Positions 1 through 48,390 of a stretch of DNA of 48,390 bases are shown here, one piece after another. The notes beneath the pieces are model-generated. The model made no database searches. It was not told the origin of the DNA and was given only the letters and a program-made list of their open reading frames with translations. Each line of letters starts with the position of its first letter. Positions within the stretch are counted from its first letter, which is position 1. This DNA is from a virus. The translations under genes and the position numbers were made by a program. The stretch lies in IMG/VR virus record IMGVR_UViG_3300025141_015750, positions 1 through 48,390 of that record; one strand, written 5' to 3'.

Positions 1-1
1 A

Positions 2-199
2 ACATACGGCGAGAAGTATTATATTGACATGGGAAGCGGTACTACGATGGATAATTTTTACTATGTTGTCGGAATCAGGCACACGATTACACCAGGATCA
101 TTTGATACATCTTTGACAGTGGCATACAATGGCTCAGCGACTAGAAAATCTCTTATGACAGCAATGCAAGCTGTTGCTGACTATGCTGATCAAAAATAA
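2..199 (+). CDS. C-terminal end of a probable virion (tail/baseplate) protein, partial
   Basis: An open frame enters from the left edge and ends at TAA 197-199, giving the last 65 residues. The stretch YYVVGIRHTITPGSF followed by a short beta-rich segment and an alpha-helical tail resembles the C-terminal end of phage baseplate or late-control type proteins, where an 'H.I.PG.F.T.L' strand pair is common. That family impression is from memory and is weak on so short a fragment. It lies 36 bases upstream of the polymerase gene. The start and most of the protein lie outside the window. Confidence 0.5.
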   Translation, partial: TYGEKYYIDMGSGTTMDNFYYVVGIRHTITPGSFDTSLTVAYNGSATRKSLMTAMQAVADYADQK

Positions 200-235
200 T
201 AAGTAAACTTTTTAAATGTAGCGTAGAATATTTGT

Positions 236-1420
236 ATGCTATTAACTCTATCTAAAGAATGTATAGGGTCAGACTCAAACCTTGTTTACGATGGGAATAC
301 GTGGAAATGGTCAGACGACGTCTCGCCTGAATCAATCCTGTGGGGCTTTGACAACCCGAGAGATATAAGATCAGCAGCTAGGTCATTGAGGCTTGAAATT
401 TCTGATTTTACGTCCACACCGTGGGGAAATGTTCAGTCAGTTATTAGACCAAATCCGACAAATACACCGTGGTCGCATTGTGTGCCTACAGCCATGTGGA
501 AGAAGCACGTTTCTGCCATGGCAGAGCAGCTCTGGATACACTTTAACAACTCTAATAACCTTTACTATACGACAACCCATCTGAGAAACAGAGAGATCAT
601 TGGCAGCTTGAAACAATCAGCGATAAATCTTAGCATGCTAGACAAAAAGATAGCGTGTGAGAGTAAAAATAATCAGCACGCATTGTCAAAATTTAGACCC
701 GAGAAAGGCGACCTGTGTCCTAGATCAAAATATTCTCTATCTGGAACAGTCACAGGAAGAATGACAGTATCTCATGGGCCAAATATCCTTACGATGAAAA
801 AGGAAGACAGGGCTATCTTCAAGTCAAGAATGAAGCGAGGAAGGATAGCTGAGATTGATCTCGGGTCTGCAGAGCCAAGAGTTGCGCTCGCGATGTTTGG
901 CAAGTCAATAGACGGTGACATTTATAAAAAAATTGCACAAACAGTAAATCTGACCATAGACAGAGACATCGCAAAAATAGCAACTCTTTCTGCAATTTAC
1001 GGAGCATCTCATCACACTTTAAAGTCGAAGCTTTCTTCAGATAGTGATGCTAGAAAGGTCCTTGACCTTGTTCGTGAGTATTTCGGCGTGCGGCACTTAG
1101 AGGCTATGCTACATGAACAGCATGATAGTCTTGGGTATATTACAAATACACACGGACGAAAAATATTTTCTGAAACACCGAGCGTTAACCATCTCATCCA
1201 GTCTTCTACTGTGGATGTTGCTTTTGATGTTTTTGAGCTACTCTTGGCAAGATCACAAGAGTTGAAAATTAGAATCAACCCTATCTATCTTATTCATGAT
1301 GCAATAATTGTTGACGTGCATGAGGACGATTACAGCAAGCTTGTTAGCATTTGCGATAAAGGGTTTTGGTCTGAAATTTTAAAAATAAATTTTCCAGTTA
1401 GCGTGAAGGAGATTAAATGA
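236..1420 (+). CDS. Minimal family A DNA polymerase (catalytic palm/fingers)
   Basis: The 394-aa product keeps the core motifs of Pol I-type polymerases. A TGRMT segment (residues 173-177) matches the TGRLSS element. Motif A is IDLGSAEPR with Asp208 and Glu213. Motif B is R243-x3-K247-x7-Y255-G256, the O-helix spacing. Motif C is IHDAI with His354-Asp355, where the usual HDE Glu is Ala. There is no room for a 3'-5' exonuclease and the thumb is short or missing; T7 gp5 has about 700 aa. Its role could be gap filling or repair, since a complete DnaE replicase is encoded at 26387. It overlaps the next gene by ATGA, so the two are probably co-translated. No clear Shine-Dalgarno precedes ATG 236. 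Confidence 0.85.
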   Translation: MLLTLSKECIGSDSNLVYDGNTWKWSDDVSPESILWGFDNPRDIRSAARSLRLEISDFTSTPWGNVQSVIRPNPTNTPWSHCVPTAMWKKHVSAMAEQLWIHFNNSNNLYYTTTHLRNREIIGSLKQSAINLSMLDKKIACESKNNQHALSKFRPEKGDLCPRSKYSLSGTVTGRMTVSHGPNILTMKKEDRAIFKSRMKRGRIAEIDLGSAEPRVALAMFGKSIDGDIYKKIAQTVNLTIDRDIAKIATLSAIYGASHHTLKSKLSSDSDARKVLDLVREYFGVRHLEAMLHEQHDSLGYITNTHGRKIFSETPSVNHLIQSSTVDVAFDVFELLLARSQELKIRINPIYLIHDAIIVDVHEDDYSKLVSICDKGFWSEILKINFPVSVKEIK

Positions 1421-1995
1421 CTGAAAATATTGAAAAAATTAAATCGAACTGGGAGACATACGAGAAACTTCTTGGAAGGCTTGCAGATCATAATATTAAT
1501 AAAATGATAGAGGTGCTAGGAGAGAGAATTCTAATGTGTCCAGAGTCGAGAATCTCTGATCAACCGGGTGCATATCCGGGCGGTCTTGTTGAGCACGCAC
1601 TTTCAGTTGCATCAACGATGAGAAAGCTTAATGATTCATTAAAAATGGACGTATCAATTTCGTCTATTATAAAGGCATCTCTTTTACATGAGATAGGAAA
1701 GATCGGCGACGAAGAAAATGATTTATTTTTGATACAGGATTCTGACTGGCACAGGAATAATTTAAATCAAAACTATAAATACAACGATGACATCTCGAAG
1801 ATGTCAATTTCTCACAGAACACTTTATCTCTTGCAAAAATTTTCAATTAATCTTACAAGAGAGGAGTGGGTTGCAATTCAAATCAGCAGTGGTTCTCATT
1901 TTGAAGAAAATAGATTTTATGCAGGAAGTGAAACAACGCTGGGTATTCTTTTGCAAAAATCAAAAGCTCTTGCATATCACATGTCAATGACATGA
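1417..1995 (+). CDS. HD-domain metal-dependent phosphohydrolase
   Basis: The 192-aa protein has the HD-domain layout: a first His in GGLVEHALSVAS (near residue 60), the metal-binding pair in LLHEIGKIGD (near residues 89-98, HE in place of the usual HD) and a later conserved His in SISHRTLYLL. Such proteins cleave phosphate esters of nucleotides or nucleic acids. The substrate cannot be read from the sequence. The start overlaps the polymerase stop by four bases, which suggests a shared message and perhaps a nucleotide-related role. T4-like phages often carry HD proteins near replication genes (general knowledge). Confidence 0.75.
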   Translation: MTENIEKIKSNWETYEKLLGRLADHNINKMIEVLGERILMCPESRISDQPGAYPGGLVEHALSVASTMRKLNDSLKMDVSISSIIKASLLHEIGKIGDEENDLFLIQDSDWHRNNLNQNYKYNDDISKMSISHRTLYLLQKFSINLTREEWVAIQISSGSHFEENRFYAGSETTLGILLQKSKALAYHMSMT

Positions 1996-2018
1996 GAAGT
2001 TAATATTTATAAGATGTA

Positions 2019-3728
2019 ATGCCTAAAAAAATCAGATCTAAGACTGGCTCAGCTACCAAAGGACTAGGTGGAATTCCATCGAGGAATCAAGGAATCACTA
2101 TTCCCGGCGGCGGGGCGATGGGTGGCGGGGATGATTATAGGCAAAAAATAGGAAGAAACAAGATACCCTGGACGTTAGATGACTTTCAGGGATCGCCCTC
2201 AATGTCAGCTGATGCTGGATTTTCATCAATTGTTATGCAAAGAATAGCTTCACCAGATGCTGTAACACACTCTAGAAAACCAATGTTTCCAGATCAAGAG
2301 ATGAAAGAAGCAGATGTAGAAGATAATTACATAATGGCAGATGAAGATACATCCGAAACTGAGAAAAAAATGAAAACAAAAAGAATGAAATTTGATGAAA
2401 ACCAATCAGTTAATCATATAAAATATTCACTTGTTGATCTTGATAATATAATGAATGAGGACGTTGACTGGGATCGGTTGACACCAAAGTGGGCACATGA
2501 TATTGAACTTGATGACTTTGTCCCACCAGGCTTAGAGGATGAATTTGAAACAGCAAAAGAATATGTCTCAGATGTTATTGAAAAGGCACGTGAACTAGGC
2601 CAGCCAGCATATGATTTAGTTGCATCAAAATTAGATAAAATCAGGGGTCAGGAAGGTGCTGGTGAGGAATTTCTTGATAAGGTAAAAGAAACTGCAAAGG
2701 AAATAGGAAAAGATCTCATAGCATTAACTGCTGCTGGAATTCCTGTTGTGGGCACACCGATCGCCCTGTGGCTGATTACATGGAACCTTGGAGAGCTACA
2801 AGCTAGTCAAAATGATGCGCTTAGGGTAACAGACAGTCTTCTTGTCAATGGGACAGAAGCTGATATTGCTGAGCTTGAAGCTGTATCTAATAGAATGTTT
2901 GATGATTACATCGATCTTATGCAGGCTACATGGACATTAATTCCATTCGTTGGATCTGGAAAGACTGCCGCCAAGATAGTTGGAAAAGCTGCAGCTGTAA
3001 CGGGTGTGAAAAAGGGTTCATCATTTGTAGGTCTTGCAGGACCCTCTGTGATGAAGTCAGCAATAAAGAGTGAAATACTTCTTAAACCTCTCTTTAAGAT
3101 TGTTGCAAAATTTAAAGATGTAGACGCGTTTGAGGATCTAGAGCTTGATAAGACTTACTTTTTGGAAAATTTCTACAAAGGAGTGGGAACTCTTGTAGTT
3201 TTGCAAGAATTCCTCGAGGAGGCACATCGCCAGCTTGCCCAGTGGAGACAGGAAGGATCTACTATGGAAGCTTTTAAATTTGATCCTTCACAAATGGGAT
3301 TTGATGATTCATCAGATTACGAAGAATCAGAAGGAAGGCTTGGCCAGAATACATATGATGCTCAGCTCAGAGATGCAATTGACTCAATGACAGAAAAAAT
3401 AATTGACGCAACATCAAGTGACACACTTGATACAGTAATTGAAGGAAAAAATATGAACAAAGATGAAAATCTCCTAAGGCTCTTTATTAGAGAGAAAATA
3501 TCTAGAATTTTAGAATCCACTTATCCGCATCCAGTAGGGTATGAATATAGAAACCCTCCTACTAGCGAAGAAGAAGACGATGAATACGATAGCAATATCG
3601 GTGACATTGTTAATTTTAAAACAGATATGGGCGGTGTTAGCTATCAGTCACGTCCAGAAAACATTAGGGAAGAGGCACTAAGAAGAATCGTAAGAAGAAA
3701 GATCCAAGAGCAAAAAAAAAGATCATAG
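2019..3728 (+). CDS. Large protein of unknown function, likely virion-associated
   Basis: I do not recognise this 569-aa protein. The N-terminus is Gly/Ser-rich and low in structure. Residues about 190-240 are helical and charged. Residues about 240-270 and 305-345 contain hydrophobic, Ala/Gly-rich segments (for example GIPVVGTPIALWLITWN) that could be membrane-active. The C-terminal part is acidic and contains LLRLFIREKISRILE and EEALRRIVRRKIQEQ, which resemble the N-terminal tag seen on other proteins here but sit internally. An AATATTTAT element lies at 2002-2010, just upstream. The frame ends right after a run of nine A, and the -1 frame stays open to 3934, so the true product may be longer. 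A late or ejected virion protein is inferred. Confidence 0.6.
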   Translation: MPKKIRSKTGSATKGLGGIPSRNQGITIPGGGAMGGGDDYRQKIGRNKIPWTLDDFQGSPSMSADAGFSSIVMQRIASPDAVTHSRKPMFPDQEMKEADVEDNYIMADEDTSETEKKMKTKRMKFDENQSVNHIKYSLVDLDNIMNEDVDWDRLTPKWAHDIELDDFVPPGLEDEFETAKEYVSDVIEKARELGQPAYDLVASKLDKIRGQEGAGEEFLDKVKETAKEIGKDLIALTAAGIPVVGTPIALWLITWNLGELQASQNDALRVTDSLLVNGTEADIAELEAVSNRMFDDYIDLMQATWTLIPFVGSGKTAAKIVGKAAAVTGVKKGSSFVGLAGPSVMKSAIKSEILLKPLFKIVAKFKDVDAFEDLELDKTYFLENFYKGVGTLVVLQEFLEEAHRQLAQWRQEGSTMEAFKFDPSQMGFDDSSDYEESEGRLGQNTYDAQLRDAIDSMTEKIIDATSSDTLDTVIEGKNMNKDENLLRLFIREKISRILESTYPHPVGYEYRNPPTSEEEDDEYDSNIGDIVNFKTDMGGVSYQSRPENIREEALRRIVRRKIQEQKKRS

Positions 3729-3934
3729 ACAGTGATAAGGATATTGACGAACCTGACGTAGATGAGCAGAGTGTCGCCGCAAATATTTCAGGATATAGTC
3801 TTCCACTTGGTGCTTCAAATTTTGACACCTCACTAAAGAAAAGAGGTAAAATTTCTGCAAAGGCTTTTGGCGGTGGGAATGTCGAAAAACCAGCAAAAAA
3901 GAGAAACAAGAAACGCTCTAAGAAGAGAAAATAG
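3713..3934 (+). other. Putative -1 frame extension of the upstream protein at an A9 slippery run
   Basis: Bases 3712-3720 are nine consecutive A. In the upstream frame the codons read CAA AAA AAA AGA TCA TAG, so a perfect A-AAA-AAA slippery heptamer sits three codons before the stop. The -1 frame is open from 3668 to TAG 3932-3934 and has no ATG, GTG or TTG start, so it can only be expressed as an extension. It adds about 70 residues: an Asp/Glu-rich stretch, a GYSLPLGASNF segment and a Lys/Arg-rich tail ending KKRNKKRSKKRK. The extended product would be about 638 aa. Programmed frameshifting, polymerase slippage and a homopolymer assembly error are all possible. Confidence 0.6.
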
Positions 3935-4032
3935 TTTTCTAAAATATTGAAAACTTAGAAATTTCATTGTACTATAAAGGTGCGATGATTAAAAACTAAA
4001 CATTGCAAATTAAACATTGGAGAAAATAAAAA

Positions 4033-4815
4033 ATGGGAATTGATTTTGAAGCAATTAGAAAAAAGCTTGATCGGCTAAGCGGAGCAACGCGAAATAGATC
4101 TGTAATGTGGAAGCCCACAGAGGGAGAAGAGCACGTAGTTCGGCTACTTTCATTTCCCGATAATGATGGTCAACCTTTCAAGGAACTTTGGTTTTACTAC
4201 GGAATTGGAAATAATCGGGGTCTCTTGACGCCCAACCAGTTTGGTAATAAAGATCCGATCCAGGAACTTATTACTAACCTACGAGAGGATGGGTCAAAGG
4301 AGTCATATGAGCTTGCAAAGAAGCTTTATCCTAAGATGCGTACATACGCACCTGTTATCGTTAGGGGTGAAGAGGATAAGGGAGTTCAAATCTGGGGATT
4401 TGGAAAAACAGTCTACCAGGCTCTTTTGGGATTAATGCTCGATGAGGATTATGGAGATATTACAGATCCAAAGACAGGAAGGGATATTAAGGTATCTTGT
4501 ATGAAGCAGCCAGGTAGAAAGTGGGCAATGACAGAGGTCAGGCCACGTGGAAAGCAGTCTCTACTTGCAGACGATGACAATCAAGCTAGTGAGTGGATTT
4601 CCGCCATTCCCAATCTAGATGACATTTATCAATGTAAGTCATATGATGAACTTTCAAAGATTGTTAACGACTGGCTTGGTGAGGATGATACTTCTGATTC
4701 TGACGGTACAGAAAATAATTTTTCATCTGACGGAACAAAGTCAACAAAGACTTCATCTGACGGTAAGTCGTATAGCAGTCTCGATGATGCTTTTGCAGAC
4801 TTGATGGATGAGTAG
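4033..4815 (+). CDS. gp32-like single-stranded DNA-binding protein
   Basis: The 260-aa protein matches T4 gp32-family layout: an N-terminal basic helix (FEAIRKKLDRLSG), then a core beginning SVMWKPTEGEEHVVRLL, an OB-fold-like region with aromatic residues, and a C-terminal Asp/Ser-rich tail ending DDAFADLMDE, the usual protein-docking tail. It should coat ssDNA and recruit the recombinase and helicase encoded just downstream. I do not see the Cys/His zinc cluster of T4 gp32; the corresponding loop reads LTPNQFGNKDP. GGAG at 4018-4021 is a plausible ribosome site. A strong hairpin follows the stop. Confidence 0.82.
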   Translation: MGIDFEAIRKKLDRLSGATRNRSVMWKPTEGEEHVVRLLSFPDNDGQPFKELWFYYGIGNNRGLLTPNQFGNKDPIQELITNLREDGSKESYELAKKLYPKMRTYAPVIVRGEEDKGVQIWGFGKTVYQALLGLMLDEDYGDITDPKTGRDIKVSCMKQPGRKWAMTEVRPRGKQSLLADDDNQASEWISAIPNLDDIYQCKSYDELSKIVNDWLGEDDTSDSDGTENNFSSDGTKSTKTSSDGKSYSSLDDAFADLMDE

Positions 4816-4839
4816 TTTACTGATTTACGTTTAAAGTTC

Positions 4840-4865
4840 ACAGCCCCGAAAGTTTTCGGGGCTGT
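4840..4865 (+). terminator. GC-rich hairpin after the SSB gene
   Basis: ACAGCCCCGAAA at 4840-4851 pairs perfectly with TTTCGGGGCTGT at 4854-4865. Only three T follow, so termination may be partial or the hairpin may protect the abundant SSB message. It lies between the SSB stop (4815) and the uvsX promoter. Confidence 0.65.
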
Positions 4866-4895
4866 TTGAACATTTACAATCTAAGATTGTATATT
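4866..4895 (+). promoter_or_regulatory. Sigma70-like promoter of uvsX with a palindrome between its boxes
   Basis: TTGAAC (4866-4871) and TATATT (4890-4895) are 18 bases apart. A perfect 7-1-7 palindrome, ACAATCT-A-AGATTGT, occupies 4876-4890, inside the spacer and touching the -10. That placement suits a repressor or activator site. The promoter is inferred from spacing only. Confidence 0.5.
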
Positions 4896-4921
4896 AAATC
4901 AACAAAGTACTCGGAGAAAGA

Positions 4922-6088
4922 ATGGGAAAAGAAAACACGACTGAAGATTTTACACAAGACTTGATAAGATCTCTTAATAAGGACCACGGCCAGAGAGTTG
5001 CATATAATCTTTCTATTGATGAATCACCAACACATGTCAAGAGGTGGATCTCTACTGGGTCAAGATCACTTGATTATATTTGTTCAAATCGAAGAGGCGG
5101 CGGCTTACCTGAGGGGAGAATCGTAGAGATATTTGGACCACCATCTATTGGAAAATCACATATAGCTACTCAAATTGCTCGAAGCACGCAAACAATGGGA
5201 GGAATAGTTGTCTATATTGATACAGAGAATGCTACTAGTGTAGAAAATCTTCGAATGCTTGGGGTAGACGTTTCAAAGAGATTTGTGTACGTTGATACTC
5301 ACTGCACAGAAGAGGTATTTCAGGTTGCAGAGTCAACAATAATGAAAGCAAAAGGAATGAATAAGGATGTTCCGATCACCATAGTATGGGATTCAGTTGC
5401 TGCATCATCACCAAAAGCAGAGCTGATTGGTGATTACGATAAAGAATCTATTGGTCTCCAGGCACGCGCAATATCAAAAGGAATGAGAAAGATAACAGGT
5501 GTAATAGGAGACCAAAATATTTTATTTGTTATTTTAAATCAAACTAGAACTAAAATCGGTGTCATGTATGGTGATCCCACAACCACGCCCGGGGGCAAGG
5601 CAATTCCTTTTCATGCTTCTACAAGAATCAAACTTGGTGCCGGTCAACAGATAAAAGACGGCGACGATGTTATCGGAATCCACGTTTCAGCAAAGACAAT
5701 TAAAAATAAGGTCGCTCCCCCGTTTAGAAAAATTAATTTTGAAATACACTTTGGTGTAGGGATCAAAGAGCATGAGCAAATTTTTGATCTTTTAAGAAAA
5801 AATGGTCCAGAAATAATCGATGGGAAAGAAATATTAGTTTCAGGAACAGGATCTTGGAAAAAGTTGAATGTCACAGAAGTAGAAACAGGCGAGATCATTG
5901 TAGAGAAGAAATTTTACAAAGCACGATTCGATGAAATATTAGCTGACCCAAAGTACCAGTCCTATCTAGATGACTTGCTTGAAGTCGCAATGGTCAAGAA
6001 ATTCAATTCCGACCCTGATATTGACGTAGAATCTCTTTCAGAGGTAGAAGCAGTAGCACTAGAGCTGGAAATGTCTGACCTGGAATAG
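4922..6088 (+). CDS. uvsX: UvsX/RecA-type strand-exchange recombinase
   Basis: The 388-aa protein has the RecA-fold ATPase core: Walker A GPPSIGKS at residues 72-79, the VVYIDTENA strand with the catalytic-type Glu, Walker B-like ITIVWDSVAA, and the DNA-binding loop region NQTRTKIGVMYGDPTTTPGGKA typical of RecA and UvsX. It would pair ssDNA with homologous duplex in recombination-dependent replication and repair. The acidic C-terminus is also usual. A clear ribosome site (GGAG) precedes ATG 4922. It follows the SSB gene and is two bases from the exonuclease gene, an early replication operon. Confidence 0.9.
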   Translation: MGKENTTEDFTQDLIRSLNKDHGQRVAYNLSIDESPTHVKRWISTGSRSLDYICSNRRGGGLPEGRIVEIFGPPSIGKSHIATQIARSTQTMGGIVVYIDTENATSVENLRMLGVDVSKRFVYVDTHCTEEVFQVAESTIMKAKGMNKDVPITIVWDSVAASSPKAELIGDYDKESIGLQARAISKGMRKITGVIGDQNILFVILNQTRTKIGVMYGDPTTTPGGKAIPFHASTRIKLGAGQQIKDGDDVIGIHVSAKTIKNKVAPPFRKINFEIHFGVGIKEHEQIFDLLRKNGPEIIDGKEILVSGTGSWKKLNVTEVETGEIIVEKKFYKARFDEILADPKYQSYLDDLLEVAMVKKFNSDPDIDVESLSEVEAVALELEMSDLE

Positions 6089-6090
6089 CA

Positions 6091-7038
6091 ATGCAGACCT
6101 GTCTAATAGTCGACGGACTAAATTTATTTACTAGGCATTTTATAGCAAACCCGGCTACTAGTGAAAATGGTGAAAGTATCGGAGGCATTACAGGTACACT
6201 GGGTGGAATAGCAAAGCTTTGTGAAAGATTCAGACCCGATAGAATAATCGTAGTGTGGGAATCTGGTGGCTCAGCTCGAAAAAGAGCAATATACAAGGAT
6301 TACAAGTCAGGTCGAAGACCTCAGCGACTCAATAGATACTACGGCGACGATATTCCAAATACAGTCAATAATAGAAACTATCAGATAGAAACACTAATAT
6401 CAATATTGTCAAATCTTCCAGTTGTTCAAATTTACGTTAAAGAGTGCGAAGCTGACGATGTTATCGGGTATATTTGTAGTTATAGTTTTAAAGAGTGGAA
6501 AAAGGTTATCGTCTCCTCTGACAAGGATTTTTATCAACTCTTGAATAAGAAAACCTTGATATACTCACCGACATGGAAGAAATTTGTTTCTTTTAAAGAG
6601 GTTAAAGAAAAATTTGGAATATCTGCTCAAAATTTCTGCCTCGGGAAATCAATTTGCGGTGACCCTTCAGACTCTATTCCCGGTGTAAAGGGCGCAGGAT
6701 TTAAAACTGTTGCAAAGAGATTTCCATTTCTAATTGAAGAAAATTTTTTTTCAATTTCTAATATTATATCTGAGTGCAGGGAGAAGATAGAAAGTGGCTC
6801 TAAGGTAAAAGTTTATAAAGAGATTCTAGAATCTGAAGATGTCATAAGAAGAAATTGGAAATTAATTAACTTAGACACCAACGCATTGTCACATCATCAA
6901 ATAAAAAAAATAACAGGTGCTATTGATACTTTTAGCCCTGCACGAAATAAAATGATAATACTAAAAATTTTAAAAAGAAACTCTATTCAAAATATTGACA
7001 TTGATAGATTTTTTTCATCAATGAAATTACTCACATAA
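6091..7038 (+). CDS. 5'-3' exonuclease / RNase H-like flap nuclease
   Basis: The 315-aa product is the size of T4 RNase H (about 305 aa). It shows the FEN/Pol I 5'-nuclease acidic motifs in order: LIVDGLNLF near residue 5, YKDYKSGR near residue 70, KECEADDVIGY near residue 120, SSDKDFYQLL near residue 145, and CGDPSDSIPGVKGAG (helix-hairpin-helix DNA-binding) near residue 190. It would remove RNA primers and 5' flaps. The gene starts two bases after uvsX, in the same direction, and is followed closely by the helicase. Confidence 0.88.
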   Translation: MQTCLIVDGLNLFTRHFIANPATSENGESIGGITGTLGGIAKLCERFRPDRIIVVWESGGSARKRAIYKDYKSGRRPQRLNRYYGDDIPNTVNNRNYQIETLISILSNLPVVQIYVKECEADDVIGYICSYSFKEWKKVIVSSDKDFYQLLNKKTLIYSPTWKKFVSFKEVKEKFGISAQNFCLGKSICGDPSDSIPGVKGAGFKTVAKRFPFLIEENFFSISNIISECREKIESGSKVKVYKEILESEDVIRRNWKLINLDTNALSHHQIKKITGAIDTFSPARNKMIILKILKRNSIQNIDIDRFFSSMKLLT

Positions 7039-7049
7039 AGAGAATGTAA

Positions 7050-8420
7050 ATGACAGAAGAAGCATATTTTAGCAAGTATGGCAAAACTTTTCAAGAAAAA
7101 ATATTTCAAGCATTTATTGCAGATTCAAACTGGGCAGCCCAGATGATTGAAATAATGACTCCCACATATTTTGAAAAAGATTACTTAAAATATCTAACAG
7201 AGAATTATTTTTCATATTACGAAAAGTATAAGTGCTTTCCAACATTACCCTTGCTGGTAACAATAGTTAGGGATGATCTAAGGGAAGGAAATGATGTAAT
7301 TTTAAGAGATCAGATAGTTGAATTTTTACATAGAGTTAAGACAAATCCTGATGTAGGTGATCTTTGTTTTGTAAAAGAAAAGTCACTTGACTTTTGTAAA
7401 AAACAGTCTCTAAAAGATGCGCTTGAGCAAGCAGTTGATTTAATTGCAACTGAAAAATATGACTCTGTTGTCACGCTGATGAAAGATGCAATTTCAAAGG
7501 GCCAACCGGCAACGCTCGGTCATGATTTTTTTAATGATTATGAGTCTAGGCTAGCTAAGATTACTAGATCTACAGTTCCGACAGGACTGATGCAGCTTGA
7601 TAAAAAAGATATACTCAATGGCGGACTTGCCAGGGGTGAGCTTGGAGTTATTACAGCACCTACAGGAGTGGGAAAATCTCACTTTCTTGTTCACGTAGGC
7701 TGTGAAGCGCTTAGGGTTGGAAAAAATGTAATACACTATACGTTTGAACTTTCAGAAAGGGCAGTTGGATTAAGATATGATAGCAACCTTTGCAATATCG
7801 CAAGCAATGATGTGATTGATAGAAAAGATGAGGTCATCAAAAGTTACGAAGAAAGTGCACTAGGAAGGCTGATTATCAAAGAGTATCCGACGGGATCAGC
7901 AACTGTTATGACAATTAGAAATCATATTGAGAAACTTTTATTGAAAGGTTTCGTTCCCAGCTTAATTATAATAGACTACGCAGACATCATGAGATCTTCT
8001 CGATCTTACGATTCACTTAGACACGAGCTTAAGCTTGTCTACGAAGAGATAAGAAACCTTGCAATGGATATGAATTTTCCAGTATGGACAGCATCTCAGG
8101 CAAACAGAGATGCTTCAAATGCAGAAGTAGTTGGTCTTGAAAATATGGCTGAAGCATATGGGAAAGCAATGGTAGCTGACGTAGTTGTCTCTCTTTCTAG
8201 AAAGCCAATGGAGAAGTCAACTGGAGCGGGAAGGCTTTTTGTTGCTAAGAATAGAGCCGGGAGAGATGGAATACTTTTCCCAGTATATCTAGATACTTCA
8301 ATGTCAAAGCTGAGTATACTTGAAAATGATTCTGAAATGTCACTTTCAGAGGTTGTTGAGTCAGATTCGATGGATATGAAAAATCTTTTGAAGAAAAAGT
8401 GGAGACAAGTTAATTCTTGA
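7050..8420 (+). CDS. DnaB/gp41-like replicative helicase
   Basis: The 456-aa protein has a helical N-terminal half and a RecA-like C-terminal half. Walker A is APTGVGKS at residues 203-210. It is followed by HYTFELSERAVGLRYDSN, a typical SF4 helicase motif, and Walker B SLIIIDYADIM. WTASQANRDA corresponds to the SF4 'sensor' motif with Gln. It should be the hexameric fork helicase. No separate primase is recognisable in the window, so priming is either encoded elsewhere or host-supplied. It ends 27 bases before the reductase gene. Confidence 0.88.
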   Translation: MTEEAYFSKYGKTFQEKIFQAFIADSNWAAQMIEIMTPTYFEKDYLKYLTENYFSYYEKYKCFPTLPLLVTIVRDDLREGNDVILRDQIVEFLHRVKTNPDVGDLCFVKEKSLDFCKKQSLKDALEQAVDLIATEKYDSVVTLMKDAISKGQPATLGHDFFNDYESRLAKITRSTVPTGLMQLDKKDILNGGLARGELGVITAPTGVGKSHFLVHVGCEALRVGKNVIHYTFELSERAVGLRYDSNLCNIASNDVIDRKDEVIKSYEESALGRLIIKEYPTGSATVMTIRNHIEKLLLKGFVPSLIIIDYADIMRSSRSYDSLRHELKLVYEEIRNLAMDMNFPVWTASQANRDASNAEVVGLENMAEAYGKAMVADVVVSLSRKPMEKSTGAGRLFVAKNRAGRDGILFPVYLDTSMSKLSILENDSEMSLSEVVESDSMDMKNLLKKKWRQVNS

Positions 8421-8447
8421 AGATATTATTCAATAATGGGAGGTAGA

Positions 8448-10955
8448 ATGTTTAATTATAGTGACGCGCATGAGTCATGTCTAGATTATTTTAACGGAGA
8501 TGATCTTGCATCAAATGTTTTTATAACAAAGTATGCACTAACTAACAGAGACGGAGATTTAATTGAGAAAAATCCAGATGACATGCATCGCAGGCTAGCA
8601 GGAGAATTTGCAAGAATAGAGTCAAAATATCCAAACGCAATGCAAGAGGGCGAGATCTATAGTCTTTTAAAGAATTTTAAATATATTGTACCACAGGGCT
8701 CTCCTATGTCTGGAATAGGAAATGATAATCAGATACAGTCAATATCAAACTGCTTCGTTATTGAAGCACCGCATGACTCATACGGAGGTATCTTAAAGTC
8801 AGATCAAGAGCTCGTACAAATCGCAAAACGACGCGGCGGCGTCGGATTTGATATATCAAATATTCGCCCAAAGGGGATGACGACAGGTAATGCTGCTAGA
8901 ACTACAGACGGTATTGAAGTTTTTATGGATAGGTTTAGCAATTCATGTAGAGAAGTAGCACAAGGAGGGCGCAGAGGAGCTCTAATGCTTACAATCTCAG
9001 TTCATCATCCGCAAATTAGAGATTTTATAAAGATAAAGAGAGATTTAAAAAGAGTCACAGGCGCAAATATTTCAATTCGTGTTACTGACGAATTTATGAA
9101 TGCAGTTAAAAAAAATAAAAATGTCGAGCTCAGGTGGCCAGTTGACTCAGTGAATCCTGATGTTTCAGCTGAAATAAGCGCAGAAACTCTATGGCATGAG
9201 CTTATTGAGTCTGCGCACGAATCAGCAGAGCCAGGAATATTGTTTTGGGATACAGCAAAGAATATGACACCTTCTGATATATACACAGACTCGGGCTTTG
9301 GTTCTGAATCAACAAACCCTTGCGGCGAGATTATTTTATCTCCATATGATAGCTGCAGGCTTATGCTTGTTAATCTCTCTTCATTTGTTACAAACAAATG
9401 GAAAGAAACAGCAGAGTTTGATTACGGTGAGTTTGCTAGAAAAGTACAAAAAGCACAGAGATTAATGGATGACATGATTGATCTTGAAATAGATCAAGTT
9501 GATAAAATTTTAAGAAAAATTGAAAATGATAAAGAGCCCGAGTCAGTTAAATATACTGAAAAAAATCTATGGCAAAATATCAAAAAGCAAGCTGTTCAAG
9601 GAAGAAGAACAGGCTTGGGAATCACAGGTTTGGGTGATACACTTGCAATGCTTGGGATCAAATACGGATCAGATAAGTCAATCGAAGTGACAGAGGAAAT
9701 TTATAAGTGGCTGGCGATTAACTCTTACGAATCTTCAATTATTCTCGCTAAGGAGAGAGGATCTTTTCCAGTTTGGAATGCTAAAAAAGAGAAAGATCAC
9801 CCGTTTGTTTCAAGAATTATTCATGAGCTTCTGCCTCATCGAATTGATGATTATAGAAGGTATGGAAGAAGAAATATTGCAAATACGACCACGGCGCCGG
9901 CTGGCTCAGTATCAGTACTTACGCAGACATCATCAGGGATTGAACCGCCGTTTATGTTGCATTATTCACGTCGAAAAAAGCTGACAGGCCAAGATGTAGA
10001 CGGTCGAGTTGACTTTATTGATAATAGCGGCGACAAATGGCAAGAATATACAGTTTATCATCATGGGTTTAAGAATTGGATGAGCTACACTAGTAGTGAA
10101 GATCCAAATGCTCTGAGCGGACTATCTGATGAAAAGATAGCTGCACTGAGCCCATATTCAGGTGCAACTTCAAGTGAGATTAACTGGGTGGCAAAAGTTA
10201 AAATGCAAGCAGCAGCACAGAAATGGGTGTGCCATGCAATTTCAAATACTACGAACCTTCCTAAAGATATTGATGTTGAAACTGTTAAAGATGTCTATAT
10301 GAAAGGATGGGAGCTTGGGTGTAAGGGTGTTACTGTTTACCGTGAAGGTAGTAGATCAGGCGTACTTGTCTCACCTTCAGCCTCAAAAGATAAGCAAGGT
10401 AGCTTAAAGACAAATACAGCACCTAAAAGACCTGATGCCCTGAAGTGCGATATTCATCAGGCTTCTATTTCAGGAGAACCATGGACAATAATTGTTGGGC
10501 TTATGAAAGGAAGGCCGTACGAAGTATTTGGCGGAAAGTCAGAATATGTTGAAATTTCAAAAAAATATAAGTCTGGATATTTAACAAAGAAGCCTAGAAA
10601 GACTATGAATTCAAAGTATGATTTAATGTTTGGAGATGACGGAGGCGAAATACACGTCAAGGATATTGCTACAGTATTTGATAATCCAAACCACTCTGCT
10701 TTTACAAGAACAATATCACTAGCTTTAAGACACGGCGCTCCGGTTCACTACGTATGTGAACAACTTCATAAAGATAAAGATGCAGACCTCTTTAGCTTTT
10801 CCAAAGTTATCGCAAGATGTCTCAAAAAGTACATTACAGACGGAACAAAGGCAAGCAATGGCGTTTTTGATATAGCATGCTGTGATAATTCTAATATAGT
10901 TTACCAAGAAGGCTGCGCAACCTGCATGTCGTGTGGACATGCAAAGTGCGGATAA
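8448..10955 (+). CDS. nrdJ: Adenosylcobalamin-dependent (class II) ribonucleotide reductase
   Basis: The 835-aa protein has the RNR fold signatures: SNCFV near residue 103, RRGGVGFDISN near 130, and the finger-loop NPCGEI with Asn290-Cys292-Glu294 followed by LSPYDSCRL. NTTTAPAGSVS and a Cys-rich C-terminus (CATCMSCGHAKCG) are typical of NrdJ-type enzymes. No small subunit (NrdB) is present nearby. It converts ribonucleotides to dNTP precursors using B12, which would be taken from the host. I place the start at ATG 8448 because GGAGG at 8439-8443 sits four bases upstream; the earlier ATG 8436 overlaps that site. Confidence 0.87.
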   Translation: MFNYSDAHESCLDYFNGDDLASNVFITKYALTNRDGDLIEKNPDDMHRRLAGEFARIESKYPNAMQEGEIYSLLKNFKYIVPQGSPMSGIGNDNQIQSISNCFVIEAPHDSYGGILKSDQELVQIAKRRGGVGFDISNIRPKGMTTGNAARTTDGIEVFMDRFSNSCREVAQGGRRGALMLTISVHHPQIRDFIKIKRDLKRVTGANISIRVTDEFMNAVKKNKNVELRWPVDSVNPDVSAEISAETLWHELIESAHESAEPGILFWDTAKNMTPSDIYTDSGFGSESTNPCGEIILSPYDSCRLMLVNLSSFVTNKWKETAEFDYGEFARKVQKAQRLMDDMIDLEIDQVDKILRKIENDKEPESVKYTEKNLWQNIKKQAVQGRRTGLGITGLGDTLAMLGIKYGSDKSIEVTEEIYKWLAINSYESSIILAKERGSFPVWNAKKEKDHPFVSRIIHELLPHRIDDYRRYGRRNIANTTTAPAGSVSVLTQTSSGIEPPFMLHYSRRKKLTGQDVDGRVDFIDNSGDKWQEYTVYHHGFKNWMSYTSSEDPNALSGLSDEKIAALSPYSGATSSEINWVAKVKMQAAAQKWVCHAISNTTNLPKDIDVETVKDVYMKGWELGCKGVTVYREGSRSGVLVSPSASKDKQGSLKTNTAPKRPDALKCDIHQASISGEPWTIIVGLMKGRPYEVFGGKSEYVEISKKYKSGYLTKKPRKTMNSKYDLMFGDDGGEIHVKDIATVFDNPNHSAFTRTISLALRHGAPVHYVCEQLHKDKDADLFSFSKVIARCLKKYITDGTKASNGVFDIACCDNSNIVYQEGCATCMSCGHAKCG

Positions 10956-11304
10956 AACAATAGAAATGCCTATAACCATAACGAAAGCTGCCAAAGATAA
11001 AATTAAATCTTTGCTAATCCAGAATCAAACAGAAGATTATTATCTTCGTATCGGAGTGCAAGGCGGCGGATGTTCTGGGTTTATGTATAATCACGAGATT
11101 ATTGATAAAATAAACAAAAGTGATAAAGTGTTTGAATTTGACGATATTAAAATTTGTGTAGACATAAAGTCTTATTTGTTTCTCAGCGGAATGCAAATAG
11201 ACTATGAAGAAAACCTGCTCAAATCAGGTTTAGTATTTAATAACCCAAATGCAGAAAGATCTTGCGGCTGCGGTGAATCATTTAACTTTAGGGCAAAAAT
11301 ATGA
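10933..11304 (+). CDS. IscA/ErpA-type iron-sulfur carrier (HesB family)
   Basis: The product (up to 123 aa) begins the family core at MPITITKAAKDKIKSLL and has all three ligand cysteines: one in GGGCSGF and two in the C-terminal CGCGESF. A-type carriers hold and deliver Fe-S clusters. The gene overlaps the 3' end of the reductase if GTG 10933 is used; ATG 10939 or ATG 10966 (MPIT) are equally possible and none has a clear ribosome site. Adjacent location to NrdJ and to a protease suggests support of metalloenzymes during infection. Phage-borne homologues are known in marine viruses. Confidence 0.85.
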   Translation: MDMQSADKTIEMPITITKAAKDKIKSLLIQNQTEDYYLRIGVQGGGCSGFMYNHEIIDKINKSDKVFEFDDIKICVDIKSYLFLSGMQIDYEENLLKSGLVFNNPNAERSCGCGESFNFRAKI

Positions 11305-11903
11305 ACTGGACAAGCATAGTTTCTCCGCTTATAAAAGAAATTGAATTAAGAAAAACACCTATCATAATAAGGGTTAATAAGTTTGACGAAGAGTCAGCGA
11401 AGAAATTTTCAGATCAAATGGCACTTGCTCATAATACTGGGCAGAAGGTAATTCCTGTTGTCATTGACTCTTACGGTGGACAAGTTTATTCTTTGATGTC
11501 GATGATAGGTGTAGTCAATGCCGCAGAAATTCCCGTTGCAACGATCATTGAAGGGAAGGCAATGTCTTGCGGTGCTATTTTATTTAGTTACGGAGAACAA
11601 GGTCTTAGGTTTATGGATCCTGACGCAACAATTATGATTCACGATGTAAGTAGCATGGATCTTGGAAAAGTCGAGGAGCTCAAGGCTAGTGCACAAGAAG
11701 CAGATCGTCTTAATACGAAAATTTATACAATGATGGCTCGAAACTGTGGAAAAAAAGATGACTATTTCATGAAAATTGTTGATAAAAAGAAACATGCAGA
11801 TTGGTTTCTTGACGCAGCAGAGGCAAAGAAGCACGGGCTTGCAAATCAAATTAGAATTCCCAAGCTTTCTATCTGCGTTAATGTAGATATTGAATTAGAA
11901 TAA
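11301..11903 (+). CDS. ClpP-like serine protease
   Basis: The 200-aa protein has the ClpP fold: PVVIDSYGGQVYSLMSMIGVV (oxyanion strand), nucleophile Ser89 in GKAMSCGA, His114 in IMIHD, and Asp171 in FLDAAEAKKHGL. The Ser-His spacing of 25 residues equals that of E. coli ClpP. It could assemble with host ClpX/ClpA or act alone, and a ClpP-fold enzyme could also serve in head maturation. The N-terminal axial loop is divergent from bacterial ClpP. Its ATG overlaps the IscA stop by four bases. Confidence 0.85.
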   Translation: MNWTSIVSPLIKEIELRKTPIIIRVNKFDEESAKKFSDQMALAHNTGQKVIPVVIDSYGGQVYSLMSMIGVVNAAEIPVATIIEGKAMSCGAILFSYGEQGLRFMDPDATIMIHDVSSMDLGKVEELKASAQEADRLNTKIYTMMARNCGKKDDYFMKIVDKKKHADWFLDAAEAKKHGLANQIRIPKLSICVNVDIELE

Positions 11904-11922
11904 TTGAAAAAGAGAATATAAG

Positions 11923-12867
11923 ATGGATAAAGATTTTTATAATAAATCAAGTGCAGACAGTTTAGGCTGGAAGCCTTCTTGGTTTGAGTGCGAAGAGTTT
12001 GACTTTAATTTAGTAAAAGCGGTACAGAAATGGCAAAAAGCTCATGGATTGACTGGAGACGGGCTTGTTGGCCCGATGACGTATCGAAGAATATGGACCG
12101 AAAGAGAGGCCAATATTTCAGACTATGAGCCTAGAAAAATTTCTTATTCTTCTTATAGTAATCATCATATTGTTCACAATGGGCGCTTTATTCCAATTGA
12201 ATGGAACAAGGTTGTTCTATGGGATGAGACTGATGGGTTCAAGGCGAATAAGGGTTGTTATACTGATTATTCTGGTAAGCCTGATCGCAAGCCAACTATG
12301 TTTGTGAACCACTGGGATGTTTGTTTATCAGCGGAGTCGTGTGCAAATGTGTTAAATCGTCGAGGTATTTCAGTTCATTTTTTGATTGATAATGACGGAA
12401 CGATATTTCAAATGCTAGATACACAGCACAAAGCTTGGCATGCAGGTATTCCAAGATACGAGGGCGGAAATCTAAAAGGCATAGGCGTAGAGATCTCCAA
12501 CGCATATTATACAAAGTATCAAGATTGGTACGTCAAGCACGGCTTTGGTGAAAGACCAATTCAAGAAAATGCCTGGGTGCATGGAAGAAAGAAAGATCCA
12601 TTTTTAGATTTTTATCCAGTGCAGCTTGAAGCGCTTAAAGCTTTGTGGAAAGCGATTCATATCGGGGTTGGTATCCCGCTTGAATATCCAAAAAACCCAG
12701 AAGGGTATATCGAGACCAGCGTTCATAAAGATTGTGAAAGAGGAAAATTTAATGGATTCTGCAACCACTACAACTTTATCAAAACAAAAATTGATTGTGC
12801 TGGTCTTGATCTTCCTTCTCTTCTAGGGGATGTGAAAAATAGTCCTATTTATTGCTTAGACGATTAA
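11923..12867 (+). CDS. N-acetylmuramoyl-L-alanine amidase endolysin with peptidoglycan-binding domain
   Basis: The 314-aa protein has an N-terminal PG_binding_1-like domain (about residues 20-60; VKAVQKWQKAHGLTGDGLVG) and an amidase_2/PGRP-type domain with MFVNHWDVCLSA (zinc His), SVHFLIDNDGTIFQMLD, AWHAG (second His) and a later His/Lys region near SVHKDCERG. It should cut the bond between muramic acid and the stem peptide at lysis. No signal peptide is seen, so a holin would be needed; a holin-like gene is at 41392. It sits 19 bases after the ClpP-like gene. Confidence 0.85.
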   Translation: MDKDFYNKSSADSLGWKPSWFECEEFDFNLVKAVQKWQKAHGLTGDGLVGPMTYRRIWTEREANISDYEPRKISYSSYSNHHIVHNGRFIPIEWNKVVLWDETDGFKANKGCYTDYSGKPDRKPTMFVNHWDVCLSAESCANVLNRRGISVHFLIDNDGTIFQMLDTQHKAWHAGIPRYEGGNLKGIGVEISNAYYTKYQDWYVKHGFGERPIQENAWVHGRKKDPFLDFYPVQLEALKALWKAIHIGVGIPLEYPKNPEGYIETSVHKDCERGKFNGFCNHYNFIKTKIDCAGLDLPSLLGDVKNSPIYCLDD

Positions 12868-12881
12868 AGTTTTCATAGATG

Positions 12882-12899
12882 ATAAATATTTAAACTTTA
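12882..12899 (+). promoter_or_regulatory. Possible T4-type late promoter before the MESH1-like gene
   Basis: ATAAATATTTAA (12882-12893) resembles the T4 late -10 element TATAAATA. An 8-bp inverted repeat, TAAAGTTT (12865-12872) and AAACTTTA (12892-12899), flanks it. Weak in AT-rich DNA; reported for its recurrence upstream of other late-looking genes. Confidence 0.3.
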
Positions 12900-12909
12900 G
12901 GATCTAAAA

Positions 12910-13467
12910 GTGAAAATTACTTTAAGTCAATTACGATCTCTAGTATTGGAGTCTCTTAGTGTAGAAGATCTTGAAGATGTAAGACAGACTGCACATCTTG
13001 TTCACATGGGACAGAAACGAAGAGACGATACGCCTTATATTTCTCACCCTGAGGAAGTTTACAATATTACAAGAGCATTTTATCCAGAAGATACGTCTGC
13101 ACAAATGCTAGCACTTTTACATGATACGATCGAAGATACTGAAGAAGTTGGGAATGTTTCAAGAGAAGAGGCGTATGAAATGATCCAGGCATCTATTCAT
13201 GATGAAAAACAATTAGCAGCAATTATCAACGCACTTCAGTTATTGACACATGATAAATCAATTCCTTATGACGATTATCTTCAGGCAGCTCTTTATAATA
13301 GAATAGCTGGAAGGGTGAAGATATCTGATTTAATTCATAATTTATCTCACAGCCCTAGCCAGAGCCAGATTAGAAAATACAGGAATGCACTGGAAGACGT
13401 AAGAATTCCAAAACACATTAATAGATCACAGCTTTCTACTTTGACGAAAATATTAAAAAATAGCTAG
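12910..13467 (+). CDS. MESH1/SpoT-type HD hydrolase with N-terminal tag
   Basis: The 185-aa protein matches single-domain (p)ppGpp hydrolases: His32 in HLVHMGQKRRDDTPYISHP, the pair His71-Asp72 in LALLHDTIEDTEE and Asp140 in VKISDLIHNL. MESH1 has the same three metal-binding blocks in the same order and about the same length (179 aa). It could hydrolyse (p)ppGpp, or NADPH as reported for metazoan MESH1. The first 15 residues (MKITLSQLRSLVLES) are an added tag with an L-x-E motif, seen on other proteins here, so it may be packaged. Start is GTG 12910. Confidence 0.82.
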   Translation: MKITLSQLRSLVLESLSVEDLEDVRQTAHLVHMGQKRRDDTPYISHPEEVYNITRAFYPEDTSAQMLALLHDTIEDTEEVGNVSREEAYEMIQASIHDEKQLAAIINALQLLTHDKSIPYDDYLQAALYNRIAGRVKISDLIHNLSHSPSQSQIRKYRNALEDVRIPKHINRSQLSTLTKILKNS

Positions 13468-13502
13468 TTGTAAAATAACAGAATCTTTTATTAAAATAAA
13501 TA

Positions 13503-13937
13503 ATGGAATGGATTCCACCAAAATCTCCTTATAATTTAATCCAAGAGCAACTATGGGAAGATCCATGGAAAATATTTGTTGCTTGTATATTTTGCAATTT
13601 AACAAAGAGGGTGCATGCTGAACCGTACATGTGGGAATTTTTCTCTCGATATCCAACACCAAACATTGCATCAAGAACATGTCCAGAAGAGATTCAAAAA
13701 ATGATCCAGCCGCTAGGGTTGTCTGGAAGACGTTCTAAGACCCTGGTTAGAATGTCTAATGATTACTTGCAAAAGAATTGGAAAGATCATCCAGAAACTC
13801 TCTATGGGATCGGAAAGTATGCTTCTGATGCTTATCGTATATTCTGCACTGGCGAATGGAAAGATGTTGAGCCAAAAGACGGTGCGCTAGTATCATATCA
13901 TAATTTTTTAAAATTATATAGTCCTGACGCTCTTTAA
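13503..13937 (+). CDS. MBD4-like HhH-GPD mismatch DNA glycosylase
   Basis: The 144-aa protein closely follows the glycosylase domain of MBD4 as I remember it: DPWKIFVACIFCNLT, WEFFSRYPT, LGLSGRRSKTLVRMS, the helix-hairpin-helix LYGIGKYASDAYRIF (residues 100-114), then EWKDVEPKDGALVSYHNFL, in which Asp126 aligns with the catalytic Asp of MBD4. No Fe-S cluster cysteines follow. MBD4 removes T or U (and some modified pyrimidines) opposite G. Here it may protect phage DNA with modified cytosine from deamination or process U. No strong ribosome site is visible before ATG 13503. Confidence 0.82.
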   Translation: MEWIPPKSPYNLIQEQLWEDPWKIFVACIFCNLTKRVHAEPYMWEFFSRYPTPNIASRTCPEEIQKMIQPLGLSGRRSKTLVRMSNDYLQKNWKDHPETLYGIGKYASDAYRIFCTGEWKDVEPKDGALVSYHNFLKLYSPDAL

Positions 13938-13954
13938 AGAAATATTTATTAAAC

Positions 13955-14740
13955 ATGGACTACACTAGAAGAAATGCTTCAATGATATTTGAGCACATTA
14001 AGATCAACGAGGCTGAAGAAGAAGATGTCGAGATAGCAGGATTTGATATCAACGAAACGCTAGATCCAAATATCTGGGAATCTAGCCAGAATATGAATCA
14101 GGAGGTCAGAGATAGACTTTTAGAAGTTTCAGATGATTTTATTGCTGGGCTTCCTTTTGATGTAGACATTGATGATATTAAGCTAACAGGATCATTGGCA
14201 ACATATAACTGGTCAAAATTTTCTGATGTTGATCTTCACATTGTTGTTGATTTTTCTACAATCGACGATGACGAAGAGCTTGTTAAAGACTATTTCAATG
14301 CTAAAAAGACAGTCTGGAATCTAAGACACGAGATCTACATACACGACTACGAAATAGAGATCTACGTTGAAAATGTAGGAGACAAGCATATAGCGCAAGG
14401 AATTTACTCAATTCTTAATGACGCGTGGATCAAAAAGCCAGAAAGAGAATTTTTTGAGATAGATGAGGAAGAAGTTAAAAAGAAAGCTTCATCAATAATG
14501 TCTCAAATAGAATATATTGAAGAAGTGGCTGCAGGAGATCCCCTAGACGCGGAGAAGCTTGCAGAGAGGGCAAAAGAAAAAATTAGAAAGATGCGACAAG
14601 CAGGTCTTGATTCTGAAAAAGGAGTCTATTCTGTAAAAAATATCGCTTTTAAAGTTCTAAGAAGAAACGGGTATCTTGAGAGATTAAGCAACGTCAAAAC
14701 ACAGTCTTACGATCGTGTCATGTCTCTAGCGGGAGAGTAG
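13955..14740 (+). CDS. Pol-beta-fold nucleotidyltransferase
   Basis: The 261-aa protein has LTGSLATYNWSKFSDVDLHIVVDF: Gly79-Ser80 and the Asp91-x-Asp93 metal pair at the spacing of minimal nucleotidyltransferases, with a later acidic residue in EIEIYVEN (134-140) as the likely third carboxylate. It would transfer a nucleotide to an unknown acceptor. The C-terminal half is helical and charged. An alternative start at ATG 13982 gives MIFEHIKINEAEEED, which contains an I-x-E site like the tagged proteins. AATATTTAT at 13941-13949 is a possible late promoter and would leave a leader only with the 13982 start. Confidence 0.75.
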   Translation: MDYTRRNASMIFEHIKINEAEEEDVEIAGFDINETLDPNIWESSQNMNQEVRDRLLEVSDDFIAGLPFDVDIDDIKLTGSLATYNWSKFSDVDLHIVVDFSTIDDDEELVKDYFNAKKTVWNLRHEIYIHDYEIEIYVENVGDKHIAQGIYSILNDAWIKKPEREFFEIDEEEVKKKASSIMSQIEYIEEVAAGDPLDAEKLAERAKEKIRKMRQAGLDSEKGVYSVKNIAFKVLRRNGYLERLSNVKTQSYDRVMSLAGE

Positions 14741-14746
14741 GAATAT

Positions 14747-15325
14747 ATGATTATTACAGAGAAAAAACTGAGACTCATTATTCGCGAAGAGCTTTTAGTA
14801 GAACAATCATATGATGCTTACACGCATGACCAAATTATATCTTCAGTAAATCGTGCACTTGAGATACTCAATATTAATAATAGCACATTGAGAACCTTTA
14901 TGATAAGAATAGCTCGGCAAGAGTCCGGGGGAAATCCAGCAGGGGAAGAAGGTATAACTGGGTACGACTCAAATCCATTCCAGCTTGATGAGCCGTCGAT
15001 AGTTGAAGTAAAGACTAATATAAATATGGGAAAATGGAGAAGATTTATTAATAATAAAGAAGGTCAAAAACCTGCAAATCTTAGTCAGCTTGTTGAAGAT
15101 CAGGATAGCTCTGCTATCAGGGATAGCAGTACTCTCAGTGCTTTGTATGCAACACTTTATATTCTGTGGCGAATGAAAGCATGGAAACCAGGAACAGAAA
15201 TTAATCCACCGTCAAATCTTAAATCACAGGCTGATTTTTGGAAGAAGTGGTATAACACTTCGGCAGGAAAAGGTAGGGCATGTGAATTTATTGAAAAGAA
15301 CGGTGGAAGTCCTTGCCCAAGTTAA
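14747..15325 (+). CDS. Tagged lytic-transglycosylase-like protein
   Basis: The 192-aa protein starts with the tag MIITEKKLRLIIREELL. Residues 52-62 read MIRIARQESGGN, where Glu59 in 'QESGGNP' looks like the catalytic Glu of goose-lysozyme/soluble lytic transglycosylase folds, followed by GITGYDSNPFQL, similar to the family's second motif. It would cleave peptidoglycan glycan strands. The tag plus a wall-hydrolase domain fits a virion protein that opens the wall during DNA entry, distinct from the amidase endolysin. It ends two bases from the convergent tubulin-like gene. The family call is moderate; the tag is clear. Confidence 0.6.
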   Translation: MIITEKKLRLIIREELLVEQSYDAYTHDQIISSVNRALEILNINNSTLRTFMIRIARQESGGNPAGEEGITGYDSNPFQLDEPSIVEVKTNINMGKWRRFINNKEGQKPANLSQLVEDQDSSAIRDSSTLSALYATLYILWRMKAWKPGTEINPPSNLKSQADFWKKWYNTSAGKGRACEFIEKNGGSPCPS

Positions 15326-15327
15326 AG

Positions 15328-16449
15328 CTACATACCGCCAAGTATTGATATTGCTATAAGTCCAGGTAGCTTATCTTTCACGTAAACACCAGAGAACAGG
15401 GTATTAGTTCTTCCACCAACATATGAGAATGCTGCTTCTATCTTATTGCTTACAGATGGATCTGATGCCATATCTGGTGTAACAACGAGAAGCATCACAC
15501 CTGTAGCTGATTTCTTAGCAGGCGCAGGGCACGGAGAGGATTTTATACAACCTTGATATACCGTAGACCCTAAGTCTCTGTCTGAAACGTCTCTGACAAC
15601 TGTGCTTCCCACCATCATTCTTCCAGGCTGACCTAGACATTTCTCAAGATCTTTTGAGTCAAATGTTTGAATTGGAGATTTTTCTTCCGCTAGCTTTAAA
15701 ACTTGAGAAATTAGCTTTGCAAAGTTTTTATTCGCCGCGGGATACATTTCAATCATTCCAACCTTGCCTCTTAAAAGCTTAAGCTGTCTTTCGTTATCTA
15801 GAACAATATGCGGTGAATCTTTTACATCATCTAGCAAGATATCACAGTTGCTAGATATTGTTGGATTTAAAAGCTCTTGCGATGATGGCTTCGTAACAAC
15901 ATAAACAACTTTTCCACTCGATCCAGCAGATTTCATGTACCTTTCAAGAGAAGAGTTTAGACTGTGACAAGCACTTCCTGTCCCTCCGCCGCCACCCGCA
16001 AGAACGAATAGCCAGTCAACTTTTCCAATTCGAGTTCTTAGTGCATCTTCTACTAGTGCACCGTTATCACTTAGAACATCCTTGCCCAGGGCCACATCTT
16101 TTCCTACGCCATCAGCCCCAGGAACAAGAAGAAAGTGGTCTGCTGGAACATCTGCAGGCTGGTCCTTTTCAGTAGTATTTATCAAAAGAGTCTTGTTAAA
16201 GCCAAGATCGAGAAATGCTTTTGCTAACTTTCCACCACCCCCGCCAACACCTAAAAATGCACAAGAAATTGCAGAAACTGCTTCATTATCAGGAAGCATT
16301 TTTTCATTTGTAGATGCAGGATCTTCATCATACGCTTCTACAAAGTCAAAATCATCATTGAAATCATTATTTTCAACTTTTTCAGTTTTCGAATTAGCAC
16401 TATCAGAAAGCTCTTGGCTTTCAATATTTGAATCAACGCTATCAGTCAT
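15328..16449 (-). CDS. FtsZ/tubulin-superfamily protein
   Basis: The 373-aa protein has an acidic, probably disordered N-terminus (about 1-58) and then FtsZ-type GTP loops: T1 GVGGGGGKLAKAF (67-79), INTTEKDQ (90-97), the tubulin signature AGGGGGTGSA (151-160), VVTKPSS (184-190), and a guanine-contact-type Asp218-Asn219. Where FtsZ has NxDFAD in the T7 loop, this protein reads N240-K-N242-F-A-K245, so both T7 acidic residues appear replaced, suggesting weak or no GTP hydrolysis. Phage tubulins (PhuZ, TubZ) make filaments that position DNA or a nucleus-like body. AGGAG lies six bases before ATG. It is transcribed opposite to its left neighbour. Confidence 0.85.
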   Translation of the reverse strand: MTDSVDSNIESQELSDSANSKTEKVENNDFNDDFDFVEAYDEDPASTNEKMLPDNEAVSAISCAFLGVGGGGGKLAKAFLDLGFNKTLLINTTEKDQPADVPADHFLLVPGADGVGKDVALGKDVLSDNGALVEDALRTRIGKVDWLFVLAGGGGGTGSACHSLNSSLERYMKSAGSSGKVVYVVTKPSSQELLNPTISSNCDILLDDVKDSPHIVLDNERQLKLLRGKVGMIEMYPAANKNFAKLISQVLKLAEEKSPIQTFDSKDLEKCLGQPGRMMVGSTVVRDVSDRDLGSTVYQGCIKSSPCPAPAKKSATGVMLLVVTPDMASDPSVSNKIEAAFSYVGGRTNTLFSGVYVKDKLPGLIAISILGGM

Positions 16450-16465
16450 AGTAAACTCCTATTAG

Positions 16466-16490
16466 ATACTTATTGGGTAATGATAAGTAT
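16466..16490 (-). promoter_or_regulatory. Palindrome and late-like element upstream of the tubulin-like gene
   Basis: ATACTTAT (16466-16473) and ATAAGTAT (16483-16490) form a perfect 8-bp inverted repeat with a nine-base spacer. Read on the minus strand the first arm is part of GAATACTTATC, the same AATACTTAT element found upstream of 39196 and 41392. It could be a promoter, an operator, or both. Confidence 0.4.
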
Positions 16491-16507
16491 TCAACTATAC
16501 GAGTGTT

Positions 16508-17167
16508 TTAACTTTGAAACTTTCTCAATCTTGCAACACTGTCAGTTACAGTAACATATGTCTGATGTGTAACCCAGTCTCCTGAGTTTATATACGTTTT
16601 GATATTCTGATTTTCATCAACCCAGATAATTGCCTCTGGTATATGTGTGTGACCCATAATAAAGACGTCAATTTTTGGATGGTGCCGGAGAATATTAATT
16701 ACAGATCTTAGTTTATGTTTTTTAATCTGGATTTCTGTCCACCATGTTGTGAAGTCAAAGTTGAATGTGAACTCAAGCATATTTTGTATGACAGATAAAA
16801 GCTTAACAAATACTCTATTTGCCAATGCTCCCTTGTCGTATGCATTACCGTGCTCTACTCTAAATTTTCTACCATCCTCCTCGAAGTCATATCTTTTAAC
16901 AAACTCAATGCCTATTAGTTTTTTGCCCACCACACCGGCAAGTCCTTCATCATGATTTCCAACAACATAGATAACTTTTTTTGCCTCGCTCATCTTTTTT
17001 AATATCTTGAGGCATCTTTCTGTAAAGACAGGTATCTTTATAAAATCTATTATGTCACCAGCAAGAATTAATTCATCGCATTCTACATTTTCCAAAAATG
17101 AAAGAAGCTCACTTGATTTATAAAACTTAGTTCCGATGTGTGTATCTGATATGATAACTCTTTTCAT
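16508..17167 (-). CDS. Calcineurin-like metallophosphoesterase (LpxH-like)
   Basis: The 219-aa protein has every metal-binding motif of the family in order: VIISDTHIG near residue 4, LAGDIIDF near residue 36, VVGNHDE near residue 68, VEHGNAYD near residue 108 and MGHTHIPEA near residue 170. The arrangement with EHGN is like UDP-2,3-diacylglucosamine hydrolase (LpxH) and related pyrophosphatases. The true substrate is unknown; nucleotide or nucleic-acid phosphoesters are also possible. It is the upstream gene of a two-gene minus-strand unit with the tubulin-like gene and shares a divergent intergenic region with 17332. Confidence 0.85.
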   Translation of the reverse strand: MKRVIISDTHIGTKFYKSSELLSFLENVECDELILAGDIIDFIKIPVFTERCLKILKKMSEAKKVIYVVGNHDEGLAGVVGKKLIGIEFVKRYDFEEDGRKFRVEHGNAYDKGALANRVFVKLLSVIQNMLEFTFNFDFTTWWTEIQIKKHKLRSVINILRHHPKIDVFIMGHTHIPEAIIWVDENQNIKTYINSGDWVTHQTYVTVTDSVARLRKFQS

Positions 17168-17220
17168 TGAACAAATATGAAACCTTATATTAATATTATA
17201 TACAGGGTAGAGAGGTGTAC

Positions 17221-17241
17221 CATTCTAAAACTTGCAGAATG
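17221..17241. promoter_or_regulatory. Inverted repeat in the divergent intergenic region
   Basis: CATTCT and AGAATG flank a nine-base spacer (17221-17241) between genes transcribed away from each other. TATAAT-like boxes lie on both sides (17294-17299 on plus; a matching TATAAT on minus near 17192-17197) without good -35 boxes. The region 17168-17331 is otherwise non-coding and plausibly holds two regulated promoters. Confidence 0.35.
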
Positions 17242-17331
17242 TAAAAATAATCAGTATGTTTTACGACAGGAATACACTAATGTTCTTTCCGTATATAATC
17301 ACAATTATGACACTAATTAATAGGAGATGAC

Positions 17332-17577
17332 ATGTCTGATATAGAAAATATTGAAATGTGCCTGGATGACGAGGTCATTGGCCAGCTTGCAAAGCTTCTT
17401 CAGCTTGCTATTTTGACTGGAACCGATATTATTGATAACCTAAGAATGCTTAGGGTAACTTTTAATGATGAAACGGGAACTCTTGTTCTTACAGATGAAT
17501 ATAGAGCGACATCAGAGAGCAATATTGAAAAGCTAATGAAGGTCGCTGTTGGGCCCGAGGAGCTCGGAGACAATTAA
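17332..17577 (+). CDS. Small acidic protein of unknown function
   Basis: This 81-aa protein is not recognised. It is acidic and predicted mostly helical, with a hydrophobic patch (VIGQLAKLLQLAILTGTDIID) too polar at its ends to be a clear membrane segment, and a short beta hairpin-like part (VTFNDETGTLVLTDEY). TAGGAGATGAC gives a good ribosome site before ATG 17332. It is the first gene of a unit leading into the two dUTPase-like genes and shares its end region with their ribosome site. Confidence 0.6.
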   Translation: MSDIENIEMCLDDEVIGQLAKLLQLAILTGTDIIDNLRMLRVTFNDETGTLVLTDEYRATSESNIEKLMKVAVGPEELGDN

Positions 17578-17578
17578 A

Positions 17579-17953
17579 ATGCAAGATAGACTTTCTGAAA
17601 TATTTGAGAGAAGAGAGCTATTTATGAACAATCTTAGAAAAAGCATGCCTGAGAGTTCACCGCAGTGGCCTGTTGATTTATCTATCAAGAAGAATCAGCA
17701 GCATGTTAGAGATATGGCACTCAGAGGAGTAGAGGAAATGTTCGAAGCAATTCAGCATCTTAAAAACTGGAAACCTCACAGACAGACAGAGGTAAGAGGT
17801 TTTGATCGGGATGAATTCCTAGAGGAGATAGTTGACGCGTTTAACTATTTTTTATCTATACTTGTTTTGACTGGATTTTCTGCAGATGAACTAATGGATG
17901 CATATCGAAAGAAGGATAACATCATCAATAAAAGGCTGGAGACAGGATATTGA
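17579..17953 (+). CDS. All-alpha dimeric dUTPase/dCTPase-like pyrophosphohydrolase
   Basis: The 124-aa product carries the MazG/dimeric dUTPase metal motifs: GVEEMFEAIQHLKNW (Glu52/53 and Glu56) and LEEIVDAFNYFLS (Glu83 and Asp86), then ELMDAYRKKDNIINKRLETGY, the typical K-x-x-x-N-x-x-R ending. Enzymes of this group hydrolyse dUTP, dCTP or both; T4 gp56 is such an enzyme and keeps cytosine out of phage DNA. ATG 17579 is preferred over the TTG at 17549 because GGAG lies about nine bases upstream. It overlaps the next gene by TTGA. Confidence 0.85.
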   Translation: MQDRLSEIFERRELFMNNLRKSMPESSPQWPVDLSIKKNQQHVRDMALRGVEEMFEAIQHLKNWKPHRQTEVRGFDRDEFLEEIVDAFNYFLSILVLTGFSADELMDAYRKKDNIINKRLETGY

Positions 17954-18879
17954 AAATACTTGAGCTTTTTTACGATCAGAAAGTTTTTTCTGATTTAATC
18001 GGCACTCCAGATAGCATGACTGATTACGAAAGAGACGAAATGACTAAGGATCTTTCTCTAGCGTTGCACACAGAGGTGAGTAACTTGGTATCAGCTACTA
18101 GCTATAGGCCACACACGAATGAAAAAGTTGATCCAGATCCAGATAAAATACTTTTTGAATCTGTAGATGTTATTAGATACGCAATTGCAATAATGAATCT
18201 CTGGGGAGTTAAACCTGGTGAATTTGAAAGCGCATGGAAGTTAAAAGATGAATATCTTACATCGTTTAGAAATATTGAGAAAAATAAATGGGAAGGTCAA
18301 AAAGTTGCTATAGTTGATATGGATGATGTTTTGTGTGAATTTAGGCTTTGTTTTGCAAATTGGCTTAATAAGACTTATAATATTAATGCAGACGTTAATT
18401 CAAAAGAGTATTACTTTATAGAAGATTTAAAAAATGCAGGTATTAATCCAGAAGGGGTATTTGATAAGTTTATAAGTGAAGGTGGCTTTGGAAATCTTTC
18501 TCCGGTAGACGGAGCTTGTAAGTTTATGAAGAAGCTAAGGAGTGATGGTTATTTTATTCATATTTTAACTGCTAGGCCAAAAAGCAACTTAAGGTGTCTA
18601 TACGATACACACGCCTGGCTTAAAAGACATGATATTGTTTTTGATAGATTGGATTTTGCATCTGAAAAGCTGAGATGGTGCATGCAATCACAGTACTGGA
18701 TGCTGGGTTCAATTCAGTTTGCAGTTGATGATTCTCCCAAGCATGTTGCTGAATATGCAAAGCATGGTGTAAAAGTTTATATGCCCCCTAAGTCTTACAA
18801 TCATGAAGCGCAGCAGCTAAAAAATGTTGATACATACACAAAACTTAATGAAATTTGTCTAGTTCACAATTCAGGCTGA
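17950..18879 (+). CDS. Fusion of a degenerate dUTPase/MazG-like domain with a HAD phosphatase
   Basis: Residues about 30-105 look like a second all-alpha NTP pyrophosphohydrolase: LHTEVSNL has Glu42 but Asn at the second acidic position, and ESVDVIRYAIAIMN has Glu70 and Asp73, ending EFESAWKLKDEYL. Residues about 118-300 are a HAD domain with the nucleophile motif DMDDV (Asp123, Asp125), ILTARP (motif II Thr) and AVDDSPKHV (motif IV), like 5'(3')-deoxyribonucleotidases. Together they suggest dNTP to dNMP to nucleoside salvage or host-nucleotide breakdown. Start is TTG 17950 inside a TTGA overlap with the active-looking dUTPase. Confidence 0.78.
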   Translation: MKILELFYDQKVFSDLIGTPDSMTDYERDEMTKDLSLALHTEVSNLVSATSYRPHTNEKVDPDPDKILFESVDVIRYAIAIMNLWGVKPGEFESAWKLKDEYLTSFRNIEKNKWEGQKVAIVDMDDVLCEFRLCFANWLNKTYNINADVNSKEYYFIEDLKNAGINPEGVFDKFISEGGFGNLSPVDGACKFMKKLRSDGYFIHILTARPKSNLRCLYDTHAWLKRHDIVFDRLDFASEKLRWCMQSQYWMLGSIQFAVDDSPKHVAEYAKHGVKVYMPPKSYNHEAQQLKNVDTYTKLNEICLVHNSG

Positions 18880-18966
18880 GAAAATACTTTTTTACATGCA
18901 TAATTAAACATGTGAAATTTGAGATATGATAACTCAATTTAAATTATAAAAGCTAAAGAGGACATG

Positions 18967-19686
18967 ATGAAGCTTACTAGAAATCGACTAAAGAGAATTA
19001 TTAACGAAGAGATCGCAAGGGCAACTAGAAAGAGATCTCTCGTTCTTGAGTCTGATGAAATTATTCATATGGCAGGCGACGTAGGCTGGGAATATAAAAA
19101 ATTTGGAGATCTTTGGCACACTAGAAAACAGGGGTCAGATGGAGAGTGGATATCAATAAGTGATAATGCAGAGGCTGTCGCTACTATTGAAGCAGCAATT
19201 GATTCAGAAAGAATAGTTACAGTTCCAGATGTTGAACCTCTTCCAGACAAGATATACCTAAGTGACGGAAGCGGACTACGTGCACCCTTTACATGCTCAC
19301 TAGCCACAGCGATGCAGAATTGGCCTGGGCGTGAAGACCTCCGCTTTTATGATAAATCTGCAATGGCAATGCTTCGTAAAGTATACGAGCAGATGGGTGG
19401 ACCCCCTAAGGTAACCTGGACTTACGAGAATAACAAAGTTGTTCGGGGATCAGTTGAAGTTGCAGGCCTGGGTAGAGAGATGACTCGTGACGAGCAGGAT
19501 CAGATGGAGATGGCCATCCGCTTCTTAATGAACGCGTCAAGGAAGAACAGAGACTCATACATGCCAGACGGTGTATATTATGAGGAAATAGATCGTCCGG
19601 TTGACAGTCGAATGTGGCACGAAGAACTGGCGAACGGAGATTTTAATTGCGGGCCCTTTTCTTCTAAATGGTCAAGAGAAAAATAG
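18967..19686 (+). CDS. Tagged protein of unknown function
   Basis: The 239-aa protein begins with the tag MKLTRNRLKRIINEEIA and has another L-x-E (SLVLES) ten residues later. The rest is not recognised: it holds an early aromatic patch (GWEYKKFGDLWHTRKQG), a central beta-like region and a C-terminal acidic helical part (TRDEQDQMEMAIRFLM). ATG 18967 is preferred over 18964 because AGAGG is five bases upstream instead of two. An AATACTTTT element lies at 18883-18891 in the leader. Likely packaged virion cargo, by the tag only. Confidence 0.6.
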   Translation: MKLTRNRLKRIINEEIARATRKRSLVLESDEIIHMAGDVGWEYKKFGDLWHTRKQGSDGEWISISDNAEAVATIEAAIDSERIVTVPDVEPLPDKIYLSDGSGLRAPFTCSLATAMQNWPGREDLRFYDKSAMAMLRKVYEQMGGPPKVTWTYENNKVVRGSVEVAGLGREMTRDEQDQMEMAIRFLMNASRKNRDSYMPDGVYYEEIDRPVDSRMWHEELANGDFNCGPFSSKWSREK

Positions 19687-19690
19687 AAAT

Positions 19691-19712
19691 ATTTACAATT
19701 AATTTTGTAAAT
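19691..19712. promoter_or_regulatory. Perfect 8-6-8 palindrome before the small secreted gene
   Basis: ATTTACAA (19691-19698) and TTGTAAAT (19705-19712) flank six bases, four bases after the preceding stop. It may be an operator or a weak AT-rich transcript end. It overlaps an AATATTTAC element (19688-19696). Confidence 0.35.
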
Positions 19713-19736
19713 ACACAGCACACCTGGTATATTTTT

Positions 19737-19762
19737 ATTGGTTAACAAGGGAGAAAACCAAT
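19737..19762 (+). promoter_or_regulatory. Hairpin that presents the ribosome site and covers the start codon
   Basis: ATTGGTT (19737-19743) pairs with AACCAAT (19756-19762). The AGGGAG ribosome site (19748-19753) is in the loop and the first two bases of ATG 19761 are in the stem, so folding could tune translation of the next gene. Confidence 0.45.
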
Positions 19763-20108
19763 GATTCTTGCCAGTATTATTTTTCTATCAACATCAGTGT
19801 TTGCAAATGATGCAGATGTTAAAAGCACACACGGCCATGAGGTACCTGATGCTATTACATACACGACAACAAATAGTCCGTGCCTCGACGCAGTCTTGGT
19901 AAACATTTCTTCAAGAAAGATTTGTAAGATTAAGACAGATACACGTGAAGATCGAATTGGATATTATTGCCAGGCAGATCATCGCCCTCTTACTCATAAT
20001 TTTTTCGAAGGCACTACATTCTGGGTGTACACCGATAATAACATTAAGCCGAAACCGCACTATTCTTTTTACTGTGAAGATAGTGATCTATCTATTTTCT
20101 ATTACTAA
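19761..20108 (+). CDS. Small secreted protein of unknown function
   Basis: The 115-aa product starts with a short Sec signal (MILASIIFLSTSVFA, cleavage likely before NDAD). The mature part of about 100 residues has four to six cysteines (SPCLDA, RKICKI, YYCQAD, FYCEDS) that could form disulfides in the periplasm, and ends in aromatic residues. No family is recognised. A periplasmic role such as superinfection exclusion or lysis control is possible but unsupported. The basic n-region of the signal is minimal, so the start could lie elsewhere, but AGGGAG is well placed. Confidence 0.55.
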   Translation: MILASIIFLSTSVFANDADVKSTHGHEVPDAITYTTTNSPCLDAVLVNISSRKICKIKTDTREDRIGYYCQADHRPLTHNFFEGTTFWVYTDNNIKPKPHYSFYCEDSDLSIFYY

Positions 20109-20209
20109 TAGCTAAATTATTCATTTTTTTGAAAAAATGAGTAGAAAATTACCCTTAGAAGTCATATTTAGTTTTAAATTAGCAGATTTTATAAGGGTGA
20201 TTTTTAACA

Positions 20210-20737
20210 ATGAAACTAAATAGAAAAAATCTTAGATCAATTATATACGAAGAGATGCGCAGGTCTCTTAGAGAGGGTTCTGATCAGACGCCCATGCAGG
20301 CGAAAGCATATTTAACTTTTTACGCAGCTGATAAATTAAACCTCGGATCTACACAGATGCAGAAGATTGCACAGGCACTCAAGAATGGCAAGTACGGGGC
20401 AGCAGTCCTCGCGGGTCAATCTGGAGGAGGCGCTTTCGATGCTGATACTGCGAATGCCAAAGTTGGGCTAGACGAACTCAATGATGCAATACTTAGCTCA
20501 GTCTCTGGCGAGGCAGAGGACGCATACTTGGACAAGAGGAGTGAATCCTGGGCGGACGGTTTCCGATATATCCGCGCTCTCTCTTCCCGCTTCGCGGAGG
20601 TACGGACACTCCTGCATTCCCTCACAACAACAACGAACACAACAACAGCAGGCAAAACAGCAGTTACAGTTACTGGTGAGATGATTCTAGAAGCTGCTAT
20701 AGTGATTTCAGACAAACAAGGGCTGAAGTCCTCTTGA
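20210..20737 (+). CDS. Tagged Thr/Ser/Ala-rich protein of unknown function
   Basis: The 175-aa protein begins MKLNRKNLRSIIYEEMR, one of the clear tags with I-x-E. The next 110 residues are helical and Ala-rich; the C-terminal part has a run of Thr (LTTTTNTTTAGKT) and a final hydrophobic helix. Codon and base use shift toward GC between about 20400 and 20600 (for example GGGCGGACGG), unlike the AT-rich neighbours, which may mean recent acquisition. Function unknown; packaged cargo is inferred from the tag. Confidence 0.55.
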   Translation: MKLNRKNLRSIIYEEMRRSLREGSDQTPMQAKAYLTFYAADKLNLGSTQMQKIAQALKNGKYGAAVLAGQSGGGAFDADTANAKVGLDELNDAILSSVSGEAEDAYLDKRSESWADGFRYIRALSSRFAEVRTLLHSLTTTTNTTTAGKTAVTVTGEMILEAAIVISDKQGLKSS

Positions 20738-20759
20738 TGCTATAAACTAAGCATATTGT

Positions 20760-20788
20760 TTGTAAAATAGTTGCATTAAAGTTATAAT
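20760..20788 (+). promoter_or_regulatory. Sigma70-like promoter
   Basis: TTGTAA (20760-20765) and TATAAT (20783-20788) are 17 bases apart and precede a strong ribosome site, AAGGAGGT (20799-20806), for the gene at 20812. Confidence 0.55.
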
Positions 20789-20811
20789 AAAGGCATGGAA
20801 GGAGGTTTTCC

Positions 20812-21459
20812 ATGTTTAAGAAAATTATTTGTTTGGGCCTTGCTGGCAGTCTATGTGTTGGTATTGCAATTAGCAAACCCCCAGCTATTATTTTAGGCGA
20901 AGAACGAGCCAACTACTTGACAAAGAGTATAAGCTCTCTTGAAAATATTGGATTTAATCAGATAACAGAAGGTTATCGGATTGAGTCTTCCGACGGTGCA
21001 GACTTCTTGATCTATTCTTCTCTTACGGGAACTAAGAGAGATCTTGAAAAGTTTGACACCGAGGTACGGGATGCTTCTCAATATATCTCTGATGAGCTAT
21101 TTGAGAAAGAAATACTGACTGACTGTGCTAGGGAGAATATTCACCCTTCGTCCACAGATGGAACTTTGCATTTTGTTGGCACAGATCTGGCTGATCTTCG
21201 AGACCCGAATATGATGACACATCGGGAGAGAACTGATGTGATCTCAGAGTATCCTAGTGATCTCGTCTATGATATGTCAGGTCTGGCTTTCGTCTTTGTT
21301 TGTATTGATTGCCCTGAGATTGAGAGGCGAAGTGCTATAGTGAGAGAGATGATGTACTACTGGTCTGATCAGTGCAGTGTAGATGAGAATGAGATTCAAG
21401 ATCTCGTTAATAAGATTGAAAATGATTTTATAGAGTCAAGAGAAAATATTTCAAATTAA
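20812..21459 (+). CDS. Exported or membrane-anchored protein of unknown function
   Basis: The 215-aa protein starts MFKKIICLGLAGSLCVGIAISKPP, a Sec signal or N-terminal anchor; the cysteine in GSLCVG could also be read as a weak lipobox. The rest is an acidic, soluble-looking domain with cysteines at DCAREN, FVCIDCPE and DQCSVD. No family is recognised. It has its own promoter, an excellent ribosome site and a textbook terminator directly downstream, so it is a single-gene transcription unit, as often seen for early host-takeover or exclusion genes. Confidence 0.6.
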   Translation: MFKKIICLGLAGSLCVGIAISKPPAIILGEERANYLTKSISSLENIGFNQITEGYRIESSDGADFLIYSSLTGTKRDLEKFDTEVRDASQYISDELFEKEILTDCARENIHPSSTDGTLHFVGTDLADLRDPNMMTHRERTDVISEYPSDLVYDMSGLAFVFVCIDCPEIERRSAIVREMMYYWSDQCSVDENEIQDLVNKIENDFIESRENISN

Positions 21460-21489
21460 TTTTAAATATTTTTAATTTTTAAAGATTGC

Positions 21490-21517
21490 ATAGGCGGAAA
21501 CTCCGCCTATTTTTTTT
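21490..21517 (+). terminator. Rho-independent terminator
   Basis: ATAGGCGGA (21490-21498) pairs perfectly with TCCGCCTAT (21502-21510) around a three-base loop and is followed by seven T. It ends the 20812 unit and is immediately followed by the thyX promoter. Confidence 0.93.
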
Positions 21518-21521
21518 ATCT

Positions 21522-21551
21522 TTGATACACGTTGTCTACATTTATTATAAT
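21522..21551 (+). promoter_or_regulatory. Sigma70-like promoter of thyX
   Basis: TTGATA (21522-21527) and TATAAT (21546-21551) with an 18-base spacer, five bases after a strong terminator. It drives the ThyX gene, whose AGGAGG ribosome site follows. Confidence 0.7.
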
Positions 21552-21575
21552 ATCTCTACTGACACAGGAGGCACA

Positions 21576-22562
21576 ATGCCACAGAATAAGAGGCTAGAAC
21601 CCGTTTCATTTCCCATGAATCTGAGGTTTGATGAAAAACCTACAACCAATTTTAAGAATGATCTAGATTCAATTAATATTGAGTTAATGGATCATCCAGA
21701 TCCAATCAGGGCAAGAAGGATGGTTTACCAGTTTATCAACGCAACGTGGGAAGATGAGCCCGGGATGCACAGTCCGGACAATGTTCAGGACTGGAAGCTT
21801 TTTCAGGCACTCGAGGCTGCATTACAATTCAAGGCATTACCAACTGTCATGGAAACACTTGATTTCACATTTAGAATTGAGGGAATTGATGTTCAGACTG
21901 TAACACATTTAATTAGACATCGGACCGGATCTTTTTCTGCACAGTGCACAGGTGACAGGTGGCAAACTCATGCCAACGCTCTTGTTCCAGGACCGATTCA
22001 AAACAGTCCAGAGCTTTATGAAAGATGGAAAAAGGTAGTCAATGATGCAAAAGAGCTCTATTGTGACATGATTGATACGCGTAAGATTTCCATAATGGAT
22101 GCTAGGACTGTTCTTCCAAAGTGTCTCGAAACTCATTATTACGCTAGGTTTAATCTAAAAGACCTTTTAAACTTTATCAGGCAGAGAATGGACAAGCAAA
22201 TCCAGCCAACTACTGATAATATTATTGCATACCAGATGTATCTTGCAGTTGCCAGGATTTTTCCAGAAGTTACAACTGTAATCAATATGCACTCACCTTC
22301 GCGACACTATGTTGCAACAGCTAGGACTGGAAAGGCAACAAATCTTTACTGGCCAGATTCAGATTCAGATAAGTTTGACTGGCACCCGGAAGACTTTATC
22401 TATGCTGGATACAGAGACCAGATAAACGGAACAGATCCGGAGCTTGGTCACAGAAGTAATTTTAAGTTCGATAAGCTTGCACATGAGTATGATCAGAGAA
22501 TTTCTGAGATTGTTGAAAGTTACAATGGCTGGAAAGAAGAAGTTGGTTTCGAATCTCCCTAG
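21576..22562 (+). CDS. thyX: Flavin-dependent thymidylate synthase
   Basis: The 328-aa protein has the ThyX motif RHRTGSFSAQCTGDR and the downstream block DARTVLPKCLETHYYARFN with the conserved R-x-x-L-P and N residues, then LLNFIRQRMDKQIQ. It methylates dUMP using FAD, NADPH and methylene-THF. It is longer than bacterial ThyX (about 220-250 aa), as in some phages, with extra residues at both ends. I use ATG 21576 with AGGAGG upstream rather than the earlier in-frame ATG 21486, which lies in the terminator stem. A ThyA-fold domain at 34898 is therefore unlikely to be needed for dTMP. Confidence 0.9.
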   Translation: MPQNKRLEPVSFPMNLRFDEKPTTNFKNDLDSINIELMDHPDPIRARRMVYQFINATWEDEPGMHSPDNVQDWKLFQALEAALQFKALPTVMETLDFTFRIEGIDVQTVTHLIRHRTGSFSAQCTGDRWQTHANALVPGPIQNSPELYERWKKVVNDAKELYCDMIDTRKISIMDARTVLPKCLETHYYARFNLKDLLNFIRQRMDKQIQPTTDNIIAYQMYLAVARIFPEVTTVINMHSPSRHYVATARTGKATNLYWPDSDSDKFDWHPEDFIYAGYRDQINGTDPELGHRSNFKFDKLAHEYDQRISEIVESYNGWKEEVGFESP

Positions 22563-22570
22563 ACGTGCTT

Positions 22571-22987
22571 ATGGATTTTAACAAATCTTTTGAAGTAGTA
22601 GAGCTCTGGCTTTTAGAAAAAGGATACGATGTTTTATTGGAAACTAGCGGAGAAGATGCAGTTTATTTTGGATGTAATGTAGTTATAATTAATAGTAGAA
22701 AACATATTGAAAAAAGGCTCTACACTCTTCTTCACGAATGCGGTCACATATTAATAAATAATAATAACTCTTCTGACAGGGTTTTCTCTCTGAGTCATGA
22801 TACTGATGCTGTTATGGGAAGAAAAGTTTCAAGAAAAAGAAGAATTGCAAAGCTTGCAGAGGAAATTGAAGCGTGGAAACGCGGTGAAAGTCTTGCAAAA
22901 AGGCTAAGCATCAGAATAGACGAAGATAAATTTGATAAGATGCGTGCTGATGCTATAATGAGCTATGTCGAATGGGCAAGAGACTGA
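22571..22987 (+). CDS. ImmA/IrrE-like HExxH zinc peptidase
   Basis: The 138-aa protein has LLHECGHILI with His55, Glu56 and His59, followed by RRIAKLAEEIEAWKRGESLAKRL, an arrangement seen in small phage and mobile-element IrrE/ImmA-type (DUF955) peptidases, in which a Glu in the 'EEEAW' helix is the third metal ligand. It might cleave a regulator. Start may be ATG 22571 or GTG 22565. The 3' end overlaps the convergent gene by 25 bases. Confidence 0.7.
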   Translation: MDFNKSFEVVELWLLEKGYDVLLETSGEDAVYFGCNVVIINSRKHIEKRLYTLLHECGHILINNNNSSDRVFSLSHDTDAVMGRKVSRKRRIAKLAEEIEAWKRGESLAKRLSIRIDEDKFDKMRADAIMSYVEWARD

Positions 22988-23856
22988 GTCTCTTCTTCCT
23001 GGACTTTTTTAATATTCGTATATAGTTTAGTTAAAAATCTCTCTAGAGATTTTCTATCATCTTTAAGATATTTTCTATAGTCGCCAACAACACCTTTTAT
23101 TTTTGAATCTCTACGCTTAATAAGATCAAGAGCTTCATCTGGCGTGTATTCGTCCAATAGATGTTCTGATGCTTCATACGCAAATGCATCTATTTCATTA
23201 TGTAGAGAAAGATATCCTGGACGACCAGGTACAGTTTCAGGAGGCTTTCTTCCGCATCTTTTTTCCCATTCTTCTGGGTCCGTTACTTGAATCTGATTTG
23301 GATCACACTGGAGCTCTTCCCATGCTTCTTCTTCGCTGATTCCTTTTTTGGCTGATTGACTTTTAAGCTGGTTATAATGCACAAGTTCATGATTAATTGT
23401 TCTAGATATTATTTTAACAAGCTCTTCTGGATCAAGTGCATTTATATCATAATCATCTGCGACTGGCCTAAATTCAAGCCATACAATATGCTTACCTTTT
23501 TCTGGACCTCTATATTGACCTCTCATCATCCAGTTGTTAGGATATCCCCCATATTGATCGTCTGGACCTAGAGTATACAATTCATCGTCAGTTACACTCA
23601 AGATAAAGTACAGATCTGTATTAAGATCTTTTGCTGCATCATTTAATGCATCCATGAGAATTTCAATTGCAGGTGTCGACCAAGTAGAATCATCAACAAG
23701 ATCAACATTACTTTCTTTGTGCGGCATTTCCCAGAATTTTGAGTTCCTAATTGCCTGGAATATTCCCGATGTAATTAATTTATCAGGTGCAGTAGACTCA
23801 TAAAGATAAATCTCTTCCTTGATAATTTTACGCAATTGTCTGGATGTGATCTTCAT
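22963..23856 (-). CDS. Tagged HExxH metallopeptidase-like protein
   Basis: The 297-aa protein starts with the tag MKITSRQLRKIIKEEIY (ATG 23856; an upstream in-frame ATG at 23874 would add MNECKK and is less likely because it would break the tag pattern). His156-Glu157-x-x-His160 in TINHELVHYNQ is a zinc peptidase motif, and SLHNEIDAFAYEA about 60 residues later could supply the third ligand (Glu), like minigluzincin-type enzymes. The tag suggests packaging in the head. It is alone on the minus strand and overlaps the IrrE-like gene tail-to-tail. Confidence 0.7.
   Translation of the reverse strand: MKITSRQLRKIIKEEIYLYESTAPDKLITSGIFQAIRNSKFWEMPHKESNVDLVDDSTWSTPAIEILMDALNDAAKDLNTDLYFILSVTDDELYTLGPDDQYGGYPNNWMMRGQYRGPEKGKHIVWLEFRPVADDYDINALDPEELVKIISRTINHELVHYNQLKSQSAKKGISEEEAWEELQCDPNQIQVTDPEEWEKRCGRKPPETVPGRPGYLSLHNEIDAFAYEASEHLLDEYTPDEALDLIKRRDSKIKGVVGDYRKYLKDDRKSLERFLTKLYTNIKKVQEEETQSLAHST
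22978..22994. terminator. Hairpin in the overlap of two convergent genes
   Basis: AAGAGAC-TGA-GTCTCTT is a perfect 7-3-7 inverted repeat spanning the stop codon of the plus-strand gene and the last codons of the minus-strand gene. A bidirectional terminator is possible, although the T tract is interrupted. Confidence 0.4.
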
Positions 23857-23919
23857 TTTTTTACACTCATTCATAATTATGTATTTTTTTTATGTTTAGT
23901 TAAAAAATCATAGTAAATA

Positions 23920-23937
23920 GTGATATAATCATATCAC
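23920..23937 (+). promoter_or_regulatory. Palindrome overlapping a TATAAT box
   Basis: GTGATAT-AATC-ATATCAC is a perfect 7-4-7 palindrome that contains TATAAT (23924-23929). It lies 22 bases before ATG 23960 and its GGAGG ribosome site. A -10 within an operator is one reading; a 5'-leader hairpin is another. Confidence 0.45.
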
Positions 23938-23959
23938 CGATTAACATGGAGGTATTTAA

Positions 23960-24400
23960 ATGAAAGCTTACATTGCAAGCTCATGGTTCAACCCAGTTGC
24001 AAACCAGGAGGTTGATGATATTATTAACACTCTGGAGACAAATAACTTTGAGGTTTTTTCACCTCGTGATTTTTTTGTGTGTCCGCCCACAGCGGATCTT
24101 GCAACACAGAAGTCTACATATGAGGGAAATCTTGAGCATCTTAATAGATGCGACTTTATGGTGTGCAATACACACGGAAAAGACATGGGGTCTATTTTTG
24201 AAGCAGGCTATTTTAAGGCACTTGAAAAGCCAATTGTTTATTTTTGTGCAGGTTTGCCTGAAGGTGCATCATTTAATCTTATGTTAGCACAGAGTGGAAT
24301 AAAAGTTTGCACTTCTGTAGATTCACTTGCCGACTATCTTTCAAGGTGTGATGCAGAAGGAAAACTTCTTTTTGAACCATACTACGGAAATATTGAATAA
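23960..24400 (+). CDS. Nucleoside 2-deoxyribosyltransferase-like protein
   Basis: The 146-aa protein follows the NDT/DRTGG-like fold: N-terminal MKAYIASSWFNP, VFSPRDFF, a central NLEHLNRCDFMVCN, and GKDMGSIFEAGYFKALEKPIVYF, in which Asp and the Glu of FEAGY match substrate-binding and nucleophile positions of nucleoside deoxyribosyltransferases. It would exchange bases on deoxynucleosides or hydrolyse dNMPs. The GGAGG ribosome site is strong. It sits between a palindromic promoter and DnaK. Confidence 0.78.
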   Translation: MKAYIASSWFNPVANQEVDDIINTLETNNFEVFSPRDFFVCPPTADLATQKSTYEGNLEHLNRCDFMVCNTHGKDMGSIFEAGYFKALEKPIVYFCAGLPEGASFNLMLAQSGIKVCTSVDSLADYLSRCDAEGKLLFEPYYGNIE

Positions 24401-24465
24401 AATAATATTTTTAGTTTTCACATCGTATTTTGTGATTAAATTTTAAATCTAACCAGGAGGTATAT

Positions 24466-26337
24466 ATGGGAAAGGTTGTAGGTATTGACTTAGGAACCAC
24501 AAATTCATGCATTGCAATTGTGGAGGGAAAGAATCCGTGTGTTATTTCAAATGAGGAGGGAAGTAGAACTACTCCGTCTGTCGTTTCATACGGGAAAGAT
24601 GGAGACAGGCTTGTGGGTGTTGCAGCCAGGCGCCAAGCCATAGTAAATCCGCAAACCACGATCTACTCAGTAAAAAGATTTATGGGAATGAAGTTTAATG
24701 ATGTAAAAAACGAAGTGTCGAATGTCCCGTATGATGTTAAGGAATTATCAGGTAGCGGATGTGGAATCGGAATCGAGGGAAAAACACTTTCCCCTCCGGA
24801 AATTTCAGCCCAGGTTCTTCTTAAGCTTAAAAGAAGTGCAGAGAGATATTTAGGAACTACTATTACTGAAGCTGTCATTACTGTACCTGCATATTTTAAC
24901 GATGCACAGCGACAAGCTACAAAGGATGCTGGTCAGATTGCAGGGCTCGATGTCAAGCGCATCATCAATGAGCCCACTGCAGCAGCACTAGCATACGGTA
25001 TGGATAAAGCGGGAGAGCAAACAATTGCAGTTTTTGACCTGGGTGGGGGTACATTTGATATTTCTGTTTTGGAGATATCTGACGGAGTTGTTGAAGTTAT
25101 TTCAACAAATGGTGATACACACCTGGGGGGAGATGATGTTGACCAGCTATTAATTGATTGGCTCTTTAAGAAATTTAAAGAAGATACAGGTATTGATATT
25201 AGCAGTGATAGTATGGTTATACAGCGTGTGAGAGAAGCAGCAGAAAAAGCAAAGATAGAGCTTTCAAGTGCACAGCAGACCGAGATTAACCTTCCCTTTC
25301 TAACGGCAGATTCTTCGGGTCCCAAACACCTTGTTGCATCTCTTTCTCGCTCTCAGTTTGAAAGAATGATTGAAGCCTTTGTGAGCAAGACCCTAGCACC
25401 TGTTAGAAACGCTCTAGCTGATGCAAGTCTCAAACCTGGCGATGTCGACGAAGTAATATTAGTTGGCGGTTCTACAAGAATACCTGCTGTTCGAGAAGCT
25501 GTTGAGAAATACTTTGGTAAAAAATCAAATAGCTCTGTTAATCCTGATGAAGTAGTCGCTCTTGGTGCAGCAGTCCAAGGTGGCGTATTTTCCGGTGATG
25601 TAAATGATGTATTGCTTCTAGATGTTACGCCTCTTTCTCTTGGAATTGAAACTCTAGGGGGTGTAATGACAAGGTTGATTGAAAGAAATACCACAATTCC
25701 ATGTACGCGGAGTGAGACATTTAGTACTGCAGTAGATAATCAAAGCGCAGTAGACGTTCATGTGCTGCAGGGAGAAAGAGATTTTTCTTCAGATAACAAG
25801 ACATTAGGGAATTTTCAGCTTGCAGGAATCCCACCTGCACCTCGTGGAACTCCTCAGGTTGAAGTAAAGTTTGACATCGACGCAAATGGAATAGTTAGTG
25901 TCTCAGCGACAGATAAGGTGACAGGAAAAGAACAGTCAATTACAATTACATCAAGCGGAAGTCTGTCAGATGAAGAAATTAGCAGAATGGTCACAGAAGC
26001 AGAAGAGAATCAGGAAGAGGACAAGAGAAAGTTAAAGATTATATCTGAGAGAAATAAGCTAGATACACTTGTCTATCAGTCACAAAAGATGATAGATGAA
26101 AATGGTGAAAATATCTCTAGCGAGATTTCAGAGAAGATAACAGCATCCCTTGAAACAGCTCGCGATGCACTTGATAGTGACAATATAGAGAGCTTAGAGT
26201 CCGCGTATAAATCGCTAGAGGGCGTCTTGCACGTAGCAAGTCAGGAAATATATAGTCAAGCTCAGGAAAATAGTGATTCAGTTGAGAACGAAGACAGCTC
26301 AGATGATATTGTTGATGCTGAGTTTGAAGAAGCATAA
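24466..26337 (+). CDS. dnaK: Full-length DnaK (Hsp70) chaperone
   Basis: The 623-aa protein is a complete Hsp70: [13 protein letters not shown] at the N-terminus, [36 protein letters not shown], the phosphate-2 loop [28 protein letters not shown], the linker region [19 protein letters not shown], the substrate-binding domain, a helical lid and the ending [11 protein letters not shown]. Bacterial DnaK is about 635-640 aa. It should act with host DnaJ and GrpE; neither is encoded here. AGGAGG is well placed before ATG. A phage-encoded, apparently intact DnaK is uncommon. It may help fold large virion proteins or remodel replication complexes, or favour infection under stress. Confidence 0.96.
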
Positions 26338-26354
26338 TTTCGTGTAAATTTGAT

Positions 26355-26376
26355 CAATTTATTTTATAATAAATTG
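26355..26376 (+). promoter_or_regulatory. Perfect palindrome with TATAAT before dnaE
   Basis: CAATTTATT-TTAT-AATAAATTG is a perfect 9-4-9 palindrome that includes TATAAT (26365-26370), located 11 bases before the dnaE start. The transcript start would be close to the ATG, so a leader hairpin or repressor site limiting dnaE expression is as likely as a promoter. Confidence 0.4.
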
Positions 26377-26386
26377 AGGAATATAA

Positions 26387-29300
26387 ATGTCATCTATTAT
26401 CATGCCAAAAAGATTTGTTGGCTTGCACGCCCACTGTGGAACAGGAAGCCCGTATGACGGTCTTGGGTACCCTAACCAGCATATTGATTTCGTGCTTTCA
26501 AATGAAATGAATGCATGGGCCCTGACTGACCACGGAAACGGAAACGGTCTTGCTCATGCGCATGCATATGCAAAGAAGTTAAAGAAACAAGGTAGAGAGT
26601 ATCGTCAAATTTACGGTGTTGAGTTTTACTTTGTACCTTCACTTTCTGAGTGGCGTGTATTGTATGAGGCTCATCGCGAAGAGGTCAGGGTTGCAAGGTC
26701 TGAAAAGAAAGCAAGCGAATCGACAGATATAAATTCTGAAGATGAGATTTCTGGTGGGCTTGTTATTGAGGACGAGGACGAGACTAAAAATGATTTCGAG
26801 AAAAATGACTGGAAGCGACGATATCATCTTCTTGTAGTGGCGAAGAATCAAAAAGGGTTGCAGAATCTTTTTACGCTTGTCAAGAAGTCATACACAGATG
26901 GATTTTATAGATTTCCAAGGATTGATTACAACCTTCTAAAAATGCACGGTGAGGGCCTTGTTGTAAGCACTGCTTGTATCGGGGGGTATCCCGCCTCATT
27001 GATTGCAAGAGGGGAGGCACTTGGCAGGACAGATCAAGAGATAATGCTAGACCTCGAAAATATGTCTGATAGGTTTATTGACAGTGTAGGAAGAGAAAAC
27101 TTTAATCTTGAGATTCAATTTAACTCTCTGACAATGCAGCACAAGACTAATGAACACCTAATTTCACTGCATGAAAAAACAGGAATTCCGCTTATTGCAA
27201 CAGCTGATAGTCACTATTATAGCCCCAATATGTGGGAGGCTCGTGAATTATACCGCAAGCTCGGTAGAATGGGTGCAAGAGGTGATGCAATGCCTTCACT
27301 TCCATCATTTGAAGATTTGAAATGTGAGCTTTATCCGAAGAATGCTAGCCAGATGTGGGAAGAATATAAGGCACATGTTCCAAATTATGAGTTTTACATT
27401 GGAAAGGACCAGCTAATTTGTGATGCAATTGAGCGATCATATGATATCGCCTGGAATCAGTGCGAAGAAGTGTGGTTCGACGAAGAGGCAAAGCTTCCCA
27501 CGTTTGATGTACCTGGAAACTCTGCGTTTAACCAGCTAGCTAAACGAGTAAAAGAAGCACTTGTTAAAGAAGATTTGCATACAGATCAAGTATATGTTGA
27601 AAGAGCGAAGATGGAGCTTGATGATATCAAGCATCTTGGATTTGAGAACTACTTTCTGACTATGACAAAAGTTTTTGATCTTGCATCGCAGAGAACAATT
27701 ATTGGTCCGGGCCGAGGCTCAGGTGCCGGATCTCTTGTAAACTACCTTCTCGGTATTACAACAACAGATCCTATAAAGTATGGTCTACTGTGGGAGAGAT
27801 TTTTGCATAGGTCAAAAGCTGGATGGCCAGATATCGATACAGATGCTGGTGATAGAGATGTTCTGATAAATGCGTCTAGAGAGCTGTTTGGAGAAGAGTC
27901 TGTTGTACCAGTCTCTAATTTTAATACTCTTAAACTTAAGTCTCTAATCAAGGACGTTTCAAAGTTTTACGGTATTGACTTCGGAGAAGTTAATGTATTG
28001 ACTAATACGCTTGAAAAAGATGTTATGCATAAGGCTATGGGTGATCACGAAGAAAGGTCGACATACGTTCTTACTCATGAAGATTGTATGAAGTATTCAC
28101 AAAAGTACGTGGAATTTATGGATCTGTATCCAAAAGTCAATGAGCATGTCCAGAATCTATTTATGGAATCTAGATCTATTGGTAGACATGCCGGTGGTGT
28201 GCTAATATGCCCAGATCTTGAAAAATATATGCCAGTTATCAAAGTAAGAGGTGAGCTACAAACACCTTGGTCTGAGGGAATGAACTTCAGACACCTTGAG
28301 CCAAATGGATTTCTTAAGTTTGACTTCCTGGGTTTAACAACATTAAAGATGGTTGAAGACTGTACACGACTAGTTTTAAGAAAGCAGGGCAATGAATCTC
28401 CTTCTTTTGCAGATATCCAAAAGTTCTTTGATGAAAATATGAATTGCAGATATAACATGCTAGATGATCAGAAAGTTTGGGAGCATGTCTATCACAAGGG
28501 CAGGTTTGTGCAGATCTTCCAGTTTACGCAGCAGGGTGCAAGAAACTTCTGCATGTCTGCGAAACCCAGGACAATCGAAGAGCTTGCAACTATAACGGCA
28601 ATCTACAGACCCGGCCCTCTATCAGCAGGTGTACACAGGAAATATGTAAAGGCAAAGAAGTCTGTTGAAGATGGAAACCCAATTAAATATGATCACCCAG
28701 TTATTGAAGAAATACTAAGCGAGACATACGGCTTTATCTCATTCCAGGAGCAGTTCATGCTTTTGGCACAAAGGCTAGCTAATTTTGACAAGGGGGCGTC
28801 TGACAAGATGAGAAAGACTCTTGTTAAGAAGTCACTTGACTCAAATGATGCAAAGGTCCAGGAGCGAATAGATCTAAGAAAGAAGTTTGTCAATGGTGCA
28901 GTTGAAGTATCTGGAATGGACAGGGCAAGGGCAGAGAAGCTATATGAGACAATTGAATTCTTCTCCGGGTATGGCTTCAATAAGTCACATGCAGTGTCTT
29001 ACGCTATAGATTCCTATTACTCTGCGTGGCTCCACACGTACTATGAGAAGGAGTGGCTCGCAACATGCCTGCAAACACAAAATGGTACGAACAAGTTTGG
29101 AAAGGTAATATCTGAGATTAAGTCGCTGGGCTATACAATACTTCCTCCTGATATTAATGCATCTTCTGACGTGTGGGTCTATAGCACCGAAAGAGAAGGC
29201 TTCGTTCCTCCCCTCACAGCAATCAAAGGAGTCGGTGATGCAGCAGTTACAGAGATCATGGAGCGTAGACCTTTTACAAGTCTTGATGAGATGATGTTTG

Positions 29301-29944
29301 CTGACGATGGGCGGTGGCGTCCATCAAAGATGAACAAGACATGCTTTAACTCTCTGTGTCAAGTAGAGGCATTTGGGAGTCTTGATGAATTTAAGTCTGG
29401 GAAAATTCTAAATCACAGACAGCTTCACAGTGTAATTATTGACAATTACGATCTTCTCAAGAAGGGCCGCCACGGAATGACTAAGACAGCTGTTAAAAAG
29501 CTACTTAAGGAACAAGACTATATTCCCGATCTCATTGATATTAAACTTAATGAGGTTGACGGTATGCCAGACTGGAATAGAGCAGAGAAGATAGGAAGCT
29601 GTGTTGAGTTAATGGCCAGCGCAGATGAGACTCTTGTCTTTCCGCCTAGAATTATGGCAAAGATAGAAAAGGCAGACGTAAGACCGGTTACATCACTCTC
29701 GGGAAAGGAAAAGGATATTGTGTGGTTCTGCATTCAAACAATGGAGGAGCGGACAACAAAGAACAACAAGAAGTTCTACCGCATGAAGGTCATGGATAAT
29801 AACTCTGAGAGCTGCTGGCTCCGTGTCTGGGGTAGGTTTGATGATCCCCCTGACCTATATACCATGTGGCTGGCTGAAGTAGCTTCTACTGAGTCCTGGG
29901 GTTGTTCTACATCGTCATATAAGATGAAGAAGCTAGACGTGTAG
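26387..29944 (+). CDS. dnaE: DNA polymerase III alpha subunit (family C replicase)
   Basis: The 1185-aa protein has the full DnaE order: an N-terminal PHP domain (FVGLHAHCGTGSPYDG, LTDHGNGNG, YGVEFYFVP), the palm block GPGRGSGAGSLVNYLLG followed by WPDIDTDAG with the two catalytic Asp, RHAGGVLI, FDFLGLTTL, ITAIYRPGPLSAG, SFQEQFMLLAQ, SGYGFNKSHAVSYA, helix-hairpin-helix-like INASSDV/AIKGVGDAAV and a C-terminal OB region. It is probably the main phage replicase. The beta-clamp-binding motif is not obvious. A second, family A polymerase is encoded at 236. It follows DnaK by 49 bases. GAGG lies seven to ten bases before the ATG. Confidence 0.95.
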   Translation: MSSIIMPKRFVGLHAHCGTGSPYDGLGYPNQHIDFVLSNEMNAWALTDHGNGNGLAHAHAYAKKLKKQGREYRQIYGVEFYFVPSLSEWRVLYEAHREEVRVARSEKKASESTDINSEDEISGGLVIEDEDETKNDFEKNDWKRRYHLLVVAKNQKGLQNLFTLVKKSYTDGFYRFPRIDYNLLKMHGEGLVVSTACIGGYPASLIARGEALGRTDQEIMLDLENMSDRFIDSVGRENFNLEIQFNSLTMQHKTNEHLISLHEKTGIPLIATADSHYYSPNMWEARELYRKLGRMGARGDAMPSLPSFEDLKCELYPKNASQMWEEYKAHVPNYEFYIGKDQLICDAIERSYDIAWNQCEEVWFDEEAKLPTFDVPGNSAFNQLAKRVKEALVKEDLHTDQVYVERAKMELDDIKHLGFENYFLTMTKVFDLASQRTIIGPGRGSGAGSLVNYLLGITTTDPIKYGLLWERFLHRSKAGWPDIDTDAGDRDVLINASRELFGEESVVPVSNFNTLKLKSLIKDVSKFYGIDFGEVNVLTNTLEKDVMHKAMGDHEERSTYVLTHEDCMKYSQKYVEFMDLYPKVNEHVQNLFMESRSIGRHAGGVLICPDLEKYMPVIKVRGELQTPWSEGMNFRHLEPNGFLKFDFLGLTTLKMVEDCTRLVLRKQGNESPSFADIQKFFDENMNCRYNMLDDQKVWEHVYHKGRFVQIFQFTQQGARNFCMSAKPRTIEELATITAIYRPGPLSAGVHRKYVKAKKSVEDGNPIKYDHPVIEEILSETYGFISFQEQFMLLAQRLANFDKGASDKMRKTLVKKSLDSNDAKVQERIDLRKKFVNGAVEVSGMDRARAEKLYETIEFFSGYGFNKSHAVSYAIDSYYSAWLHTYYEKEWLATCLQTQNGTNKFGKVISEIKSLGYTILPPDINASSDVWVYSTEREGFVPPLTAIKGVGDAAVTEIMERRPFTSLDEMMFADDGRWRPSKMNKTCFNSLCQVEAFGSLDEFKSGKILNHRQLHSVIIDNYDLLKKGRHGMTKTAVKKLLKEQDYIPDLIDIKLNEVDGMPDWNRAEKIGSCVELMASADETLVFPPRIMAKIEKADVRPVTSLSGKEKDIVWFCIQTMEERTTKNNKKFYRMKVMDNNSESCWLRVWGRFDDPPDLYTMWLAEVASTESWGCSTSSYKMKKLDV

Positions 29945-29975
29945 CGAAATATATATTATCTGAGTGTGTCCCAAC

Positions 29976-30980
29976 ATGAAGATAACAGAATCCCGAATCA
30001 GAAGAATCATAAGAGAAGAGTTGAGCAGATCTCTCTTGACAGAGGTACCGTTGCCTTTACTATTGCTCGCTCCAGGTGTCTCTGTAACAGCAGCAGAAAT
30101 ATCAGCAACAATTGGTGTAAACTTATATATTGCTTACATGTGGCTTGAGTTACAGGATGGATATGTCGGTCCGACTTATGAAACACCAGAAGAAATGGCT
30201 AATGATCTCGGGATTACTCTTGAGGAAGTTCTTTTTTCACCAGATTACGAAGGGAGAGGTTCCTCACAACCATATGGAGGATTTGATTCGGCACAGGTCG
30301 GTGGAGCCTCACCCAGTCACGCATTACCTGGGCCTGAAGGGGCTGGCCCTGTTCCAGGCTCCCCTGATTACCGAGATTATGAAGCTGCTCTGCGTGAAAA
30401 AGAGATGATGCGTGAAAAAGAGATGATCATTGCCCGAGCTCGTGAAGAGATCAGTGAAATGGATATAGATATTGACAAAATTTTTGATCTAAATGCTAAC
30501 CGTGACCCCGATGAGGATACAAAGTGCAGCTCTGTTATTTCAATATGCTGCTTTGCTTGGAAAGAAGACCATGGACCTAAATTAAAGAGCGGAATTAGAA
30601 TTTATAGACCAGAATATTATTACTATTATTTTGCTGAGGATAGGCTTGACACATCATTCATTGATGACTTTTGTCACTGGCGCTACAAGAGAATCGGCGT
30701 CGCGAGTCCTGCTTGGGAAAGAGATACTTTTATACATGAGATCTCTGTACAGCCTACCGAGGAAAATCCAAAAGCTGGGAATCCCCCGTTAGAGATTATT
30801 AATCAAATAAAAGATTGGGCATGCTCCAGAGATCCACAGGCTGGATACATTTCTATTAGAGATTACTCTGCTGCTCCGTATTGTGGTGATCCAGATTTCA
30901 CGCCATCTGTTAGTAAAATCTTATACGATCCCGCTGCGACTAGTGTAGTACATAAGCTTAATTGTCCGGAGTGTGACTAA
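29976..30980 (+). CDS. Tagged protein of unknown function with hydrophobic segment
   Basis: The 334-aa protein starts MKITESRIRRIIREELS (ATG 29976; an upstream ATG at 29964 adds MCPN). After the tag comes a hydrophobic stretch of about 40 residues (PLPLLLLAPGVSVTAAEISATIGVNLYIAYMW) that could cross or perturb a membrane, then a Gly/Pro-rich linker with repeated REKEMMREKEMII, and a C-terminal domain with several Cys (CSSVISICCF, DWACSRD, LNCPECD). No family is recognised. It is the first of three tagged genes in a row, with a three-base gap to the next. Confidence 0.6.
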   Translation: MKITESRIRRIIREELSRSLLTEVPLPLLLLAPGVSVTAAEISATIGVNLYIAYMWLELQDGYVGPTYETPEEMANDLGITLEEVLFSPDYEGRGSSQPYGGFDSAQVGGASPSHALPGPEGAGPVPGSPDYRDYEAALREKEMMREKEMIIARAREEISEMDIDIDKIFDLNANRDPDEDTKCSSVISICCFAWKEDHGPKLKSGIRIYRPEYYYYYFAEDRLDTSFIDDFCHWRYKRIGVASPAWERDTFIHEISVQPTEENPKAGNPPLEIINQIKDWACSRDPQAGYISIRDYSAAPYCGDPDFTPSVSKILYDPAATSVVHKLNCPECD

Positions 30981-30983
30981 AGA

Positions 30984-33900
30984 ATGAAGATATCAGAGTC
31001 AAAGATAAGAAGAATTATAAGAGAAGAACTTCTTCTTGAAGACACAGGTGATTCTGCGGAAGATATTGAAGCACCTGTATTTGCAAAGATGAGCCTTCCT
31101 ATGGCACCAGGTATTTACGATCCATTTGGTGAGTTGCAATCTTCAAAACCTCCCCCAGTTCTTTCAACAGGCATATGGAATGGTTTGCGTGCTGATCATA
31201 TAATGTCTGGTCACAAGCTGGATTACGTGAAGTTTGTGGGACATATTATAGATGTAATAGAGCATAGAGGCGGGTGGGCAAAGTCTGCTGAATATGCTGG
31301 GCATATTCAAGATGTATATAAAGATATGGGTATCGAGACATCGATTACAATGTATCCTGGACCAGGCAAGTGGGGCAAAGGAAAATATAAGTCATGGGGA
31401 GAATTCCCATCATCAGTTCGAAGATTGTTTATGAACGATAAGGTTAATGATAAGTGGCTTCTTAATGCTGATGAGATACACCTGGTTACTGTTGATAATA
31501 CATCATATAGAGTTCCTGGACAAGAAACCACATCAATCTCACCTGAAGATATGGAGGTCGGCGTTGAGTATGGAGGGACAACTGATCCTAATGCAAATCC
31601 AGTCAAACTTGCATTAAGCAAACTACTTGACGGTCTTACGCTTCCTGCACACTACGATCCTTCATCAGTTCAACTGGCTGCTGCTAAATCATGGTTGTCT
31701 GAATGGTTCCCTGGGGGAAATCCATCTCCTGAAATGGCTAGGGCAATGGCAGCTAGCAATCCATATAATGCTGTCTGGGAAACATTTCTAGGTCCAATAA
31801 AAGAGTGTCTAAGTGGCCAAGCAGCTGCCAGAGAAGAAGCTACTCGAAGAGCACCAAAGCAAGATGATTTCTATTCTAGAGAAGGGATGGACATAACTTT
31901 TGCTGGAGGCGCAACATCAGAGGATACCCAGGCCGTTCTTAAGCAAATGCAAACAACTGGTGAGGCAGAGAAGATAGCTGATGAATCAATTGGGACTTCT
32001 TCACCGGCTCAGTGTGCATCAGCTAGGGCATTAGAGCTTACAGCATTGATAGTTCTGCCGGCTGGAAAGTTCACTGCAGCTGGAAGGATTGCGCTAGCTG
32101 CTGGTCTAGTTCATCTTGCAAGGGGTTCTAATCGAGAAGCTATGTTTGAACTATTGTTTGGTGCCTTTGAGATTGTAGCGGCAACCAAAGCGATTGCAAA
32201 ATATACTGCAATAGTCAAACGCACACTTAGGTCAGGAAAGCTTCCAGCAGATGATATTCTCGAAGAAATGATTAAAGCTGGAGTATTTGAAGAGCATGCT
32301 GATATAATAAGGTGGCTAGCAAGACAGCCAAAGATGGAGGGAGAAGTTCAAGCTATGCGCCAAGAGATGGCAAGAGTAATCGAGACAATGGATAGTACAG
32401 ATCCCTTGAAACCTTATCTAGATGCATATGTTAGAGGAGCAAGTGCAGATGAGCTTAGGGGAATATACAAGGCTGCCAAGGCTGAGATTGAGTCTGGAGC
32501 TCGCTGGGACATTCACACGTCAACTAGACGTGCAACTGACATTGATCCAGATGAGCTCGATGCGTGGCTAGAAAGACTTGACGACTTGCCGCTTACATCA
32601 TCTACTCAATCTAGAAAAGCTGTAATAGACAAATATATAGAATCTCAGATCAGTATAAATAGAGCTCTGGAAGCTGAACAGGCAGCTGCAAGAGGTGCAG
32701 GTCGAACTGGTTTTGCAGGAATAAAACAGCTTAGGCCCGCAGGATCTAGGCCACCTAGGGCACAAACGGCTGACACAGGAAGGCAAATCTTAGATCAGAT
32801 ATATGCAAGTTTAGATTCGATACCTAAAGATAAACTTAAATCACCTCTTGCAAAATTCCGTCGAAAGACCGTAGATGATCCAGGCAGGATTGAAATTAGG
32901 GTGGATCTCTTATTGGATATTTCTGATATTGAAAAAATTGTTGACAACTCTCTAAGTGACTATCTAAGCACCCTTACACCTCCTCAGGCATCAAAATATA
33001 GGCAGGATGTTATTAAAGAAATCCAAAACATGGACTTTGTAGTGAGGCCAAAAGGTGAAGACCATGTGCTCGGGGCATATATTGCTGCAGGTGCGGAAGG
33101 AAGAAGCAAGACAATTGTTGAACCGTTTAGCTTAGAAGAGTGGGAGGCTATAGTAGGTACTAAGTCAGGTCGACCAGATAGTTTTGAAGATACTATGAAA
33201 ACTGCTTTTATCGACGCTATGGGGTCTGGGGGATCGTTACAGTCGACACAACAGGTAAGAAGTACACTTTCTCATGAGCTTGGCCACTGGATAGATGATG
33301 CTATCGAAGGTAAAAAGTACAAATGGTTTGATACGGATAATAATGGAATTCCGCTTCGAGAGATCGACGGCAAGCCGATAACATTTGAACAGGCCGTAAA
33401 GAGTAGAAAAGTTACAAATATAAAAGAATGGCATAGCCTCGATGATGTCAAGCATCCATTTGTAAAAGCGCCCTGGGAGGCACGCATTGCAGAGCTAGAT
33501 GCTGAAATAACAAGAGGCGTAACAGATTTTCAAGATTCCCTAGAGGCATCAATTAAAAGAATTCGTGACTTTGATGATCAATATAAGCTTCCCTGGGATA
33601 TCTCTCCCAGAAAGCCGCCGCGAGATCAACAGCCAGTAGCATCTGATAGTCCGTCAGCATGGGGTAGAAGAAGTACTACAAAAGACGATGCTGGATACAC
33701 AGATGAGCCAGAAAAATGGAATGATCCAGCAACAAGGGCAGCAATGCACCAAGAAGAGATTGCAGACATAGGCTTGGACGAACTAGATTATACATATCAA
33801 ATATTGACTGATAAAGATCTATTTAGGGATATATTTGTCGGAGACTACTTTCCTATTGAACCTAATGCTGGGTATTTGGATGACTACGGGTGGGTAGGAA

Positions 33901-34064
33901 GTGCAGAAAATATCGTAGACTCGAAGATTGATGACGTTCTTTTTGAACCTGGAGGATTGTGGGATTGGGCTCGAAAAGAAGCAGGAATAAATATTGAGCA
34001 CATTGACATGCAAGAGTCAGTTGTAGATGTGTCTCGATGGATGCAACTTGCAGGTATAAACTAA
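30984..34064 (+). CDS. Very large tagged protein with HExxH peptidase motif
   Basis: The 1026-aa protein starts MKISESKIRRIIREELL. It has a hydrophobic Ala-rich region near residues 350-415 (ALELTALIVLPAGKF, IALAAGLVHLA, LLFGAFEIVAATKAIAKY), long helical segments, and TLSHELGHWIDDAIEG with His764, Glu765 and His768, a zinc peptidase motif. Size, the membrane-like region and the tag fit an internal or ejected virion protein that acts in the envelope or cytoplasm at infection. No relative is recognised. The stop is one base before the next tagged gene. Confidence 0.65.
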   Translation: MKISESKIRRIIREELLLEDTGDSAEDIEAPVFAKMSLPMAPGIYDPFGELQSSKPPPVLSTGIWNGLRADHIMSGHKLDYVKFVGHIIDVIEHRGGWAKSAEYAGHIQDVYKDMGIETSITMYPGPGKWGKGKYKSWGEFPSSVRRLFMNDKVNDKWLLNADEIHLVTVDNTSYRVPGQETTSISPEDMEVGVEYGGTTDPNANPVKLALSKLLDGLTLPAHYDPSSVQLAAAKSWLSEWFPGGNPSPEMARAMAASNPYNAVWETFLGPIKECLSGQAAAREEATRRAPKQDDFYSREGMDITFAGGATSEDTQAVLKQMQTTGEAEKIADESIGTSSPAQCASARALELTALIVLPAGKFTAAGRIALAAGLVHLARGSNREAMFELLFGAFEIVAATKAIAKYTAIVKRTLRSGKLPADDILEEMIKAGVFEEHADIIRWLARQPKMEGEVQAMRQEMARVIETMDSTDPLKPYLDAYVRGASADELRGIYKAAKAEIESGARWDIHTSTRRATDIDPDELDAWLERLDDLPLTSSTQSRKAVIDKYIESQISINRALEAEQAAARGAGRTGFAGIKQLRPAGSRPPRAQTADTGRQILDQIYASLDSIPKDKLKSPLAKFRRKTVDDPGRIEIRVDLLLDISDIEKIVDNSLSDYLSTLTPPQASKYRQDVIKEIQNMDFVVRPKGEDHVLGAYIAAGAEGRSKTIVEPFSLEEWEAIVGTKSGRPDSFEDTMKTAFIDAMGSGGSLQSTQQVRSTLSHELGHWIDDAIEGKKYKWFDTDNNGIPLREIDGKPITFEQAVKSRKVTNIKEWHSLDDVKHPFVKAPWEARIAELDAEITRGVTDFQDSLEASIKRIRDFDDQYKLPWDISPRKPPRDQQPVASDSPSAWGRRSTTKDDAGYTDEPEKWNDPATRAAMHQEEIADIGLDELDYTYQILTDKDLFRDIFVGDYFPIEPNAGYLDDYGWVGSAENIVDSKIDDVLFEPGGLWDWARKEAGINIEHIDMQESVVDVSRWMQLAGIN

Positions 34065-34065
34065 A

Positions 34066-34845
34066 ATGAAGATAACAGAATCCAGAATCAGAAGAATTAT
34101 AAGAGAAGAAATTAAAAAATCACTCTTTGAAGTATCCGGCGACTCTGGACCAGGGGTCCATGCAGACTATCCGTTTCTAGAAAAGTCAGACGATGGAAAG
34201 GGAACAGAAGTCTTTATGACAGGCTGGAAAAATCAAAGTAATTTATTTGGACTGCTTGGTAAAGATGCATGGGATGAAAATAATATAGGTGACGAAGAGA
34301 TAAAGGAAATAGTAAGATCTCTAGATCGTATTCCTCAATCTCAAGTAAAATTTTTAATTGACCTTAAGGGCGGAAAATCTTGCCCAGGGTATGTAATTCC
34401 AAATAAAAAGAGCAATCCGGGTTTTCCAATAATAATATACGAAGATGAATCGTGGGAAAGTACGATGATGACGCTTGCCGGTGCTAGGGTGTCCCTACCG
34501 TTTGATGACAACCTCGTTCAGGCAATGACAACAAATATTAATGCACTTATTGCAAATCCATCAGTAAAAGATGTTAGAATTACTGAAGACAGTACGGGTT
34601 TTGTATTTTTTATAATTTTAAACCTTGATGCAACAAGTGGATCAGGCCCTAGGGGCGATAAATGGCCACCAGATCCATGTGTAGTTGCAAGAAGGTGGAG
34701 AGAGCTTCGCACGCCTGTTGAAAACAAGCAAAAGGAAGCGGAGGTAAAGCATGACTCTGAAGGCTCTGCACGTGTGAGAGATGATAGCGATTCTGTAAAA
34801 ATGTGGTGTGATCAATTTCCAACACACCCGACATGTAAAGATTGA
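34066..34845 (+). CDS. Tagged protein of unknown function
   Basis: The 259-aa protein starts MKITESRIRRIIREEIK; its first 45 bases differ from those of the gene at 29976 at only three positions. The remainder is unrelated and not recognised: a segment with SGDSGPGVHADYPFL, a middle alpha/beta-like region (QVKFLIDLKGGKSCPGYVIP, FVFFIILNLDATS) and a charged C-terminus with DPCVVARRW and two late Cys. It completes the three-gene tagged unit after dnaE. Confidence 0.6.
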   Translation: MKITESRIRRIIREEIKKSLFEVSGDSGPGVHADYPFLEKSDDGKGTEVFMTGWKNQSNLFGLLGKDAWDENNIGDEEIKEIVRSLDRIPQSQVKFLIDLKGGKSCPGYVIPNKKSNPGFPIIIYEDESWESTMMTLAGARVSLPFDDNLVQAMTTNINALIANPSVKDVRITEDSTGFVFFIILNLDATSGSGPRGDKWPPDPCVVARRWRELRTPVENKQKEAEVKHDSEGSARVRDDSDSVKMWCDQFPTHPTCKD

Positions 34846-34862
34846 TTTAATATATTGAAATT

Positions 34863-34891
34863 TTAAAAACTTTAAAGCAAGTTGTTATAAT
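34863..34891 (+). promoter_or_regulatory. Possible sigma70-like promoter
   Basis: TTAAAA (34863-34868) and TATAAT (34886-34891) have a 17-base spacer and lie just before the kinase fusion gene. The leader would be very short. Confidence 0.35.
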
Positions 34892-34897
34892 AATATA

Positions 34898-35803
34898 ATG
34901 CTAATGTTTCCTACTAAGTGCTTATTTGTTGAAGGTCCTGATTGCTCTGGAAAAACAACTTTAATTAAAAATATTCATAATTTTACTGGATATAAGTGGC
35001 ATATACACGATAGGTCACAGATTTCAAGAAAAATATTTCATGAAATGTACAATAGGAATTTACAGTATGCGGATGATGATTTCCACAGTGAAATTTCAAA
35101 CCTTAACAATAGATTTATTTTTCTTCTCCCGCCATTTGAAACAATTGAGGAAAGATTTAATAAGCGGGGAGATGATATTCATAAAAGCATAGGTGATATA
35201 AAAAGCGTGTATGACAAATTTCAAGATGGGTTTGTCAATGTAGCGGGAATGCCAAATGTTATGTCTTGTTTTTCAGTTGCAACACCAAAAGCAGTTGAAG
35301 CTTTGTCTATGACAATTTCACTTGTTGAAAAAGCTATGATTAGAGAAGTCTCTAGTCAGGTTTTAAGGACTGTAGAGTTCTATGGTGATGAGTGTTTTCC
35401 TCTAGAGTTTACACTTTATGACGATGGAAAGTTTGAAGAAGCATCTAAAGATTCTATGCTTTATGAGTTTGAAAAAGAATACTATGAAAAAATATATGAA
35501 AAACTACACAGTAAAATTTCTAATGAAATTTCTGGAAAAAATGAATACAAGAGGCCTGAAACACTTCTATCCAGGAGATTTGTGTATGCAGACGATAGTT
35601 GTATATCATTTATTCAAGTCTCTATACGTAATGGTGTGATGGACTTTCATACTGTAATAAGATCTACTGATGTTAAAAATATTTTTCCACATGATCTTGA
35701 ATTTCTATACTATCTATCTTCAACTTGTTTCGAGAGATTTAAAGATGATTGCACATCAGTGAGGTTAAGATTTAACTTAAACTCTGCACACATAATTAGA
35801 TAG
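34898..35803 (+). CDS. dNMP kinase-like domain fused to a ThyA-fold (dCMP hydroxymethylase-like) domain
   Basis: The 301-aa protein has a P-loop kinase start, LFVEGPDCSGKTTLIKN, like thymidylate kinases. The C-terminal part resembles the catalytic half of thymidylate synthase: Cys235 in SCISFIQVS aligns with the catalytic Cys, and Arg255-Ser256 in IRSTDVKNIFPHD is 20 residues later, exactly as C146 to R166 in E. coli ThyA. Eleven residues after the Arg, where ThyA has the dUMP-reading Asn177, this protein has Asp266. An Asp there marks T4 dCMP hydroxymethylase. The ThyA N-terminal half is reduced or absent, so activity is uncertain. Sugar-nucleotide genes follow. Confidence 0.65.
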   Translation: MLMFPTKCLFVEGPDCSGKTTLIKNIHNFTGYKWHIHDRSQISRKIFHEMYNRNLQYADDDFHSEISNLNNRFIFLLPPFETIEERFNKRGDDIHKSIGDIKSVYDKFQDGFVNVAGMPNVMSCFSVATPKAVEALSMTISLVEKAMIREVSSQVLRTVEFYGDECFPLEFTLYDDGKFEEASKDSMLYEFEKEYYEKIYEKLHSKISNEISGKNEYKRPETLLSRRFVYADDSCISFIQVSIRNGVMDFHTVIRSTDVKNIFPHDLEFLYYLSSTCFERFKDDCTSVRLRFNLNSAHIIR

Positions 35804-35844
35804 AATACACTTACATTAATACTTTATTTGGAGATTTATAAAAA

Positions 35845-36855
35845 ATGAGAGCTTTAGTTACAGGCGGTTGTGGATTTATAGGGTCAAATCTCGCCAGACA
35901 ACTCGTTAAAGATGGCTGGATTGTCGACGTAGTTGACAATCTATCCGGAGGAACACTAGATTCTATATCTGATCTTAATGTTAGGCATCTTCCAGGAGGA
36001 TCATTTCTGCCACAGTTTTATGTCAGTTTATCAGAGATGGGTCAAAAAAGAGATGCAGAAGAAATTCTTTTTATTCCGTCTGATTTATCAGACACAGGAG
36101 TTCTCTCAAGCATAAAAAATAAAAATTATGATATAGTTTTTCATCAAGCAGCTGTGCCACGTGTTAGCTTCTCAGTTGAAAATCCGTCAGAGACAACTTT
36201 TGAAAATATCACAAAGACTGTTGCATTACTAGAGGCATGCACAGGAAATGTCAAAAGAGTTGTGTGGGCTTCGTCGTCTTCAGTCTACGGAGGTGCAAAT
36301 GTACTTCCAACACATGAAGCTGAGAGAGGGAAAAATCTACCAAAATCACCGTATGCCTGGCAAAAGTTTGCAATAGAAGACTATGCTAAATTATGTGCAG
36401 ATTTATACGATCTTGATATCGTGTGTCTAAGATATTTCAATGTCTTCGGTCCGGGCCAGCTAGGTGAATCACCTTACTCAACGGCCGTATCTGCGTGGTG
36501 TCATGGTACTAAGAATGGTACAAAGCTTAGAAGTGACGGTGACGGAGAGCAAACTAGAGATCTATGCTATGTAGACAATGTAGTGCAAGCAAATATTCTT
36601 GCTGCACATTCCGATATGAAGTTTGGTGGCAGGTGCTATAATGTTGCATGCGGTGATAGAATATCTAACAATGAGATTCTAGATTATTTTATTAAAAACT
36701 ATGATGTAGATATTAAACATGCACCTGAGAGACCTGGAGATGTAAAGCATACACAAGCTGATATTTCAAGAATTGTTAAAGAGCTGGGTTATTCTCCAGA
36801 CATAAGATTCTGGGAAGGATTTGAAAAAACTTTAGAGTGGTGGGGATTGAGATGA
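35845..36855 (+). CDS. NAD-dependent sugar-nucleotide epimerase/dehydratase
   Basis: The 336-aa protein is an extended short-chain dehydrogenase: Rossmann motif VTGGCGFIGSNLAR at the N-terminus, a central HQAAVPRVSFSVENP, SSSSVYGG and the catalytic YAWQK (Tyr-x3-Lys) in SPYAWQKFAIEDY, then RYFNVFGPGQ and RDLCYVDNVVQAN. This pattern fits UDP-glucose or UDP-GlcNAc 4-epimerases. It may supply a sugar for DNA, capsid or host surface modification. An AATACTTTA element and TTGGAG ribosome site precede ATG. It overlaps the cupin gene by ATGA. Confidence 0.88.
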   Translation: MRALVTGGCGFIGSNLARQLVKDGWIVDVVDNLSGGTLDSISDLNVRHLPGGSFLPQFYVSLSEMGQKRDAEEILFIPSDLSDTGVLSSIKNKNYDIVFHQAAVPRVSFSVENPSETTFENITKTVALLEACTGNVKRVVWASSSSVYGGANVLPTHEAERGKNLPKSPYAWQKFAIEDYAKLCADLYDLDIVCLRYFNVFGPGQLGESPYSTAVSAWCHGTKNGTKLRSDGDGEQTRDLCYVDNVVQANILAAHSDMKFGGRCYNVACGDRISNNEILDYFIKNYDVDIKHAPERPGDVKHTQADISRIVKELGYSPDIRFWEGFEKTLEWWGLR

Positions 36856-37274
36856 ACAGCAATAGGGATGTACCAGACAATACAAAATCTGCATGGGTAT
36901 CTAGAGCACGCCAAGAAACGCAGAAGCCGTGGGGCTATGAGATAGCATGGGCAGGCTTTGGAGGAATTCATGGAAAAACTCTTTTTATTAGAGAGGGTGA
37001 GAGAACAAGCTTGAAATATAATTTAAGAAAAACTGAGGTGCTGATGCTCAGATCTGGAAGCGCAGAGGTTTGCTTTGGCGACGAAATAATAATGATCAAG
37101 TCAAAATTTCAAGATATGAAAGTTGAAATACTCGAGCAAGGTGATACACTTCTAGTCCAGTCTGGCTGTCCGTATAGAATCACTGCTCTTTCTGATTGTG
37201 AAATTTTTGAAATAGGTGATAACTCAAGTGACAATGGTGTCATGATTGATGATGATTACGGGAGGGTAAAATGA
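36852..37274 (+). CDS. Cupin protein (mannose-6-phosphate isomerase type II-like)
   Basis: The 140-aa product has a KPWGYEIAWAG start of the beta-barrel as in the isomerase domain of sugar-nucleotide enzymes, IREGERTSLKYNLRKTEVLMLRSGSAEV (cupin motif 1, although the usual metal His pair is replaced by Lys/Asn) and LEQGDTLLVQSGCPYRITALSDCEIFEIG (motif 2). Lack of clear metal ligands leaves the activity uncertain. ATG 36852 is within the ATGA overlap with the epimerase, so the earlier in-frame start is not needed. A role in sugar metabolism is inferred from its partner. Confidence 0.72.
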   Translation: MNSNRDVPDNTKSAWVSRARQETQKPWGYEIAWAGFGGIHGKTLFIREGERTSLKYNLRKTEVLMLRSGSAEVCFGDEIIMIKSKFQDMKVEILEQGDTLLVQSGCPYRITALSDCEIFEIGDNSSDNGVMIDDDYGRVK

Positions 37275-37840
37275 AAAGAATGCCCGAATTTATTATATTT
37301 ACTGGTCCAATGTTTGGTGCCAAGACTAGCAGGCTTTTATCTGTCATAGATAGATTTTCCTATCAGAGTAGATGTGTTGTTTGTTTTAAGCCTAGAATTG
37401 ATAGAAGATACTCAAAGTCAAATATTACTACACACAATGGTAATTCTGTTGAAGCAATTACAGTGAACACTGGTGAAGAAATTGTTAATATTACTATGGA
37501 AAGAAAGGATTCAATCGATGTCGTTGCTGTTGATGAAGCTTTTATGATAGATGGGAGCGCAGATGCACTTATTAAATTATTCAGACATGGAAAGACCGTT
37601 GTTGTTTCATCACTCCAGCTCTCTGCATCTGGAAATGTTTTTAAAGAGATTAGAGATATGATGCCTTGGGCAACTAAAATTGAAGTATGCCCAGCAGTTT
37701 GCACAGTTAGTGGCAAAGATGCTTATTATACTCATAAAAAAATTGATGATCTTGCAGAAATCACTGTAGGCGGATCAGAGCTTTATGAGCCAAGATGTTG
37801 GGAGCATCACTCTTTTATGAATCAGCTAGCTAAGAATTGA
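37271..37840 (+). CDS. tdk: Thymidine kinase (TK1 type)
   Basis: The 189-aa protein has the P-loop FTGPMFGAKTSRLL, Walker B-like VVAVDEAFMI, and zinc-type cysteines in VCPAVCTVSG with a later EPRCWEHH, close to the type II thymidine kinase fold. The lasso loop region HKKIDDLAEITVGGSELYEPRC matches the family ending. It phosphorylates thymidine (and perhaps deoxyuridine analogues) from degraded host DNA. It overlaps the cupin gene by ATGA and belongs to the same nucleotide/sugar operon. Confidence 0.87.
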   Translation: MKRMPEFIIFTGPMFGAKTSRLLSVIDRFSYQSRCVVCFKPRIDRRYSKSNITTHNGNSVEAITVNTGEEIVNITMERKDSIDVVAVDEAFMIDGSADALIKLFRHGKTVVVSSLQLSASGNVFKEIRDMMPWATKIEVCPAVCTVSGKDAYYTHKKIDDLAEITVGGSELYEPRCWEHHSFMNQLAKN

Positions 37841-37847
37841 GAATATT

Positions 37848-38771
37848 ATGGTTGAACCTACTAGTGTAAATTGTGTCATATACCATGCAGATTGTACCGA
37901 TGGTTTCGGAGCAGCATACTCTGCCTGGAAGCAGCTCGGTAACAGGGCAGAATATCATGCATGCAAACACGGCACACCCCCGCCAGATGTGAAGGGAAAG
38001 AATGTTGTTATACTAGATTTTTCTTTTGGAAATGAGACTACTAAAAAAATGATAGAAGTAGCAAATGGTCTGCTCATAATAGATCACCACAAATCTGCAA
38101 TGGTGGAGCTCCACGACATATCAAATACAAAATTTGATATGAGCAAGTCAGGGGCTATTCTAGCATGGGAATTTTTTCATCCAGGAAAAGAACCACCAAA
38201 GTTTATAAAATATATTCAAGACAGGGACTTGTGGACATGGGAGCTCGAGTACTCTAAGGAATTCAGCGCAGCATTTGATATGGTACCGTTTGAATTTGAA
38301 GAATTTGAGAAGTTTGAAGATGACTCAGTTTTTGATGATGCATGCAAGAGGGGATCTTATATTCTTGCATATAGCAAAACAGTAGTTAAGAAAGTTTGCG
38401 AAAAAGCAACAGCTAGAAAAATGGATGGCAAGGATGTGATGGTTGTAAACGCTTCACACTGGATGTCTGAGATTGGATCCCGCTTAGCACCAGACTGTGA
38501 TTTCGCAATGATATGGTACTGGGATCATAAAAGTCAGGATACTAAAGTGAGCTTGCGAGGATTTCACGATATGGTTGACGTGTCTGAGATCGCAAAGCAA
38601 TTTGGCGGAGGCGGTCACAAAAAGGCAGCTGGGTTCCAGCTTCCTAAAAATAAGCACATAGAAAGTCTATTTGATAAACCAAAAATGCCTAGAAAAAGAA
38701 CATCTTCTAAAAATCCCGCAAAGGGAAAATCAAAGAGTGATCCCAAGCCATCAGAAGAAGTGAAAAAATGA
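37848..38771 (+). CDS. DHH/DHHA1 phosphoesterase
   Basis: The 307-aa protein has the DHH-family blocks: IYHADCTDGFGAAYSAW, VVILDFSFG, LLIIDHHKSA (the DHH motif), a central IQDRDLWTWEL, and the C-terminal DHHA1 motif FGGGGHKKAAGF. Members degrade short oligoribonucleotides, pAp or cyclic dinucleotides. A basic Lys/Pro/Ser tail (about residues 280-307) is unusual and could bind nucleic acid. Possible roles are nano-RNA recycling or removal of defence second messengers; sequence alone cannot decide. It overlaps the deaminase gene by four bases. Confidence 0.85.
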   Translation: MVEPTSVNCVIYHADCTDGFGAAYSAWKQLGNRAEYHACKHGTPPPDVKGKNVVILDFSFGNETTKKMIEVANGLLIIDHHKSAMVELHDISNTKFDMSKSGAILAWEFFHPGKEPPKFIKYIQDRDLWTWELEYSKEFSAAFDMVPFEFEEFEKFEDDSVFDDACKRGSYILAYSKTVVKKVCEKATARKMDGKDVMVVNASHWMSEIGSRLAPDCDFAMIWYWDHKSQDTKVSLRGFHDMVDVSEIAKQFGGGGHKKAAGFQLPKNKHIESLFDKPKMPRKRTSSKNPAKGKSKSDPKPSEEVKK

Positions 38772-39178
38772 GAGATAGCTGGAATAAAATTTGGCTGGAA
38801 TTCGCAAGCTCAATATCTAAAAGATCTTATGACCCACGCTACAAAGTAGGGGCAGTCATTGTTACAGAAGATAATACACAAGTTTTGGCTGTGGGTTACA
38901 ATGGCAACTATGCGGGTGGGCCAAATGAAGTAGAGTCAGAATCACCTGGCGAATCAGGAATGTTACACGCTGAGATTAATGCTCTTCTTAAAATGGACTA
39001 TAACAATCCCAAGAAGAAAAAACTTTATCTGACTCTTTCTCCTTGCAGAATGTGTGCAAAAGCAATTGTCAATGCTGGAATTGATGAAGTTTTTTACTCA
39101 GAAGTGTATCGAGATCAGTCTTCATTTGAGATTTTAAACTCTGCAAAAATAAAGCATAAGTTAATTGTCATAGAATAA
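38768..39178 (+). CDS. dCMP/cytidine deaminase
   Basis: The 136-aa protein has the zinc deaminase motifs LHAEINALL (HAE) and LSPCRMCAKAIVNAG (PCxxC), with KVGAVIVTEDN and GYNGNYAGGPNE typical of dCMP deaminases. It makes dUMP for ThyX. Its coexistence with dUTPase/dCTPase genes parallels T4, where the same enzymes clear dCTP. An in-frame late-like element overlaps its stop codon. The ATG overlaps the DHH gene stop. Confidence 0.88.
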   Translation: MRDSWNKIWLEFASSISKRSYDPRYKVGAVIVTEDNTQVLAVGYNGNYAGGPNEVESESPGESGMLHAEINALLKMDYNNPKKKKLYLTLSPCRMCAKAIVNAGIDEVFYSEVYRDQSSFEILNSAKIKHKLIVIE

Positions 39179-39187
39179 ATACTTATT
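39174..39187 (+). promoter_or_regulatory. T4-type late promoter-like element
   Basis: AATAAATACTTATT closely resembles the T4 late promoter core (TATAAATACTATT). It ends nine bases before ATG 39196, so the first message would have a very short leader. Confidence 0.4.
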
Positions 39188-39195
39188 ACTGTACT

Positions 39196-39456
39196 ATGAA
39201 CAAGCTAGACTCAAATTCAATAAACGGCTTGATTTCCTATATTAGGGAAAATATTTCCGTATATGCTGGAAAAGATGATAACAGGCGCGTTCTGATTAAG
39301 CCAGGCTTGAAGATTTCCAATAAAAAGACAGGGTTTGACTATACAGTTGACAATGTAATCGCTTCAGATGAGGGATTACTTATTACATGTATTAGACCCC
39401 CAGACGTGTCAATTACAATAACTAGCGCCGACTTAAAAGATTTTGTGAGAGCATAA
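39196..39456 (+). CDS. Small protein of unknown function
   Basis: This 86-aa protein is not recognised. It begins with a helix (INGLISYIRENISVYAG) and continues as a predicted beta-rich domain (RRVLIKPGLKISNKKTGFDYTVDNVIAS, GLLITCIRPP, SITITSADL). It is first in the late-looking block and overlaps the SOD-like gene by one base (TAATG). Confidence 0.55.
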   Translation: MNKLDSNSINGLISYIRENISVYAGKDDNRRVLIKPGLKISNKKTGFDYTVDNVIASDEGLLITCIRPPDVSITITSADLKDFVRA

Positions 39457-40145
39457 TGACTATAACAGCAAAAGATTTAATAAATAAAATAAGAGAAGAT
39501 CTAAAAATATCTGAAAACCTAAATGAATCAATAGTTGCACAGCCAAAGAAGTTTAGATTAAACACTGAGCTCTTGAGCAATGCAAGTAAAGAAAATCATC
39601 TTGAGCTTTATGATCAATACGTTAAAGATTTCAATAGGATTAGTGCAGAGCTAGATGTAGCAGATAGGCAGGATGTTAATTCAAATCATTCTCAATACAG
39701 ATCATTAAAAATTGATGAAACTTATAATTTAAATTCTTCTTATTTGCACGAGCTTTATTTCAATAACATAAGTGATTTACACAGTCAGATCGCAATGGAT
39801 TCTCTAGCATATATGAGACTTGCTCGAGATTTTGGTACATTTGATGAGTGGCAAGAGGATTTTATCGCATGCTGCTTAGCATCAAGGTGTGGATGGGCAA
39901 TGACTTATTTTAACACCTACACACAGCAATATATGAATTGCTCTATTGATTTGCATTCAATAAATGTACCAGTTGGTGCTTATCCCGTTATAGTCATGGA
40001 CGTTTGGCAGCATGCTTACTATAGGGACTATCTCAAAGATGTCAAATCATATATTTTCGGAATGATGAAGCAGTTAAACTGGGGTGTTATTGAGAAAAGA
40101 GTTCACCGTGCAGATGAAATATCAAAAATTGTGAGGAGTACATAA
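39456..40145 (+). CDS. Fe/Mn superoxide dismutase-like protein with N-terminal extension
   Basis: The 229-aa protein has all four metal ligands of Fe/Mn-SOD with near-standard spacing: His48 (KENHLELYDQYV), His98 (SSYLHELYFNN), Asp182 and His186 (MDVWQHAYYRDY). E. coli SodB has intervals of 47, 83 and 4 residues; here they are 50, 84 and 4. The gateway Tyr corresponds to Tyr55. The N-terminus, about 35 residues longer than usual, starts MTITAKDLINKIREDL, a looser form of the tag with I-R-E. It may detoxify superoxide or be an SOD-fold structural protein; its position among late-looking genes favours virion association. Confidence 0.78.
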   Translation: MTITAKDLINKIREDLKISENLNESIVAQPKKFRLNTELLSNASKENHLELYDQYVKDFNRISAELDVADRQDVNSNHSQYRSLKIDETYNLNSSYLHELYFNNISDLHSQIAMDSLAYMRLARDFGTFDEWQEDFIACCLASRCGWAMTYFNTYTQQYMNCSIDLHSINVPVGAYPVIVMDVWQHAYYRDYLKDVKSYIFGMMKQLNWGVIEKRVHRADEISKIVRST

Positions 40146-40786
40146 TGTCTAGCTTGAGAGATATTGAACTTTTTCTTGAAGACGCAGAGAAAGAGCTTTA
40201 CGCAGAACCAATGTCTGGGATAACTAATTCAACAAGAAATGCAAATGATTCAGTTGATGATCAAATTGACTCTTTTTTGATAAAGTTTGAAGAAGACTCA
40301 ATTGTTGCAGAAGAAGAAGAGCTTATGGAATCATTAAGCAATATGGATCTTAAAATCTTTCTTGAACAAGATGACCCAGACAATCCTGCAGAAGATGCAG
40401 AAGCTGCAGAAGGGGATGAGATAGATGTCGCAGTTAATAGAGAGGAGTCTGAACCCTCTGAGCCACAAGATCCAACAGGTAGTGAAAGAATGGGCTCAGA
40501 CGAAGGCGAAGATCCCCCAATGTTACCGCTCGATGTTGACACGTTTACAAAGAAAGTAGCACGTCTAGTGATGAATGCTGAGACACTTCTTGATGTAAAG
40601 ACTGTTATTGTTAACAGAGCATTGAATTATTTAACAGAAAACTATGATGAACAGCATGCTAAGCGGATGCTTGAAACACTTGATCAGCAATTTGACTTTA
40701 ACATTGATGATCCTGGAAAGCCACCCGAAGCTCCATACGCTGTGGGTGCATATGCCGGAGGTACCGGTGGACTCGGCGGTGGCTAG
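40145..40786 (+). CDS. Acidic protein, possibly scaffold or internal head protein
   Basis: The 213-aa protein is strongly acidic between residues 30 and 130 (for example EEDSIVAEEEELMESL and AEDAEAAEGDEIDV), with a folded-looking helical C-terminal part (FTKKVARLVMNAETLLDVKTVIVNRALNYL, AKRMLETLDQQFDFNI) and a Gly-rich end. It starts MSSLRDIELFLEDAEKELYAEP, with L-x-E-type sites. Such composition is common in prohead core or scaffold proteins. Not recognised by homology. It overlaps the SOD-like gene by one base. Confidence 0.5.
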   Translation: MSSLRDIELFLEDAEKELYAEPMSGITNSTRNANDSVDDQIDSFLIKFEEDSIVAEEEELMESLSNMDLKIFLEQDDPDNPAEDAEAAEGDEIDVAVNREESEPSEPQDPTGSERMGSDEGEDPPMLPLDVDTFTKKVARLVMNAETLLDVKTVIVNRALNYLTENYDEQHAKRMLETLDQQFDFNIDDPGKPPEAPYAVGAYAGGTGGLGGG

Positions 40787-40788
40787 GT

Positions 40789-41076
40789 TTGAAAAAACAT
40801 ATAAAAGAACTTGAAAGAAGAAAGTCTTTACATTTCAATTTAAAATCATCATGTCATAGTGCTCTAAGAATACAGTGTTTCAAAAGAGAGATTACTATGC
40901 AAGACTTCTTTGACGAAATTTCTCAGCTAGTTGAATCTGAATCTCCGATAATCATCTCTATAATGGATAGTGTTTCAGATAAAAAAAGAAACAAACAAAT
41001 TCAAAAATTCACAAAAACAGATGAAGAATCATTGTATAATATGATAGAGAAAGAAATAAGTGAGTCATCTAGTTGA
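40789..41076 (+). CDS. Ribbon-helix-helix-like small protein
   Basis: The 95-aa product from TTG 40789 has LHFNLKSSCHSALRIQCFKREITMQDFFDEISQLVESES, which looks like a ribbon-helix-helix unit: a beta strand, an Arg-bearing helix, a turn and 'TMQDFFDEI' as the second helix. Small proteins of this appearance occur in T4-like marine phages. It may bind DNA or be a structural accessory. If translation began at ATG 40897 instead, the strand would be lost, so TTG is preferred. It overlaps the next gene by TTGA. Confidence 0.5.
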   Translation: MKKHIKELERRKSLHFNLKSSCHSALRIQCFKREITMQDFFDEISQLVESESPIIISIMDSVSDKKRNKQIQKFTKTDEESLYNMIEKEISESSS

Positions 41077-41354
41077 AGAGAATACTTTACAAAATTGTAG
41101 AAAAGTTTCGCGAAAGAGTTTGCGGGATACTTCTAGGAAAATCTCGACTTGACCTGATTGAGCAGGTGTGTGACCAAGCAGTGAAAATTAATCATCTATC
41201 AGAAGTAGTCGCTGAACAGTCTAAGATTATAGTATCTCTAGCATACGTTCAGAGTGACCTAGCTGAATCGATAAGTAAAATAGAATCACTTAACTTAGAT
41301 ACTGACTGCTTTATTTTAAAAATTCCACTTAGGCTAGATGATATTTCAAATTAG
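41073..41354 (+). CDS. Small helical protein of unknown function
   Basis: The 93-aa product starts at TTG 41073 within a TTGA overlap. It has a basic N-terminal helix (ILYKIVEKFRERVCGILLGKSR) and then a heptad-like helix (LIEQVCDQAVKINHLSEVVAEQSKIIVSLAYVQSDLAESISKIESL), suggesting a coiled coil. No family recognised. It is the last gene before the lysis-type cassette. Confidence 0.5.
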   Translation: MKRILYKIVEKFRERVCGILLGKSRLDLIEQVCDQAVKINHLSEVVAEQSKIIVSLAYVQSDLAESISKIESLNLDTDCFILKIPLRLDDISN

Positions 41355-41363
41355 TCTGTTAGG

Positions 41364-41372
41364 AATACTTAT
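41364..41372 (+). promoter_or_regulatory. AATACTTAT late-like element before the holin-like gene
   Basis: AATACTTAT identical to those near 39178 and (minus) 16491; it is 20 bases before ATG 41392 with GAGGTG as ribosome site between. Weak alone. Confidence 0.3.
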
Positions 41373-41391
41373 ATTTGTGAGGTGAATTTCA

Positions 41392-41631
41392 ATGGGCGAT
41401 GATGAAATTGTTATAAAAGAAGCTAAAGCTTTAATTGAAGGACAAAAGCTCGGTGTCCTAGATAGAATAATGGGCCGTCTTATTTCTCGAAAGTTTTTCG
41501 TATTTTTGACTGCAACTGGTTTACTAGCATATAATTTTCTAGATGCTGATACGTGGGGGATGATTGCGATGATTTACATTGGCGGTCAGACCGTTATAGA
41601 TGCAGCAATTTCCTGGAAGCATGGAAGATGA
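41392..41631 (+). CDS. Holin-like small membrane protein
   Basis: The 79-aa protein has a charged N-terminus, a basic segment (GRLISRKF) and two closely spaced hydrophobic helices (FFVFLTATGLLAYNFL and GMIAMIYIGGQTVIDAAI) with a short charged C-terminus, the layout of small class II phage holins. It would permeabilise the inner membrane to release the amidase endolysin encoded at 11923. The next gene overlaps its stop by ATGA and is spanin-like, supporting a lysis cassette. An exact holin family is not assigned. Confidence 0.6.
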   Translation: MGDDEIVIKEAKALIEGQKLGVLDRIMGRLISRKFFVFLTATGLLAYNFLDADTWGMIAMIYIGGQTVIDAAISWKHGR

Positions 41632-42032
41632 TAGAAGCATTAACATGGATTGCTATTAAGTCTTTTTTTAAAAAAAGCTTTGAGCTGTGTAAGAAATACT
41701 GGCAAATTATTGTAGGTTTCATTGGGGGTGTACTGTTATTTGTTATAGCACGCGACAGAGATGCGTTAAAAATTTTAAAAAAGACTACTGAGATAAACAG
41801 AGAGGAAAGGGACAGATCTCTTGAGATTGATCAGGAAGAAAATAATAAAATAGCAGCCGCCGTTGATGAGTATCATAAAAAATCAGAAGATGCGCTCAAG
41901 TCTCTAAATGAGAAAGAAAGTGATTTATCAGATAAAAAAGATGAAATAAAGGAAAGTCTTCTAGAGAAAGAGAAGGAAGAGCGCGGAACAATAGCAAGAG
42001 AGTTAGAAAATGAGATTGATAAATTTAACTAG
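41628..42032 (+). CDS. Inner-membrane spanin-like protein (TM plus coiled coil)
   Basis: The 134-aa product begins MIEALTWIAIKSFF, has one transmembrane helix (IIVGFIGGVLLFVIA, about residues 30-45) and then 85 residues of charged coiled coil (ILKKTTEINREERDRSLEIDQEENN to ARELENEIDKF). That is the architecture of Rz-type inner-membrane spanins. No outer-membrane lipoprotein partner with a lipobox is evident next to it. ATG 41628 overlaps the holin-like stop. Confidence 0.55.
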   Translation: MIEALTWIAIKSFFKKSFELCKKYWQIIVGFIGGVLLFVIARDRDALKILKKTTEINREERDRSLEIDQEENNKIAAAVDEYHKKSEDALKSLNEKESDLSDKKDEIKESLLEKEKEERGTIARELENEIDKFN

Positions 42033-42072
42033 ATTGATTTGTATCGTACAATCATAGGGAAGGGTATTATAA

Positions 42073-42510
42073 ATGAAATCAATTCTTTTTTTAATCGTTT
42101 CTACTTCGCTTATTTTTTCACCTGTGGCACACGCGCAAGAAGCTGTCCCTATTGAAGCGGGAGAGTCTGCACCTTTTTCTGGAACTTTACTTAGCAATGA
42201 AGCGGCGGCCAGCCTGCTTGCAGAAATTAAGACATGTGCAGAGCGGTCAACAGCACAGTTAGAATTTCAGATAGAAAGTAATACAGCAAAATGTGATCTT
42301 GATAAGTCACTCTTGCAGATTCAAGTTGATAGTCAAAAATCTAGGTATGAAAGTATCATTCTATCACAGGATGCACAGCTAGATTATATGCTAAAATCTA
42401 ATTCACCAAAGCTTTCAAAGGAAGCAACATTTATCATCGGTGTCGTTTCAGGCGTAATTTTAACAACAGCAGCGGCGTATAGCATCTCGTCGGTTGCAAA
42501 TATCAACTAA
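42073..42510 (+). CDS. Exported protein with coiled coil and C-terminal membrane helix
   Basis: The 145-aa protein has a clear Sec signal (MKSILFLIVSTSLIFSPVAHA, cut before QEA), a short APFSGTLLSNEAAASLLAEIKTC motif that I associate with a widespread phage family near lysis genes, a central coiled coil with two Cys, and a C-terminal hydrophobic helix (FIIGVVSGVILTTAAAYSI). It may span the periplasm together with the preceding protein. AGGG precedes the start. Lysis-related by context. Confidence 0.6.
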   Translation: MKSILFLIVSTSLIFSPVAHAQEAVPIEAGESAPFSGTLLSNEAAASLLAEIKTCAERSTAQLEFQIESNTAKCDLDKSLLQIQVDSQKSRYESIILSQDAQLDYMLKSNSPKLSKEATFIIGVVSGVILTTAAAYSISSVANIN

Positions 42511-42556
42511 AAACTTCTCATTAGCAGAATATTTAATGGTTAGGGGACGAAGCAAG

Positions 42557-44737
42557 ATGAAAATTATTGTTAATAAAAACTCGCTTGTTCAAGCAATTGT
42601 AGAATCTCTTGCTGAAGAAGAAGAGCCGGAATTTGAAAGGATTGGCTTAGTTGATGACATGCCTGTCATACCAACGTCTATGATGGCAACCCAGCTTGCA
42701 GAAGAAATGCCACCTGTAGAGGACCCAGAGTTTATACCTGCTACTATTGATGAGCTAACTAGATCAGCGCAAGTTATAGCAAACGAAGTCCCACCAGATC
42801 AAATTGAATTTTTCTATAGAAAGCTTCATCACCTTCTTGATCTTTCTCTTGATAAAGAGGCTGAAAGAGAGGTCCAGACAGAATCAGTTAGAGTAATCAT
42901 ATCTTCTATTATGAATGAAGCTAGTGATCTGAAGAAAGCTCTATTGAAAAAAGCAGTTGCAAGATTAGAAACAGAAGATGCGTACGATATATCGGTTGAG
43001 TATATTGAAAACTACCCAGAGTTTGAGGATTCTGACCCCGAAGATCTTGCAAATAAAATCCAGATGATGTCATATGGAATAGAAGATGACACGCCTGAGG
43101 AAAGTGAACCAGAGACTCCTATTGTGGATCTTACTCATGATGAACCTTATGTCTCACCTCACGCAGCTAGCGATGATGATTCGGAATCGAGAGAAGAGAG
43201 TGATGATGAACAAGAATACCCAGATGATGATTACGATTCTGATCTTGCTAGAGAGACATCTGAAGAAACTTCTGAATCTATAGCTGCGGATATTGTTGGC
43301 CTGATAATGAAGAAAGACCTTCACACTGCAGTTTTAAAAGATCCAGAAACAGGTGAATCACAAATGGTGCCAGTTGTTATAATTGATCCCAATACGGGAG
43401 ATTTTAAGATGTCTGAGAAAGAGATGCGTGTTCTTGCTTCTGAGTCATACGGTTTCGAAATTATAAGAAACGCTCTAGGGATGTCTGATATTTCGACGCT
43501 ATTCTCAAAATTAGTCGAGAAAGCAGGAAGCGATAAAGCTGCGTACCTATGGTTGTATTCAAATCTAAGTGAGGTTTTAGGCAAAGAAGGTAATCCTGTT
43601 TCATCTGAGCTTGGTGCAGAGATGTATGCAAACCAAATTGCAGACACAATTGGAAAATATGGTGAAGCGGTCAAAGAACAACTTTTAGCAATGGCTGACC
43701 AGGTTGAGACAAAGACAGAAGACATAGCAATCGAGATTGGTCGAGGCACCGATTCCTTGTCCATAGTTGTCCCTCCTGATGAAATGGCAGCAGCACTAAG
43801 AATGGTTGCAGATCAAAGACTAGATGTACCAAAAAGAGGCCGTCCGAGACTTTATGATGAAGACGAGCCTCGTGAAGCAATGACATCTGAGATGAGAAAA
43901 CAAATTCGAGCAGAGCGAAGAAAAGCAGAGCTTGAACTAGAATATGAACCTGGTAAAATGCATCTATCACCCAAAGCATTGAGAGCTATGATGGATGATA
44001 TTGCAACGAGCCTTGGTGTCTCACTTGGAAATGTTAGAAATATTATATACGACGACCTCAAAGTGTACGGCTTGCCTGCAGAAGATTTGAGAAAAATGCT
44101 AGATATCGATATTCCCGGGGGAAGAGAGAAGATTCCCTTTACATACGATCCCCTAAGAGTTCAAGCAAAAGAGAGGATTGTAGAAAAGCTGTATGACATG
44201 TATACTGGCGCAATGAAATCATATATTCAAGAAGTTATAGATGATGGAGACGACGACGATCAGGACGTAGGGAGATCATATATGGATCTTTTCTTTGCTG
44301 ATGATGGTTTGTATCAACCCGGTCTAGATGGCTATGTAAGACTTCAATCACAGGTAGGGGGACCCACTGTAGATGATCCAGACTCAGTTGATATAAATGA
44401 TTCTGCTTTTAGAGTAAAGAGAAAAGCTTATGACTTTGTTCAAGAGTTTATTGACCAGGTTGCAAAAGAGTGGCTAGATCCTGAATCACCAGAATATAGG
44501 CAGGCAAAAGAAGGGGGAATGAGAGCATTCTTAAATTCAATGGTTAATGATAGAGTATTTAGCGATGTAAGTTCTCGTGCTGATATGGAAAAAATTATAA
44601 AAGATGAGACTGATGGTATCGAGAATATGTTTAATGAAGAAAAGCTCAAGAGTATTATAGACATCGTATTTGACAAAGCACCGCGGAGAACAAAGAAGTA
44701 TATTGCCAGAATTAAAAAAGAGCTAGGAACTACATAA
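42557..44737 (+). CDS. Tagged acidic protein, probable internal head/scaffold-type protein
   Basis: The product is 726 aa from ATG 42557, starting MKIIVNKNSLVQAIVESLAEE, a variant of the tag with L-x-E. The earlier in-frame start at 42494 would overlap the previous gene. Residues about 180-250 are extremely acidic (DDDSESREESDDEQEY). Later segments are helical and charged (SEMRKQIRAERRKAELELEYE; SLGVSLGNVRNIIYDDLKVYGL). There is no recognisable enzyme motif. AATATTTAA (42528-42536) lies upstream. A prohead core or packaged protein is inferred. Confidence 0.55.
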   Translation: MKIIVNKNSLVQAIVESLAEEEEPEFERIGLVDDMPVIPTSMMATQLAEEMPPVEDPEFIPATIDELTRSAQVIANEVPPDQIEFFYRKLHHLLDLSLDKEAEREVQTESVRVIISSIMNEASDLKKALLKKAVARLETEDAYDISVEYIENYPEFEDSDPEDLANKIQMMSYGIEDDTPEESEPETPIVDLTHDEPYVSPHAASDDDSESREESDDEQEYPDDDYDSDLARETSEETSESIAADIVGLIMKKDLHTAVLKDPETGESQMVPVVIIDPNTGDFKMSEKEMRVLASESYGFEIIRNALGMSDISTLFSKLVEKAGSDKAAYLWLYSNLSEVLGKEGNPVSSELGAEMYANQIADTIGKYGEAVKEQLLAMADQVETKTEDIAIEIGRGTDSLSIVVPPDEMAAALRMVADQRLDVPKRGRPRLYDEDEPREAMTSEMRKQIRAERRKAELELEYEPGKMHLSPKALRAMMDDIATSLGVSLGNVRNIIYDDLKVYGLPAEDLRKMLDIDIPGGREKIPFTYDPLRVQAKERIVEKLYDMYTGAMKSYIQEVIDDGDDDDQDVGRSYMDLFFADDGLYQPGLDGYVRLQSQVGGPTVDDPDSVDINDSAFRVKRKAYDFVQEFIDQVAKEWLDPESPEYRQAKEGGMRAFLNSMVNDRVFSDVSSRADMEKIIKDETDGIENMFNEEKLKSIIDIVFDKAPRRTKKYIARIKKELGTT

Positions 44738-44748
44738 GGGAGTGAGCA

Positions 44749-45144
44749 ATGAGAGTTACAGATTTGCTAGTGGAAGACAATAATAAAAGAGTTTCAGGCA
44801 TTGGATCAGTTGATGACATGCTTGAATCTGTCTCTTCCCAATCTCTCTTTGACGAAAAATTGCCTGTAAAGGCTGATGAGGCATTGTGGGTTACACTTTA
44901 TAACCCAACTAGATTATCAAGATCATTTGAATTTAACAGCTTGCCAAAAATAAGATATTTCATTAATGAAATATTGTCATATCAAGACTCAACTAACCAT
45001 CACTGCACGATGATAGTCGAGAATATGTTTGTAACAATAGAAACTTATACACATGATATCCTAGATGTAACTGAGTCAGATTTAAAATTAGCAAAATTTT
45101 CTGATGAAGTGTACGAAGACACACGGCTTTTTCTAAATGTCTGA
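44749..45144 (+). CDS. Pterin-4a-carbinolamine dehydratase-like protein
   Basis: Of 131 aa, residues about 45-125 match the PCD/DCoH fold: LWVTLYNPTRLSRSFEFNSLPKIRYFINEI, then His84-His85, and TYTHDILDVTESDLKLA with His102 and Asp111. The spacing H-H-x16-H-x8-D equals that of the active-site residues His61-His62, His79 and Asp88 of the human enzyme, although the usual Pro after HH is Cys. It would dehydrate carbinolamine pterins. The N-terminus (MRVTDLLVEDN) contains L-x-E. AGGGAG is a good ribosome site. A pterin role is unexplained here; a structural use of the fold is possible. Confidence 0.75.
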   Translation: MRVTDLLVEDNNKRVSGIGSVDDMLESVSSQSLFDEKLPVKADEALWVTLYNPTRLSRSFEFNSLPKIRYFINEILSYQDSTNHHCTMIVENMFVTIETYTHDILDVTESDLKLAKFSDEVYEDTRLFLNV

Positions 45145-45487
45145 AAGTGTCATAGTAAGCAAAGAGATAGAATCTCTAATAGATAAGGACAATGTATTTG
45201 GTAGAGATTCAGACGGATCTATGCCAATTACAATATGGCTAGAAGATTGTATAATTAGATCAGAAATCAAAACAGCGAGGATTTCATCTACGTCTGCAAG
45301 GTTCGAGTTTCTAACTACGCATGAGCTAGCACAAGAAATACTAATGTTATCAGAAGATCCTACAATTATAATTGGAGATGAAGATGACAGATTCATTGAA
45401 TTTAAAAATTGTAATGTAAAATCACTAACTGCAATTGCTCAAGATGATATTTATCTTTGCAGGATTATTATCGATAGAAAGACATAG
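45137..45487 (+). CDS. Protein of unknown function
   Basis: This 116-aa acidic protein overlaps the PCD-like gene by eight bases. It appears alpha/beta (VIVSKEIESLIDKDNVFG, MPITIWLEDCIIRSEIKTARIS, PTIIIGDEDDRFIEF, IYLCRIIIDRK), with no recognised motif. Position in the late-looking block is the only functional hint. Confidence 0.5.
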   Translation: MSESVIVSKEIESLIDKDNVFGRDSDGSMPITIWLEDCIIRSEIKTARISSTSARFEFLTTHELAQEILMLSEDPTIIIGDEDDRFIEFKNCNVKSLTAIAQDDIYLCRIIIDRKT

Positions 45488-45511
45488 TTATGAATTACTG
45501 GAGGATAAAAA

Positions 45512-45694
45512 ATGAAAGATAAAAAAGTCGAATTTTCATTTGATAAATTTGTAAAAGATATTGAAAAAAGAGAAAATCAAATAAGAGAAAAAATCGAAAG
45601 CCATCAGTCAAACCAAGAATCTCATCCTGCAAGAAAGTATAATAAGCTTTACAGAGAGAGATGGCAAAATCAAATAAGATTTCGGAGAAAGTAG
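45512..45694 (+). CDS. Small basic protein of unknown function
   Basis: This 60-aa protein is helical and highly charged, with FDKFVKDIEKRENQIREKIES and a basic end, ARKYNKLYRERWQNQIRFRRK. GGAGG (45500-45504) lies about seven bases before the start, so it is probably translated. Its 3' end overlaps the next gene in a different frame by 34 bases. No family assigned. Confidence 0.5.
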   Translation: MKDKKVEFSFDKFVKDIEKRENQIREKIESHQSNQESHPARKYNKLYRERWQNQIRFRRK

Positions 45695-46419
45695 TGTCCT
45701 CAATTATGTTAAAAACAAAAAAAGATATTAAAGATTTTTTTAGAATACTTGCCGAGGAAAGTGTTAGGGAGGCGAAATCTAAAATATATGATAACGGTGC
45801 AGCAGAGATTATGAATCAAGCAAATCTCGATAAGACTGCGTATTCTAAAATAACTGAAGAAGAAGAGGTCGACGCAGATGTATCTATTGATGCAGGCATG
45901 TCAGATGACGCAGCACTTGATGCAGATGTTGATGTTGAAGTTTCAGATGTTCCAGAAGAAAATATTCAGCCACGGGATCAAGCTGAAATAGAAGATGTCT
46001 CTTTGGACTCAATAGCAAAGAAAATTAAGATAATGAGAAGCGGTATTTCTGTTGATGATACATCAGTGCAGCAACCCCTTAGAACTTACTTTGATCTGCT
46101 TAGTGATCCAGAAAGAAAAGCATTGTATGCATTTTTAAATGCCATCTCAGCTATCATGGTTGGAGAAGTTAGTGCAGAAAATGCAGCAGACCCAAGCGAT
46201 CCTCCGTACAATGTCGTCATGTCTTCAGGATCAGAGGAGGCAGAAGAAGCAGAAGAAGTAGAAGATATTATAGATGATACTGATGCTGTGGTTGACGTTG
46301 AAGAAGATGTTGAGGAGGAAGCTGAAGAGGTTGTTCCCATTCGTGTTGGAAATGTCCAGGAGTCAAAATCTATCAGAGACATACGGAGAAGGGTCTTAGA
46401 CCTGTTAAAGAAATCATGA
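45661..46419 (+). CDS. Acidic protein, possible scaffold or internal head protein
   Basis: The 252-aa protein has an early helix TKKDIKDFFRILAEESVREAK containing I-L-A-E, then strongly acidic, low-complexity regions (EEEEVDADVSIDAGMSDD, EEAEEAEEVEDIIDDTDAVVDVEEDVEEEAEE) and a basic C-terminus (SIRDIRRRVLDLLKKS). If ATG 45706 is the real start, the protein begins MLKTKKDIKDFFRILAEE, a tag-like N-terminus ending in L-A-E, and the overlap with the previous gene disappears. Function unknown; the composition suits a prohead core protein. Confidence 0.5.
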   Translation: MAKSNKISEKVVSSIMLKTKKDIKDFFRILAEESVREAKSKIYDNGAAEIMNQANLDKTAYSKITEEEEVDADVSIDAGMSDDAALDADVDVEVSDVPEENIQPRDQAEIEDVSLDSIAKKIKIMRSGISVDDTSVQQPLRTYFDLLSDPERKALYAFLNAISAIMVGEVSAENAADPSDPPYNVVMSSGSEEAEEAEEVEDIIDDTDAVVDVEEDVEEEAEEVVPIRVGNVQESKSIRDIRRRVLDLLKKS

Positions 46420-46601
46420 ATGTAGAAAGTCCAGCAATATCAAAAAAAATATCTCTCGCCAACGGCGGCGAGATGGAAGTTGAAATAAGCAGCAAGCTCA
46501 TAGAAAAAATTAAAGAAGAATACGGAATTGATACTGTTGACGATTTGCACATTCAAGTTTTTTTCAGAGATATTCTTCATGATGTAAATGTAAATTTATA
46601 G
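46416..46601 (+). CDS. Small protein of unknown function
   Basis: This 61-aa protein starts within an ATGA overlap with the preceding gene. It has a beta hairpin-like ISLANGGEMEVEIS and a helix KLIEKIKEEYGIDTVDDLHIQVFFRDIL. No family recognised; conserved-looking composition and tight coupling argue that it is real. Confidence 0.5.
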   Translation: MNVESPAISKKISLANGGEMEVEISSKLIEKIKEEYGIDTVDDLHIQVFFRDILHDVNVNL

Positions 46602-46613
46602 TGAGAGAAAAAG

Positions 46614-47888
46614 ATGAAGATTAGCTTGGGAAACCTTGAGAAGATACTTTTATCAGAAATTAATCTTTCATTTGAGTCTGATACTCCAGAGTATATTCTT
46701 GAACTTGACAATTTAATTACATCAATGAAGAGTCTTAAGAATTCTTTAAGAAAAGGCCCGTCTAGAATAAAACATAGAAAAGAAATGCACAGGCTCCAGG
46801 GGGCAATTGAAGCAGTTAGATTTCTAAAAAGATCTTCTGAAAAAAGTATTGAAAGGAAAAAGCTTCTCTCAGAAGGCGGCGCAAAAGTACCAGCAGATCA
46901 AAAAGCACCTCTAACACCAGAAGTAGTAACTCAGGCAATTTCGTTATACAGGGATTTAATGGGAGAATTTAATGAATTTCTTGGCAATAGGGGATTAAGA
47001 CCAGTTAAGCTAATTAGACCAGTTGGATCAACTTACTATTATCAGGAAGATCTGGAAGAGGGTTCAGATGTAGTATATGGAGATATTGACTACTTGGTTA
47101 GTTTGCCCCCCGCAGACGGAGGTGAAAATTTCTCTCAATCGAGAAAGGCCCAGGCTGCTTTAAAAAGAAACTATGAGAAAGAATTCTTAGAATTTATTCA
47201 AACAAGTCCACCCGACTACGTTGATGTTGATCTAACTGGTGACAAATCTCCGACAATGGTAATTGTTGAAATAGGAGATGGCAAAAAGATTCAGATAGAT
47301 TTGATATCAACATCACCAAAATATGAAGAATGGATGCAAACAAGGTGGGTTCCCGAGCGAGGTGTGAAGGGATATATTGGCGGAAACTTATATAAGTCAC
47401 TGGGTGATGCACTTACACTTACTATAAGCAGCGAAGGTGTTCTTGCAAGAATAAAAGATGACATGAGAGTGACATCTAAAGATCGGAGTCAAGATGTAAC
47501 ATTTATACAGGTTTCATCAAACCCTTCCAGCTTTTTTAAAGATATAGTTGATTATCTGTCTAGCCCGGGAGATTTTTCAATTTCTACGGAATTAGAGAAT
47601 TCACCCGGCATAGATCCAACTAGAGTTACAATATCTGGAATTGCAAATGGTATAAGGCTTGTCGCAGAAAATCTTGAATTAAATAATACACTTCCTGAAA
47701 AATTTGAATCAGCAACAGAGCTTTTAGAAGAAGTGCTGGCAAGGTTTAAATTAAACATCGATGCAGCTATTAGAAAAAAGTCACAGCAGAGAAGCTCAGG
47801 TGAATTTATTTCAGAAGAAGATATCTCAAAGTTAGTAAAAATGAATTCTGAACAGTATAATAATGTTAGAAACGTATTTAAACTTTAA
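46614..47888 (+). CDS. Tagged nucleotidyltransferase-like protein
   Basis: The 424-aa protein starts MKISLGNLEKILLSEINL, a tag variant with L-x-E. A helical region (about 25-110) is followed by RPVGSTYYYQEDLEEGSDVVYGDIDYLVSLPP: Gly-Ser, then Asp-x-Asp in GDIDYL, and a later KIQIDLIS with a third Asp, the pol-beta-type nucleotidyltransferase triad. The GS-to-DxD gap is longer than in the protein at 13955. The remainder (YKSLGDALTLTIS etc.) could be the helical partner domain. The substrate is unknown. Packaging in the capsid is inferred from the tag. Confidence 0.65.
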   Translation: MKISLGNLEKILLSEINLSFESDTPEYILELDNLITSMKSLKNSLRKGPSRIKHRKEMHRLQGAIEAVRFLKRSSEKSIERKKLLSEGGAKVPADQKAPLTPEVVTQAISLYRDLMGEFNEFLGNRGLRPVKLIRPVGSTYYYQEDLEEGSDVVYGDIDYLVSLPPADGGENFSQSRKAQAALKRNYEKEFLEFIQTSPPDYVDVDLTGDKSPTMVIVEIGDGKKIQIDLISTSPKYEEWMQTRWVPERGVKGYIGGNLYKSLGDALTLTISSEGVLARIKDDMRVTSKDRSQDVTFIQVSSNPSSFFKDIVDYLSSPGDFSISTELENSPGIDPTRVTISGIANGIRLVAENLELNNTLPEKFESATELLEEVLARFKLNIDAAIRKKSQQRSSGEFISEEDISKLVKMNSEQYNNVRNVFKL

Positions 47889-47896
47889 GATGCTTT

Positions 47897-48390
47897 ATGG
47901 ATTATTTTATATCTGATTGCCACTTTGGGCATAAGAATATAATAAAATATATGAACCGCCCTTTTGATTCTGTGGCTGACATGAACAAAGGCATGATTGA
48001 ATCTTGGAATAGTGTAGTAACTAGATCGGACAGGGTTTTTCTAGTAGGCGATGCATTTTTATGTGATGAAAAATCATCTGCAGAAATATTAGAGCAGCTT
48101 AACGGTTATAAGATTTTAATAGCAGGCAACCATGATAGGTCAGAACAATCTATGCTAGGGATAGGCTTCGATGAGTATCATAGAGAGCTCTCCTACAGCT
48201 TTGGTGACATCGGAACTGCACTTCTGAAGCACTACCCACTCCCAGATTTAGTGACAAAGAGAATGGGTTTTGACTTCCTGATGCATGGTCATCTTCACAG
48301 ACCTCCTCACATTCAGGGCTTGAAGGTAAATGTTGCAGCCGATCTTATTGACTTCATTCCAAAAGATTTTAATTACATAAGCGGTATACT
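47897..48390 (+). CDS. Calcineurin-like metallophosphoesterase, 3' truncated by window edge
   Basis: The open frame from ATG 47897 reaches the last base; 164 residues are visible. MDYFISDCHFGHKNIIKY (metal motif 1, with Cys where DxH usually has a small residue), FLVGDAFL, IAGNHDRS, LLKHYPLP and LMHGHLHRPP are the metallophosphoesterase motifs in order. It resembles small phage phosphatases of the YfcE/ApaH-like group and is distinct from the protein at 16508. Substrate unknown. Confidence 0.8.
   Translation, partial: MDYFISDCHFGHKNIIKYMNRPFDSVADMNKGMIESWNSVVTRSDRVFLVGDAFLCDEKSSAEILEQLNGYKILIAGNHDRSEQSMLGIGFDEYHRELSYSFGDIGTALLKHYPLPDLVTKRMGFDFLMHGHLHRPPHIQGLKVNVAADLIDFIPKDFNYISGI

Follow-up and report, generated by a model that had tools for sequence, protein, structure and literature searches.

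A conserved gene fusion, in which a complete P-loop kinase is joined to a shrunken thymidylate synthase (TS)-fold domain of the dCMP type, was established in a viral DNA of 48,390 nucleotides (IMG/VR record IMGVR_UViG_3300025141_015750; the whole stretch is called the window here), and its likely function is the C5 modification of dCMP. The reading frame was confirmed to start with the ATG at position 34898, and its product has a two-part layout. The gene and its parts are as follows:

34898..35803, + strand: fusion gene, kinase plus TS-fold dCMP-type domain (301 aa; intact in 38 loci; AF2 model pLDDT 88)
34898..35329, + strand: kinase domain of the P-loop deoxynucleoside/deoxynucleotide kinase class (residues 1–144; matches phrog_761, YorR and deoxyadenosine kinase)
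34934..34957, + strand: P-loop GPDCSGKT (residues 13–20; G13, D15, G18 and K19 invariant, n = 36)
35009..35017, + strand: DRS motif (residues 38–40; D38 and R39 invariant, n = 36)
35153..35173, + strand: RFNKRGD lid-like motif (residues 86–92; R86, R90, G91 and D92 invariant, n = 36)
35330..35800, + strand: shrunken TS-fold domain (residues 145–301; domain model pLDDT 95; best Foldseek match AfhB 9iqu)
35570..35578, + strand: SRR, equivalent to ThyA S-R126-R127 (residues 225–227; RR in 35/36)
35600..35602, + strand: Cys235, equivalent to the ThyA C146 nucleophile (invariant, n = 36)
35660..35665, + strand: Arg255-Ser256, equivalent to ThyA R166-S167 (invariant, n = 36)
35693..35695, + strand: Asp266, at the ThyA N177 / gp42 D179 position (D in 36/36)
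35783..35791, + strand: Ser-Ala-His (residues 296–298), H298 at the H207 position (invariant, n = 36; SAH in 5/5 AfhB-like proteins)

IMG/VR scans revealed the whole fusion intact in 38 loci, window included, which encode 36 distinct proteins of 289–312 aa. Across all 36, the Cys, the Arg-Ser pair, the Asp at +31 from the Cys and the Ser-Ala-His motif were unchanged, and the Cys was kept even in homologues whose TS-like domains are only 27–33% identical to that of the window. Values of dN in the family ranged from 0.17 to 0.41 against a dS of at least 1.8 for both domains, with dS saturated. As the short domain recurs at the same length in 36 proteins, its origin by read-through or frameshift was ruled out. 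No cellular copy of the fusion was detected in a single scan across 84,980 genomes of bacteria and archaea, a search of a phage collection with the TS-like domain alone as query gave no convincing match, and no published account of a kinase/TS-like fusion was found in the literature searched.

An earlier note on this DNA, made from the letters alone, had proposed that the second half of the protein carries a ThyA fold with the nucleotide-site spacing of E. coli ThyA. Gap-free alignments reproduced this spacing, with Cys235, Arg255-Ser256 (+20/+21) and Asp266 (+31) matching C146/R166-S167/N177 of ThyA and likewise C148/R168-S169/D179 of T4 gp42. Along with the fold, the Cys, Arg-Ser, Arg-Arg and the His at the 207 position place the domain in the TS superfamily, and the Asp at the Asn177 position, present in 36/36 proteins, is that of a dCMP-type TS homologue. 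The selection of dCMP claimed in the note agrees with published work in which the Asn177-to-Asp change switched the preference of ThyA to dCMP (PMC8670742). In the same study, TS positions 177 and 147, occupied in the fusion by Asp and Ile, showed the strongest association with cytosine-modified contigs, which supports the suggested link to modified cytosine (PMC8670742).

Family models recognize this domain poorly. PF00303 (Thymidylat_synt) gave no match to it, nor any in 12 related records, and phrog_160 (thymidylate synthase) matched weakly (7/8 members, best E 0.001). A match to the polysaccharide deacetylase model PF15421 (E 0.001, below cut-off, 2/8 members) was rejected as chance because the domain model has a TS fold. 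Profile-profile comparisons with hhalign, for which 36 TS-like domain sequences were used, yielded P values of 7.6e-8 against AfhB-like proteins, 9.3e-8 against gp42, 8.8e-7 against a pelagiphage/SPO1-type set and 7.2e-4 against ThyA-type TS, the weakest match within the superfamily. These values and a profile match to PDB sequences, set against 0.016 for an unrelated control, rule out a chance motif. In that PDB-sequence search the T4 dCMP hydroxymethylase gp42 came first (E 2e-4; AfhB 0.7). The fold itself was predicted with confidence, at a pLDDT of 88 for the whole fusion and 95.1 for the TS-like domain alone, whose model gave 377 Foldseek matches to TS-fold structures at E<=1e-3. AfhB 9iqu came out on top with either model, at 1.3e-5 with the whole protein, where the best TS reached 1.2e-3, and at 9e-8 with the domain, where the best TS reached 3e-6. 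With VIA-align the domain scored Z 12.2 against the CMP hydroxymethylase MilA and 12.1 against AfhB, a tie, and about 11 against TS. A tree of the core (67 columns) grouped the fusion with the AfhB-like proteins (97/97); the branch leading to the fusion is very long.

The shortness of the domain relative to ThyA had been missed by the earlier note. The stretch from the E58 region to the SRR motif is shorter by about 55 residues, which carry the W80/Y94 segment in ThyA, and all that follows the H207 position there, the C-terminal tail included, is absent; the fusion proteins end 2–9 residues past the His, and exactly 3 past it in 30/36. Gly was found in none of the 36 proteins at +27 (the Gly173 position), nor Tyr in any at H+2 (the Tyr209 position), and the ThyA Asp169 position (+23) is relaxed (D 16, N 17, E 3; Asp in the window). 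The three homologues with Glu at this last position are L033, L036 and L037. A search by alignment against ThyA showed no clear equivalent of Glu58. E192 and Y195, which are conserved in the fusion, are at most tentative counterparts of ThyA Glu58 or AfhB E73. The wider set of AfhB-like proteins likewise varies at the Glu58 position (E or R). The folate-site set of the gp42 type (W80/Y94 segment, Asp169, Gly173, Tyr209 and tail) is absent or relaxed in the fusion.

This loss bears on the 5-hydroxymethyl-dCMP synthesis that the earlier note had suggested: its dCMP-type TS fold stands, whereas hydroxymethylation in particular is disfavoured by folate features that are absent or relaxed. A folate-dependent dCMP hydroxymethylase or methylase that would supply the kinase with 5-hydroxymethyl- or 5-methyl-dCMP is an unlikely reading, although several observations speak for it. 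T4 gp42, which shares with the domain the TS fold, Cys148, Arg168-Ser169 and Asp179, is the top PDB profile match and level with AfhB in hhalign; MilA has the highest VIA Z; the Asn-to-Asp change lets ThyA itself act on dCMP (PMC8670742); and in the pelagiphage HTVC119P and its relatives an Asp-type full-length TS homologue lies beside a kinase of the same PHROG. Against this, gp42 has E60, W82, Y96-G97, G175, Y218 and a C-terminal tail and is not fused to a kinase, whereas the fusion is devoid of the W82/Y96-G97 segment, G175, Y218 and the tail. Moreover, 14/14 full-length TS homologues compared (folate-type or uncharacterised, MilA among them) keep the Asp, Gly and Tyr that the fusions have relaxed or lost.

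The 5-hydroxylation of dCMP, in the manner of AfhB, is favoured over hydroxymethylation because of the missing folate features and the fold ranking, the sequence profiles being tied. The presence of 5-hydroxycytosine in phage DNA has been recognised only recently, in RB69-like phages. AfhB (PDB 9iqu/9iqc) is the dCMP hydroxylase of phages RB69/HY126, a 5-hydroxy-dCMP (5-hodCMP) synthase, its link to flavin being given by the titles of the PDB entries; its chains 9iqc/9iqu differ very little from RB69 ORF048c. No literature on AfhB or its flavin mechanism was found in that searched. In RB69-type phages, a TS-superfamily synthase has been described that produces 5-hydroxy-dCMP, followed by arabinosylation of 5-hydroxycytosine, in an account of the synthase from which flavin is absent (PMC13390438). 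AfhB resembles the fusion in its TS fold, Cys, Arg-Ser, Asp at +31 and SAH motif, and also in having no Gly at +27, no requirement for Asp at +23 and a short C-terminus. The combination of SAH and no Gly at +27 occurs in 36/36 fusions; at +23, 17 fusions have the Asn of the AfhB-like proteins (n = 5) and 16, that of the window among them, have Asp. In 4/5 of the AfhB-like proteins Phe replaces Tyr at H+2. The SAH motif, the missing Gly, the relaxed +23 position and the non-Tyr residue at H+2 set the fusion and AfhB apart from the folate enzymes. In contrast to the fusion, with its domain of about 160 aa covalently joined to a kinase, AfhB is a separate protein of about 238 aa and still has the N-terminal half (Tyr-Gly, Glu, Trp), which is missing from the fusion; the cofactor site of the AfhB type may therefore not be preserved.

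An improbable alternative is that the TS-like domain is no enzyme but a module binding dCMP, or modified dCMP, that steers or regulates the kinase. The loss of the folate region (about 55 residues), the lack of a clear Glu58 equivalent or identified cofactor site and the fact that the domain is permanently joined to an intact kinase at all loci are consistent with such a role. However, the catalytic Cys, which binding would not need, is kept in 36/36 proteins even at the lowest domain identities, and the Glu58 position varies in the AfhB-like set as well.

The kinase half is complete, with a P-loop (EGPDCSGKTT), DRS and RFxxRGD motifs and the residues E12, G13, D15, G18, K19, D38, R39, R86, R90, G91 and D92 fixed in 36 sequences. 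The P-loop, DR(S/Y), Arg-rich lid and fold identify it as a member of the P-loop deoxynucleoside/deoxynucleotide kinases. It matched phrog_761 (thymidylate kinase) at E 4e-12 and YorR of Bacillus phage SPbeta at E 2e-10, with structural Z values of 12.6 for YorR and 12.9 for deoxyadenosine kinase, and it missed the cut-off of PF02223 (thymidylate kinase) with E 0.069 and 13.3 bits vs 27. YorR and the deoxynucleoside kinases share its fold and motifs but have no TS-like domain.

Kinases near AfhB or hydroxymethylase genes matched that of the fusion (hhalign, P 2.4e-16). A phrog_761 kinase is encoded three genes from the AfhB gene in RB69, where sugar genes lie in the vicinity, and two genes from it in Konradin; in HTVC119P and ct3Et533 it lies directly beside the Asp-type full-length TS homologue. 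HTVC119P (gp15 and gp16) and the pyrimidine hydroxymethylases of AXL3 and ct3Et533 thus resemble the fusion in pairing an Asp-type TS homologue with a kinase, and AXL3 and ct3Et533 also encode a dCMP deaminase and a pyrophosphatase close by, but in all three the genes are separate and the TS is full-length with folate-type residues. This progression from separate neighbour to fused domain provides the chief support for a kinase that charges what the TS-like domain makes; the same neighbour pattern is also compatible with a kinase producing dCMP from deoxycytidine.

The following further genes were annotated in the window:

35845..36855, + strand: NAD-dependent nucleotide-sugar epimerase, the next gene (PF01370 E 8e-44; 24/38 loci)
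36837..37274, + strand: cupin-like protein (phrog_7851 'cysteine dioxygenase' E 5e-15; 19/38 loci)
37271..37840, + strand: thymidine kinase (PF00265 E 5e-34; 36/38 loci)
38768..39178, + strand: dCMP deaminase (phrog_174 E 1e-40; 35/38 loci)
17549..17953, + strand: dUTPase_2/MazG-like pyrophosphatase (matches phrog_12184 and also phrog_173, the PHROG of RB69 gp56 dCTPase)
21576..22562, + strand: divergent ThyX-like protein of about 330 aa (PF02511 E 8e-24)

The most constant neighbours were DNA polymerase III alpha (36/38 loci), thymidine kinase and dCMP deaminase, and a DHH protein was found near the fusion in 24/38 loci. A gene of the dCMP deaminase family, a phrog_12184 pyrophosphatase and ThyX were each present in 12/12 related records; on cytosine-modified contigs TS is accompanied by dCMP deaminase and a pyrophosphohydrolase, among other domains (PMC8670742). 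Ordinary thymidylate supply, by a dTMP kinase and a remnant TS acting on dUMP, would suit the constancy of thymidine kinase and dCMP deaminase and the 'thymidylate kinase' label of the kinase's PHROG, but is very improbable given an Asp instead of Asn in 36/36 at the residue that decides for dCMP against dUMP, ThyX in 12/12 records and ThyA-type TS as the weakest superfamily match. The presence of ThyX had led the earlier note to regard a dTMP role as redundant. ThyX is indeed there, but the argument is weakened because the form in the window is divergent and half of the related records (6/12) carry two ThyX, this long form and a second, canonical one of about 236 aa; the long form may hence have another job. 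This ThyX-like gene, in the window and in the related records G001–G012, carries an odd motif, RHRTGSFSAQCTGDRW.

Taking together the fold, residues, fusion, conservation and gene context that sequence and models show, we regard it as close to an even call that the protein is a bifunctional enzyme which both produces a C5-modified deoxycytidylate and charges it, with a flavin (hydro)peroxide as the more likely electrophile. For its substrate, chemistry, use of flavin, kinase substrate and the modified DNA, we infer the following scheme. The equivalents of R226/R227, R255 and S256 would hold the phosphate of dCMP, D266 would read the cytosine face and H298 would contact the sugar. Cys235 would then add to C6, activating C5 for attack on a flavin (hydro)peroxide to give 5-hydroxy-dCMP, as in AfhB, or, less likely, on methylene-tetrahydrofolate. 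The fused kinase would phosphorylate the product towards a dNTP for the DNA polymerase III of the phage, and in some members a subsequent glycosylation may draw on the nucleotide-sugar epimerase. With a presence in only 24/38 loci, the epimerase was discarded as an obligate partner. No clear DNA glycosyltransferase was detected in the 12 related records (GT2 in 0/12, GT4 in 1/12, that being G001), which leaves sugar attachment hypothetical. More tentatively, the domain may be a minimal TS-fold dCMP C5-hydroxylase of about 160 aa, free of the folate half, which together with its product-charging kinase would equip the phage DNA with 5-hydroxycytosine, either as such or as a glycosylated derivative.

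If this is true, predicted C5-oxidised cytosine extends to an uncultured lineage of large phages, dCMP chemistry requires only a small part of the TS scaffold, and a one-gene pair of modifier and kinase could yield modified dCTP precursors. The fusion also suggests a role for the unassigned 'thymidylate kinases' that other phages encode close to their AfhB and hydroxymethylase genes. The lineage is described as having no close cultured relative because its DnaE-type polymerase III alpha is at best about 30% identical to any match in cultured phages.

Further observations were made in the window. The polymerase, of 1185 aa, is encoded at 26387–29944 and lies upstream of the fusion in 36/38 loci. 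Directly after the gp56-like pyrophosphatase, an ORF at 17950–18879 combines a weak MazG-like N-terminus (phrog_173 E 4e-4) with a 5'-deoxynucleotidase (NT5C) domain. Finally, a shared N-terminal stretch, e.g. MKITESRIRRIIREEL, opens many otherwise unrelated ORFs (29976, 30984 and 34066, with similar ones at 12910, 14747, 18964, 20210 and, on the minus strand, 23874) and resembles a targeting or packaging tag.
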